From Blepharisma japonicum (taxonomy: Eukaryota > Ciliophora > Heterotrichea > Heterotrichida > Blepharismidae), in assembly GCA_949751835.1 (NCBI GenBank), contig CATKHK010000017.1, positions 310,001 to 374,000 of the forward strand: a stretch of DNA of 64,000 bases, given 5' to 3'. Each line of letters opens with the position of its first letter. The stretch's first letter is position 1. The notes under the pieces were generated by a model that was not told the DNA's origin, made no database searches, and worked only from the letters and a program-made list of their open reading frames with translations. The position numbers and the translations under genes were made by a program. Below, in pieces: positions 1 to 64,000 of this stretch.

Positions 1-2
1 TA

Positions 3-1904
3 GATAGATATCATGTAAAGGACTTCAAAAAGGCAACATTAACACAAGCAGGACTTAATATCTTTAAAAAGGAAGTTTTTGATGAAGTCTCAGATCTTGT
101 CAGAATAGCTCTGATCAATGAAATCACTAAAGAAAGGGAATCAATTACAATAGACCGAGATAGACTAAAAAAATGCTTATTTTGTTTTGTTCAAATGGGG
201 CTAAGTAACGCTGAAATTGTAAAATTCCAAGAATCAAGTGAAAAGAGAGATAGGCTAGTATGGAAAGGAAGCCCAAGTTTAAAGTATTACGAAACTATTT
301 TTGAGGCAACTTTTCTGGAAGACACAAAAATCTTCTATGCAACAAAATCAAGTCTATATATTACTTCACTGAGCTGCCCTGAGTTTTTAAATAAAGCAAA
401 ACTTATTATTGAGCAAGAAGAAGAAAGAGCTGATAAGTTATTCGAGCCAAGCACCAAGCCAAAATTAATGAATTATATCATTGATGAAATTGTTGCTAAT
501 AATGCTCAATCTTTAGCAGATATGGAAGGCACAGGTTGTTTTGAAATGTTCAAGAACGACAAAAGAGGTGAGCTCAGGATCATGTTTTTACTTTTCAAAA
601 AAAGAGAAAATACCTTAGAAAATATCACCTCAAAAATGGGGCCTTATATTATCTCAAGAGGAACCTCTATAGTTGAAAATCAAGAGTTACAGCAAGATGC
701 TATTGAATATACAAAACGCTTGCTAGACTTTAAGAATGAAATCGACAGCTTATTGGAGTATTCTTTTGAAAATCATCAATTATTTCAGCGATGTCGTGAT
801 ATTTCTTTTCAAGATTTCATGAACAAATGTCCATTTTCAGCACCTTATATTGCTTCATATTGTGATAATGAAATGAGAAAAGGGTTAAAAGGGGTGTCAG
901 AAGCTGATATTGAGCAAAGATTGGTAAATATTGTGAAACTTTTTTCATGTCTGCACGATCGAGATATTTTTATAAGAAATTACACAAGATTTTTAGCAAA
1001 AAGACTTTTGGATGGGACAAGTCTGAGTGATGACGCAGAACAAAGCATGATTGCAAAGCTGAAAGTTGAGTGTGGGAGCACTACAGTTAGCAAAATCGCT
1101 AATATGTATCAAGATATCGCAATTTCTGCAGAAACTCTGGCTGAATTTAAAAAGTTGAGTCACAAAGGTATGCCGCAAGGTGTTGCTTTAAATGTGCAGG
1201 TATTAAGAAGCGGATGTTGACCAGAACAGTCAACAGAAGCCTGTATGATACCTCCAGAACTAGCAGATTGCAGCAGAGCATTTCAAGCATTCTATGTAAA
1301 TAAACATCAAGGGAGAAACCTTACCTGGCTACTTGGGTTTGGACAATTAGAGTTGATCACACTTTTCGCCAGCAAAACTTTTACACTAATAATGAACCCA
1401 TTTCAAGCTGCAATCATTTTAATGTTCAATAGAGGCAACAGTTATACGGTCTCCCAAATAAGAGAAGCTACCAAGCTGTCGGAAAAAACTTTAAAAGCAA
1501 ATCTTATCATGTTTTTTAACCCTAAAAACAAACTATTTAATAAAGAAAGCAAAGGAAAAACACTGGAAGACTCGGAAATGATTACGTTAAATGAAAGATT
1601 TTCATCACCAACTATTAGATGCGATTTTACTCCAAAAAAAGTGAAAAAAGTTGAAGCAAGCTCAAAAGAAGATGAGCAGGCTATATCTGCAGAAAGAAAA
1701 AATATTTTAGATTCGGTAATTGTTAGGATTGCAAAGGCTAGGAGAGTTATAAAGCATCAAGAATTAATTACTGAAGTTATTAGGCAGGTAAATCTTTTTA
1801 GACCTCAGCCTCCAATGATTAAGGCACAAATTGAGAGCTTGATACAAAGAGAATTTTTAGCTAGAGACCAAAATGATAGAACAACTTATAATTATATCCC
1901 TTAA
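3..1904 (+). CDS. Cullin, E3 ligase scaffold (5' end outside window)
   Basis: Scaffold of a cullin-RING ubiquitin ligase. About 633 residues are visible; the frame is open to the window edge, so the N-terminal cullin repeats begin upstream. The cullin homology part contains YTRFLAKRLL, and the C-terminal winged-helix/Nedd8 domain carries IVRIAKARRVIKHQ, where the Lys after IVRIA is the expected neddylation site, then the IKAQIESLIQREFL and YNYIP ending typical of cullins. One in-frame TGA (about 1218-1220) sits exactly where cullins have Trp, in GCWPEQS, and reading it as Trp joins the two halves without a gap. The paralogue (CUL1/3/4 type) cannot be assigned from this much. It ends at TAA. 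Confidence 0.93.
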
Positions 1905-2059
1905 ATAGTAGGATTTAATCAGAAATTTCTATTTATAACGAAAATAAAGTTTTATTAATTGATAGATCGAATTGATTGAGCTAGCATAATATAAGAGTTA
2001 TATATAAGAATTTATAATGATTAAAATAAAAGTAAAAAGTTTTTAAGTCCTTTTAGTCT

Positions 2060-2323
2060 TTAATATGACATTTTTTTAGAGTAGAATTTTTGTCTTCTTT
2101 CCAGTCTCTGTTGCTTTTTGCTTCAGGTTTTTTTCCACTTGTTTTTATGATTAACAATACTAAGCACATCGTCCTCTTGATATTCTTCATCCACGACCCT
2201 TTTCTTTCTTTCACTTGCAATATTGCTTAAAAAGTCATCCACTCCTATGTCTTCACTTCCTTCAAGCTTGTATGGAATATTCTTTTTTGGGCTTGGCTCT
2301 TCTTCGTTTTTAAGATCTTTCAT
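2060..2323 (-). CDS. Small charged protein, 87 aa, unknown
   Basis: Starts at ATG (MKDLKNEEEPSPKK) and ends at TAA; one internal TGA is read as Trp in KKTWSKKQQR. The first half is acidic and mixed-charge (EEYQEDDVLS), the last 30 residues are strongly basic (KWKKTWSKKQQRLERRQK). No membrane segment or signal peptide. The basic tail could bind RNA or DNA, but no family was recognised. It converges with the cullin gene across a spacer of about 155 bases. Confidence 0.6.
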
Positions 2324-2562
2324 CTAATATAATTAATTAATGGTAATTTGTTCTAATTTTTTAAATATAATGCACCCCCATAATTTCAGACTATATTTAT
2401 TTTTAAAATTTAAATTTTAAATTTTTTGCTGTAATTATGAATTTTGAAAGAAAGCTCATTCTTTTCTCTCCATCTAAGAATAACTTAATCTGCTTTCAAT
2501 TTGCCATTTTTGGAAACAATTTTTAGCCATTAATTGATATTTTGTCAGAATATCATAATAAA

Positions 2563-3036
2563 ATGAGCACAAAAAGGCAGCAAAAAGTGCAAGAGGAAGA
2601 AGATGAGCCTCAAAAAGATGAAAACTTTGAATCAGGAGAATCTTCTGAAGAGGAGCAAAAAGATACTAAAAAAAAAGATGAAAAAGAAGTTCAAATGCCT
2701 CCACCGAAAAGAAATAAAAGCGCATATGTATTTTGGACACTTGAAAAAAGACCAGAAATAATGGAAAAATATCCAGGCATTGATGGGAGAGAAATTTTAA
2801 TAAAACTTGGAAAATTATGAAAAAAAACGTCAGAAAAGGATAAAGAGCCATATTATAAAAAATATGATGAAGACCGAGAAAGATACGAAAGGCAAATGCT
2901 TGAATACGAGAAAAAAGGGAAATATTATGATAATGAAGGACACTTGGATAGATCTCAGTTTTTCGGGAGGAGAAGAAGGTCAAGATCGAGTGGTTATGCA
3001 GCCTTTGCGAAAAGAAAATCGCAAGCTGCTCATTAA
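2563..3036 (+). CDS. HMG-box chromatin protein
   Basis: 157-aa DNA-bending protein of the HMGB/SSRP1-box kind. An acidic, low-complexity N-terminus (residues 1-50, EEEDEPQ and GESSEEEQ) precedes a single HMG box at about residues 53-122: PPPKRNKSAYVFW, then GKLWKKTSEKDKEPY and YYKKYDEDRERYERQ. The central Trp of the box (GKLWK) is encoded by TGA, as the family requires. The tail is rich in Arg/Ser and Lys. The first ATG at 2563 is preferred over an upstream TTG. It probably acts in chromatin as an abundant architectural factor. Confidence 0.9.
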
Positions 3037-3100
3037 TTTTAACTTATATAAATTTATATCTAATTGATAATGCTAATTTCGCCCTATTTGTATAAATAAA

Positions 3101-4093
3101 ATGGAAAACCCTCGGAGAAGTTCACGTCGCCGAATCAACGCTAAAAGAAAATCTGATATCGTATATTTCGATGACCCAAAAGACAAAACTCTCATAAACA
3201 AAGTCCAAACAAAAGCCAAAATCGAACTTAATGATGAAGAAAGAAACTTACTCTACCCAGACAAGCCGCAAGATGAAAAGCGATTTTGCATCTGCAATAG
3301 AACAGAGCTCGAAACTCAAGGGCTTACAATGATTGAGTGCGATATGTGTAATGACTGGTTCCATGATGAATGTATAGGGATGACTTCTGAGGAAATGGAA
3401 AACCTCGACTCTTTCATTTGCCCCAAATGCTCAGGAAAACCATTTAAACTCCCAGTAAAAAGGCCACAGCCAAGCAATGCAGATATTGAAATCCTACTGA
3501 CAGCTTTAGCAGAAATTGACGAAGAAAAGCCTAAACTCAAAAAAAGGCAGATTGATGTTCAAGCCTCGACTCATAAAATTTCAGTATTTCACCTTGCTCA
3601 ACCTATAAATACAGGAAGATATAATAATGTTATAGGTTATATCAGGAATGACTCTCATCCAAATCCTAATGAAGATAATGGAAATATTATTCCAATTACC
3701 CTTGGGGATATTGACAGAGGCATAGTCTGTGGCACTTGGGGTAATTTTAAAGTTTCTTCTACACAGGATGGGAGATTGCTAGTATCTAAAGATTATTCGT
3801 TTAGAACTCCCATTAAGGATTTTAAGAAAAAAGAAGAAGAGGCAATAACCCATTCCGTTCCTGTTGCAGACATTGAAGTCGAAAATGAAGGAAGCCACTG
3901 TATAATTAAATGTGATGATTCAGAAGATCTGGTAATTCCAACGGTTGATTTTTCTTGCAGGCTTGATAATGAGAAAGCCCAAAAACTGACGGAGCTATTT
4001 GGGATTGATTGCAGCTGGAAAAGCTTAAGAGAAGCTATAAATTCAAAGATCAAGCATAAACCTTCAATTCTGCTTAAAGTGAATACAAATTAG
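3101..4093 (+). CDS. PHD-finger protein, 330 aa
   Basis: One PHD finger at about residues 54-102 with the C4HC3 zinc ligands in order: CICN, IECDMCNDWFHDEC and FICPKCS. The WFHDEC aromatic/His signature is intact, so a histone H3-tail reader is likely. A basic N-terminus (RRSSRRRINAKRK) may serve nuclear import. The C-terminal 200 residues form a mixed, probably beta-rich region (LGDIDRGIVCGTWGNF) that I do not recognise. Single exon, ATG to TAG, no in-frame TGA needed. Confidence 0.85.
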   Translation: MENPRRSSRRRINAKRKSDIVYFDDPKDKTLINKVQTKAKIELNDEERNLLYPDKPQDEKRFCICNRTELETQGLTMIECDMCNDWFHDECIGMTSEEMENLDSFICPKCSGKPFKLPVKRPQPSNADIEILLTALAEIDEEKPKLKKRQIDVQASTHKISVFHLAQPINTGRYNNVIGYIRNDSHPNPNEDNGNIIPITLGDIDRGIVCGTWGNFKVSSTQDGRLLVSKDYSFRTPIKDFKKKEEEAITHSVPVADIEVENEGSHCIIKCDDSEDLVIPTVDFSCRLDNEKAQKLTELFGIDCSWKSLREAINSKIKHKPSILLKVNTN

Positions 4094-4512
4094 GTATAAT
4101 ATAATAAAATATGATTTGATAAAGTTAATATATAATTATAGGATAAGCAATTAATATATATACTTATAGATAGCAGTTGGGAGATTTTAAAAATTTTTAT
4201 CAAAGCAATTTATAGATTAAGATAGCTTAAGTGGATGTATTGCTCTATAAGCCTAATGTTCGGTATTCAGTTAGAAGTTAAATTATTCAAGAATAATTAT
4301 TATGCTATTAAGGCCAGTGTTTAATCCTAAGCTTGACCAAGATGGCATTGAATTAAACGCATATATAAATCTTAGAGAAGCAAGAAGTATCGGAAAGTCT
4401 GTGCTAAGGATATTAGTTTTTAAAATAACTAATAAAATAACTGAAAAATTTAAAAATGTCCATCAATTTAACCTTTCCTGATGAATTTCTAAAAATGAAT
4501 TAAATATAATTA
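4094..4512. other. AT-rich intergenic spacer with a weak small ORF
   Basis: Spacer between the PHD gene and the first EF-hand gene. A plus-strand ATG at 4302 stays open for about 82 codons (MLLRPVFNPKLDQDG...) if TGA is Trp, but it runs into the start of the EF-hand gene in another frame and has no recognisable domain. I see nothing else in it. Confidence 0.4.
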
Positions 4513-4794
4513 ATGTCCATTTCACGTATAGATATCCTCAGAGATGATGCTAAATTTGATAAAACTGCTAGATCTTTATTTGATCAACTTGATCTAAATA
4601 AATCCGGTGCTATAGATAGAGCAGAAATAAGAATAGCTTTCCTAAGATATTTCAGAGATAACCATTTGGAAGAACCTTCAGATATTGAACTAAATAAAGT
4701 TTTAAAGGAATTAGATCTCAGCGGAAGTGGCGAAATCGATTTTAATTTATTCAAAAGCTCTCTTAGAAGGATCCTTCAAGAAGAAACAAGATAA
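4513..4794 (+). CDS. Small EF-hand protein 1 (93 aa)
   Basis: Two canonical calcium loops: DLNKSGAIDRAE (about residues 29-40) and DLSGSGEIDFNL (about 69-80), each with D-x-D/N/S-x-S/G-G and a hydrophobic position before the acidic ligand. At 93 residues it is one EF-hand pair, half of calmodulin. The neighbouring gene at 5002 is a diverged tandem duplicate with the same length and spacing. It is likely a cytosolic calcium sensor or a component of contractile/cortical fibres; the partner is unknown. Confidence 0.9.
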   Translation: MSISRIDILRDDAKFDKTARSLFDQLDLNKSGAIDRAEIRIAFLRYFRDNHLEEPSDIELNKVLKELDLSGSGEIDFNLFKSSLRRILQEETR

Positions 4795-5001
4795 ATTAAA
4801 TAAAATTCTTAAATATGCTTCCTTAATTTTTTTGGTTAATAAATCTTGTCTAATTATCTAATCAATTTTAAATTTAAATGGACCTTAATATTCTTAAAAA
4901 TTTCTGATTTTTCCATTTATTAATGCTATTGATAATTGCTCGATATAGCTTATTCCATATTTTAATCCATTAATTATGAATTTTGGATCTATTTAATAAA
5001 A

Positions 5002-5280
5002 ATGTCATCATCGCTGCAAAGAGTTTTATCTGACGAAGCTCAATTTGACAAGGCCTCTAGAACTGTATTTGACTCAGTTGACAGTGATAGATCTGGAAAA
5101 ATTGATAAAAGAGAACTTGGGAATGCATTAGTTACCTTTTCAAAAGAAGCTGGAATCAGTCCACCATCACAAGCTGATATTGATAAATCATTTACCCAAC
5201 TAGACCTTGATAGAAGTGGAGAAATTGACTATAAAGAATTTAAAATCTATATGAGAAGACTATTGGAAAAAATGGCATAA
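5002..5280 (+). CDS. Small EF-hand protein 2 (92 aa), tandem paralogue
   Basis: Two EF-hands with loops DSDRSGKIDKRE and DLDRSGEIDYKE. Both loops match the calcium-binding consensus better than those of the upstream copy. The N-termini align closely (LSDEAQFDKASRTVFD against LRDDAKFDKTARSLFD), showing a tandem duplication followed by clear divergence. Single exon, ATG to TAA. Confidence 0.9.
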   Translation: MSSSLQRVLSDEAQFDKASRTVFDSVDSDRSGKIDKRELGNALVTFSKEAGISPPSQADIDKSFTQLDLDRSGEIDYKEFKIYMRRLLEKMA

Positions 5281-5714
5281 TTAATTTTATTGATTTGATT
5301 TGAAAATAAAATATTTGTTAGCATATTTACAAAACTACTTGCTTAATTCAATTTCTTCTAAACTTTTATTTATATAGGATTTTTAATTCTAATATTCACT
5401 ATTATTTTTCTAGTTACTCAATAATCTGCTTTTATAATCAGTTTTCGTGCTAGGCTGGGGCTACCAAGAGATCTTAAATTATTCAAAATATTTTTTCTTG
5501 CTTTAAGAGAATATCATCGCAGAATGTTTCTTCAAAATATTATATAATTCCTTAGGCTGCTCAGCCCCACCATAATGCTTCAATGGCTAATGTTTAAGCA
5601 AAATATGAAATTTGAACTAAAAGTTTATTTTTATATAAAACATCATTTATTTCTTATAAACTTAGTAAATAATTCATAGAGACCTATGCAGTGCATTCTT
5701 TTCCTGAGTAATAA
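5281..5714. other. Intergenic spacer
   Basis: AT-rich. Two short GC-rich patches (near 5450 and 5552) contain a partly complementary GGCTGGGG / CAGCCCC pair that could pair across about 100 bases, but the rest does not fold into anything I recognise. No gene seen. Confidence 0.4.
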
Positions 5715-6056
5715 ATGGAAGAGAAATTAAAAGAATGCATTCTTCGTTGGAATCGAGTTGGAAGCCCTGATACTTTTCGAGACACAACTATAAAGAGTTT
5801 TTGCAACCAAACACCTCCTAGATCGACTCAGAACCCCGAATACCTTATTGCAAGGATTTCTGGCTTAACCATGGCTGAAGCCTCAGATGCCTTGATGTTG
5901 GCTGAAGAAATAAGGCATTCAGGAATAGAGAGAGTTCTAGCGAAGTTAGAGGCGCTCGGACAAAAAATTCCTTCTGTTTCTGTATCAAAAAGACCGAGAA
6001 AGACTAAAAAGACAAAAAAATCAGAACCAAAACTTAAAAAGAAGCAAAAGTTATAA
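5715..6056 (+). CDS. Small basic protein, 113 aa, unknown
   Basis: ATG to TAA in one exon. Residues 1-90 look like a compact helical domain (LTMAEASDALMLAEEIRHSG and ERVLAKLEALGQKI); the last 25 residues are a Lys-rich tail (KRPRKTKKTKKSEPKLKKK) suited to nuclear import or nucleic-acid contact. No family recognised. Confidence 0.65.
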   Translation: MEEKLKECILRWNRVGSPDTFRDTTIKSFCNQTPPRSTQNPEYLIARISGLTMAEASDALMLAEEIRHSGIERVLAKLEALGQKIPSVSVSKRPRKTKKTKKSEPKLKKKQKL

Positions 6057-6484
6057 AGATGTAAGTAAATAGTTAACTGAGATTTATCGCAAGCTTCTTG
6101 GTTTTGGTTCCCGCTGCAATTTTTTGCATTTATATCTATACAAATAATTTTTTATTATTAACTTTTTGATTGAATAGCCAATTGATGCTTTATTTATTCA
6201 TCACTTCTAAATCCCCCTACTTTATAATACTTTTTATTTCGTATTAAATGGGGATTTAGATAATATTTTACACTAAAATAATATAATCTTGACTATATAA
6301 ATTTATAAGTTTTGCACAGATTTACTATGGCATTATTGCTGATAAACTCTTGGCCATTTTAACTTAAACTTAATGTGAACTCCATTTCAAATGCACAGAA
6401 AATTTAATATATTTTTTATGATATGCAATACTAGGCTGTGTATCTATAAACTTTAACAATTTTAAACAAAATTAAACTGCCTCA
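6057..6484. other. Intergenic spacer
   Basis: AT-rich spacer between two convergent genes. I see no ORF, structured RNA or repeat that stands out. Confidence 0.4.
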
Positions 6485-8023
6485 TTATGGTTTATTTGCT
6501 AAAGCGCTTTTTTGAGACCTTCCAATAATATCTGGAGTTTCATTATATTGAGCCAAACTTTGCATTAGCCTGACTTCATCTCCATCTGTATTATTATAAT
6601 CACCACTAAGTAGCCTAATTCTTGCAGAATTTTTTTCAGGAAGTAAATCACTCAGTTGCCTTGAATAAACTACTTTAGAATTAGTAATTACTTGATTCTA
6701 AATATCCATTACATTTTCTTTTATATTTTTAAGTGTTTGGCTTACAGTATTTTTCATCAAATAAACACAGTCAATCAATTTAGAATCAAAACTCAAAGGC
6801 TCTTTCCCTAATTTTTTTAAATTTTTTCCTGACCAAATTTTAATATTTTCATACACACTTCTTATTCTCCTCAGCTTATCTTTTTCAATTTCTATATCTG
6901 TAAACTGTTTTGCAGCTTCTTCTGACAATCTTTTAGCAGGATTATTTCCTTCTAACTTCGTCATTTCCAATGAATTTATTTTTTCCAACATTTCGTTATT
7001 TTTCTCTATAAAATCCACTATTTTTTGTTTTGATTCATTTATAGTTTCCATAAGATCTCCATACGTCTGCTCCCTAGTCAGGTATCTTTCAACCATTTCT
7101 TGTGCATCATTAAGCCCTGTGATGCTTCTAACTTGCTGAAAGGCTTCTTCAATTGACGAAGATCGATCCATTTCACATTTAAGCTTTTTTTGTAAATAAA
7201 TAAACCACACCCTATGGCATAAGAGCCCTTCTCTCATCTGTAAAGCTCTCATATTTCTGTCTTCATTAGCTGCAGCTTCAGCAATTTCTAGCTGACGATG
7301 AAACCTTTCGTCTCGTTTTCTTGAAGTTTCTTGTTTTTGCTTTACATCTTTTTCAATAATCTCTAATCGCTCTTGAATTTCATTTTTTTCTCTATTAGTA
7401 TATATTTCCAAATTTTTTAAAGCTTCTTTGGTTTGGATTTTCGCTTCTCTTGTCCTTCTTTGCTTATCTAATTCTTCGTTAAGTGTTTGTTGGCCTCTTC
7501 TTATTGATTTATTTAATCCTAAGTTCCTCTTTTCGAGATTTATTTTTGTCATTTTCATTCTTTCAATGATATGTTCATATGCTTTTCTTGTCATTTCAGC
7601 ATCTTCTTGTTTTTTTTTGATGTCATACAGCTGCTCTTCCATTTCTTTTGCTTCTTCTTTCATAGTATCTAATTTAAGCCCTGTCCTGGCTTCCATCTTC
7701 TGTATTTGTTCTAGTTCTTTTTTCAATTTTTCCAGAGTGTTGTCATATATTTCATTGTTCGCTCTATTTTTATCATGTCTTTTTCTTAAAATTCCTAACT
7801 GTGTTGAGACTTCTTTTAATTCTTCAATTTTTGAGACTTTTTGAGTTTCGTCACCTTGAGTAACTGTGCTGTTAAGGAATCTTGAAGCATCTTGAGTAGA
7901 TACCATTTGGCGGATTCTGCGGTGGTTTGCAAGATTAAATGAAGTATTTGTGGCGCTTATGGCTTCCTTTTTTCATCTCGCAGTTGCTGGGGCAGTTAAA
8001 TCAAAAATCCCAGAGTTGTCCAT
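6485..8023 (-). CDS. ODAD3/CCDC151-like coiled-coil protein
   Basis: 507-aa coiled-coil protein from two exons joined across a 15-nt intron (6698-6712); unspliced it would stop at the intron's TAG. After splicing the reading continues for about 70 further residues (VITNSKVVYSRQL to the TAA). Long heptad stretches fill residues 60-240. The segment EEAFQQVRSITGLNDAQEMV followed by VERYLTREQTYGDL resembles the conserved block of CCDC151/CCDC114-type outer-dynein-arm docking proteins. I chose the start at 8023 (MDNSGIFDLTAPATAR), since the frame upstream of the inner ATG at 7906 stays open and includes a TGA-coded Trp. The coiled-coil nature is firm; the docking-complex assignment is an inference. 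Confidence 0.6.
6698..6712 (-). other. 15-nt intron
   Basis: GTAATGGATATTTAG on the minus strand. Removal avoids an in-frame TAG and opens a coding 3' exon in the ODAD3-like gene. Confidence 0.85.
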
Positions 8024-8184
8024 TGAATTTTTTCAAGATTTGTTATAGTTAGAGCAAAAAGTTGAAAAATTCTGTTTAGAAATCAGAAGTTTACAGGGTA
8101 TTTTTTTATTAATGATAAGAATATCCAGAAAAAAAGAAAGAATAATGTAAACTAATCAATAATATCATTGTAAAAAAATAATAA

Positions 8185-9930
8185 ATGAAAGCGATGTCTA
8201 AAGAGCCGGCGGGAAATCTTACAAACAATAGCGCTAGCCAAACTTGTTGTCTCTGCCCTCCTATCTATGCGACATACGCAAGCAGTCCTATGAAGAAAGT
8301 ATCCAGCACTAAATGAGCGCACGTCGAGTGTAAAATTTATTTAGGCATTCAATACATATTAGAAACATACATCGATGATTCTGATCCTGAGTTTCCTGTC
8401 AAAGGAGTCGAAGAAATTGATCCTTCTGCTTATATATTAAAATGCACAATTTGTGAACGAAGATCATGCGGTGTCTGTGTAAACTGTGGAGATCAGTCAT
8501 GTCCATATACATTTCATCCTCAATGTGCAATTAGAAAAGGGCTTAAAGCAGACCCTCCTCATCTATATTGTCCTGACCACTCAAATATCCCAAAAGAGCC
8601 AAAACCTGCTCCTCTCCCTGCACATATGATTAAATCAGAAAAGCCAATTAAGAATGAAATAGTCTTGATTAACCATAGGTTTACCTCTTCTCCATCTATA
8701 AAGCATTTAAGGCGTATAAAAGCTTCAACAGACTCAGACAATTTTTCGATCATTGAAGACAACTTTAAAAAGTTTCCTCAAGATTTGCTTATTAGATCAT
8801 CATTACCTTATGAAAAGAGGGCGATTTCAGGGATTTCTAAGCCGCTCCAAAGCTTAAATAAATGCAGCGCCCTCATACATGGGCATGATCTCGTTGCTTT
8901 AGTGCAGTTTATTTTAACTCCTAGAGAACGAAAAAGAGTGTCCTCAGATTTTTTCATTGTGCAGCCTTATCAAGGAGAAATGTCTAATCTCAAATCTGAT
9001 ATGCTGCTGAAATATTATAAACTGTTTAACAAAGATTTTGGGACTGATTTAGAAATCAATGGAAGGTGCTTAAGCGAAAGTGAATGCGGAACTGATGAAG
9101 TATCAAGAGAATTGCTATATTGCCTTGAATATCTTTCAAGAAAAACTCTCCCTTCAGTCAATCATTTAAAAGGACTTTTATCACTTTTAGTGGAAAAACA
9201 GCAGCCAAGGCTAGACATATCAAAAATCCACGACATAAATCGGGAAGCCTGAACTGTCACACAATGGGGGTTTATTTATAGGTGCCTCAAGTCTGGTTTA
9301 TGCGAAAAAAATCAGTCTGACTACGAAATAAGATTTCACGCTGTCGAAGAATGCGACTGCTGTGTTTGCTATCATTGTAATGAAGATGAAACTATTTTAA
9401 ACCCTTTAATTGGCTGCAGAGGATGCAAACTACTTACACACAGGGCTTGTCTTGGATTTCAAACTTATGTTGATGATTATTATTGTGAATTGTGTAGGGA
9501 AAAAGCATGCCCAAGATGCGTACTTTGTCAGAAAAAAGGAGGGCCTATGAAAAAAGCTGGCCCAGAATGGTTTCATATATCTTGTGCATTATGAGACCCA
9601 AAGAGGGTAGAATTTGAAGACATAAGGAATCTAGAAGGGTTAAGAATATCTGGAGAAAACATGATTGGCCAATGCACTGTGTGCCACAAATCACAAGGTC
9701 TATTATCTCAATGCAAAGAATGTGGAGAGCTAGCTCATTTACTTTGTGCTTGAAAAAATGGGATGAAGTTCGAAACTGAGGATTATATAAGCTCAGGGAT
9801 AAGGAAGCTTCTGGTCAAATTTGTTTGTCATACACATACACCTCAAAGAGATGCTGAAGAACAAAAGGATCTGAGAAGCAGGCCTTTTAGGTACTATGAA
9901 ACACCTAGACTTAAAAGAAACAGGAGTTAA
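8185..9930 (+). CDS. ePHD-PHD-ePHD chromatin reader (581 aa)
   Basis: Zinc-finger protein with three parts. An extended PHD lies at about residues 22-135 (CCLCPP, WAHVECKIY, CTICERRSC, TFHPQCAIRKG, YCPDHS), a PHD at about 390-445 (CCVCYHCNED, GCRGCKLLTHRAC, YYCELC), then a second ePHD (CPRCVLCQKKGG, WFHISCALWDP, CTVCHKSQG, CKECGELAHLLCA). This PHD-knuckle-ePHD order is typical of BRPF/JADE and trithorax-type readers. Trp at WAHVEC, ALWDP and CAWKN is coded by TGA, all at positions where the fold expects Trp. No catalytic domain is present, so it probably recruits an acetyl- or methyltransferase. Confidence 0.88.
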
Positions 9931-10022
9931 AGCATCAACAAATATAAATTTTAGCTAAATTTTGTTATCATTAATATTGGTGAAATTAAACTGTTGTTAA
10001 TTATTCAAAATGAAATAATAAT

Positions 10023-11252
<1,230 letters not shown>

Positions 11253-11330
11253 TTTAATTTTACTATATTCTAATATTTGTATTGCAAAACTGTTATTAAT
11301 GATTTTATAAATTTAAAAGGAAAAAACAAA

Positions 11331-13172
11331 ATGAACATTGCTATGATTAAGCCTTTACTTCCCAAAAGTCGACGACCTTTGCCTCATCCAGAAGATTGGA
11401 ACGATCGTTTTACCCTCGCAAAAATCCCTAATTATGATACCTCTTCTGGTACTCACATATCATCTTTGAACCAGTCCAAAAGTAATGTTAAAAACATAAG
11501 GGGCAGCTCTCTAAAACCTCAATCAAGCAGCGGCTCCACAAAATCAAGAAACCTCACAAGAAGTTCATCAAGATCAAGCAGAAGGCGTCCACAAGAACTT
11601 ACAGATAACCAAGTAGAAATCTTAAAAGACGAGCTGAGAAACACATGAAGAACTTTTCAAATCCCAGAACAGCACCAAACTCTATATGAAAACAGAGTTT
11701 TTACCTTATCAAAACCAAAAATAGCAGCATTAGTGGCAAGAGAAATTGACTCAATAGAAAAAAGCACGTCAAATATATGTGAAATTTTGAATTTAATAAG
11801 AGACAGAGAGTATTTATTGTCAAAAATAAAAGAAGAAGCTGATATGGTAGAGAAAATCACTGATAAAGTAGAGCTTGAAATGGCAAAGTATGAATGTGCA
11901 GACTATTTAAAAAAATTAAGAGAAGTAACTCTCAATACAGTTGAAAACATTTGCATATGAAGAGAATTTTTTAAAGACTTGACCTTAGATTTTCAATGAG
12001 AGTCCAAAGGGTATTTAGAAAAAATGCAGACTGATACTTTATTCTTAAAAGAAACTGTGCTTTCTAAATATTTCAAATTTAAATCAAAATCTGATCCTTT
12101 GCTTTTATCATTAGCTGATAAGTCTACAGGGTCTATTATTCAAATAATGAATTTAAATAAAAAAAAGAAACAAAAAATGCCAATTCCTATCTCATATCAT
12201 TCCTATACAAGGTACAAAAAAGCTGAAGAAGTAATCAAAACAATTGGAACTGAAAAAGAAGAAAAGTCAAAAAATAGCAAAAAACAAAATGGATTGAGAA
12301 CTGCTAAATTACTAGAAAATGAGGATGAAGCACAAGATCCTTTTGAAGATAGATCAATGACAAAAGAAGAAATTATTTTATTAGATGAAGATGAAATTAA
12401 GCAGATTTCTGAAGAGTTGGCAAGTGAATTAATTAATAAAGAAGCCTGAGATAGCGCTCCTATGATAGTCAATGAAAGCTTGCGTGATATGATTAATGCA
12501 AGCTTAATGCTTTATTCCAATATAATTCTAGACAAAGTAGTAACGACTGTCTTGATGCAGATGATTCCTGAAGTTTCAAGAGAAGCGTACAGAGAAATCA
12601 ATGATTCTGAGTATATTGATATATGGAATGGTATTATTTTATATGTAGCAGACCAAACTGTATTAGAAATATGTTCGGATGAAGCTTTAGCAATACTTTC
12701 AGAAAATATTACTGAAAGTATTATATCTTCTATTCGTTTAGAGTCTTATGCTATTGAAGCTTTATCTGAAGAAAATTCTCAAAACAAAGATATCGTCCAA
12801 GACATCCACAAAAATCTAATAAACGATTTCGTCACTCTTGAGTGGATTGAAGAGCTTGCTGAAGAAGAGCTCGTTCAATATAAAATTGATGAAGTTCGAA
12901 AAGAATTGCCTGCTCACTTGCAGAGAGAAATTTTTGTCAGGGACAAAGATATAATTTATAATAGGCTTGCAGAAATAGTTTACTTCGGAATTTTGAATGA
13001 TTTTGTAGGAAATCTGTGGACTCCAGGGATAATTATGTCAGCTATTGAAGAAGAAAAAGGGAATCAAGAGATTGATATAAATGAAATTTTCGTATTGAGA
13101 GATCCATCTGTAATTATTGAAGAAGTCAAAAAGTCACAATCTATTAAAATAAATTCTGTGTATCAAAGATAA
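11331..13172 (+). CDS. 613-aa helical protein, unknown
   Basis: One open frame when four in-frame TGA are read as Trp (NTWRTFQ, CIWREFF, DFQWESK, EAWDSAP). Residues 40-95 are a Ser/Arg low-complexity region (SSSRSSRRR). From about 120 to 220 there is a helical segment (LIRDREYLLSKIKEEADMVE), then a Lys-rich linker and acidic patch (FEDRSMTKEEIILLDEDE), and a C-terminal helical half. Start at ATG 11331 rather than an upstream TTG. It lies directly after TTLL1 on the same strand; a ciliary role is possible but not shown. Confidence 0.75.
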
Positions 13173-13351
13173 ATTAGGGTCTTTAAAATTAATATTTATT
13201 TTAAAATGCTTACTAAATAGAAAGCTGACAGGTTTTCAGTAATTTTAAATTTGTCTGGCTTTTAAAAGGTCAGCAGATGATTCATAAAAATAAAAATACT
13301 TTTTTATGCATAATATAGCAGGTAGCATTTAAAATTTAAATTAGATTGAAG

Positions 13352-13831
13352 TTAGTTAGGATTAATGGAGCCCATATCATATCCTGCTTCTCCAGAAATC
13401 AAACTTTTAGGATTGCTGACAACTTCTTTAAACATGTAAACTAATCCTCCAATAATCGCAGCCTAAGTGATATTTACTCTGATAAGCCAGTTGATCCAAG
13501 ACAAAAATAGAGCGAATGAATGAATACCTGATAACTCATCCCATAAATCTTGATTCTTTTCAGGAGTGCTTGACCAGACACTCCCCATAGTGATTAACCA
13601 TATCAAATCCAAGATCGCCAGAGCTACATTGAGGAGAATCAATTTTTTCCCAATATTCTCTTTTTCCTCTTGTTTAACATTTGCATTGTGCCACAAATAA
13701 TAGCAAAGCAGTGCAAAAGCAAAGTTAAAATCTGTTCTCACTAAGCAGGTGAAGCTTGAAATTACCTATATAATGCCTACAGCCATTCCTAAGAAACCGT
13801 ACTCAATACCTGAAGACAGCTTTTCTTCCAT
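13352..13831 (-). CDS. Four-helix membrane protein, AGTRAP-like
   Basis: 149-aa polytopic membrane protein from three exons, split by 15-nt introns at 13766-13780 and 13463-13477. Four hydrophobic segments are visible: FLGMAVISSFTCLV, FNFAFALLCYYLW, LILLNVALAILDLIWLI and FALFLSWINWLIRAAIIGGL. The order of helices, a DLIW motif in the third, the S-x-x-N-x-x-x-R/K pattern in the last and the length fit the angiotensin-receptor-associated protein family, which resides in Golgi/endosomal membranes. The similarity is weak, so family assignment is tentative. Without splicing, both ends are cut by TAG. Confidence 0.6.
13463..13477 (-). other. 15-nt intron
   Basis: GTAAATATCACTTAG on the minus strand, second intron of the AGTRAP-like gene; it falls inside the last membrane helix. 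Confidence 0.85.
13766..13780 (-). other. 15-nt intron
   Basis: GTAGGCATTATATAG on the minus strand, first intron of the AGTRAP-like gene, joining the ATG exon to the second helix. Confidence 0.85.
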
Positions 13832-13897
13832 TTATATGAACTAAAATTTAATTAAAATTATTTTAAACGAGGGACTCTTCCTAAATTGCAAAATAAC

Positions 13898-15560
13898 TTA
13901 TGAGACTCTGTTTGATGGGCTATTTAATTTTAAGAATGCAGGAGAAGTCATAAAATCAGTCGCTGTGTTTATGCTTTCTGTACAATACACGCCATTGTGG
14001 TCCTTTAATGTTTTTGTCATTGTTTCAAGTTTAGAGCTAATATAAGCCAAAGCGCGATTCAAATTTTTTCTATTTACATCAAATCTTGAAGATTTATCAG
14101 AAAGTTGGAATACAATTCTGCTAATCACATTAACCGTGGAAAATAGCAAGTCTTGCAAGCTGTTCAATGTAGACTCATCTTTTTCAATATTAATTATCCT
14201 TTTTTTGAATTCCCTTTTTATCTCTTCAATTTTTTTTGAATTTAGACTAAAGCAAAATCCTTCTTCGAACTTATATCTATTAAGCTCATATAAAAGTTCA
14301 TATTTTTCTTTATTTAAATTGTCTATTAATTGTTCATATTGGCTTGCAGTTATGCTTAAATTTTCAGTTTGATCTTTTAAATATGTATGATAAGGCATCA
14401 TGTCTTTTATACATGAAATATTTGTTACCTTTTGTATTGCTTTGAATTTGATATCCTGATTTTCTAGGAGTTTTTCAAGCTTTAAAGCTTCATTTTGAAA
14501 GATAAAAAATTCTTTTATTCCTCCAATATCTTTTTCAAGCTTTATGAGCTGAAGGGAATTATTTTTTTGTTTTTCAATTGCTTCATTTCTATTGTGCTCA
14601 GCTGATATGCATCTGATAGCTATCTGATAGTCTTGGTAAATATTTAACTCTTCTTCAATTTTCTGCTTGTGAAGCTTTTTTGTTTTGCGAAACTCCTTTT
14701 TTACATCATTTATTTCTTTATGTATGTTCTCTATTTCAGCTGATAGTTTTTCAAGTGCACTTTTTTCATTAGCTAGGCTATTTTTTATATGTTTCAGGTT
14801 TAAACTTATGGAATCTACAGGCAGCATAAACCTCTTGATATTTTCTTTTCTATATATAAGCATGTATTTTAAGGTTTCATGATAATACAATTCATTTCTC
14901 AATCCCTGTGTAAAATCATAATGCTCTTCGTTTCTTACATGATATAAATCCTCTATATAATCTCCATGAGCAATCTGGTCTTGCATCTCATTATAGCATT
15001 TTTCAAGCTCCCTCAATTTCTGCTGCTTCTCCAGTACTTCATTATGGATTTCGTTATAAGCATTTTTTCTAGATATCATATAATTTCGTAATTGATCGAA
15101 ATGATCTTTAAGATTGCTTGCCATTTCTAGTGAATTTGAGTTAAAAATCTCGACCGAGTCTCTTTCATATTGAAAATCTCTATATTTAAATTACTTTTCA
15201 ACTTTTTCTTTAATATTGCTGATAAGATCTTGAATATGTTTGGAAGGAATTATATTGATTGAATGGGAATTTTCTGTTTGATAGTTACTTCTTGTGATCT
15301 TTTTTCATGAGTTTCTTGCATCTTGGAAGTCAACTTCTGAAAATGTTAGGTTTCGGGATTTATTTTGTTTTTTAACAAGTGAAAAGCTTGAATTTACCTG
15401 TTTTACTTTTGGGAGACTTGGTGTTGAGTCTCTGTTTTCTGTTTCCGTTGTAGTGGTTAATTCGGTTAAATGTAGTAGTCTTTTTGATGTTACTTTTGGA
15501 AGGGAGTGCCTGAGAGACTCGATTTCTGATCAGTTTGAGCTTGTATAGGTATTACTTCAT
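13898..15560 (-). CDS. Coiled-coil protein, 543 aa
   Basis: Long coiled-coil protein. The main exon encodes 408 residues (MASNLKDHFDQLR to SNRVS) with heptads over most of its length. The reading continues upstream across a 15-nt intron (15180-15194) into about 130 further residues that are Ser/Thr-rich (TELTTTTETENRDS) and end in ISNIKEKVEK. The only ATG in that frame lies at 15558-15560 and needs a 16-nt intron two bases into codon 2. If that first intron is wrong, the protein begins elsewhere in the upstream exon. The form suggests a cytoskeletal or axonemal component; no family was assigned. Confidence 0.7.
15180..15194 (-). other. 15-nt intron
   Basis: GTAATTTAAATATAG on the minus strand; it joins two in-frame coding exons of the 543-aa coiled-coil gene and removes a TAA. 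Confidence 0.8.
15540..15555 (-). other. Probable 16-nt intron at the start codon
   Basis: GTAATACCTATACAAG on the minus strand, beginning five bases into the coding sequence (ATGAA|GTAATA). It is the only way found to give the gene an ATG in frame; the AAG acceptor differs from the TAG of the others. Confidence 0.45.
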
Positions 15561-15929
15561 AGAAGGAGGAATATGTATTAATTATGGTTTATGCAATTTA
15601 GTATATATAAATGACTATTTTTAAAAATTAGAAATACTGATTGATAATCTTTATACTGAATAATTCAAGATTGCAGTTGTATAATTTCTATTTTATTCAT
15701 CTTTCAAACAGTTTAAATGATTAGCAGCAAGAATTAATTATTTTTTTAATTTTAATAATCCAAATTAAAATGTAAATTTCAAACGAGGAAATAATTTTCC
15801 ATAATGTCCTCTTAATTTTTGAACATAATTTTCAAAAAAAATATAATTGATCAATTACTTATAAATCACTTTTGGTAATTTATCCACTTAATTTAGAATT
15901 TTACCTATGGAGTGCATCTAAAATTTATG
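15561..15929. other. AT-rich spacer
   Basis: Spacer between two minus-strand genes. No ORF or structured element recognised; it should hold the promoter of the coiled-coil gene's neighbour region, but no motif can be named. Confidence 0.4.
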
Positions 15930-16625
15930 TTAGTGTTTCAGCCTTTCCCCAAAAATTAATGATCCTACCCTCACATTTGTGGAACCATGACGAATAGCTT
16001 CTTCATAATCTCCAGACATCCCCATACTAAGCTCAATTTCCCTTTCTTCCAAGCTTAAAACGCTGCATATTTGTGTCCTTGCCTCATTCAATATCACAAA
16101 ATCTTCTGCACTTCCCCTTAGCCCAATAGTCATTATTCCTTTAAAACTAAGTGAAGAGCAATTGCTTATGATGTGACTTACAATTTCATGGCAATTTTCT
16201 GGGGTGATTCCTGATTTTGTTGCCTCATTCGAGGTATTTATTTGGACAAAAACATTTAGCTTCTCATTTGGGCGTGATTTTAGAACTTGTGTGTTAATCT
16301 TTGTGGCCAAATCTATACTATCTACTGTCTCTATAGCAGCTAAATTGGGAACTGAAAGCAATTTTTTGATTTTATTTGATTGAAGATGCCCTATCATGTG
16401 CCACCTGATATCGTTTGGAAGCTGGGATGCCTTTTCCACGAGCTCATCTACGTAATTTTCGCCGAAATATCTATGGCCATTGTCATAAGCCTCTCTTATT
16501 GCTTCAACTGGTTGGAGCTTTGAAACTGCAATTAGTCTAATAGGATAATTAATCCCTAAGCTGGATTTTAAGGTATCTATTGTACTTGCGACTCTTAGCA
16601 AATTTTCTGAAATTGCGGATCTCAT
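15930..16625 (-). CDS. PLPBP: PLP-homeostasis protein (PLPBP/YggS family)
   Basis: 231 aa, the normal length for the family. It has the alanine-racemase-type TIM-barrel fold that holds pyridoxal phosphate: LIAVSKLQPVEAIREAY (the Lys of VSK forms the Schiff base), YFGENYVDEL, WHMIGHLQSNKIK, FVQINTSNEATKSG, LSMGMSGDYEEAIRHGST and VRVGSLIFGER. All signature blocks are intact. It buffers free PLP and supplies PLP enzymes in cytosol or mitochondria; it is not an active racemase. Single exon. Confidence 0.97.
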   Translation of the reverse strand: MRSAISENLLRVASTIDTLKSSLGINYPIRLIAVSKLQPVEAIREAYDNGHRYFGENYVDELVEKASQLPNDIRWHMIGHLQSNKIKKLLSVPNLAAIETVDSIDLATKINTQVLKSRPNEKLNVFVQINTSNEATKSGITPENCHEIVSHIISNCSSLSFKGIMTIGLRGSAEDFVILNEARTQICSVLSLEEREIELSMGMSGDYEEAIRHGSTNVRVGSLIFGERLKH

Positions 16626-17027
16626 TATAAGATTATAAAATGAAAATAATAATTGTGTTTTATGTGGATTGTAAATCCCACATTAATAATTTAATAAAAC
16701 AGAGCCCAAATTTTATGATTAAAAGTTTATTTTTATATCTATCTAACTAATATATGTGATTTCTTTAAGAATAATGTAAATAACGTTCTGTTGCTTAGAC
16801 ATTTCAAGCATAAGAGAAAAAAATATTCGATGAACGTATAAAAGAAAAATGTCTTTATTCTGTAACTCTTAGTATTGTATCCCCCTAGTTCTAGCTTATT
16901 TACAACTGCATCATTAGATTCTCAAAGTATACATTTTAATTACATAATTATTCAATACTAATTTACTAGGAATTCGTTAGTATTCAGATTATAGTTCTAC
17001 CTCAATTTGATTTTGAATAATCTCACA
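16626..17027. other. AT-rich spacer
   Basis: Between the PLPBP and BCAS3-like genes on the same strand. No gene or repeat recognised. Confidence 0.4.
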
Positions 17028-18557
17028 TTATGTATCTCTTTCATTAATTTCACCTTCAATTTTACCATCAAAACATAAAAATTCAGAATTTCTCTTAGCT
17101 AGCGTTTCTTCATATCTAATTCCACTCTTAATAAACATCATTTTTTTTACTTTTCTCAGAGGTAAAAAGTTTTCATCATTTCACGTATTAATTTCTATAA
17201 AGCTTTCAGAACGATCTATTTTTTCCTCTTCAGTTTTAATTCTAATTTCTTCGTCTCTAAAATTGACATTTCTCGTAAGCACCGAAGATTTCAAGCATTT
17301 AGCAGGTTCTTCAATTGAATACCTGCTTAACGTCCCATTTTCATTAAATGATAGAAGCTCAAGCTTGGGTGGAGCAGTTGGATCATCTGCTTTCATTGTA
17401 TGAAGAAATTTTATTTTTGGATTAAGAGCTGGCTCTAAATATGACCCATATTTTATCCTGGTAAATACATTATGATCATAGCATAAATTTTTTACTTGGG
17501 GGTTGATTTGATAAACATGGGTTGTCCCTCTTGAAGTAGAGACTGAAATTCACTTTTCGCATTTGCTGATAGAAATATCACTGATTTCAGCAAAAGTTCG
17601 ACCTCTTATGAGCTTATAAATCAGCTGATATTTTCCTGCCTCTGTAACTGACTTGGGAGGGTTTATTCTGTATACATGAAAACTATGCCCATCAATAGGA
17701 GAAACGACTAAAATATGCGATGACTTGCTGAAGCTTAGTTCAGAGACTTGTTTAGTAAATGCTTGAAATTCTGTTATAACTTGACTGCTTAAAATGTTTT
17801 TGATTGTAACTTTACCATCAAGATTATAAGCATCGCTATTAGGTGAATCAATATAAGATATCAGTTTAGAATATCCATCTTGTGCTATACTCTGCACTGT
17901 TTTTGAAACTTTTGTTGTGAATGAGCCTGTAGCTAATTCTTGATCTTTTAAAGAATATGCAATATATAGGTTTGAAATTCCAGCAACCATTCTCATACTA
18001 TAAGAAAAAAATCTTTCAGGAATTATTGAATATAACTTCTCAAAGCTACTTATAGAGAAAATATCAATGCTGCACGAATCCAAGCATGCGCACAACGCTA
18101 TTGAATTACTAATTATGGACAAAATTTTATCAGATGCTTGAATAGTATGAGAAATCCGTTTTTGTATCAATGAATAAATTTTAATGCAGTCCTGCGGGAA
18201 TTCTGAAGTATCGTACAAAGATGTGAGAGCTATTAATCCATCAGATTCTGATGCAATTGAATGAATACTTGAGATTCCGAAATTTCGTTTTGAGATTCAT
18301 TGCACAGGTGAGGAAGGGTTCGATATATCTCAAATTTGAAAACCCCTTTCGTAACCAATTAATAAGCATTCTTTTACTGTGCTGCTGATCCTGATTTCTG
18401 CAAATTCATAAGAAGTAATGATGTCAAGTTCCAATGGCTGAATAGTAATTGAGTCTGTTATCATTTGTAGAATAGAAGGGATGTAGCTTGTTATGGATTC
18501 CATGTTTATTGCCTGTTTAATTATATGGAATTTTTTTAAATAAATTAAACTAAGCAT
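17028..18557 (-). CDS. BCAS3: BCAS3-like WD40 protein
   Basis: 509-aa beta-propeller of the BCAS3 family, phosphoinositide-binding WD40 proteins that act with PHAF1 at autophagosome formation sites and on the cytoskeleton. Diagnostic block: SSHILVVSPIDGHSFHVYRI followed by YKLIRGRTFAEISDISIS and WISVSTSRGTTHVYQINP, matching the family's GHDFHVF ... L.RG.T.A.V.DI.FS ... VVVSTLRGTSHVFPINP pattern. TGA-coded Trp occur at IWDIS, VQWIS, KWISVST and TWNDE. The protein is shorter than the animal one (about 900 aa), lacking its long tail. The start may be ATG 18557 or the inner ATG at 18503 (MESITSYIP). Confidence 0.82.
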
Positions 18558-18563
18558 TTATAA

Positions 18564-19544
18564 TTATCTTGACTTAACACCTAAACAGAAATAATAAAAA
18601 ATATTTGCAAGCAGCCTTCCAGTCCTATAATCTTCAACTGCAGGGTTATATTCAGACATGTCCATCAAAGATACCTTATTTGAATTCCCACTCAAAAATG
18701 CTATTTCTAATGCTTCTTCAGCTGTAAGTCCACCATCCACACTTGGGCAGCTAACTCCAGGACAATAAGCACTGTTTATCGAATCTACATCAAATGATAT
18801 AAAAAATCTGTGGTTTTCAGTAAATCTTGCAATAATTTCTTTTAAAACCTGCCCAGCCTGTGTTATCGGTTCTCTCAGATTTTCCCTTAGCTCTAAACCT
18901 CTTCTCCTGATCTCTCTCATTCATATAAGTTCTCCTCCTTTTGATTTTACATAATTTACATGTGCTTGTGCACACTGAGATCCTTGGCAGGCGAATTCGA
19001 AGAATTTGCCATTCATTTGTTGGAATCTTTGGTCTTCTAAAATCATTCTAAATGGACATCCTGAATGAAGCCTGCCTTCATCATCAAGCTGTCTGACATC
19101 TAAATGTGCGTCGATATTGACTACAACTGGGGTAAAGTTATTTTCCAAGCAATAATTGAAAAATCCGCTGGCATTTGACCAACTTTCATCATTTCCACCT
19201 CCAACTATAACAGGAACTGGGTGATGAGGTTTAGAAAGGACTGTTTTCACTTTTGCTGCTAATTTTTCATGGGCTTTTTCAAAGTTTTCAGCTTGAATGT
19301 TCCCATAATCGCTTATCAGAAAGCCTTCTAAGCTGATATTAAGTTCTGAGTTTATAAGTGGGCCAATTTTAGGAATAAATCTTCTTAATGAGTCAGGACC
19401 ATAATCTCCGCCACGCCTTCCGAAATTCCTTATAACACCTTCGTCATATGGAAAGCCAATTAGAACGACATTTCCATGAATTCCATTTTCTATAATTTTG
19501 CCAAGTTTGGGGTCATCTCTTTTGAATAAAGGATCTTCTGCCAT
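18564..19544 (-). CDS. Ureohydrolase, formimidoylglutamase-like
   Basis: 326-aa arginase/agmatinase/formimidoylglutamase superfamily enzyme. Metal motifs: GGGNDES (normally GGDHS or GGGHE), VNIDAHLDVR (DAHxD intact) and SFDVDSINSAYCPGVS (S-x-D-x-D intact). The first motif has Asn where the canonical His ligand stands, as in some formimidoylglutamases, so the metal centre may be unusual. FGRRGGDYGPDSLRRF is the substrate/N-terminal block. One TGA-coded Trp (LIWMRE) joins two halves. It most likely hydrolyses N-formimidoyl-glutamate in histidine breakdown; arginase or agmatinase activity is less likely. Confidence 0.85.
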
Positions 19545-19624
19545 ATTATTAACTTAAATTATTTAGGTTTTACTATTTACTTGGATTGACGAAATAACTA
19601 TATTTCAACTTAATTCCGAGTATT

Positions 19625-19873
19625 TTACAATGAATGCATTTCAAGTGGCCAATTTTCTAGCTTATACAAAATAAAACTTTGCTCATAAGGAATAGCAACA
19701 TAATCCACTTTTATATCAGCGGATAGGCTGGTATTTGGGTCAAGAAAAGAGCACAAAACTTCTTTATTTTCAATTTTTCCTTTAATAATCCCACTTTCTC
19801 AATCTTCATCCAGAATTTCATTCCAACCATAATCATTTTGCAAGAATTCTCTGAGCTTTATCAATCGATCCAT
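19625..19873 (-). CDS. Small protein, 82 aa, unknown
   Basis: ATG to TAA with one TGA-coded Trp (DEDWESG). Sequence MDRLIKLREFLQNDYGWNE then a beta-like region (IIKGKIENKEVLCSF) and KLENWPLEMHSL at the end. Composition is that of a real folded protein, and it sits tightly between two genes. No family recognised; it is too short for standard-code ORF listings because of the TGA. Confidence 0.6.
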
Positions 19874-19929
19874 ATTTTATATGTATAAAACTACCTTAAA
19901 TTCCATATTTCCTGATATAATTCAATTAG

Positions 19930-21324
19930 ATGGGAAGGCATCCATCTGTAGTGGAAAGAGCACTAGAAGATATAGGATGGGGCAAATATCACAACAAGCT
20001 ATTCTTCAACTGTAGTTTTGTAAGTTTAATTTAGGGATGGGGTTGTGCGCTTATGTGGTTAAGTACTGTTTCAAACATTTTAACAGAAAATAAAGATTTT
20101 GACGTATTCGATAAGGCAATTCTAGGGGCAGCGGTCAATTTTGGGGCTTTTGTTGGGTGTTTTGTCTTTTCCAGCTTATCTGATCATTATGGAAGGAGTT
20201 TTATCTTCAAAAAAATAACAATCGTCACTTGTGTCAGCTCAATTATTCTTGTTGTGTCATGAAATTTTTTAACAACGTTAGTAGCTGTAATATTTCTTGG
20301 TCTTGGAATTGGAGGCGATCTTTCTACTCCTCCATCGGTCATGATTGAAAGTATCCCTCCAAGTTATCGAAAAAGAGTCGTCTTAATGAATATGGGCTAT
20401 TGTATTGGGCCTATGATAAGCCAGCTCATAGCTCTCGCTATAACTCTTTGATGGAGTTTTCCTATAGAAAAATGGAGAGCTTTAGCTGGAGCTGTAGCTA
20501 TCATAACAATAGTTATTGCTCTTTTTAGAGACAATGTAATGGAAAGTCCAATCTATCTCTTTAAGCACAGAGACACGGAGTTTATATCAGTGATTGTAAA
20601 AATCGCTCAAAGTAATAACAGATTAAGCTATGAATATAAAGCGCCTCTACTAGTAGCTCAGCATTCTCGGCATTCTGTAGACGAATCTGAGCCAAAAGCT
20701 TCTATCAAAGATATATTTAAGAGTCCGAACTTATCTACAACAATTATCCTATCACTCTCACAATTTTTATTTTACTTTGGCTTTGTCGGATGTTTGCTTT
20801 CATTCCCTCAAATATTGGCTTCAAGGTCTATGGAAACAACTTATATAGTCTTAATTTCCCAACAGCTTTCAGGATTGCTAGGGCTTGTTTTAGCATCAAA
20901 AATGGTCGATTCCTGCTTTGGGAGAAAATGAACTATAAGTCTAGGATTCTTTTTCTGTGGTATGATGGCATTTCTGTTTATATTTGCGGAAAATTTTTAT
21001 ATTGTAAGCATTATATAGTCAATAGCATTTTCAATGCTAATTTACTTTGGGCTGCTGATGGGAATTGCTTCAAAAAACTTAATAACTCCAGAAAGTTATA
21101 AAGAAGATTTAAGAGGTGCTGGAGTAGGATTTGTGATGGCAGTGTCAAGAACAGGTGGAATTTTAGTGCCTATTTGGGCTGGATTAATAAACAGGACTTT
21201 TGGATCAGAATATACGACTGCTTCATTTGGGGTAATTTTTATGCTCGCTGGGCTAATAAGTATATTTTTAAAAGAGACAAGAAAAATAAAATTCAAGTTA
21301 CCAAATACAATACTAATCTCTTAA
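19930..21324 (+). CDS. MFS transporter 1 (tandem pair)
   Basis: 454-aa major-facilitator transporter with about 12 membrane segments, assembled from three exons split by 15-nt introns at 20020-20034 and 21004-21018. Motif A is present between helices 2 and 3 (FSSLSDHYGRSFIFKK; family G-x-x-x-D-R-x-G-R), and FLGLGIGGDLSTPPSVMIES followed by PPSYRKRVVLMNMGYCIG is the helix 4-5 block of the SV2/organic-ion or sugar-porter branch. SKMVDSCFGRKW repeats motif A in the C-half. Several Trp are TGA-coded (VSWNF, TLWW, GRKWT). Substrate unknown. The next gene is a tandem duplicate of identical length. Confidence 0.92.
20020..20034 (+). other. 15-nt intron
   Basis: GTAAGTTTAATTTAG; first intron of MFS transporter 1, after CSF and before GWGCAL. 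Confidence 0.92.
21004..21018 (+). other. 15-nt intron
   Basis: GTAAGCATTATATAG; second intron of MFS transporter 1. Confidence 0.92.
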
Positions 21325-21539
21325 AAATATTTTTTGACTATTTCACTATTTTAATATAATTTCAATACTTTTACTTATTCCAAAAAATGTTTAACAATAT
21401 AATGAATTGTGGAATAATTAGCATTTTCAAATTTGCAAGAAAAATGTCTATTACTGGTAAGATGCAAAACTCAGTAAGCAAAAATTATTCTAGTTATAAA
21501 TATTATGTGGATAGCTTTATTGTTAATAAAATACCATTA

Positions 21540-22934
21540 ATGAAAAGACATACTTCAATAGTAGAGAGAGCACTAGAAGACATCGGGTGGGGCTCATACC
21601 ATAACAAATTATTCTTTAATTGCAGCTTTGTACATTTAATTTAGGGATGGGGTTGTGCTCTAATGTGGCTAAGCACCATCTCGAACATCTTAACAGAAAA
21701 CAAAGAATTCAATGAGCTAGAAAGGGCAATTTTAGGAGCAGCCATAAATTTAGGTGCCTTTATAGGGTGTTTTGTCTTTGCAAGCTTATCTGATCGATAC
21801 GGAAGGACTTATATATTCAAAAAAGTCACTATCGTCACTTGCATAAGCGCTGTAGTTCTTGTCGCATCGTTAAATTTTATAATGACCTTGATAGGGGTTT
21901 TGTTTCTTGGTCTTGGAATTGGAGGCGACATTTCTACTCCTCCATCGGTCATGATTGAAAGCATCCCTCCGAGCTATCGAAAAAGAGTCGTCTTAATGAA
22001 TATGGGCTACTGTATAGGACCAATGATAAGCCAGCTCATTGCGCTGGCAATTACTCTTTGGTGAAATTTTCATATTGAAAAATGAAGAGTTTTAGCAGGA
22101 GCTGTTACTGTTGTTACCCTTTTAATTGCTTATTTCCGAGATGATGTATTAGAAAGCCCAATATATCTTTATAAAAGGAGAGATACAGAATTTATATCAG
22201 TTATTGTTCAAATGGCGCAAAGTAATAATAGGCTGAGCTACGAATTTAAAGCGCCGTTACTAATTTCTGAGCATCCCCCTGGGACAATAGATGATTTTGG
22301 TCACCATGCTTCTGTTAAAGATATATTTAAGTCACCAAACTGCTTTACAACAATCATGCTGTCCCTTTCACAGTTTTTGTTCTATTTTAGCTTTATTGGC
22401 TGCTTACTTTTATTCCCTCATATATTGGCATCACAATCAATGGAAACAACATATATCGTCTTAATTTCTCAGCAACTTTCAGGACTCTTAGGACTTATTT
22501 TAGCATCAAAAATGGTGGATACCTGTTTTGGGAGAAAATGGACAATGAGTGTAGGATTTATTTTTTGTGGAATAATGACGTTTCTATTTATCTTAGCAGA
22601 CGATTTTTATATTGTAAGTTTTACATAGTCAACTGTATTTTCAGGCCTGATTTATTTTGGCTTATTAATAGGTATTGCATCCAAAAATTTAATAACCCCA
22701 GAGAGTTATAAAGAAGATTTAAGAGGAACTGGGGTGGGCTTTGTGATGGCAGTATCAAGAACAGCAGGAATTATAGCTCCTGTATGGGAAGGATTTATAA
22801 ATGAAACATTTGGACCAAAAGAAACTACAGCTTCATTTGGGTTAATTTTTATATTTGCTGGAATAGCAAGCCTATTTCTGCATGATACTAGAAAAATCAT
22901 TTACAAGATGCCGAGAACAATTGCAATTTCTTAA
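21540..22934 (+). CDS. MFS transporter 2 (tandem pair)
   Basis: 454-aa paralogue of the upstream gene, with the two 15-nt introns at the same positions (21630-21644 and 22614-22628). MKRHTSIVERALEDIGWG aligns with the first copy's MGRHPSVVERALEDIGWG, so I start at ATG 21540; the frame is open back to ATG 21387, giving an optional 51-residue extension. Motif A reads FASLSDRYGRTYIFKK, nearer the consensus than in copy 1. The helix 4-5 block is almost identical between copies while the loop after SYEFKAPLL varies, a pattern expected if substrate or regulation differs. Substrate unknown. Confidence 0.92.
21630..21644 (+). other. 15-nt intron
   Basis: GTACATTTAATTTAG; first intron of MFS transporter 2, same position as in copy 1. 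Confidence 0.92.
22614..22628 (+). other. 15-nt intron
   Basis: GTAAGTTTTACATAG; second intron of MFS transporter 2, same position as in copy 1. Confidence 0.92.
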
Positions 22935-23057
22935 TAGTTCCACTTAAAGCTAATGCATGCTCAGTTTTTTACGCATTTTAAGCTTTATTACTAATAATTT
23001 CCGGTTTCATTTTCTTTTTTTTAAAGACTTGAGCTTTTTATTATGTAAAAATAATTA

Positions 23058-24158
23058 ATGTTTAAAAACCCCTTTAATTGATGGAAAAGACGCGTTGTCC
23101 CTTGCAATACCCCAGTTTTTGCATCAGAAAGCCCATCAAATTCCTCGCTAAGAGCTAGCCATGAATATGTGAATATAAACTTTGACTCAAGTATTAGGGA
23201 TAGAGATAGAACTGCCTTAGTGGATGACTTGTCATCACTGGAAAAACTCTCATTTTTGCCTCTGCCGAATGGGAAAAGTGTAAATAGCTATACAAAGTTT
23301 GATTTGAATAATTTTTCACTCAATTTCAACAGCATGTTGGTAAATTCTAAACAGAATGACATTGGAAAATTACCAATAGAGTATTTTGACGTGATTCTTT
23401 ATGATTTTTGTAGAGAAACTCAAAACAAAGAAGTTGATAAGAATTGTATAAAATTAATCAAAAAACTCCATCACATTTATAGATTACAGTCAAGCGCAAT
23501 GGACCTTAAAGAAGCTGAAGCGGCTTTGCTGAATGAAAATTTACAGGTGATTACTGAAAAAAATCCAAACGCAATCAACGATTATAATTTGGTAAAAGAA
23601 GCTTTAAAAATCTTATCATCAATTGCAATAAAATGAGGCTTCATAAAGATAGAAGATTATTTATATAGGCTCGTTGGAAATGGAGCTAATGTATGTATGC
23701 TTGATTTAAAAGAATTAAACTCAGAAATCTTTTCAGCGGAGTCGATTTGGCTCGCGATAAATCTTCCTAAAGAGCCTTTGTGTAATTTGGCCGATGATCA
23801 GCTAATGCAATATTCACAGTCACTATTATCTCGGCTACCTGAACTTATTGAAGCTTTGGTCGCACTCAATAAAGGCTGCGATTTCGCTACAACACCTTCT
23901 ATAGCTGGACTAGTTGCCTCGAAAAACTCAGAAGTAGAAGTCTTAACAGGAATTTCCCCTGATTACAATGCAAATATAGTTGACTACGCCCAATTAAAAC
24001 TGAAACATGGGATGTTTAAATGTTTCAGCAAAAACAAATTCAGAGACGCTGTCAACAACTTGTACAAAAAACTTAAAGAATTTGAGTCTATTTTCCGACA
24101 TTTCGAATATGGACTCATTTCAAATCTGGTAACAATAACTCAGAATAATGAAACTTAA
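23058..24158 (+). CDS. 366-aa protein, unknown
   Basis: ATG to TAA with TGA-coded Trp in FNWWKRR and IKWGFIK. The N-terminus is basic, then a Ser-rich stretch, then mostly helical sequence (RLQSSAMDLKEAEAALLNEN; LMQYSQSLLSRLPELIEAL). No transmembrane segment, signal peptide or named domain recognised. It converges within three bases of the next gene's stop. Confidence 0.75.
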
Positions 24159-24160
24159 TA

Positions 24161-25966
24161 TTAATAATTTAATTTAGACTTCAAGTCTGTCATTGTCTTT
24201 ATCAATTTCAACTTTTCTTTTTTACTGAACTGATGAGAATTTGCAAAATCATGAGCCATTTGTACAGGGTCGTCACCTGGCTTGATTTCGAATTTTTCTG
24301 TTTTCCCTGGGCCAAGGTTGATTTGTATGACGATTGGTTTTTCTTCTTCAGAGCTTTTGTCGCTTTCGTCACTTTCTTCAAATTCTACGATTTCTTGGAC
24401 GTTTTTAGGAAGTTCGCGGTCTGATTTAGATTCATCACTTTCTGAAGAGCTTTCTTCGTTTTGGGAAGGAGTTAAGTATTGATAAGGATATGTTGAGCCT
24501 CTTTCTTTATCTTCTTCAGGATGAGATTCAAGATTTTGAGGTGTGTTTTGGATTGGTGAGTCTGTGTCAATTTCAATTTTAAGATCTTTAGGGTCTATGT
24601 GAGATTCAATTTGTGGTGGAGTAGAAACTGCTTTAATAGATTTATGCTCAGCTTGATCTGCAATTTTTTCTTGAGTTTTTGGACTGTTAAAATTTGTATC
24701 AGCTACGCTGCTTATAGGATTTTCAGATTTAACTATTGGAGCTACTTCAGAATTGCCCTGAACATTTTTCTTGTCTGTAAAATCTGGTGATTTTATCTTT
24801 AAAGAAATTGCATGCGCTTTTCATTCTTCTTCAGATTTTCTGCTCTCATTACTATTTTCCTCTTCTACACTGTCAAATATAGGCTCTAGCTTAAGGTCCA
24901 CTATCTTCACATCATTCATCACATCGTCACTCATCTCGCTTTCTGTCTGAGAATAGCGTCCTATGCTATCACGCATTCCATTAATAATTTTAGCATCACT
25001 TTCCCTTTCTGATTTCTCTAGATTCACAGATTTTCTAAATTCGATTTCATCACTGGATTTTTTTTCTTCAATAATTTCGCTTTCTTGATTAATATGAGAG
25101 CTTTTTGTACTTAGGCTTAGTTCACTTGGCCTAATATCATTTTTAACTTTTTTTCTATTTGAATCTTGAGTGGTATTTTCTCTATTTTCAGTATTTGGGT
25201 TACCTTTAGTTGTATATGGCTCATATACGTTTTTTCTATCAAAGGATATTTTAGTTCCGTCTTTTGCTGAAATTATTTTTGTGTTTTCTTCTCGAAGCAT
25301 TGATCTGATTCCTGCAGTTATTAATAGCTGTTGCAGCTCTTCTTCTTGGAAGAATTTTTGAATAAACTGAGAAGAATTTATATTTTTTTGTGATCCCATT
25401 ATTTTGGATGCTAGCCTTTTAACCAAAATTGGCTTACTTATACACAATTCTTGGGAATATTTTTTTATTTCACCTTCAGTCAATCTTCCTTCACCTTCAG
25501 CTAAGTAAGGAGACACAACAACGGCGACATCAATTAAATCTTCAATCAGCTTTCGGGTACTGCTTTCACTTATATAGCCTTCCCCATCAATTTCAAAGTA
25601 TTTTGTAAGTAATTTAATTTTTTCACTTAAACTGCCTTGTCCCATTAGAACTGAAGATAGATAAAGTTTCTTAGTGAAAAAGTTACCATCTTCATCTTGA
25701 AGAACATTGGAAAAATAGTGGAATGGAGATTCGGGGCTCGATAAAAATTCTACTTGAATACCAATATTCTTGCAGGCAAGTTCTAGCTGTGAAAAGGTCA
25801 GTTTTCCTGATTTTCCTTTTAGTAAAAATTCATTTGAAAGAGCTTTAGCAGATTTATTAGAAAAAGGGCCTTCATTTTCATGTTGGTTGATTATAATTTC
25901 TTCTTCAGGGAGTTCTTGGGCTGGGGTAAGCTCAGAGTCTCCAGTTCTCCCATTGCAGCATCCCAT
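24161..25966 (-). CDS. Acylated EF-hand-like protein with PFU-like tail
   Basis: 601 aa. The only ATG in the N-terminal region gives MGCCNGRTGDSE, a myristoylation plus palmitoylation signal (Gly2, Cys3-Cys4), so membrane attachment is likely. Residues 45-220 contain EF-hand-like helices (GKSGKLTFSQLELACKNI; YFEIDGEGYISESSTRKL), the second loop keeping D-x-E-G-x-I. Residues 240-545 are a disordered Ser/Glu/Lys region. The last 55 residues (IQINLGPGKTEKFEIKPGDD then MAHDFANSHQFSKKEKL) form a ubiquitin-like/PFU-like module also present at the N-terminal end of the protein at 53443-55218. One TGA-coded Trp (EEEWKAH) lies in the linker. Confidence 0.75.
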
Positions 25967-26286
25967 TTTCAATTATTATATAAAAAAATCTATTTCTTAT
26001 CCATTACGAATCTCTCCTCTGCTTTATGGTCATTGAGGGACTTATAAATTTTACATCTAAAAAATAATTTATTAAAATCAAACTTTCTAGATCTACTAAA
26101 AATATATTGAAATTTAAAAATTAAATCAATAATCTAAGTATTATTGATTAAAAGCAATTTTAGGACTTTTCTGGAATAAATTTAAGCACATAAAAATTTT
26201 AGGTATACAGTAACAGAAGTTTCTGATAAATAAAAAAAAATTATCTTAGTGTAACACCATAATGGCAATAAGCTTTAAATAAATAT
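25967..26286. other. Divergent intergenic region
   Basis: AT-rich, between two divergently transcribed genes; it must hold both promoters. No motif named. Confidence 0.4.
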
Positions 26287-27738
26287 ATGATTTCTATCTT
26301 TGAAGAAACTGATATCAAAGTGAATGGCTGTTCATCATTTTGGCATTCCATTGATGAGCGGTGGCTAGAAGATATTAAAGAGAATAAAATTTACGAAGGC
26401 TCTTTAAGATTGCCTACCTCAAACTCAATAGGTAAGGATAGGCATTTTGTGCTGACAAAAACTTCAATATACTCAATGAATAAAAAGAACCCTCGATCTC
26501 CTCAGCTGATGTCAAAGATCAATTGAAAGCTTGTTGAGCCTTTTATCGAGCATGGGACTGAAGACGAACGTTACGGCTTTAAAATTTTTCAAAATAAAAT
26601 CTTTCAGGATTTTTATGCAAAAAATTCTGATGATCTAGATTCGTGGCTTCACCATCTTTCTTATGTATCAATAATGACTGATCTAGAGGATGATTATGCA
26701 ATCGTAAGAGAAGTCGGTAAGGGAAGTTTTGCAAGTGTATTTCTTTCCCAAGATTTAGATAACGATGAAAAGTATGCCATTAAGCAAATTTCTAAAAGTA
26801 AAAGTCTTAAAGACTCTTATAATAGCATTGGGATGATCAATGAAATTGAAGTCATGAGAAAAATCAAGCATCCTTATATACTTACACTACATAAAATATA
26901 TGAGAGTGAAAATCATGTATATCTGGTTTTAGATTATGTAGAAGGAGGAGAGCTATTGCAAAGATTAATGACTCATGGGAAAATCCCAGAGTCATCTGCA
27001 GTCAAATTTTGTGCTAATTTATTGGATGCTCTTGATTATCTGCATTCATTAAATATTATGCATCGAGATATAAAACCAGAAAATATCCTAATGGTAGCAA
27101 AAGGTAATGATTTTGAATTCAAAATTTCAGATTTTGGTTTGGCGCTACAAACTGAAGAAAAACAAGACCTAAGGTGTGGATCACCAGGATATGTAGCTCC
27201 AGAGATATTAAGGAAGGAGCATTATGACAAAAGAATTGATGCGTTCAGTGCTGGGATTTTGATGTTTGTGATATTGTCTGGGAGAACACCATTTCCAGGA
27301 AAAGATACAAAAGAAATTTTATCTCGAAATAAAGAGTGCATGATTCACTATCAAAGCAAATATTGGAGTGATGTGTCTATAAAAGCAATAGACTTAATTC
27401 AGCGCCTTACTGATCCTAACCCAAATTTTAGAATTTCTATAAGCGATGCCAAGTTGCATCCTTGGGTTTCATTTTTATTTAGAAATAAAAAAAATCAGCA
27501 TGCTCCAAAATCAGAGGAAGGACAGCCAAGAGAAAGATATGCTGCCCCAATTAGTGAAAATTCAAGTATGTTTAAAGTAAGCTATAGATCTCATAATGAG
27601 AAAAGATGGGACCAAGGAATTGCTACAGATAGAAGTGGACGGACTGCAAAAAGTTTGTTTGAAGTAGCAATAAACAAGCATAAAAAAATAGTTTCACCTT
27701 CAATCAGAGCGAAAATGGCAATTTCTGTAGAGCAATAA
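26287..27738 (+). CDS. PH-domain CaMK-type protein kinase
   Basis: 483-aa Ser/Thr kinase. Residues 30-125 look like a PH domain (EGSLRLPTSNSIGKDRHFVLTK split over strands, ending DSWLHHLSYVS). The kinase domain spans about 135-395 with all catalytic parts: GKGSFASV, YAIKQ (Lys166), HRDIKPEN, SDFGLAL, CGSPGYVAPEIL, and ILSGRTPFPG, the last two typical of CaMK/DAPK/CDPK-like kinases. The C-tail is basic. No EF-hand is fused, so it is not a CDPK. PH binding of phosphoinositides would bring it to membranes. The single TGA-coded Trp (INWKLVEP) is in the PH region. Confidence 0.9.
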
Positions 27739-28391
27739 AAGATTTTTGATTATCTATAATATATTTATTAAACAAAAAGCTCTAGGTTAATAAAGCATAT
27801 ACCAAATTTTAAAATATTATAGCTTCCGAATATTTAAAGATTCGCATTTTAAGCCATTTAGGCTGAAATTTTGGTTTTAAAACATTTTAAACGTCGTATA
27901 AGGCTGAAAGATGAATTCATTTGGTAATTTTTCCAAACCTCTATTTGAGTTACACTTTTGGTGAAAATTCAAATTATAGTCTTAGAGGAAATTATCTAAT
28001 GGTCAGAATATAAGTACTAATCCTATGAAATTCGATTTTGAAGCTATAATATATGATTTCTTACAGCCTTCGCTACCTACTGCTATTAAATCTTTATTCT
28101 CTATGACTATATCATTTATATCAAACAAAATAATAACTCATAAATGCATTTTAGACTAATTATTAAAAGGTGTGCTGATATTTAATTAATTATGAAAGCA
28201 TTCATTCTTTCTTCTTTCTCAGATTAATAAATGTGAGTTGTATGAGAATTCCAAGTCAAATACCATTTTACTTACAGAAGCTTTAGGAAATTAATTTAAT
28301 CCTCTTCCTCAATAAACACACTATTTTGCATAATTTTTCGATCTTTGCCAAACCTAAAATATTGTGAATTCAACTTCTTATTGTTGAAAAA
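27739..28391. other. AT-rich spacer
   Basis: About 650 bases without a supported gene. Minus-strand ORFs that overlap the next gene's start are shadows. No repeat or RNA recognised. Confidence 0.4.
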
Positions 28392-31300
28392 ATGGGTAAA
28401 AAGCCTTGGGTAATTGGTGGACTTTTGAGTTGCTGCGGAATTATTATGATACTTATAGGTGCAGTTATCCCTATCTTCGTCAAAAGTGCAATGCGTGAAG
28501 GAATCATCGCTGGAACTGTTCTTACCGACGAAAGTGAGTGAAAACTGTGAGGCCAAATCCCAGGAAAAACAGAAGATATCATCATTCACGAATATCATTT
28601 CTACAACGTCGAAAACCCCGACGAAGTCCTATATCAAGGTGCAATTCCTATTGTTACTGATATGAATGGCTACACTTATCAAGAATTCGATGATTTTATC
28701 ATGAAGGAGCATACCGATTACAAAGGAACTGATAAAGCTTGGATTCATTACTTTCTCTATATGAGAGTTGACAATTCGCCACATTGTGTATGGAGAAATA
28801 ACACCCATCCTAGTGATAAAGTAATGCAAATTAGCTTAGGATCTTATGGTGCATGGTATTCAATGAAACAAACTCCTCCAGAATCATTAGCATTAGCTGC
28901 TGTTTTCCAGCTTGTAGAAGGACTTAATACGGCACTTGCATTGGGTGCTTATACTCAAGGGATTGCGTCATTATTCCCTTCTTATAATGGTGCTCAGAAT
29001 TATATATACAAGCCAGCAGGAATTAGCCCTGAAGTCGGAAAACAGATATGGAATGATAAATACTTTGGAATGAAAAATTGGGTTACTATGCAGACCTGGG
29101 TCATGGCTTTACAAGAAAACATGGTTGATGGTAACTTTGTGTTCCCACAAGTCATCAGTGGCTCTCTTTATGTACTATGGCAAAACTTTGGACTATCCCA
29201 AAGCCAATTTACTTCAATTTTCAGCGGGCAGTGAAAAAAGGTTTATGATATCGTGGTCATTGCATTTTATAACAACTACCTTTGTGAGTCAATAGTAGAA
29301 AATGGATACGTCTGTGACCCTGCTTTTCTTGGAGCTTTACAGTGGACAAACTCAATGGTCACTATGGAGCCACCTCTAGGCGCTCCATCTCAAGGACCTT
29401 CTATTGTATCAGCAAACAGCTCCACTTGGGGGTTCCCAGAAATTAGCTATTTTATGAACTATACGGGGACTTATGATAAATACCCTGATGTCAGCTTTAC
29501 AGTTGATGATTATTTTCAGTTGTTTTATTATGACAGAATTACAGGGTGGCCTAAATGGAGCAATTATACACTTCTAGATGTCGGGCATATGAATCTTTTC
29601 TTTGCAGAAGGAAGAGCTGGAAACTTTGAACAGATGAGGAAAGATTTTAATTTAAAGTCAGTAGACCATGCCAGAGTCTTGTGGGACTATATAAATGAAA
29701 TTGTGGCTTTAACAGCTTTGCAAGGGAGAACTGACCAGAATATTTATAATGTGGACAATAGAGGAATTGCGTCAGAAGCTTCACTAGGGACTGTGGGAAG
29801 CCAGGCGGTCTATCAGCTTTGGACATCTTTAGGTGAACTAATTCCACTTAATATTACTTGTGCTTATGATTATATTCGAATGACATTTGAATTAAATCTC
29901 ACTTGTGAAATAATTGTAGGAGATGCACTTCCAGGCCAAGAAAATATTTGCTCTATCCCAATGCTTCAGTGGGGTAATTATACAGCAACGATGGCATTAT
30001 GGATCTTGCCATACTGGAATGGAATTAACTCAGAGTATGGAATGATATTCCAAAACATCACCGGTCTTTCTGATGAAGATATGGAAACACTATATTCTCC
30101 ACAAAGCCCACTTGTTACAAACCTCACAGCTTTAGATTTTGAATTAAAAGACCATTATAACTGCACAAATTCAGGATTAAGATGCTTTGGGTGGGATTTG
30201 GCTGCTAAACAATGGGGAAGAGGTTATGTCACTGAAAATCTTCCTGAATGTTTCAAAATTTTAGATTTGTATAACACCTCTTCAATTTATTACCTGTTTA
30301 AAGATGTCCAACAAGTCCTAGTCACTTTTCCAGAATACTACGCTTTTGTCTTGAAATGGAACTTAACCACAGAAGGTCTCACAGATGAACAAATTGACAA
30401 TGCCCTTACTTTTGACACACTTCTAGGGGCTTCTACTTTGCAAAATTTCTTTATTATGGATTTTGAGCAAAATTATACAGGAATGAAAGAAGTTTATATG
30501 ATGGACAATCCTTTGGATTTATTGAACTGGGTCAGATACTGTATTGATAAATTCGCCTTTGGCGGGATGTTTAGAGCCAAAACAGTGGAAACTATTTTAT
30601 GGACTGATTATGATCCATTTTTAGCACAAATTAAAGTTACAAATCCTTTGTTAGGAGGACAGCCTAATGTAAATCCAGCGCAAATTCAGCTTGGACAAAA
30701 TGTAACAAGAGAACAGTTTGAGTATATACCGTTGCAGTATAGACATGCATTAAATACAGGAGCAAGAGATCTTGATGAAGTAAGATGGTATAGGCTTTAT
30801 AATGGAGCACCATATATTAATATTCTGCAGGAACAGTACTTTGGAGAAAGTCCTTGGGGATCACTAATTGAATGGGTTAATTTTAACCCATGGGCTGAGT
30901 ATGTGCAAGTTAGTGGAGGAGACACATGGAATTTCCAGCCATTTTTAGATAAAGACTCAGACATCATTTTCTTCTTAGACCAAGCTTCTTTAGTTTTCAA
31001 CGGCAAATATATCGACGAAACTGAATACAGAGGCTTCACATGCCTCAGGTTCGCCCTTGACAACTCTGCCTTAGAAAACGCAACTCAAAACCCTGCACAA
31101 GCAGTTTTTTACCAATTCGCCCCATCTGGACTTGTAAACCAAACGAGTGTTATGGGAGCTCCACTCTTCGGAAGCAAGCCTTATTTCTTAGACTGTGATC
31201 CAATGCTTCAGAATTTAGTTGTCTATACAAGGCCAGAATTAAATGTTCCATCTGAGTATGAATCTTATCTAAATTTAGAGCCTAACACTGGAGCTTGCTT

Positions 31301-31712
31301 TTATATTACAGAACAGCTTCAATATAATGCTGAACTTAAGCCTGATGCCTTATATCCAAATCTAGGTAAACAAAGCTTAGAGAAATATGGATATAAAACA
31401 TATATGCCAATGTTCTTTATGATGAAAACTGAAGAGTATGATCAACATATTGTTGATAAATATTGGGGAGATATAAAGATGGCACTGCTTATTATTGAAT
31501 TATGTCAAATTATTGGATATACGTCTGGAGCACTCTTATTTGCAATTTTGGGACTTTATGTGTTGAAATTGAAAATCAATGCGAGAAGAAGAGCGAAAGG
31601 ATGGACACCTGATGATGGAGAAATGAATGGAAAATTGATTGAAAGCAATGGAAAAGTAGAAAGCAAAGATCCTTTGATGGCTAAGAGAAATGGCAAGCTG
31701 ATTGAAGAATAA
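28392..31712 (+). CDS. Giant CD36/LIMP-2-family scavenger receptor
   Basis: 1106-aa membrane protein with CD36-family layout: an N-terminal membrane helix (residues 8-32, LLSCCGIIMILIGAVIPIFV), a large lumenal/extracellular domain and a C-terminal helix (about 1045-1070, CQIIGYTSGALLFAILGLYVL) followed by a basic cytosolic tail. The hallmark start of the ectodomain is clear: WGQIPG, HEYHFYNVENPDEVLYQGAI and the tyrosine-rich GYTYQEF. Many N-x-S/T sites (e.g. NYT, NSS, NLT) suggest glycosylation. CD36 proteins are about 470-530 aa; this one is twice that, with a long repeated-looking middle. It likely binds lipids, lipoproteins or food particles at the surface or phagosome. Two TGA-coded Trp (SEWKLWG) are family-consistent. 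Confidence 0.85.
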
Positions 31713-31832
31713 GATTTATATCATTAAAGGGTTTTAAAACAATTATTATTTGTTAAAATTTATCAGATTGCTATTAAATTTTGTAAAAAATTAAAGCATA
31801 ATTATCCTCTTTTTAATTAAAAAAATTAACAA

Positions 31833-32549
31833 ATGCTTCTTAGAAGAATATGGAGGAGAATAAGCACAGACGACCCCTACTCCAAAATTAAACCCAAAGA
31901 AGCTGGCAGAGAATTCTACCTAAACCCTAAAAAGTTTTACAAATATACTCCTAAAGAAGAAATTATTTTTGACAATGGCAAAGCGTTAGTCTACAAGAAC
32001 ACATCTCATACCTTTAAAATATTTTATCTTCCCAAACTAGTCTTTGTCTGTTTATTTAGTTCATGATTTTATTCTACTAACGTATTCCTAAACGCTGCTC
32101 CTATGATGCTCCTGATAGGGACACCTTTAATTATAGCTGCTATGCATGCAATTATCGGCACAAAGATCCTTACACATATATATTTACACCTAGACGGAAA
32201 ATCTGTAGACCTACGATATCGAATTTTCCCTTTCATTTCCTGGACAAAAACATACAAAATCACTGATTTTGCAGGACAAAAATCAAATTATTTACATCTC
32301 ATATATACGCTAAATCCGATCCCCAAGAACTTGCTTGGGTTTATGGAATGCAATCAACAAGAACTTTTCCCATTATTTTGGCAAGAAAATGCTTGGAAAT
32401 TCTTTATTCTTGCAAGAAAGCCTTCAGTTCTAAATGAGGACTTATTCCCAAATATAACAAATGGAGTGCAGATAGACACAAGTAAATTTAGAGGAAGGGT
32501 TAACTTTTTTAGAGAAAGATACATAGAGATAAATCCTGACGATAACTAA
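31833..32549 (+). CDS. Two-helix membrane protein, possibly mitochondrial
   Basis: 238 aa. Basic amphipathic N-terminus (MLLRRIWRRIS) of the kind seen in mitochondrial presequences. Two hydrophobic segments flank a short loop: FYLPKLVFVCLFSSWFYST and MMLLIGTPLIIAAMHAIIG. The C-terminal 130 residues are soluble (LDGKSVDLRYRIFPF). Size and layout recall the TMEM186/TMEM223 type of mitochondrial assembly factor, but no motif confirms it. One TGA-coded Trp. Confidence 0.65.
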
Positions 32550-32609
32550 TTTAGACGATTTCCTATATCAAAATATAATAAATTCTATATCTTTTATATT
32601 AATAGGAAC

Positions 32610-33737
32610 ATGAATTCTTTACAATGCATTGATTATTCTTTTCTGAGAGCTCCTTATGAAGAACTAAACAGCAAATTCCACACCACTAAAAGAATGCTGG
32701 AAAAAGAAATTTCATTTGCAGCTTCCCATTTGAAGCTGATGAAAAAATATTCAGAAAATCTTGATAGGCAGCAAGCCAAGGCTACAATCCAAGGCTTAAT
32801 TAATAGATTAAAACTCTTAAGGTCTTCCCTTGAGACCTGCTATGAAGAAGAAGATAATTTAATTGAAATAATTGACACAAGAACCAAACATCTGAGCGCT
32901 AAAGAAAATAACTCAATTTCTAGGTTTTATAGGCTTGTTGAAGAGCATTATGCCCGACAAGGCGATTTAGACTTCGTCACTAAGCTAAGTGAGAAAACCC
33001 ACACCAGCCAATTAGTTGATATCGAAATATTTCAAAAAGGAAGAAAAATAGTCGCAGACCTCCAAGCTTGTGACGTGAATTCTGCTTTAGACTGATGTGA
33101 TGCCCACAAATCAAAGCTAAGAAAGCTAAAATCCTCTTTAGAGTTTGAGCTGAAGCTTCAAAAGTTCATAGAAATGATAAGAGATAGAAACATGATGGGG
33201 GCAATTAATTATGCAAGAAGCCATTTTGGACAATACCCAGACAACCAGGGCAGAATTCAGCACGCCATGATGCTGCTGGCAGTAGTCCATAGAAAAGATG
33301 ATTTTTCTGAATATTGTAAACTTCTAGATGACAGTCGATGGAAAGAATTAATTACATTATTTTGGAAAGAAATGCTGAAAGTGTATAATATGACGACAGA
33401 GTCACCTTTTGCAATTGCATTAAGAGCTGGGTTGGCTGCGCTGAAAACTCCTCTTTGTGCAAAGATTGAGTGTAGATCTGAAGAATGTCCTATGTGCCAG
33501 CCAAATTTTCAAGCGTTGGTTTCTGATATCCCACATGCTCATCATTCTCATTCGTCGCTGTTGTGTAGACTTATGGGGACTGTAATGAGTGAAAATAATT
33601 TACCGGTTGTGCTTCCGAATGGACAGGCGTTTAGTGAACAAGGGATAAAAAAGATAATAAAAGATGGGAAAGTTATTTGTCCAATATCTGGGAAACAGTT
33701 CAGTGGGCAGCAGATTTCGAAAATATATGTTGTTTAA
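32610..33737 (+). CDS. MAEA: MAEA/GID9-type subunit of the CTLH E3 ligase
   Basis: 375 aa, near the normal size (about 395). Residues 1-150 begin YSFLRAPYEELNSKFHTTKR, the MAEA/Fyv10 start; LisH and CTLH helices follow (FYRLVEEHYARQGDLDFVTK; FEIEL-type repeat), then the CRA part (DNQGRIQHAMMLLAVV). The C-terminus is the divergent RING: CPMCQPNFQALVSDIPHAHH, VVLPNGQAFSEQGIKKI and VICPISGKQFSGQQISKIYV. The GID/CTLH complex ubiquitinates metabolic and developmental targets, and MAEA pairs with RMND5 to recruit the E2. One TGA-coded Trp (ALDWCDAHK). Confidence 0.93.
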
Positions 33738-33768
33738 GATAAATTTATTATTAGAATTTAACTAGTCA

Positions 33769-35001
33769 TTATAAAGTATGTATTTTCTCTACATTTGCCA
33801 GCTTGCACATGCTTAGCCCCAACACAATCACTAATCCTACAAGCCCTGAAAAAATCCACACAAATCTATACTCATTCTGTATTTTCTGGTTAACCAATTT
33901 TGTTTTTTCATGCGATCTATTCGCAGCTTCTTCTAGCTGTTTCCCAGTCCCTAATGTGTTACTAGCTTGCTGATCCACAGTATTCTGTATCGGTTTCAAA
34001 ATTCCTTGTCCTGACACATAATCCTGCAAGCTTTTCACCTTATACAAAATCCCTGCAGCCTTTGCCCCTACCTTAGTTATATATTCGTTACTTTCTATAG
34101 CAAAAGTATCATCCACATGCAAAACCATAATCGCGTCCCTGACCTTTTCAATCCTTTCCTTCAAATTTTTTGCCATAAGCTTCATATCTCCAATTTTATT
34201 TTGTATATCAATCAATTCTTGGCTTTCCGAAATATTTTGTATTCTTTGTGTAAGTTCAATAGTCTCATTTTTTACTACAGAAAGTTCAGTTCTGAAGTTC
34301 TCTTGCATCATTTTTAAAGCTTCAAATTGGTTTCCTTCTTTAATTGGGATTTCTGACCTGATGCTAGAAATATCAAAAACAGCGAATGATTTTTCTCCTG
34401 TGTTTGCACTGATTCCTATGTAGGGTTTAGACATTAATGAAGTAGCGAAGTCTATACATTTGGTTTTGGGTTTGCCTTTTTGCCAGGTGTATACTGTAAG
34501 CTTGTTGGGAGTATTTTCAATCTCAATATGGAATTCACCTTTCATAGGAGTTTTGCAGGAAGGAAGATTGTTAACAAAAGTAAGGTTTAAAGGGGGATTT
34601 TCGTTGTATTGGTAGCCCCTTATTTCTTGATTGCCTGGATGTATGACAACTGCAATACCTTTGAAATCTTCGGTGACTCCATAAATGGTTCCAGTAGCAA
34701 AAAGCTCAGGGTTGTTTTGGGAAAACCAAAATGTTGCTCCAATATCTTCTACTATGCTGGCGCCAGAAATGAACATTTCTATTTCAATCACAACTAAACT
34801 GTCTTCTAATGTAGTTTTTGAGATAAGTGCTCCGATTTTATTCTGTACCGGAGGTGCTAATCTTACATATTTCTTTAATGGAACTGCAGATCCAATTGAG
34901 TCAAACTTATGTGCATGCTCCGGTATAAGTGGACTTTTAAAGCTATGCGAATCCAGCTCTGCATCTGCAAAGTATAATAACAAAATAACCCTTAAAATCA
35001 T
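33769..35001 (-). CDS. L-type lectin, ERGIC-53-like cargo receptor
   Basis: 410-aa type I membrane protein. A short signal peptide (MILRVILLLYFADAELD) is followed by a legume-lectin-like beta-sandwich (about 25-220; GATFWFSQNNPELF, GVTEDFKGIAVVIHPGNQ, HIEIENTPNKLTVY, KPYIGISANTGEKSFAVFDI), a coiled-coil stalk (225-380) and one membrane helix (FVWIFSGLVGLVIVLGLSMC) with a short basic tail. This is the ERGIC-53/VIP36 layout, ER-Golgi glycoprotein transport. Calcium/sugar-binding residues are only partly matched. No KKFF-type exit/return signal is seen at the C-terminus (EKIHTL). Confidence 0.8.
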   Translation of the reverse strand: MILRVILLLYFADAELDSHSFKSPLIPEHAHKFDSIGSAVPLKKYVRLAPPVQNKIGALISKTTLEDSLVVIEIEMFISGASIVEDIGATFWFSQNNPELFATGTIYGVTEDFKGIAVVIHPGNQEIRGYQYNENPPLNLTFVNNLPSCKTPMKGEFHIEIENTPNKLTVYTWQKGKPKTKCIDFATSLMSKPYIGISANTGEKSFAVFDISSIRSEIPIKEGNQFEALKMMQENFRTELSVVKNETIELTQRIQNISESQELIDIQNKIGDMKLMAKNLKERIEKVRDAIMVLHVDDTFAIESNEYITKVGAKAAGILYKVKSLQDYVSGQGILKPIQNTVDQQASNTLGTGKQLEEAANRSHEKTKLVNQKIQNEYRFVWIFSGLVGLVIVLGLSMCKLANVEKIHTL

Positions 35002-35011
35002 TATAAAAATA

Positions 35012-36025
35012 TTAAGATGAATTTGTTAAATATAAGTAAATCCAGAGAAGGAACACTGTTAGCACCCAAACCTTTGACATTTTTGAGAAAAATCCTTCGC
35101 CTCTGGCATTTGCTATACTATGTAAGGTTCCATCACTTCCTGCAGCTATTAAATTTCTACTTCCCCATGTGAAGTTTAATGCGGTTACTTTGGCGCTCAT
35201 ATCTTCTTTATCTTGTTCGAATTCCATTGTTCTTGTATTCATTATTTTAACAAAACCATCTTCTGTGCCGATACCTAAATAAAAGCCATCGAGAGAAAGA
35301 GTAAATGCGGTTATTGGTGAAGCGTGTAGTCTGTGCGTAACTATAGGTTTATAGTTTTCAAGGACATCCCAAAGGGTGACGTAGGAATTTTGGTCAGCAG
35401 CGACAGTGTATAAGAAATCTCCACTTCTTGAAAATTTTACGCTTAAAATGGGTAAATTCTTAGAATCATCATGCTCTGCAAAGTAAAGAGTTTTCACAAG
35501 CTGCTGGTTTTGAAAATTATAGATTTTACAAGAGCAATCTTTTGATGAAGACGCCACCAAATTATTTTCTGACGAAAAGTCAATACAATTCACAGAGGCT
35601 TCATGGGCTGCACATTCCCATAATTTACTAATAGACCCTTCATTGAAACTCCAAAACTGGATAATTCCGTCAGCTCTCCCAGTTGCCACAATTTCATTTG
35701 TGTAAGAAATAGCTGAGGTTGTAAGCGATATACCAGGCCTCCATCTACAAATTTCGTTGATATTACTAATTAGTGGTTACTTTGCTTCGTCTATTTTATA
35801 CGCAACAACGGAATCTATGGAAGTTGCAATAATTATGTCTTTCTTAGTGCCCTGCTCAAGAGAAATATATGGAGACGATGAGTTACGGGTTGATAATAAA
35901 GGCAGATCGAGCTCTCTTAGTGAATGTAAGGCCAAAGCTTCAGGATAGCTTAGCAAAAGCTTGTCCTTGTAGCATAAAGCGGAGAGAACACTTGTAGTAG
36001 TTTGGTTTCTCTTGGAGCTGGCCAT
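35012..36025 (-). CDS. WD40 protein with C-terminal membrane anchor, Sec12-like
   Basis: 332 aa from two exons split by a 15-nt intron (35766-35780). Six to seven WD40-like blades, with clear repeats at GRADGIIQFWSF, AAHEASVNCIDFSSENNLVA, SVKFSRSGDFLYTVAADQN and LHASPITAFTLSLDGFYL, then a single C-terminal helix (VWVLTVFLLWIYLYL) and four lumenal residues. A cytosolic propeller on a tail anchor is the arrangement of Sec12/PREB, the ER exchange factor for Sar1. The glycine-rich K-loop used for catalysis by Sec12 is not evident, so activity is unsure. Confidence 0.7.
35766..35780 (-). other. 15-nt intron
   Basis: GTAACCACTAATTAG on the minus strand; it joins the two exons of the Sec12-like gene within an Asn codon. 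Confidence 0.88.
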
Positions 36026-36210
36026 TAAATTATGGACAAATCTAATTAAAACTTCCTCATACTCAATTCAATTTTGAAGTTTTCATTTAGATTCTAAGCA
36101 TTGAAATGAGACTAAGCTTTATTAAACCTATACTTTCAAGTCATTTTAAATAATTTTATTTTTCAATATGAATTTTTCACCTATTTATATTTAAAGAGCT
36201 CAGTTATTAT

Positions 36211-37068
36211 ATGAGCCATGGTGAATATTATATAATAATCAAAAAATTTAATTTAAACATGTTGAAATGCTTTATGGATATAATTCACGGCCAAAAGAAA
36301 ATGGAATTTGATAAGAAGACTGTGATTTATGTTGGAGGAGCCTTTATTATTTCAGCTGCGATCTATTATCTGTATTGCAAGACATTGAAAAAAGCAAAGC
36401 CTGATAACAACCAGAATCAGCCAAAATTGGATTGTAAATTCAGAGAATTAGAAATTTTAATTTCTGAAGGCACCAATGAAGGTTGGAATGAAATCAAGAA
36501 AACTGACACTTTCAACGTTTACAAAAAAGACACAGGTGACTCTCCAATTGCTATAATTAAAGCCTTCATTATCATCAAAGATACCTCTATTGAAGATGTC
36601 CATTTTGCTATATGGGATGGTGATTTCCGAAGGTCATGGGATTCTGTAGCACAAGATTTTCAAGTAATTGATAAAACTGATCATCAGAACGACGTCATTT
36701 ATTTTTATGCAAAAAGCCCAGTACCTTGGCTTGTATCGAATAGAGAATTTGTCCAGCACAGAATGTATAGAAGAGATGGAGATAAAATTATGATTGTTTA
36801 CTGGTCAGCTGATAGACCTGACAGAGCTGTTCCTGAAAACTGGGTGAGGGCAAATACTATTATTTCAGGGTATATTATTGAAAAGGGCGAAAATCCAGGA
36901 GAAGTCAAGGTGAATTTTATTACACAAAATGATGTAAAAGGGAGCATACCTCCACAACTTATAAATACTTATGCTCCAATTAAGGCACTTAATTGGGTTA
37001 AAGAGCTAGGAAAAGCGTGCAAATTACTACAAAATAATCGCCATAAACATATCATTAATGAAAGCTAA
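36211..37068 (+). CDS. START-domain lipid-transfer protein with membrane anchor
   Basis: 285 aa. N-terminal membrane helix (TVIYVGGAFIISAAIYYLYC, about residues 36-55), then a START domain (about 75-275): WDGDFRRSWDSVAQDFQVID, YFYAKSPVPWLVSNREFV, IVYWSADRPDRAVPENWVR and the C-terminal PPQLINTYAPIKALNWVKEL. START domains bind sterols or phospholipids in a hydrophobic tunnel. The start may be ATG 36211 or an inner ATG at 36301 (MEFDKK), which would put the helix at the very N-terminus. The last 340 bases are copied into the downstream duplication. Confidence 0.9.
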   Translation: MSHGEYYIIIKKFNLNMLKCFMDIIHGQKKMEFDKKTVIYVGGAFIISAAIYYLYCKTLKKAKPDNNQNQPKLDCKFRELEILISEGTNEGWNEIKKTDTFNVYKKDTGDSPIAIIKAFIIIKDTSIEDVHFAIWDGDFRRSWDSVAQDFQVIDKTDHQNDVIYFYAKSPVPWLVSNREFVQHRMYRRDGDKIMIVYWSADRPDRAVPENWVRANTIISGYIIEKGENPGEVKVNFITQNDVKGSIPPQLINTYAPIKALNWVKELGKACKLLQNNRHKHIINES

Positions 37069-37164
37069 ATTGATATAAATAGCTCATCTATATTTGTCTA
37101 TTTTTCAGTAATGTTTTATTAAAATGATAAATATAAATTATTTCTTAAATGCCTCAATAGTAGC

Positions 37165-39780
37165 CTAATCGTTGATATAGCCCATCATATCTTTAAACGA
37201 GTTATCATAATTTCCTCTTTTACCTGATGATCACGCCAACATTTTTTGCAAAAGTTTTGAGAGCCATTTAGGCTCAATATATTGCAATTTATTAAATGAT
37301 TCTTTTTTCCAATCAGCAACAGACTCAAGCTCCACCATTTGTAAAAATACTAGGCCAAGAGAAAAAATATCGGATTTTTCGATCTCATTAGTGCTAGATA
37401 AATTCCCCAAGATGATTTCTGGAGAAGAATATCCTTCCTCATTTTGGATGAAATCATCAAAATTTTCAGGAAATAAGCATTCGCTATATAGCCTAGTTTT
37501 TGGAATAAAAAATCCTGTGATTTTTATATCTGAATGCATGCTAAACGCTATATTATGAGGCTTAATATTGCAATGACAGTTAAAATTGCTTTTTAAAGCA
37601 ATCAATCCTTCTAAAATTAATTTTGCATAATCTCTTAACTCAATTTCTGAATATCTTATATTATATTCTCTTCTTTTAGTAATGTCTGATATTAAGCTTT
37701 TACTGCATCATTCCGTTATATTAGAAAATTCGCAACAGCTTTTATATGAATACATTGACCCATAATATTCTATGAATGTGGAATGCTTTCCATTTAATTC
37801 TTTAAGTAACTTAGCTTCTTCAATATATGGAAGTAAATTTCTGAAATCTTTGCTTCGATAAGTTCTTATAAGTACCGTTTTTTCGTTGTAAATACCTTTT
37901 AAAAATTCAACTGTAACATCAGTTGACAAACACTTTGAATAGTGAGGTATTGGGCAAAATTCAATTAAACTTGAGCTAATTATTTCAAGATCTTTAAGAT
38001 AATTAGAAACGTTTATATTGGAATTTAGCTCGATTTCATATTCCAAAATTTGCTTGGATAAGCTACCTTCATTTTTATTTACTTCGCAAGTCATAAAAGT
38101 ATCTAAACATTCTTTAAAACTTGCTCTTTCAGCGCTATTTACAGCAAGCATCTTTCTTAGTAAATCTGCTACATTTTTTGGTTTAAAAGTTGATAAATAA
38201 TTATCAATTTTATACCAAAATGGAGGTGTGTTTAGCTCAGAAATTGGGAGTAAAGAATACATCTGCAAAAATATTAAGCCTAATGAGTATACATCACATT
38301 TTTCTAAAAAGTCTAAGCTTTTTATCTCAAAACGATCTTCTTCATTAAGTGCAAAGATCTCTGGAGCTGTATAATTGTCTTGTCATAAGCTGTATATATT
38401 ATTTGCGTATAAAATAGGCCTATTCATTTCAAGTCTTTCTGAGAAACTAAATTCAGCAATTTTAATCATTCGATTTTCAGTTATTAATATATTATGAGGA
38501 TTAACATTTGTGTGCGTAATTCCTAATGATTTCAAAAAAGAAAATGCACTTAATAAGTCAAAAACTATTTTTTGGTATTCTTTATATGCATATTTTTCAT
38601 TTTTGTTGCTATGATTGATAATATCATCTATAAGTGTGCTATCAAATGCTTCAGTAACAATAGAGAAGTCTTTTGAGTTTTGAGAATTTGAAGACCCTTT
38701 ATACCAACCTTTGTATTCCAAAAAGCATTGGTTTTTTCCTGAAAGATATCTGAAGAGATTGCACTCTTTTAAAAACAAACTTGATGGACTGCTGAACTTT
38801 TGATGATAGTGTTTAATACATATTGGTATGGACTTGTCTAGCATTCCTTTGTAAGCTGAAATACTTGACACTTCTTCATTGATTTCAGAGAATCTGCATA
38901 TCAACTCCGTTATTTCAATTTTTTCAATTTGTAACTCCGTACTTTCGAAATCATCCATAAGAGAGGCTCAAAAATTGTTGGATTGGTAACATATTTTGAC
39001 ATTTTCCCTTTTAAAGAAACTCATCTTCATACAATTAATTTTAGCTCTCGTGTCCTGATCTAGCTTAATTGCTTCATCAATAAGTTCAATAAGCCCAATA
39101 AGCTTTTCAGCGATTTTTTCAAAGTTTTCATAAGTATCTACGTCAGAAAGATCATCTTCAAGCTTTGCCTTCTCAGATTCAATTCATTTTAAAGTAGAAT
39201 CCACAATATCTTTTGTTAACCACTCAAAGCAATTCTCTATTTCTGGCTTAAATGCTAATATAAAGTTTAAGTTTTCTATTAGCTTATCTTTATCTTCTGT
39301 TAGTGTGATCAGTTTTAATCTATTGTCAATTTGAATTTTAAGATCATTTCAGCAGGAATTTCCAGTAAGTTCCTTAATTACATTTTGTAATTTGTATCAG
39401 TTTAGTGCATCTTCTAAATTTATGCAGAATCTCATATCTTCCTTAATCCTATCTAATAATCTCAATAGTAAATATTGATCTGCAGATTCAGAAACAATCT
39501 TTAGATGCGCAGCAGCTTTCATCGCTGATAGACACAATTTATAAGTCAGGGGTCTGCATTTAAGGATTTTAGAGATTTTACAAGATTTGCACAAAATACT
39601 CATCACAATTTGGAGTTTTTGATTGTCTGGCAAATTAATTTTCAAATATCTTCTTCTTTCTTTTAGATAATCTAAATCAAGTGCTTCCAATTTAATTCTA
39701 AAGTTTTTTATAGAGTCGCTTTTTGGATACGCGTTTCGAGTATATTCCCCTATCTCATGTCCCAAAAATACTTGATCCAT
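37165..39780 (-). CDS. Double pseudokinase with helical N-terminus (gene A)
   Basis: 871 aa, one open frame when TGA is Trp. Residues 30-130 are a Cys-rich helical domain (LCKSCKISKILKCRP, LSAMKAAAHLKIVSES); 150-270 are helical/coiled. Pseudokinase 1 (about 290-565) keeps the beta-3 Lys (ICIK, K323), the helix-C Glu (LKEC, E339), NPHNIL (N430), APE and DVYSLGL, but HRD is HTN (423-425) and DFG is EFS (443-445). Pseudokinase 2 (about 615-865) has VLIRTY with Arg639 for Lys, HCNIKPHN (Asp to Asn) and TGFF instead of DFG. Neither domain should phosphorylate. Layout resembles MLKL-type effectors. It ends at a TAG where the twin gene continues nine codons. Confidence 0.88.
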
Positions 39781-40123
39781 GATTTTATTTTTGATTCTAT
39801 AAATTTTTGATTAATTAATTCTGCAGGAAATCTTATGTGATAAATCTGGTTTAAATAAATAATTTTTTAAACCTGATATTTTAATAATTAGATTTAATTT
39901 ATTGAATAAAAAGTAAGAAGAATCATGATATATCTTATGCGAAAGAGAAGTCAAGATGGAATATGAACCAAAAATCGTAGAAAGCTAATAGAGTGATGAC
40001 GCCCAGCCTCTATAGAGAAAATTCAACGTGTTCAAATGGCCTTATGGCCATCTCCATTTTCACCCTTAGAAAAGCATCAAAATAAACTACAATGATGCAT
40101 TTTAGATAAAACTATCTTAATGC
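39781..40123. other. Spacer between pseudokinase genes A and B, unit 1
   Basis: AT-rich. A GC-richer patch near 39990-40050 (GATGACGCCCAGCCTC, then CAAATGGCC/TTATGGCC) is conserved in the second unit near 46750-46800; its role is unknown. Confidence 0.5.
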
Positions 40124-41781
40124 TTAGCTTGTAAAAATCTCCAAACTTTCTTTAAAACTAGGTCTTTCATTACTATTTTCAGCAAGCATTTTTCTCAATA
40201 AATTTGCTACGTTTTCTGGCTTAAAAGCTGATACATAGCAGTCTATTTTACTCCAAAATAGAGGTGTGTTTAACTCAGCGATTGGTAGTAAAGAATACAT
40301 CTGTAAAAAAACTAACCCTAGTGAATATACATTGCATTTATTAATATCTATACTTGTTTTATTGGCAACGCCTTTATGAATTCTAATTAGTTCTGGAGCC
40401 ATATAGTCATCCTTTCATAAACTATCTGCATTATTTGAATATAGAGTAGGATTATCTATTGAAAAGCTATCTGAAAAATTGAATTCTGCTATTTTTAGTG
40501 TCCGATTTTCAGCTATCAGTATATTATGGGGTTTTATATTGTTGTGTATTATTTCTCTAGATTCTAAAAAAGAAAATGCATCCAAGAGGCAAATAACGAT
40601 TCATTGATATTCTTGATACGTATATTTTTGATTTTGGCTACTACGATTAACAATTTCGTCCATTAATGTGCAAGCAAATCCTTCTGTTACAATAGCAAAG
40701 GCAGGAACTTTTTTTGAATCGTTAAAATCTAAAAGTTCGTGAAATCAGCCTTCGTATTTCAAAAAATGTTGGCTTGTTTCTGACAAATTTCTTATGAGAT
40801 TTAGTTCTTTTAGAAATACATTTGGAGGCTCATTGAACTTTTGATGATAGATTTTGATGCAGATTGGTTTGGATTCGTCTAGTATGCCTCTATAAGTTGA
40901 GATGATTGATTGTTCTTCATTAAACTCTGAAGTGAAAGCTATTAATTCCATTTTCGTAATTCTATCAAATGCTATCCTCTTTTCTTCGAAATCTTCAGGA
41001 AATATATTTCCACTTTTCTCCTTATCATTTTCATCTATAATTTCTCATTCTAAAACATGATTTGTATCATCTATTTCGTCTAATTTTTTTTCTTTTTCCT
41101 CTCTTATTGCTGCTATAAGCTCTTCAAGTTTTTTGGAATTATTTCTAAACTCTATAAGAGAGTCTATGTCACAACATTTAGTTCTTTGTGTCTCAGTTTC
41201 TATTCATTTTAATGAGGCACTTACAGTACAACTGATTATTCATTTTAATTCAACCTTTTCTTCTTGATTAAATTGTCTTATAAACTCAAGATTTTCCTTA
41301 AGTTTATCGAATCATTTTCTATCGCAATTAAATATAATGTTTCATCTATTTGCTCCCTAAAAGACTGTTTCAAGGTATTTTCTATGCTAGATTCAATTCT
41401 TTTGATTAGCCTTCAGCAATTCACAGCATTATCTAGCCTGTCACAATTTTTTATATTTTCTTGTAAGCATTCTTTCAATTCATCTAAAACCTCTTGAACT
41501 GCATATTCAGAATAAAAAAGCAGATGGGTTGCAGCTTTAAGAGCTGAAACGCACTGTTTTAAATTTAAACTCCTTTTGTTTAATATCACACAAATTTTGC
41601 AAGCTTTATATAGTTGTTTACCAAGTTCTTGATTGTCTTTAAATAATGTTTTAATTTTATCCCGTCTGCGTTTTAAAGTCTTTATTATAGAACCTTTTGA
41701 AACCTTTAATAGACGCTGTAAACTCTTATCATCATCCAAAGCTTTTTTAATTAATTTTCGTCACACTTGTTCTTCCTTCAT
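40124..41781 (-). pseudogene. Single-pseudokinase gene B, frameshifted copy
   Basis: Homologue of the open gene at 47018-48676. Both halves are well kept: MKEEQVW.. helical N-terminus (SALKAATHLLFYSEYAVQEV) at 41413-41781 in one frame, and the coiled linker plus pseudokinase at 40124-41300 in another. Compared with the twin, one base is missing near 41311-41325 in a short AT stretch, so the N-terminal frame reaches a TAA at 41278. HRD is HNN and DFG is EFN, as in the twin. It may be a true pseudogene, a sequencing error, or differ between chromosome copies. Confidence 0.75.
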
Positions 41782-42180
41782 TTTTATAACTCTATAATTT
41801 AATTAAATTAAGCTATAAAATTATGCTAATTATTATTTAAAATTTACCCGTCTGATAGCTCAAAGCAGTAATTATGAGTTATGGATAGAATATTATTTTG
41901 CTCCTTATATAATTATATACCCGGGAAGTTGTCCCATTAAATTTTTCAATTCTCGAGTTTATATGTCCTGTTTTTTTAATAATGGGCTCCATCTTTAAAT
42001 TTGCATAAGTCAAAATTCTATTGAAATTTTGGCCTGATATGCTGACTGGAGTGAATATGCATTGAGATCTATTGTATTGTATACTCAGGAAGTTACCCCT
42101 TGTGCTATCAAATTTTTATGTATTTACTTTACTTTATTCTCATTCACTTTTTATTGGTAATTTATTAAATCTTTTTATAT
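41782..42180. other. AT-rich spacer upstream of gene B, unit 1
   Basis: Holds a 26-base motif beginning AGAATATTATTTTGCT (41887) that recurs at 48786 and 50202. No gene seen. Confidence 0.5.
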
Positions 42181-42189
42181 TAATCTTCT

Positions 42190-43245
42190 AAATCTATCAA
42201 AGTGATTGCATTTAAATATATTTCTTCAAGATATTTCTAATTATACTACAAACATCTAAATTTTTTGGTACAAAATCAATTTCTATGTTTAACTTTCTCA
42301 GAATATAGCTATATTCTAGCATATGAAATTTCTCAACAAATGCAAATTTAGGGGTATATAGCGAATTAAAAATAAGTTTATTTAAAGTTTCTTATATAAA
42401 TTGCTATTTTCATTGGTTTTATTAGCTCCAGCATTATCTAGAAATATTACAGTATTTTTTCTAAAATTTTGATTTCTATTTTCTATTAGACGAACTAAAT
42501 CCGTAATAAAGCTGTTGAATGTGTGTTTATTGTTTCCTCCTTCAATTGCTCTTCAAACAATAATACCATTACTACTTAATACTGTCAAAATAATAGTGTA
42601 ATTTCTATAATTTGGCTTTTAAATGAAATGCATTTTTGACCTTTTTTACTTAATCCATGGCTTCTGCTGTCATTATCAATGTGAAATTCATCAATATTTA
42701 TAATTTCAATATTTCTCTCCAGAATTTTGAGGTATCGTAGCTACATTTTGGCGTTTGATCATATTTATCTTTGAAACTCGATAGATTGGATGCTCCCATC
42801 ATTTTTGAGCTCCCTCATGCATTTGTAAACTTACTTAAAAGTAATTCTTTCATCTATTAGTTGTTATTTATTTTTTCAACTCTCTTAGGAATTGAAATAG
42901 TTGGATCACTATTTAAGCACGCTTCGGTCAAAGCAAGTCAGGCTGTACTATTACTTTAATTGCTTATCACTTCTTCCATCTTCAATATTACTACCTTCCT
43001 TATTTTTTTTAAGAATTGCATGGGGACGCTCTAAACCTTTTCCAATATCGACATAAGTGATGAGTTGATGAGAATCGTAAAGCTTTATTTTATAATTTCC
43101 CTCGCGTTTTTAATTTTTTTAAATATTTTCTTGTTTGATATTCATATTCTGATCATTTGCATTAGTTCTTTCTTTACTATGGCTTCTGCTGGGCATGATC
43201 TCCATAATCAAAGTCAATAAGGAACTGATTTTTTTTATTTGATGG
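42190..43245 (-). mobile_element. Decayed Tc1/mariner-type (IS630 superfamily) transposon, copy 1
   Basis: Minus-strand transposase remains in several frames. The catalytic core is readable: IINIDEFHIDND with the first Asp near 42691, RAIEGGNNKHTFNSF, then VIFLDNAGANKTNEN with the second Asp at 42436-42438, and YTPKFAFVEKF with the Glu at 42332-42334. The second Asp to Glu spacing is about 34 residues, the DD34E pattern of Tc1/mariner. The core is interrupted by stops and frameshifts, so this copy is dead. Terminal inverted repeats were not found. Its Trp (GIIVWRAIE) is TGA-coded, so it was adapted to this code. Confidence 0.8.
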
Positions 43246-43472
43246 TGAAAGTCATAGCATTTTTCATTTCCTATAGAGCTTGGCTCCTAAATTTGAGAGA
43301 AGGTCTTAGAAGGAAGGTTATCATGCTCAGTTGTATTGATATTGCAGGTCTTAACGAAAAGATGTTTATCAAAGTAAAAAGGAGATAATTCTGTTTGATG
43401 CACTGTGATCATTGTGTGTATTTCAAAGTCAGTCATTTCCATTTTTTCTTTTTATTTGATTCGTCAGATAAA

Positions 43473-43815
43473 TTGGCTTGTATCGAATAGAGAATTTGTC
43501 CAGCACAGAATGTATAGAAGAGATGGAGATAAAATTATGATTGTTTACTGGTCAGCTGATAGACCTGACAGAGCTGTTCCTGAAAACTGAGTGAGGGCAA
43601 ATACTATTATTTCAGGGTATATTATTGAAAAGGGCGAAAATCCAGGAGAAGTCAAGGTTAATTTTATTACACAAAATGATGTAAAAGGGAGCATACCTCC
43701 ACAACTTATAAATACTTATGCTCCAATTAAGGCACTTAATTGGGTTAAAGAACTAGGAAAAGCGTGCAAATTACTACAAAATAATCGCCATAAGCATATC
43801 ATTAATGAAAGCTAA
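43473..43815 (+). pseudogene. Truncated copy of the START gene
   Basis: Matches the last 113 residues of the gene at 36211-37068 (WLVSNREFVQHRMYRRDGD to KHIINES) almost base for base; the lipid-binding N-half and the membrane anchor are absent. It was carried by the duplication. An ATG at 43405 in the adjoining unique sequence is in frame by chance (MIIVCISKSVISI), so a short chimeric protein is possible but would lack most of the fold. One codon differs as TGA for TGG (both Trp). Confidence 0.85.
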
Positions 43816-43884
43816 ATTGATATAAATAGCTCATCTATATTACTTTACTTTTCAGTAATGTTTTATTAAAATGATAAATGTAAA

Positions 43885-46539
43885 TTATTTCTTAAATGCC
43901 TCAATAGTAGCATAATCGTTGATATACCTCATCATATCTTTAAAGGAGTTATCATAATTTCCTCTTTTACCTGATGATCACGCCAACATTTTTTGCAAAA
44001 GATTTGAGAGCCATTCAGGCTCAATATGTTGCAATTTTTTAAATGATTCTTTTTTCCAATCAGCAACAGGCTGAAGCTCCACCATTTGTAAAAATACTAG
44101 ACCAAGAGAAAAAATATCGGATTTTTCGATCTCATTAGTGTTGGATAAACTTCCCGAGATGCTTTCTGGAGAAGAATATCCTTCCTCATTTTGGATGAAA
44201 TAATCAAAATTTTCAGGAAATAAGCATTCGCTATATATCCCAGCTTTTGGAATAAAAAAACCTGTAATTTTTATATTTGAATCCATGCTAAACGCTATAT
44301 TATGAGGCTTAATATTGTGATGAGGGTTAAAATTGCTTTTTAAAGCAACCAATCCTTCTAAAACCATTATTGCATAATTTCTTAAATCAATTTCTGGATA
44401 TTTTATATTATTTGCTCTTCTTTTAGTAATATCTGATATTAAGCTTTGACTGCATCATTCTGTTATATTAGAAAATTCGCAGCAGCTTTTATATGAATAC
44501 ATTGACCCATAATATTCTATGAATGTGGAATGCTTTCCATTTAATTTTTTAAGTAATTTAGCTTCTTTAACATATGGAAGTAAATTTCTGAAATCTTTAC
44601 TTCGATAAGTTCTTATAAGTACCGTTTTTTCGTTGTGAATACCTTTTAAAAATTCAACTGTAACTTCCTTTGACAAATGCTTTGAATAGTGAGGTTCTGG
44701 GAAAAATTCAATTAAACTTGAGCTAATTACTTCAAGATCTTTAAGATAATTAGAAACGTCTATATTGGGATTTAGCTCGATTTCATATTCCAAAATTTGC
44801 TTGGATAAGCTACCTTCATTTTTATTTACTTGGCAAGTCATAAAAATATCTAAACATTCTTTAAAACTTGCTCTTTCAGCGCTTTTTACAGCGAGCATCT
44901 TTCTTAGTAAAATTGCTACATTTATTGGTTTAAAAGTTGATAAATAGTCATCAATCTCATCCCAAAATGGAGATGTGTTTAGCTCAGAAATTGGGAGTAA
45001 AGAATACATCTGCAAAAATATTAAGCCTAATGAATATACATCACATTTTTCTAAAAAATCTAAGCTTTTTATCTGAGAACGATCTTCCTCATTAAGTTCA
45101 AAGATCTCTGGAGCTGTATAGTTGTCTTTTCATAAGTTGTATGCATCATTTGCATATGAAATAGGTCTATTCATTTCAAGTCTTTCTGAGAAACTAAATT
45201 CAGCAATTTTAATCATTCGATTTTCAGTTATCAATATATTATGAGGTTTAACATTTGTATGTGTAATTTCTAATGATTTCAAAAAAGAAAATGCATTTAA
45301 TAAGCAAAAAACTATTTTTTGGTATTCTTGATATGTATATTTTTGATTACTGCTGCTATGATTGATAATATCATCTATAAGTCAGCTATCAAATGCTTCA
45401 GTAACAATAGCAAAATCAGAGAAGTCTTTTGAGTCTTGAGAATTTGAAGACTCTTTATACCAACCTTTGTATTCCAAAAAGCATTGGTTTTTTCCTGAAA
45501 GATATCTGAAGAGCTTGCATTCTTTTAAAAATAAATTTGATGGACCGCTGAACTTTTGATGATAGTGTTTAATACAAATTGGTATGGAATTGTCTAGCCA
45601 TCCTTTGTAAGCTGAAATAATTGACCCTTCTTCATTGTATTCAGAGAATCTGCATATCAACTCCGTTTTTTTAATTCTTTCAATTGGTAACTCCGTACTT
45701 TCGAAATCATCCATAAGAGAGGTTCAAAAATTGTTGGACTGGTAACATATTTTGACATTTTCCCTTTTAAAGAGACTCATCTTCATACAATTAATTTTAT
45801 CTCTAGTGTCCTGGTCTAGCTTAAGTGCTTCATCATTAAGATCAATAAGCCCAATAAGTTTTTCAGCAGTTTTTTCAAAGTTTTCATAAGCATCTACGTA
45901 AGAAAGATCAGCGTCAAGCTTTGCCTTCTCAGATTCAATTCATTTTAAAGTAGAATCCACAATATCTTTTGTTAACCACTCAAAGCAATTCTCTATTTCT
46001 GGCTTAAATGATAATACGAAGTTTAAGTTTTCTATTAACTTATCTTTGTCTTCTGTTAGTGTGATCATTTTTAATTTATTGTCAATTTGAATTTTAAGAT
46101 CATTTCAGCAGGAATTTCCAGTAAGTTTCTTAATTACATTTTGTAATTTGTATCAGTTTAGTGCATCTTCTAAATTTATGCAGAATCTTATATCTTCCTT
46201 AATCTTATCTAATAACCTCAATAGCAAATCTTGATCTGCAGATTCAGAAACAATCTTTAGATGCGCAGTAGCTTTCAGCGCTGATAGACACAATTTAAAA
46301 GTCAGTGGTCTGCATTTAAGGATTTTAGATATTTTACAAGATTTGCACAAAATACTCATCAAAATTTGGAGATTTTGATTGTCTGGGAAATGATTTTTGA
46401 TATATTCTCTTTTTTTTATTAGATAATCTAGATCAAGTATTTCCAATTTCTCTATAAGGCAACTTATTTTAGGGTATCTTTCTAGAAACGTGTTTCGAGC
46501 ATATTTCCCTATCTCATATCACAAAAATACTTGATTCAT
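43885..46539 (-). CDS. Double pseudokinase, unit 2 (gene A')
   Basis: 884-aa twin of gene A, open throughout when TGA is Trp. The N-terminus is MNQVFLWYEIGKYARN, more diverged than the rest. Pseudokinase 1 has HTNVKPHNIL (HRD Asp to Asn; the following Lys is kept here, unlike in A) and IAEFSFSE for DFG. Pseudokinase 2 has HHNIKPHNIA and ITGFF. The C-terminus reads through the position of A's TAG as YINDYATIEAFKK before TAA. The open frame over 2.6 kb despite many substitutions relative to A argues that both copies are or were under selection. Confidence 0.88.
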
Positions 46540-47017
46540 TTTATTTTTGATTCTATAAATTTTTGATTAATTAATTCTGTAGCAAATCTTATGTGATAAA
46601 TCTGGTTTAAATAAATAATTTTTTAAACCTGATATTTTAATAATTAGATTTAATTTGTTGTATAAAAAGTAAGAAGGGTCATAATATATCTTATGCGAAA
46701 GAGAAGCCAAGATAGAATATGATCCAAAAATCGTAGAAAGCTAATACAGCGATGACGCCCAGCCTCTATAGAGAAATGCAACGTGTTCAAATGGCATCAT
46801 GGCCATTTCACCCTTAGAAAAGCATAAAAATAATCTAAAATGATGTATTTAAGATAAAAATATCTTAATTCTTATATAATCTGGAAGTTAGGATGTATGA
46901 TAATATAGAAAATGGCTTTCATTAAGTCAAAATGCATCAAAGAAAATGCAAAGTAACTATCATAAATGATAAACTTTAATAGATATCATATCTAATCCTT
47001 AATTGATTGATTTTCTC
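46540..47017. other. Spacer between A' and B', unit 2
   Basis: Same as the unit-1 spacer plus about 140 additional bases (about 46872-47011) that unit 1 lacks. No gene seen. Confidence 0.5.
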
Positions 47018-48676
47018 TTAGCTTGTAAAGATCTCCAAACATTCTTTAAAACTAGGTCTTTCATTGGTATTTTCAACAAGCATTTTTCTCAATAAATTTG
47101 CTACGTTTTCTGGCTTAAAAGTTGATACATAGCAGTCTATTTCACTCCAAAATAAAGGTGTGTTTAACTCAGCGATTGGTAATAAAGAATACATCTGTAA
47201 AAAAACTAACCCTAGTGAATATACATCGCATTTATTAATATCCATATTTGTTTTATTAACAATGCTTTTATGAATTCCAATTATTTCTGGAGCCCTATAG
47301 TCATCCTTTCATAAACTATCTGCATTATTTGAATATAGAGTAGGATTATCTATTAAAAAGTTATCTGAAAAATTGAATTCTGCTATTTTTAGTGTCCGAT
47401 TTTCAGTTATCAGTAGATTATGAGGTTTTATATTGTTGTGTTTTATTTCTCTAGATTCTAAAAAAGAAAATGCATCCAAGAGGCAAATAACGATTCATTG
47501 ATATTCTTGATACGTATATTTTTGATTTTGGCGACTACGATTAACAATTTCGTCCATTAATGTACAAGCAAATCCTTCTGTTACAATAGCAAAGGCAGGA
47601 ACATTTTTTGAATTGTTAAAATTTAAAAGTTCTTGAAATCAGCCTTCGTATTTCAAAAAATGTTGGCTTGTTTCTGACAAATTTCTTATGAGATTTAGTT
47701 CTTTTAGAAATTCATTTGGAGGCTCATTGTATTTTTGATGATAGATTTTGATGCAGATTGGTTTGGATCCGTCTAGCATGCCTCTATAAGTTGAGATGAT
47801 TGATTGTTCTTCATTAAACTCTGAAGCGAAAGCTATTAATTCTATTTTCGTAATTCTATCAAATGCAATCCTCTTTTCTTCGAAATCTCTAGGAAATATG
47901 CTTCCACATTTCTCCTTATCATTTTCATCTATAATTTCTTGTTTTAAAACATGAATTGTATCATCTATTTTATCTAATTTTTCTTCTTTTTCCTCTCTTA
48001 TTGCTGCTATAAGTTCTTCAAGTTTTCTGGAATTATTTTCAAACTCTATAAGAGAGTCTACGTCACAACATTTAGTTCTTTTTTTCTCAGTTTTAATTCA
48101 TTTTAATGAGGCACTTACAGTACAATTGATTATTCATTTTAATTCAACCTTTTCTTCTTGATTAAATTGTCTAATAAACTCAAAATTTTCCTTAAGCTTA
48201 TCGATATCATTTTTTGCCGCAATTCAATATAATGTTTCATCTATTTGTTCCCTAAAAGACTGTTCCAAACTATTTTCTATGCTAGATTCAATTCTTTTGA
48301 TTAGCCTTCAGCAATTCACAGCATCATCTAGCCTGTCACAATATTTTATATTTTCTTGAAAGAAATCTTTCAATTCCTCTAAAACTTCTTGAACTGCATA
48401 TTCAGAATAGAAAAGTAGATGGGTTGCAGCTTTAAGAGCTGAAACGCACTGTTTTAAATCTAAACTCCTTTTGTTTAATATCACACAAATTTTGAGGGCT
48501 TTATATAGTTGTTTACCAAGTTCTTGATTGTCATTAAATAATATTTTACTTTTATCCCATTTGCGTTTTAAAGTCTTTATTTTATAACCTTTTGAAACCT
48601 TTAACAGACGCTGTAAGCTCTTATCATCATCCAAAGTTTTTTTAATGAATTTTCGTCAAACTTGTTCTTCCTTCAT
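47018..48676 (-). CDS. Single-pseudokinase protein, open copy (gene B')
   Basis: 552 aa. Start MKEEQVWRKFIKKTLDDDKS; residues 20-120 form the helical domain homologous to A's (LGKQLYKALKICVILNKRS; SALKAATHLLFYSEYAVQEV), 130-260 a charged coiled linker (ELIAAIREEKEEKLDKIDD), 270-545 a pseudokinase. Lys of ICIKIY and helix-C Glu (FLKELNL) are kept; HRD is HNN, DFG is EFN, APE and DVYSLGLVFLQMYSL are intact. It stops after SFKECLEIFTS, where gene A goes on into a second pseudokinase. Several Trp are TGA-coded. Confidence 0.87.
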
Positions 48677-49080
48677 TTTTATAACTCTATAATTTAGTTA
48701 AATTAAGCTATAAAATTATGCTAATTATTAATATTTTTAAAATTTACTGTCTGATAACTCAAAGCAGTAATTATGAGTTATGGGTAGAATATTATTTTGC
48801 TCCTTATATAATTGTATACTCGGGAAGTAGTCCCATTAAATTTTCAATTCTTCGAGTTCATATGTCCTGTTTTTTTAATAATGGACTCCATCTTTAAACT
48901 CAAATAAGTTAAATCCTATTGAAGTTTTGGCCTGATATGCTGACTGGAGCGAAAATGCATTGAGATCTATTGTATTGTATGCTCAGGAAATTATCCCTTT
49001 GTGTTATCAAATTTTTATGTGTTTACTTTACTTTATTCTCATTCAATTTTTATTGGAAATTTATTAAACATTTTTAAATT
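48677..49080. other. AT-rich spacer upstream of B'
   Basis: Counterpart of 41782-42180; contains the AGAATATTATTTTGCT motif at 48786. No gene seen. Confidence 0.5.
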
Positions 49081-49084
49081 AATC

Positions 49085-50168
49085 TTAAATCTATCAAATT
49101 GATTGCATTCATAATATATTTCCTCAAGATATTTCTAATTATACTACAAACATCTAAATATTTTTGTACAAAATCAATTGCTACGTTTAACTTTCTCAGA
49201 ATATAGCTTTATTCTAGGATATGAAATTTTATTTTCTATCATTGATATAACTCTCTCAACAAATGCAAATTGAAGGGTATATCGCGAATTAAAAATATGT
49301 TTATTGAAATTTTCTTATATAAATTGCTATTATCATTGGTTTTATAAGCTCCAGCATTATCTAGAAATATTACAGCATTTTCTCTAAAATTTTGATTTCT
49401 ATTTCCTATTAGACAGACTAAATCCGTAAAAAAGCTGTTGACTGTGTGTTTATTGTTTCCTCCTTCAATTGCTCTTCAAGCAATAATGCCATTACTACTT
49501 GATGCTGCTAAAATAATATTGTAATTTCTATAATTTGGCTTTTTGAATTAAATGCATTTTTGACTTTTTTTACTTAATCCATGGCTTTTGCTGTCATTAT
49601 CAATGTGAAATTCATCAATATTTATAATTTCAATATTTCTCTCCAGAATTTTGAGTTAACGTAGCTACATTTTGGTGTTTGATCATATTTATCTTTGAAA
49701 CTCGATTGATTGGATGCTCCCATCATTTTTGAGCTCCCTCATACATTTGTAAACTTACTTAAAAGTAATTCTTTCATCTATTAGTTGTTATTTAGTTTTT
49801 CAACTCTCTCAGGAATTGAAATAGTTGGATCACTATTTAAGCATGCTTTGGTCAAAGCAAGTCAGGCTGTACTACTTACTTTAACTGCTTATCACTTCTT
49901 CCATTTTCAATATTATACCTTCCTTATGTTTTGTAAGAATTGCATGGGGAAGCTCCAAACCTTTTTCCAATATCGACATATGTGATGAGTTGATGAGAAT
50001 CGTGAAGCTTTATTTTATAATTTCCCTCGCGTTTTTAATTTTTTTAAATATTTTCTTGCTTGATATTCATATTCTGATCATTTGTATTAGTTCTTTCTTT
50101 ACTATGGCTTCTGCTGGCATGATCTCCATAATCAAAGTCAATAAGGAACTGATTATTTTATTTGATGG
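49085..50168 (-). mobile_element. Decayed Tc1/mariner-type transposon, copy 2
   Basis: Twin of the relic at 42190-43245. The core reads IINIDEFHID, GLSKKSQKC, then AWRAIEGGNNKHT, AVIFLDNAGAYKTN (second Asp at 49359-49361) and FAFVERV (Glu at 49255-49257), again about 34 residues apart. It retains about 30 bases near 49230 lost from copy 1. Stops and frame changes interrupt it. Plus-strand ORFs at 49785-50202 inside it are chance shadows. Confidence 0.8.
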
Positions 50169-50254
50169 AATTAAAATGCTAATCTTTTACTTTATATTCT
50201 AAGAATATTATTTTGCTCTTTACATAAACTAAATAAAATTAACTCTTATAAAAT

Positions 50255-50926
50255 ATGTCTTCATGCTTCTCATTCCTTTTGTGCAGGAGAAAGAAAAGCC
50301 AAGATTTAAGCTACCGAAAGTCATTCAAAGAAAATAAAAGCATTGATTTAAATACTCCAAAACTTCATTATGATTCAAAAATGAGTGCATTACTGGATCA
50401 GCCGCCTAAATTAAGACTTTCTTTTCCGTGTCTAAACTCTTATCACAGCAATTCTCAGGCATCACATCGATCATCAATAGTGGTAAAAGACTCTGGGAAA
50501 TTTATCCCATTAGTTCAAAGTGCAGAAAGAACTGAGACTTCGAATTATGAATTTACAAATAATACTAACTCGCAAAGACTTTCAGCGGAGTCGACTATAA
50601 ATAGAACTCCATTAGCTCAAAAATCAAGAGCTACTACTATTACTAATATAAATTCAGTAACTTGGTCAAAAAAATATAGTAATGAAAATCCTTTGACTAA
50701 TTATAATTCACCTTTTGTATCGAACTCAGCGACACATAAACCAAAAATTGTCCCAACCACACCAGAAAACTTCTTAAGAAGAAAATTATTTCCGAGAATT
50801 TCAAAGCATCAATTAAATAGCTATGATGCTCAACTATTTAATCAAAACTCTAATAGGCAGCTCAATTTTGATATAAATATTGATGAATTTGAAGGTGAAA
50901 GCTCTAATAGCTTAGTTAATTTATAA
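50255..50926 (+). CDS. Ser/Asn-rich protein, 223 aa, unknown
   Basis: Starts MSSCFSFLLCRRKK, then a disordered Ser/Asn/Thr-rich body (TNNTNSQRLSAESTINRT) and ends in an acidic patch (NIDEFEGESS). The first residues (hydrophobic with Cys, then Arg/Lys) could be a lipid-modified or membrane-touching end. No domain recognised. Single exon directly beyond the duplicated region. Confidence 0.6.
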   Translation: MSSCFSFLLCRRKKSQDLSYRKSFKENKSIDLNTPKLHYDSKMSALLDQPPKLRLSFPCLNSYHSNSQASHRSSIVVKDSGKFIPLVQSAERTETSNYEFTNNTNSQRLSAESTINRTPLAQKSRATTITNINSVTWSKKYSNENPLTNYNSPFVSNSATHKPKIVPTTPENFLRRKLFPRISKHQLNSYDAQLFNQNSNRQLNFDINIDEFEGESSNSLVNL

Positions 50927-51215
50927 ATTTTGCTTGTATATGAATATGCTAATATTAGCATGCCTCTTGTTTTTAATTTTCTATTAAAAGAGAAATTCAG
51001 CCTTCACGAATAAACAAAATTATTCAAAATCTAGCTATTCTAATATAAAATCTTGCTTTCATATAAAATCAAAAATTTACCTGTAAAGAAGCTTTAATCT
51101 CAATGGTAAACTTTTAGAGCATAGATACAAGAGGTTGAGAAAATTATATACCAGAGCAAATATTTCAATTTATATATATTTATACAAAGTATTCTTAATT
51201 AAAACTTCTCATCAC

Positions 51216-52493
51216 TTAGCTTATTTTTTCATTTTGATCCAAATCAATAACAAATTGAGGCTTCTTTACCCCAGTCTTCATATTTCTTAACGTTACAGGG
51301 CAATATTCGGCTTTTTTAGGAGAATTTACTATCGGATTATTCCTATTTGCAAAAGAAGGATTTGTCTCCACATCTTTAAATGCATGCTCTTTTTTAAAGC
51401 TACTCATGCTTATAGATAATGGATCTTTTTCCTTATTTTCTTTTTGCCCTTTTAATATCGAATTTGCCATCGCTACTTTTTCCATTGTAGAATCCAAAGA
51501 AGCTGTATTATCAGTTTCATTAATTTTGGGGATTATTCTAAATTCAGATTTTTTAAAACTAAGTGGTGGTTTTGAAGCTGGAGACTCAGGATTAACTTTA
51601 AATAATTCACTTGAAGCTTGTGGCTTATAAAAAAATTTATTGGATTGAGGAGAACTGAGTGAGCTTGTTGGTTTTGCTGGTGACATAGCATTTTTGGCTT
51701 GAATTTGGTCAATTATTTTGTTCTTATTCATAAGTGATCTGTATGATTTTGACTGTGAATCGCTAATGGATGCAGATGACACAGAAGATGATCTTTCTGA
51801 TCTTAATCCTGACTCAAAGCCTTTAATTTTTTCTATGGCGATTTCATATTGATATTTTAAATCAATAAAATTTCTCTCTACTTCCTCACATTTTCTTTTA
51901 TAAATTTCTTTTTCCTCTGATATTTTTCGAGAGTAATCGTTGGTTTCTTTAGTTGTAGGCTGCTTAATAGTGGAGTCTTCAAAATTGGCAGTTTTATAAA
52001 TGCTTTTGTCTCATTCATCTTTATAAAATCCTTCACTCTTTATAGTATCTTCTTGACTGGAAAAATTCATTTCTGCTTTGATCATTGTGGATTTAGCGTC
52101 TCGATATTTTTGTTCAAAAATGTCTTTCATTCGTTTTGCATGTTCAAATTGGATTTTCATGTCTGAGATGTCTTCGAATTGGCTTAATTGAATTCTTAGT
52201 AATTGATTTTCTTCTTCAAGAGCTGAATTTCTAGACTTAAGCTGGCTTAATTCTTGATTTGAAATATTAGCAGAATTTCTTAGTATTTCTTCTTCCTGCT
52301 CCTCTAAGCTATATACTCTTTGCTTTAAATATGAAATTTCACTATCTTTAGCTTGAACAAGTGCTTTTAGTTCAGAAATTTTGACTTCCATCTGGCTTAC
52401 TTGTGCAACATAAAATTGATTGCTCCGAGCTAAATTATCAAGCTGTATTTTACCTTGAAAGGAATTTTGATCCTCTTGACTAAAGCCTTTCAT
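51216..52493 (-). CDS. Coiled-coil protein with disordered tail, 425 aa
   Basis: Residues 15-235 are a parallel-type coiled coil (VSQMEVKISELKALVQAKDS; YLKQRVYSLEEQEEEIL), broken once by a TGA-coded Trp (YKDEWDKSI). The second half is Ser/Pro/Lys-rich and probably disordered (SPAKPTSSLSSPQSNKF). A cytoskeletal or basal-body role is plausible; no family recognised. Confidence 0.7.
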
Positions 52494-52522
52494 AATTATT
52501 TATCTCAAAATTTAATTAATCA

Positions 52523-53401
52523 CTAAAAATACCTCGCTATTTCCATTACCAGAGATAGCGGCAGCTTATCAATATTTCCTTGGCATTTATTTTTCCTAGC
52601 CATTCTCCATACCCAAATAAAATTTACTCTTTTTTTCCACAGAAATTCAGAATAAAATTTCCATAAATTGTGTCTTTTATTATAAACATGCAAATTTTTG
52701 TTTTCATCCATCAATCCTATCAAATCCCCTGATATTGCACACGATGTATTTCTAAAAAATCCATTTCTATACAAATATGGCGCTAAATAAATCTTTTGAT
52801 TTTCCATTTCAATCCAATAGCAAAAATTGCTTAGGCATGACGACTCAGTTCTTCCTCCTACAATCATTAAATTGTTATCAAGAGGAAAACATCCACAAGC
52901 TTCAAGACCTAATGGAAGTTTAATAGGAAGTTCTATTGTTTGTTGTGTTGCACACTCATATTGATACACTTTTTCTGTGATAAAATCTTTTGCACCACCT
53001 ATAAAGTAGATGCTTCCATTCATATAACATTTTCCTGGAAATAAAACTCCATTGATTTTTATATCCGCAATTCTGCATAGTTTGCTTTTAGGAGAAAATC
53101 TGTAGCTGACATTCCCAATTATGTATATTTCTTTATCAGTTGCTACTAATGAATGATAATTGTGAACGTCTAGCTCATTCAAGTGGATTTTATGAGTCCA
53201 AATATTAACACTCCATAAATTTGAATTATCTAAAATGTATATCTTGTCGTCTAGTAAAGCTAAATCTAATGGAGAAATGATTCCACGCTTGTTGATTGGA
53301 ATTTCTTTAATAGTCAGACCATTTCTGATGTCTTTTGCAGTGATACATAAGCTTGTTTTTGATATTGCCCAGACACAATTTTTTAGCTCGTTTAATTCCA
53401 T
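52523..53401 (-). CDS. Kelch-like beta-propeller protein, 292 aa
   Basis: Repeated blades with paired hydrophobic strands and Kelch-type double glycine: GKCYMNGSIYFIGGAKDF, PLDNNLMIVGGRTESS, DLALLDDKIYILDNS, ATDKEIYIIGNVS. The last 50 residues are basic and aromatic (KFYSEFLWKKRVNFIW). Closest type is an F-box/Kelch or actin-binding Kelch protein without the extra domain. Single exon, ATG to TAG. Confidence 0.7.
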   Translation of the reverse strand: MELNELKNCVWAISKTSLCITAKDIRNGLTIKEIPINKRGIISPLDLALLDDKIYILDNSNLWSVNIWTHKIHLNELDVHNYHSLVATDKEIYIIGNVSYRFSPKSKLCRIADIKINGVLFPGKCYMNGSIYFIGGAKDFITEKVYQYECATQQTIELPIKLPLGLEACGCFPLDNNLMIVGGRTESSCLSNFCYWIEMENQKIYLAPYLYRNGFFRNTSCAISGDLIGLMDENKNLHVYNKRHNLWKFYSEFLWKKRVNFIWVWRMARKNKCQGNIDKLPLSLVMEIARYF

Positions 53402-53442
53402 TTTATTTATAATTTTTATTTTTCTATTTAGCTTATATTTGT

Positions 53443-55218
53443 TTATCTAGACCTCAACGACGGCCTAAACGTGCATTGCTTCACTTCCGCCATTTCCCTC
53501 TCCTCTCTTTCCTTTACCAACTTTAACTGTTTTAGTTGCTGAGTCATCGTTAATCTCTCATAAATATTCTCCGGCATATTCCCTCTTGATTTTTCACTTA
53601 ATTTAATAGACATTTCACTCATTCTTGGTTTTTTAACTTCTTCAGGTTCAGGCTTTGTTTCTCGTTTAAGAATATAAGCTTTTTCTTCAATATTCAAATT
53701 CTTCAATAACTCATTCATTTTTTCCGCAAAAGCTGCAAAATCAAGTGTCAGGTTTTCTTCTTCAATTTCTTCAAATATTGGTGCCATAATTTCACAAGTT
53801 TTATCTTCAAGTGTATCAATAGAAATATTTCCTGACGAGATGCTGCCGTCTTGATCAGAATCCAAAAGTTTAAAAATCCTTTCCAATTGGCTTATTTTGA
53901 ATTTTTCGAATATTTTTTGAGAATTATCGCTTGGTCTTCGGCCTGATATAGAAGCTTCAGCAAGTCTTTCAGTTTGCGCTCTTAGTTCTTTATCAATATT
54001 AGCAGCTTTTACATCTTTTAGAGAATATAGATGTTCCCAAATAGGAGTGTCTGCAGATCGCTATATAAATCTTACATTTACTTTACTATAGGTTTGAGGC
54101 CGGAAAAGTTGTTGACCTGTACTTTCATCATGGGTGACGATTTGGCTTTGTCGAGCAGCTTCCATTTCCTCTTCAAATTTAAGTTTGGAGTTAATTAATC
54201 TTTCGACGAATTCTTCTTTAGTTTCATTAGTCCTTTGTTTTGCAATGTCAGGTCTAAAACTGAACTGCTTGATGCTGTTTATTTCTTGCTCAAGCTTCTT
54301 TTCTTTTCGTTTGGAAGCTTGCTGAAATAGTTCTTCATGAACAGATTTACTATAGTCTCTTGATTTTAGCTGCCTCTCCTTTATAGTTGGCACGAATGAG
54401 CATTCTTTCATTTGTTCTTCTTCAACTTCTGCTTTAATTTTTTCTTTATGTTCTTCATATTGCTTTCCTTTTTTTATTAAATAATTTTCTAATTTATCTT
54501 CATTTCTAGATGAAGCTACAGATCCTTGTGTCTTATTTATTGACGGTGTAAACGTAAACTCTTTTGCAGATTTTTCTTCAATTTCGTTTTTTTTGTTTTC
54601 GATTTTTTGTTTTGCTGTTTCCTTTTGTTTTAACCCTTTCAAATACAGCCATTCCCCATAATTCCTTTTACTCGGATTCTGTTTATTTGAATGCAGCTGA
54701 CTAGTTGACGCTGAAGAAGCGGTTTTTGGTCTTGCAGTTTTCGATTGTTTTGCTAGTCTTTCATAGATACTACCACTTGTGATATGTGGAGCCTCATTTG
54801 GAGCGTTATAATTAAAATCATCTTTTGCAGCTGCTTTTGGCTTTTTTTTCTTATTTTCTTGTTGTTGAAGGGCTTCTTGTTGACGAGAGCTTGAATATGA
54901 TCCATAAAAATCTTGGACTTTTCCTGGGTCTTGGAGTTTTCCGCTTTTCATCACAGCTTCTTTGTTTTGTTTAATTAAGGACTCTAAGGACAGTTGCATG
55001 GACTTGTCAAGAAAATGCTTTTTGGCGAAATCTTGAGCAAGTTGGGAAGGGTCGTCATTTTCGTAAATGATAATGATATCTTGTCGGCCGTCACCGATTT
55101 CGACTGTCATTGCTAATAATTCTTGATTCTTGACTTCAGGCTGGCTGTTTTGATCAGGTGCAGGATTTTCACCTCCACAACTGTTTCCCTCTTCTACGAA
55201 GTTTTCCGGTTGATCCAT
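53443..55218 (-). CDS. F-x-P repeat, EF-hand protein with PFU-like N-terminus
   Basis: 586 aa from two exons joined across a 15-nt intron (54061-54075). Residues 36-95 hold a PFU/ubiquitin-like module (VEIGDGRQDIIIIYENDDPS, LAQDFAKKHFLDKSM). From 150 on there are repeats of a short motif, FTFTPSIN, CSFVPTIK, FSFRPDIA and CTFRPSL, each after a Lys/Glu-rich helix; this spacing occurs in many ciliate and flagellate cytoskeletal proteins. An EF-hand with a full loop (DSDQDGSISSGN) lies in exon 2. The sum suggests a calcium-responsive axonemal or cortical protein. Confidence 0.75.
54061..54075 (-). other. 15-nt intron
   Basis: GTAAGATTTATATAG on the minus strand; it removes a TAG and joins the F-x-P region to the EF-hand exon. 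Confidence 0.9.
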
Positions 55219-55600
55219 TATTTAAACAATGAAAATGGTTGGGAATTGTGTTTCCTTATGGAACAATTTAAAATTGAAAATTAATTTAAATTGTTTTGGG
55301 TTTTGAGGTTGAGAGAATTGTTTTTATGGTGCAGGAGATTAAAAAGGCTTTAAAATTTTAATCAATTATATTAAAATTTGGATTAAATATAAAAAAATAA
55401 CTGTATAAAATACACTTTAATTTTTTAAAACTAATCCTAATAACTCCTAATAGCTTTTATAAAGATTATTTAATTTTCTTATTGTTGATAAATTTCATTA
55501 ATGAAGCACTCTTATAGTTTACATCAAATGTCTATTAAATTCAGCTTGTATCCTGCAAATATCCTATACCTGTAACTATTTGCATATATGAAAAAATATT
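55219..55600. other. Divergent intergenic region
   Basis: AT-rich, between divergent genes; promoters expected but no motif named. Confidence 0.4.
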
Positions 55601-55966
55601 ATGGATTCTTCTTTAGATTCAGATAAATGTTCTTCATATATTGAAGAAATTGATCAAAGCCCAACTCGTCGTGTCAACTGACCTCAAAACAACAACTCAA
55701 TACCTGGTCCTTTTCCTATCGAAAGAGAAACTAAAACCCCAACAATTGATCTAAAAAGCCCTACAGAAGAAGTAGGTAGAATGAGTGCCACTGAGAGTTT
55801 TGTGAGTATGAATATATTTACATCAAGATCTCCAGATATTAATGAAAGTCCATTTGGGAAAAGAAAAAATACTGAAGAAGTTTCGATAGAAAATATTTCA
55901 GTGCAGCAGCATATCTTTTGTGCAGATTGCAAATGCTCAAGACAAATCTTATGCAGTCTGCTTTAA
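55601..55966 (+). CDS. Small Ser-rich protein with Cys-containing end, 121 aa
   Basis: ATG to TAA with one TGA-coded Trp (RVNWPQNNN). Mostly polar and Pro/Ser-rich; the end carries CADCKCSRQILC, a cluster of four Cys that could bind metal or be acylated. No family recognised. Confidence 0.55.
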
Positions 55967-56110
55967 ATTAGTTCTTTGGAAAATTAATACTTGGTAAACT
56001 AGGTAAATCACAATTATTTAACTTATTTTTTATTTTCTGAAAAATTAACTTTTTGATCTCACAGAAATTTAAGATTTTTGAAATTTATTTTGTTTAGTTT
56101 AATTCCTGCT

Positions 56111-57277
56111 CTAATCGTTTTTATCTGATGCTTTATCTGATGGCTCTTTTTTCATTTTCCCGTTTTCCCAGACCGCTTTTCTAGCTTTGCCTTTCTCATT
56201 ATACAAAGTTCCTTGGCCATGTTGTTTGCCGTTAAGCCAATTTCCTTCATATTTTTTGCCATTTGGCCATCCAAAAACCCCCCATCCTTCTTTTTGGTCC
56301 ATCACATATTGTCCTTCATAATATCTCCCATCAGACCACTTGAAAATCCCTTTTCCATGCATTTTATTATTTTTCCATTCCCCTTCATATTCTCTATCAT
56401 TATTCCAGACGTATTTTCCTCTCCCTTCAATTTGATTATTTACAAATTCTCCTTCATAATGGCTTCCATCAGCCCAAGAGAATTTTCCAAACCCGTTTTT
56501 CTCTCCATCTTTATATTGTCCTTCATATCTTGACCCATCAGGCCAGCTTTCAATTCCCATCCCTGACTGTTTACTCATGGCCCAATCTCCTTCATATACA
56601 TTTTTCATTGCATAAACCATTTTTCCTTTTCCTTGCATTTGGCCTTCAACCCAGTCTCCTTCATATACATCTCCAGATGGGGAAATTCTTCTAGCTTTTC
56701 CATGGATTTTGCCTGATTTCCAATATCCTTCAGAAATAGACCCATCAGTTGCATATAGTGTGCCTTTTCCATGTTGTAAGCCTTCTGAGTTCCATTCGCC
56801 TACATAAACGCTCCCGTCAGAATTTTTGACTGGTCCTTTGGCAGTAGCTCCAGGCGTTGTGCTATTGTTGAAGTTAAATGGTCCTAAGCTTGATATCATA
56901 TCTTTGGCGAGAGGGCTTATAAGGTGGCTTGGAATTTCGTTCAGTTCTTGGAGACTTGGAGTTTTTGTAGGGCTTGCTGGCTCTTTTGCTGGAGATTTAG
57001 AATTTGTGGTAACTCTCGAATTTAGTGCAAAAGATTTTCTAGCGATATATCCTCTGCAGACGGATTGAACTTTAATAGTGTCTATTGTGGATGGAGTTGG
57101 CTTAGGAGGTTCAGGAGATATTGATTCTACTTGAACTATGGCTGTAGTCACGGCTGAAGGAGTAGGAGAAGGCAAGGATTCTGATTGAAGCTTGTAGTTC
57201 TTATTAGTAGGAGCAGGGTTATCTAGAGCTATTCCCCCTTCTTCTTTTTTTGAATGCATACAGTTGCACGAACCCAT
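56111..57277 (-). CDS. Acylated IQ/MORN-repeat protein, 388 aa
   Basis: N-terminus MGSCNCMHSKK fits myristoylation at Gly2 with palmitoylation at Cys4/Cys6. An IQ-like motif (KVQSVCRGYIARKSF, about residue 70) could bind calmodulin. From about 155 to 375 there are eight to nine MORN repeats (e.g. YVGEWNSEGLQHGKGTLY; YEGQYKDGEKNGFGKFSW). MORN arrays bind or order membranes and cytoskeleton, often at ciliary or cortical structures. Single exon, no TGA used as Trp. Confidence 0.92.
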   Translation of the reverse strand: MGSCNCMHSKKEEGGIALDNPAPTNKNYKLQSESLPSPTPSAVTTAIVQVESISPEPPKPTPSTIDTIKVQSVCRGYIARKSFALNSRVTTNSKSPAKEPASPTKTPSLQELNEIPSHLISPLAKDMISSLGPFNFNNSTTPGATAKGPVKNSDGSVYVGEWNSEGLQHGKGTLYATDGSISEGYWKSGKIHGKARRISPSGDVYEGDWVEGQMQGKGKMVYAMKNVYEGDWAMSKQSGMGIESWPDGSRYEGQYKDGEKNGFGKFSWADGSHYEGEFVNNQIEGRGKYVWNNDREYEGEWKNNKMHGKGIFKWSDGRYYEGQYVMDQKEGWGVFGWPNGKKYEGNWLNGKQHGQGTLYNEKGKARKAVWENGKMKKEPSDKASDKND

Positions 57278-58176
57278 TTTTTGTATACCTTGGAAATAGT
57301 TTATTGACGATTAATTTATTTAAAAATGTTAGGTTGGTTTTGAATAGATGTAAGCTAAATTAGGCTTTGATGAATAATGAGATTGAAAAATTGAATTTAA
57401 AATATTGAGACAAGTTTGAAAGACAAAACTTAATAATTATTTTAAGTTCAGGTGTTTATATGTTTTTGAAATTTTTAAAAAAATTGAATTTAAATTTGAA
57501 TAATAAATGATAAGAGAATCATTTAATTTTTAATACTTATTAATGAAAAATAAAAACTTTAATAAGATTTAAGTTTTGGTTAAAATTTAAAGGAGAAATA
57601 TTTTTTTGAGATTATTTGAACTGAATTTGATTAAATGGCCTTTCCAAGTTTAAGGAGCCTAATATAGCCTAAGTTTATTCAATTGTAGCATAATTCTCCA
57701 AGATTAAACTAAATATAATTTTTCTCATCAAAACATAGTTGCTTTATTTATAGTTATTTAATGTTTTATCTGGTTGGATCTGCAAATAGATTGAAAATTA
57801 ATAAAGATAAAATTTTGCAGAATCTCATTAATGTCAGGCAGCTATCAAAATTCATTACCCAAGCTTATTTTCCTTAATAAATTTCTAAATATAAGCATCC
57901 CATCTATAAGTTTTATTATATATCATTCTATGACCATCTCAAAATTATTTTTGATATCTCATTTAATGCTAACCAACATAATACCATTGATATAAATTTG
58001 TCTTCTTTCTTTACTTACCAAAACTTATCTTTTCGAATATAGGGACTGATTTTTATATTTTTCCTCTCATGTTTGGCTTTGAATCATCAATTACTTCTGG
58101 ATTTAAAATCCATTTTGACGACTTTTTCTGACCCATTTTATATCTCATCACTCTGAGACTTATATCTAATATTTCC
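57278..58176. other. Long AT-rich divergent spacer (about 900 bases)
   Basis: The longest clean gap in the window, between divergent genes. Only short open stretches; no repeat, RNA or coding pattern recognised. Confidence 0.45.
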
Positions 58177-61100
58177 ATGAGCAAGCCACTCCATTATTAC
58201 CAAGGAGATAATACTTTCTATCCATCAGGACAAGAGAGAGATGTTACTTCAATGAGCTTCCGCCAACAAATTATTTACCTCATGCAGCAAACACGTGATG
58301 AGCAGCCTCGATCACAGAGGATCTCGTTAGAAGATGATGTAGATGAGCTAAGTGAATATTTACTTCAAGAGAAAATTAGAGTAAGCTATATATAGAACAC
58401 ACTCCCAAGCCCTTCTAAACAAGCCTTACGAAATAAGTATATTGAAGAAGCTTGCAAAGTTTTTAAACTGATTAAAAAAAGTGTATATGCAGAGAGAAAA
58501 CCTATAAAATTGGGATCCAACGAGATCATGGTGTGCACCTGCAAGCAGCCATATCGCATTCCAGAAGGCAAACTTGCTGGAAAGCTTACGATCGCATGTG
58601 GCCGCACTTGTTTGAATAGAGTTATCAGTACTGAATGCTATTTGGGCAGTTGCCCGCTCGGAGAACTCTGTACAAATAGAAGATTTCAGCTTCAGCAGCA
58701 TGCCCAAGTTTATCCGATTAAAACAGAAAACCGTGGATGGGGTTTAGCAGCAGGGCAGTTTATTAAAAAAGGTACTTTTGTGATCCAGTATCTTGGTGAA
58801 ATATATTCAATAGACTCACCTATTGGAAACAAAAGACTTGAAAAATATAGAGGAAAGGAGTGCACCTACTTGATGTCAACTTCACATAATGAAGTAATAG
58901 ATCCTACCAAAAAAGGAAACCTGGCCAGATTTATAAATCATTCTTGTGAGCCTAATTGCGAAACACAGAAGTGGAACGTCTTGGGAGAAATATGTGTCGG
59001 GATTTTCGCAAAGAGAGATATATATGAAGATGAAGAATTGACTTTTGATTATAGGTTTGATACACACAAAACATCACTGACCAAATGCCTATGTGGAGCT
59101 GCAAAGTGCAGAAAGTACTTAGGACTGATTCCTTCAGATTACCAATCTTCTGAAGACTGACTTAAAAGGCTTGATAAGATGAAATGCAGCATCTGCAAAA
59201 AAAGTAGCGAAGAAGACGAATATTTAGTCTTATGTGATGGCTGCAACAAAGGCTGGCACATTTATTGCTTAAAACCACCACTTGATGAAATCCCAAGTGG
59301 AGAATGGATGTGCCAAAAATGCACATTAAAACACAAGCCTAAAGGAGAAAAAAAACCAAAAAAAGAAAAATCCCCAGAACTTACAGAAGATCTTATTAAG
59401 AAAATTGAGCCTCCACAAGAAATCCTTATGATGATTGAAAAAAGGACGTTAGACACCCTCAGGAATCATTTAGATGATATTTTAGAAAAAGATGTAAAAC
59501 TTTTTTGAGGAAAATGTAATGACCAAGGACAATATGAAGTTACTATAAGAGGAGCTAATTCTCAGTATGTAGAAATGTTTATTGATCAGTTGTCACAAGA
59601 AGCGAAACCTGAAGTGCAAGTGCCTGATGAAATAACTGAAATTGAGCTAAAGGTGGAAGCTCTTTATTTGAAAAAACTTGTGAAATCATTTTCTAATATG
59701 CAGCATAAAGGTAATATATCTTACGACATGACATTATTGACTGATGATATCTATCCCTTAGACAAGTTTACTAGCATATTTCTTACAGGACACAGGCAAA
59801 GCATTGAAGGCTTTGCAGAAGAAATTTTGAATATTTTAGACACATTTCAGACCTCCACGATTTATTTTTCTATAACTGAAGCTTCAATATTGATGAGAAA
59901 TATAATTAACTTCAAAAATTTATTACATCCGGCTGAAATTAGAGTTTCAAAAGAGCAAGTTACTAATGAATCTCCCCACCCATTTTATTTTTATTCAAGA
60001 CTAGAAAGAAAAGTTGTATTAATAGGAACAGAAAAGTAATTTTTATTTAGAGAAATTGATGAAGCTTGTAGAGTGATTACAGCATGGTTTAATCAGCAGC
60101 TTAAAGGAGAACAGGAGCATTCATTTAATTTTATACTTCCAGTCAAAGTGTGCAAATATCTAAATCGATACAAAATGGATATCATCAAAGAACTAAATTC
60201 AATGCATGCATTTGTCATACCATTAATCAAATTTTTTGAGCCATTGCCACCAAGAAAATACCTTACAGTTTACATCGTTGGGACATGAAAACAAATAATA
60301 GCAGCAAAGAAAAAAATTATTGAAATAGCCGAAGATTATACAGAAAACAATGAAATTAATAAATTTTTTTCTTTTGTTACAGCCCAGATGTTTCGCCACA
60401 TTATTAAAAACACAGCAAAGTTTATTCATGCAATGGAGAAAAGATTTTTTAGCAGAAATGCTCAGGAGTTAGAGGTTTGGAAATACTGCCCACAAAGGCA
60501 TTATATTCTTGGATTTTGAGATGTATATTCCGCTGAACTGTTGTGTAGTGAGCAAGGAAATGAGAATATAGAATTATTTAGAAGCCAAGTTCTTAGTCAT
60601 TTATTAGAAGACGCAGATACATTAATTAACTTACTCAGACTTTCAGGGAGTGAAAGTCAAATGCAATATCTTATAGAAACCAGATGGAAAATCACCCTAG
60701 AAGAAGCTCTCCAGTTTGGCATCAATTTTTTCACAAGTTTTAACAAAAAATTCGAAGGCAATGGAAAAATGGGCTATGTGAATACCAGTCTAGAAGAGCT
60801 GAAAAATCAATTAATTGATATGAGTGAAGATGAACAATGAGAAGAAAACGATCGCTTTAAAATTATAGATAGAGCCATGAGAGAAATAGAACAAGATACT
60901 TCGTTTAAATCTTTCACAGCTTTTCCTACCAGCTATGGCGTAGATTATGATAATTCAGTTCCATCTCCTGATGTAGAAAGCAGACTTAGTAATTTTTTTA
61001 CGTCTTTACAGCAAAGAAAATTTATTATGGGCGATGAAAATCCTTCTCCACAAATAATTGAACCTACTTTAGTAAATCCTGAAGTTAGAGACAATGCTGA

Positions 61101-61194
61101 TATTGTTGTTGGGTGCTCCAAACACTCCAGAAATTTTCTTTATGTGGTTTTCCCTGAGAAAGCTCGAACATTAGGCATTCAAAATTTGAGGTAA
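58177..61194 (+). CDS. SET-PHD histone methyltransferase with KH-like repeats
   Basis: 995 aa from three exons (introns 58381-58395, 60036-60050). AWS zinc region at about 113-150 (CTCKQPYR, CGRTCLNR, CPLGELCTN), SET at about 155-290 (RGWGLAAGQFIKKGTFVIQY, RFINHSCEPNCETQKW, ELTFDYRFD) and post-SET (CLCGAAKCRKYLG). All SAM- and Lys-channel motifs are intact; the AWS-SET-postSET type is that of SETD2/NSD/ASH1, H3K36 enzymes. A PHD finger follows at 331-380 (CSICKKSSEEDEYL, CDGCNKGWHIYC). The C-terminal half has repeated KH-like units (YEVTIRGANSQYVEMFI; LTVYIVGTWKQIIAAKKKI), suggesting RNA contact. TGA-coded Trp join the exons' sub-blocks. Confidence 0.9.
58381..58395 (+). other. 15-nt intron
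   Basis: GTAAGCTATATATAG in the SET gene, removing a TAG before the AWS region. Confidence 0.9.
60036..60050 (+). other. 15-nt intron
   Basis: GTAATTTTTATTTAG in the KH-like half of the SET gene, removing a TAA within a Lys codon. Confidence 0.9.
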
Positions 61195-61447
61195 TAATAT
61201 TTGTCATAAATTTATCTTAAACGGAATATAATAAGTGTTAGTTGATTGCACATCATATATGTGTTTTGATTAGTAATTTTTGATGAATGAATATATATGT
61301 GAATAAGAAGAGACTAATAAGAGAGCAAATATATTTAAAAAAAATGCTTTCTGAAAAAAGTATGAAAGAGCAAGTTTAAAAGTCTAAGCATTATTTAAAA
61401 TTCTGAATTCATTGCTTATGTCATTTTAGAACTTTTAGTGTTATAAG

Positions 61448-61576
61448 GTTACGGTTTTCGGCTTAAAAGCTGTACATAGAGGTCTATTTCACTTCAAAAC
61501 AAAGGCATATTTAGTTTAGCGATTGATAGGAAAAAGTGCATCTGCAAAAACTAATAGCAAGCATAAACATCAACCT
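61448..61576 (-). pseudogene. Fragment of a pseudokinase B-family gene
   Basis: About 130 bases matching the C-lobe of genes B/B' (around 47095-47225; coding LLPIAELNTPLFWSEIDCYV in the intact gene), with small indels and many substitutions. It is far from the array (11 kb) and directly abuts a copy of the SET gene's tail. Confidence 0.7.
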
Positions 61577-61924
61577 GGAAGAGCTGAGAATCAATTAATT
61601 GATATGGGCGAAGATGAACAATGAGTAGAAAATGACTGCTTTAAAATTATAGATAGAGTCACGAGAGGAACAGACCAATATATTTCGTTTATATCTTTAA
61701 AAGCTTTCCATTTTTCACGTCTTTGGCATAAAGAAAAATATTATGGGTGATAAAAACCCACATCAAAATAATTGAAACTATTCTAGTAAATCCTGAAGTT
61801 AGATACAATACTTATATTGTTGTTAGATGCTCCGAGCACTCAGAATTTTCTTTATACAGTTTTTCAGAGATAGCCCGAACATTAGGCTTTAAAATTTAAG
61901 GTAATAATATTTGTCATAAATTTG
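61577..61924 (+). pseudogene. Degraded copy of the SET gene 3' end
   Basis: Matches about 60790-61215: GAAGAGCTGA.AATCAATTAA, the GATGAACAATGAG block and the stop-proximal GGTAATAATATTTGTCATAA are shared. Indels break the frame and internal pieces are lost. Formed by local duplication; now non-coding. Confidence 0.75.
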
Positions 61925-61953
61925 CGTACTTTCCATATAAAAATAAGTCAAAA

Positions 61954-63879
61954 ATGGCTTGAAATAGTTGTTGCAACATACCCACCAAGTCAATTCAAAC
62001 AATCCTCCCATTTCTGATTTTATGTGCATATGCTTACTATTTTGATCAATCATTCTATACTTTCACATCATTTTGGCTGATAATACTTTTTACTCCACTC
62101 TTTGTAAATTATCATAAAGACAAGCTAGAAGTTATTTTGTTTATAGAAGAAATTTTTAACTTCCTTTTCTACGGACTCAGGGGTTCTTGAATGGAGTTTT
62201 CCTTTTTACTATTATCGGGCTATATCCCTCTGAAGTGAACTGACTACAAAAATGAAATCGAATCAGTCAAAGCCAAGCTCCGATCTCAGGCAGAGCTTGT
62301 CTTCAAAGCGAGAGACGAATTAAAAGGGCTCATAGAGGTGCAAGAATTCAAACATTTCGCAGAAAGTCCAAGCTTAGTCACACAAAAGAGAAAAAGAATT
62401 GTGGAAAAGCTTAGGAACATGAAAGAAAGAAGAAGCTCATTTAGCTTGAGAAAACATAGCGTCGATTTTCAAAGCACAAAAAACTCTGACAGTGAAGAAT
62501 CAGACAGATTTAATAGTGACAATGAAGGCTTTTATGCCGATCACGAGCTTCATTTATTTTCTGATTTTTCCAGGTCAGGGTCTTTTGACGAGCTTTCCAC
62601 TGACGAAATTCAAAATATCATACAAACCTTAATAAGCCAAGAATTTTTATCTTGGCACACAAATGGGACATTAAATGCCCAAAACTCGACAAATATTTTG
62701 TCAGAGCTGCAAGAAATTTACTCACAAAATTTTGTTAATAGAGAAAAAACACTAAAAAGACCAATGAAACTGAAACAGACAAAAAGGACTAATGGGATCA
62801 GAGAAGGGGTTCAAAATAATGCAGCTTTATTAGAGTTCTTTGAGTCCATTGGAGAGTGGAATTTTGACACATTAGGAATAATAAAACACACCAGGCAGCC
62901 TATTTATGAAATAGGGCAATATATTTATGATTCCCTTGGGATCACTGAACATTTTTCGATTTCCAAAGCAAAAATCGCACAATTTTTAACAGAAGTCGAG
63001 GAAAAATACCGACCTCAAAATTTTTTCCATAATTCCATTCATGGGGCTGACGTATGCTGCTCTGTTTTATTTTTACTAAAAAATGGTTTACAGCTCTGTG
63101 GCACGTTATTGGATTTAGATATTTTTGCTATTATAACAGCAGCTTTATGCCACGATATTGGGCATCTTGGTCTCAATAATGCGTTTTTAATAGCTTCGTT
63201 TCATCCATTAGCATATAAATATAATGATCAAAGTGTATTAGAAAATATGCATGTAGCGACCACATTTAAAATACTCCACCGCACAAATACAAATATATGT
63301 GAAAGTCTTTCGAAGGCTGATTTTCTTGCTTTTAGGAAAACGCTGATACAAACTATTTTGGCGACAGATTTACAGAAGCATTTTATTAAGCAAGAAGAGT
63401 TTAGGACTGCGCTGAATAAAGAAGAATTCCCAAGTTTGAATGATGATGGATTTAGATCGATTGTGCTGCAGATAGTACTTAAATGTGCGGATCTAGGACA
63501 TGTAGCAAAAAAATTAGATATCCATAAAAGATGGACAGCTTTGATTTCGAAAGAATTATACTTACAAGGAGAAAAAGAAATTGAGGCAGGGCTGCCGTTA
63601 ACTCCTCTTTGTGATAAATCGAATTTAGATATCGGATCATCACAAAAAGGATTTCTTACTGTTGTCGCGAGACCTTTGTTTTTGCTCTTTGAAGAGTATA
63701 TATTGAAATGTAATGATGGAGGCGAAGATGAGCTTCCAATACAAATTTGTTGCCAATTAATCGATGAAAATACACAATTTTGGGAAGATGAACATAAGAG
63801 ATATGAAAATAAGCAGCCTTCAGAATTTGTACTTGATAATAATGGCCCACCTCTATTGCAAGAGGATCAATTTAAATAA
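61954..63879 (+). CDS. Membrane-anchored 3',5'-cyclic-nucleotide phosphodiesterase
   Basis: 641 aa. Two or three N-terminal membrane helices (LPFLILCAYAYYF, FWLIILFTPLFV, FSFLLLSGYIPL), then a charged coiled stretch (residues 95-190) and a class I PDE catalytic domain (about 330-620). Metal motifs are intact: HNSIHGADVCC, ALCHDIGHLGLNNAFL, and LKCADLGHVAKK with the second metal Asp. YLQGEKEIEAGLPLTPLCD is the conserved inhibitor/nucleotide pocket segment. It hydrolyses cAMP and/or cGMP at a membrane; ciliates use such enzymes in ciliary-beat and light responses. Four TGA-coded Trp lie in the N-terminus, so the true ATG is 61954. Confidence 0.92.
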
Positions 63880-64000
63880 AAAATGGTCAATTTTGGAAAA
63901 GATATATAGTTTTCAATAATTAAATAATAAACTCAATTTCAAATAAAAATAAATAATAAATTCTATTTCAATAATAACAAAATGGGGTGAAAAAACTGAT

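What the first reader, a model, noticed from the sequence alone, without database searches (positions are those of the whole stretch)
37165..48676. Array of helical-bundle pseudokinases with an MLKL-like layout
Seen: four genes (A, B, A', B') share an N-terminal Cys-rich helical domain of about 100 aa, a coiled linker and kinase folds in which HRD is HTN/HNN/HCN/HHN and DFG is EFS/EFN/GFF. The APE and DVYSLGL structural motifs are kept. Established: metazoan, plant and fungal necroptosis-type effectors (MLKL, HeLo-domain proteins) couple a membrane-attacking four-helix bundle and brace to a pseudokinase or kinase-like sensor. Inference: this ciliate family may be a comparable membrane-acting or self-recognition system. 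Tandem copies and scattered fragments fit the quick turnover seen in immune or mating-type loci.
Basis: partly seen in the sequence, partly recalled or inferred. Interest (0 to 1): 0.9.

Follow-up and report, generated by a model that had tools for sequence, protein, structure and literature searches.

The report
Duplicated pseudokinase array in Blepharisma
Four neighbouring genes in a Blepharisma-like ciliate encode kinase-like proteins that lack key catalytic residues and carry a helical front domain; they are fast-changing offshoots of a larger heterotrich kinase family, and nothing found here shows that they attack membranes like the cell-death protein MLKL.

Summary
Read with TGA=Trp, minus-strand genes A (37165-39780), A' (43885-46539) and B' (47018-48676) encode a helical N-terminal domain plus two (A, A') or one (B') kinase folds with HTN/EFS, HCN or HHN/GFF, and HNN/EFN in place of HRD/DFG. 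B (40124-41781) is frameshifted. The 'array' is one segment duplicated at 93% identity, carrying half a START-domain gene along. The genome looks like a Blepharisma close to, but not, B. stoltei, in which one A and one B orthologue were found.

These genes are a derived pseudokinase branch of a heterotrich kinase family (dozens of matches here; also Stentor). Of 22 recognised family loops outside the three pseudokinase arrays, 19 keep both Asp residues. The first pseudokinase domains form one clade shared with B. stoltei, the second domains another.

The MLKL reading is not supported: the N-terminal domain is predicted as 12 helices over ~255 residues, not a ~124-residue four-helix bundle plus two-helix brace; no HeLo/MLKL sequence match appeared; and the kinase fold matches MLKL no better than CDKs or RAF. 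The N-terminal fold alone could not be tested. Best mechanism (inferred): non-catalytic partners, decoys or regulators of active paralogues.

The parts
37165..39780 (-). Gene A: helical N-domain + two pseudokinase domains, 871 aa from the ATG
   Evidence: HTN/EFS and HCN/GFF
39016..39780 (-). A, helical N-terminal domain (about residues 1-255)
   Evidence: boundary carried over from the A' and B' models by alignment; A itself was not modelled
40124..41781 (-). Gene B: N-domain + one pseudokinase, broken by a frameshift near 41300 (two frames, 41278-41781 and 40124-41353)
43885..46539 (-). Gene A': 884 aa, helical N-domain + pseudokinase 1 + pseudokinase 2
45772..46539 (-). A', helical N-terminal domain, 12 predicted helices (residues 1-256)
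44806..45708 (-). A', pseudokinase 1 (about residues 278-578; HTN/EFS, VAIK Lys and alphaC Glu kept)
43900..44739 (-). A', pseudokinase 2 (about residues 601-880; Arg in place of the VAIK Lys, HHN/GFF)
47018..48676 (-). Gene B': 552 aa, helical N-domain + one pseudokinase (HNN/EFN)
47924..48676 (-). B', helical N-terminal domain (residues 1-251, 12 helices; helices 4-11 confident)
36726..43245 (.). Duplicated segment, unit 1
43473..50168 (.). Duplicated segment, unit 2
43378..43815 (+). Truncated copy of the neighbouring START-domain gene (36211-37068), carried along by the duplication (homologous from 43473)

Best explanation
The genes are a Blepharisma pseudokinase branch of a heterotrich kinase family with an N-terminal all-helical domain of about 255 residues joined to a kinase domain. 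A forerunner with two kinase folds lost the DFG Asp in every copy seen and the catalytic HxD Asp in most (the C109 first domain still has it, so the DFG loss probably came first), and the gene multiplied in tandem (arrays on C2, C17 and C109). The products most likely act without phosphotransfer: they would use the shared helical domain and the kinase fold to bind, and so regulate, sequester or stand in for, active paralogues or their partners. Shown: family membership, loss of motifs, common origin of the first domains and of the second domains, segmental duplication. Inferred: that they are expressed, that they lack activity, that they bind active paralogues, and what pathway they serve.
For: Family: B' finds 79 matches in the own genome (45 places when merged). 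Protein searches with C29, B' and a seven-sequence profile reach B. stoltei and Stentor coeruleus. N-domain: a profile of 25 members not labelled Blepharisma (5 Stentor, 20 unnamed) finds 10 of 19 N-domains of this genome and 0 of 19 shuffled ones. The pseudokinase branch is among the 9 missed and is linked by profile-profile comparison: 97.4% (98.5% in a run with another option), or 93.4% without the Blepharisma kinases, against at most 0.8% in 50 column-shuffled controls and 0.6% reversed. Motifs: of 36 catalytic loops recognised by pattern in 60 loci (DFx of six rows re-read by eye) 19 are D/D. The C2, C17 and C109 arrays have 14: 7 N/G, 4 N/E, 3 D/G. The other 22 have 19 D/D and one each D/E, D/N, G/D. 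Tree of 68 kinase domains: first pseudokinase domains one clade, 100/100; second domains one clade, 100/99. In 40 aligned members including B' and its kin the VAIK Lys and catalytic-loop Asn are invariant and the alphaC Glu nearly so. A'/B' dN/dS is 0.33, which speaks for constraint.
Against: No expression, interaction or activity data. A, A', B', C2 and C109 are all missed by the plain N-domain profile; with ten own-genome members added, C109, A' and A pass HMMER's inclusion line but B' and C2 do not. The A/A' ratio of 0.80 and the broken B could also mean decay. Loss of these Asp residues does not prove loss of all activity. The two clades do not join in the tree (2 changes; 1% of 200 bootstrap trees with one), so two separate losses are as likely as one. 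Nothing found here shows an interaction with an active paralogue.
Confidence: 0.5

Rival explanations
1. MLKL-like membrane executioners: the helical domain permeabilises membranes when the pseudokinase senses a signal.
For: Helices and then a pseudokinase; the first three predicted helices of B' are short, amphipathic and cationic (net +9); MLKL pseudokinase domains are among the best fold matches of the kinase parts, and first in the A' list.
Against: 12 helices over ~255 residues in two models against residues 1-124 plus a two-helix brace in MLKL (PMC8433767, passages). No HeLo/MLKL match in Pfam or PDB by sequence. MLKL ties with CDKs and RAF within 1 Z unit. Helices 1-3 have pLDDT near 60. 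No 19-residue window above 1.4 on the Kyte-Doolittle scale in A, A' or B'. The domain is shared with kinases that keep both Asp residues.
Confidence: 0.07
2. Immune or self-recognition sensors or decoys: tandem, changing pseudokinases that serve as bait for, or adaptors to, something foreign, as the clustered ZED1/ZRK pseudokinases of plants do.
For: Tandem arrays with fragments. Nonsynonymous differences between A and A' are denser in the first 100 residues than in the rest (32 of 231 against 114 of 1875 sites, odds ratio 2.5, p = 8e-5). N-domain against rest, identity to B. stoltei: 62/71.5, 63/75 and 58.5/67% in three branch members, 95/94, 86/90 and 77/70% in three others (six of ten pairs examined). 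ZED1 lies in a cluster with seven related pseudokinases (PMC6634424, passages).
Against: Nonsynonymous against synonymous change in that stretch is not significant (p = 0.38), and indels blur the alignment there. One of the three other paralogues (86/90) leans the same way. No population data, partner or stimulus. A D/D array such as C102 exists too, so turnover is not special to this branch.
Confidence: 0.2
3. Decaying duplicates with little or no function.
For: B is frameshifted, A lacks the last 9 residues of A', dN/dS 0.80 for A/A' and 0.51 and 0.76 for the two pieces of B; the C2 array holds short open frames.
Against: A' and B' keep 884 and 552 open codons; counterparts of 883 and 552 aa are on record for B. 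stoltei; A'/B' dN/dS is 0.33.
Confidence: 0.18

Closest known systems
Heterotrich N-helical kinases without a family name (e.g. Stentor coeruleus SteCoe_10560 = P0011, SteCoe_16470 = P0056; B. stoltei P0006)
   Same: N-terminal domain and kinase domain in the same order and of like length
   Different: These three keep HxD and DFG, DFN or DFS and have one kinase domain; P0010 and P0052 have two
MLKL of animals and plant MLKLs such as Pm13
   Same: Helical N-terminal part before a kinase-like domain; animal MLKL is a pseudokinase
   Different: MLKL has a four-helix bundle of ~124 residues and a two-helix brace; here ~12 helices over ~255 residues, no sequence match found, and two kinase folds in A and A'
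ZED1/ZRK pseudokinases of Arabidopsis
   Same: Clustered pseudokinases (PMC6634424, passages)
   Different: Known partner ZAR1, none known here; lack of a helical domain of this kind is recalled
Plant tandem kinase-pseudokinases (WTK1/Yr15)
   Same: Two kinase folds in one chain (A, A')
   Different: Both folds lack the Asp residues here, with a helical domain in front (abstract of PMC6170490)
Toxoplasma ROP5 pseudokinase
   Same: Polymorphic pseudokinase acting with an active paralogue, ROP18 (start of abstract in the listing); B' just reaches the PF14531 cut-off (25.1 against 25 bits)
   Different: Secreted from rhoptries, with another N-terminal part (recalled)

Membership tests
Protein kinase superfamily (PF00069) | Match above Pfam's cut-off | tested here: met
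   A 134.3, A' 127.6, B' 80.5, B piece 80.6 bits against 31.7
Conventional active protein kinase | Catalytic HxD Asp and DFG Asp | tested here: not met
   Asn and Glu (first domains of A and A', B, B'), Asn and Gly (second domains)
Heterotrich N-helical kinase family (defined here) | Homologous N-terminal helical domain before the kinase | tested here: met
   Profile-profile 97.4%, or 93.4% without Blepharisma kinases; controls at most 0.8%. B' matches C29 at 28% over residues 34-545. Plain profile missed the branch
MLKL | N-terminal four-helix bundle (~124 aa) plus two-helix brace | tested here: not met
   12 helices over ~255 aa in both models, 8 of them confident in B'; judged by number and length of helices only
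MLKL | Three-dimensional match of the N-domain to the MLKL/HeLo bundle | tested here: inconclusive
   Kinase chains filled the rows shown (50 of 1935; 50 each); residues before ~259 barely tested
MLKL | HeLo or MLKL_NTD sequence family | tested here: inconclusive
   No such Pfam model among 40 full-length members (E up to 0.01) or 11 N-domains (E up to 10), no such PDB chain; distant kin could be missed
MLKL | Pseudokinase domain with degenerate HRD and DFG | tested here: met
   not specific to MLKL
MLKL | Membrane permeabilisation; activation by an upstream kinase | not testable with these tools
   needs experiment
Plant tandem kinase-pseudokinases | One kinase and one pseudokinase domain in tandem | tested here: not met
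   Both domains of A and A' lack the Asp residues

The most novel reading that the evidence does not exclude
A ciliate recognition or cell-death system built on pseudokinases with an undescribed helical effector domain, in which change in the first helices sets specificity and the domain acts on membranes or on partners when the pseudokinase senses a non-self or stress signal.
Probability: 0.08. Interest if true: 0.85.

Novelty: new variant of a known kind. Interest (0 to 1): 0.42.

Why it matters
It describes a heterotrich kinase family with an N-terminal domain that matched no Pfam model consistently (single weak matches only) and no solved structure convincingly, and a case in which kinases of that family gave rise to a tandem, two-headed pseudokinase branch found in two Blepharisma species. 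It offers paired active-looking and dead paralogues for testing what pseudokinases do in ciliates. If the recognition reading held, it would bear on how ciliates tell self from non-self.

Tried and rejected
Cys-rich or zinc-like domain: rejected, no Cys is invariant among 11 N-domains (two are in the four). Internal repeats in the N-domain (alpha-solenoid): only weak self-matches at shifts near 48 and 90 residues, best 2.1% probability, not claimed. Positive selection on the first 100 residues: not significant against synonymous change. Known domain for the N-terminus: the best sequence matches were one PDB chain at E 0.0064 (8vei_A, CHD_r1, residues 179-237), one at E 3.5, a helical DGKD_4H match in 1 of 40 members at E 6.4e-4, and 16 Pfam families in 1 of 11 N-domains each, best E 0.0028; none repeated, none used. 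Fold search of B' and second looks for B' and A': rows shown were kinases; no N-domain match appeared, which says nothing for or against. The START gene as part of the system: rejected, its copy looks like a passenger of the duplication. NCBIfam: kinase-type models in all 40 members, best by number antiphage MAD6 and PknB, all from the kinase domain where the range was shown. Papers: the B. stoltei genome paper has 'kinase' 0 times in the main text (find). No paper holds both 'Blepharisma' and 'pseudokinase'; Blepharisma with kinase, genome and expansion gave 8 papers (listing only, none opened). Statements that this is undescribed rest and on the open library alone.
Full report
Setting. The window lies on contig C17 of a 45.2-Mb genome in which many kinase frames carry in-frame TGA. 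Read with TGA=Trp the window genes open fully. The paralogue on C29 is 94% identical to a Blepharisma stoltei protein, while A' and B' are at 69% to theirs, and a protein of the MMETSP transcriptomes (P0009) is contained letter for letter in the paralogue on C23. So this is probably a Blepharisma close to, but not, B. stoltei; that the transcriptome species is B. japonicum is recalled, from no call. The B. stoltei genome paper reports UGA as Trp and 66% AT (PMC9942806, passages).

Anatomy. A and A' each have a helical N-domain and two kinase folds; B' has one; B is the frameshifted sister of B'. The four are two copies of one segment: 36726-40126 matches 43473-46874 at 92.8%, and 40123-43245 matches 47017-50168 at 92.9%. 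The copy includes the 3' half of a START-domain gene and a decayed stretch with a weak DDE_3 transposase match (E 0.021, below cut-off). In B. stoltei one counterpart of A and one of B were found, both listed with the same longest-contig length, which suggests one contig. A and A' group together before joining the B. stoltei A (100/99 for first domains, 99/93 for second), so the duplication followed the split of the species.

Family. B' finds 79 matches in the genome (79 of 420 candidates scored), at 45 places when merged, 11 of them with several matches. The weak ones may be ordinary kinases. Protein searches find relatives in B. stoltei and Stentor coeruleus, plus many unnamed clusters (38, 7 and 86 proteins at E <= 0.001, the weaker ones kinases of other organisms). 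Each search scored only 8000 candidates, so absence elsewhere is not shown. The N-domain is shared by active-looking members: a profile of 25 members not labelled Blepharisma (5 Stentor, 20 unnamed) found 10 of 19 N-domains of this genome and 0 of 19 shuffled ones. The nine misses were A, A', B', C2, C109, two of C148 and two of C6. With the ten added, the profile put C109, A', A and the two C148 members above HMMER's inclusion line, but not B', C2 or the C6 pair. Profile against profile, eight pseudokinase N-domains match the 35 of the kinases at 97.4% probability (98.5% with another option), and the 25 without Blepharisma kinases at 93.4%. Fifty column-shuffled controls gave at most 0.8%, reversed ones at most 0.6%.

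Motifs. Of 36 catalytic loops found by pattern in 60 loci (I re-read the DFx of six rows) 19 are D/D. The 14 loops of the arrays on C2, C17 and C109 are 7 N/G, 4 N/E and 3 D/G; none is D/D, but three keep the catalytic Asp, two of them on C109. The other 22 are 19 D/D and one each D/E (C43), D/N (C102) and G/D (C6). The pattern missed at least C128 (HKN/GFS) and a second C23 copy (HQD/DFK), seen. In 40 aligned members, B' among them, the VAIK Lys is invariant and the alphaC Glu nearly so; the second domains of A and A' have Arg for that Lys.

Tree. With 68 kinase domains the first pseudokinase domains form one clade (100/100) and the second domains another (100/99); the second sits with C29, C43 and P0007 (93/95), the first less firmly (88/90). 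B' groups with the first domains of A while C109 and C2 have both, so B most likely lost its second domain. The whole pseudokinase set needs two changes on the tree, so one origin is not shown. C109 branches first among the first domains and still has the catalytic Asp, which suggests that the DFG Asp went first.

Rates. dN/dS is 0.80 for A/A', 0.51 and 0.76 for the two pieces of B/B', and 0.33 for A'/B'. Identity to B. stoltei counterparts in ten pairs: A' 69.0, A 67.8, B' 69.2, C2 64.3%; C29 94.4, C60 88.1; and 73.0, 77.7, 71.1, 73.5% for four others. The branch is the fastest of these, but by a small margin over the last four; that the pairs are orthologues is assumed. The first 100 residues of A/A' differ most, without significant excess over synonymous change.

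Comparison with MLKL. In human MLKL the bundle is residues 1-124, joined by a two-helix brace to the pseudokinase (PMC8433767, passages). Plant Pm13 is modelled with the bundle, a three-helix brace and a kinase domain that keeps its key residues (PMC10951266, passages). The present domain is longer, has more helices, and no match to HeLo, MLKL_NTD or RPW8 appeared in Pfam or PDB by sequence. The layout 'helices, then pseudokinase' is a coarse likeness.

Verdict. They are best filed as a pseudokinase branch of a heterotrich kinase family not described in the papers searched. A role as non-catalytic partner or decoy of active paralogues is the likeliest mechanism, by inference from kin; recognition is possible; membrane attack has no support beyond the layout and a cationic, poorly modelled start.

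Noticed in passing
window 42215-43245 and 49113-50168; ORF 49236-49547 (-): Decayed stretch in both duplicated units with a weak DDE_3 transposase match in the one ORF tested (E 0.021, below cut-off).
   Followed up: partly
window 43378-43815 (+): Truncated START-domain copy, 99% identical over a 300-nt block to the intact gene at 36211-37068, higher than the ~93% of the duplication as a whole; gene conversion or constraint.
   Followed up: no
G000:C102:107759-129438: Tandem array with 9 kinase matches in one orientation; of 7 recognised loops 6 are HQD/DFN and one (108053) HQD/NFN: a second, largely active-looking expansion.
   Followed up: partly
L049:571-2313 (C128): Family kinase domain with HKN/GFS behind a Cys/His-rich start that looks like a B-box (recalled look, no Pfam match): perhaps an independent pseudokinase with another N-terminus.
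   Followed up: partly
L067, L036 and L054 (C6): Proteins that by eye have two or three kinase folds in a row, the later ones degenerate.
   Followed up: no
G000:C109:14008-18552 (L046): Second C109 copy interrupted by stops next to an intact one: birth and death in that array as well.
   Followed up: no
family-wide: Where DFG is expected most active-looking members have DFN, DFS or DFD; DFG itself was seen in P0011-P0014, P0059, P0062 and the two C6 first domains, DLG in P0010.
   Followed up: no
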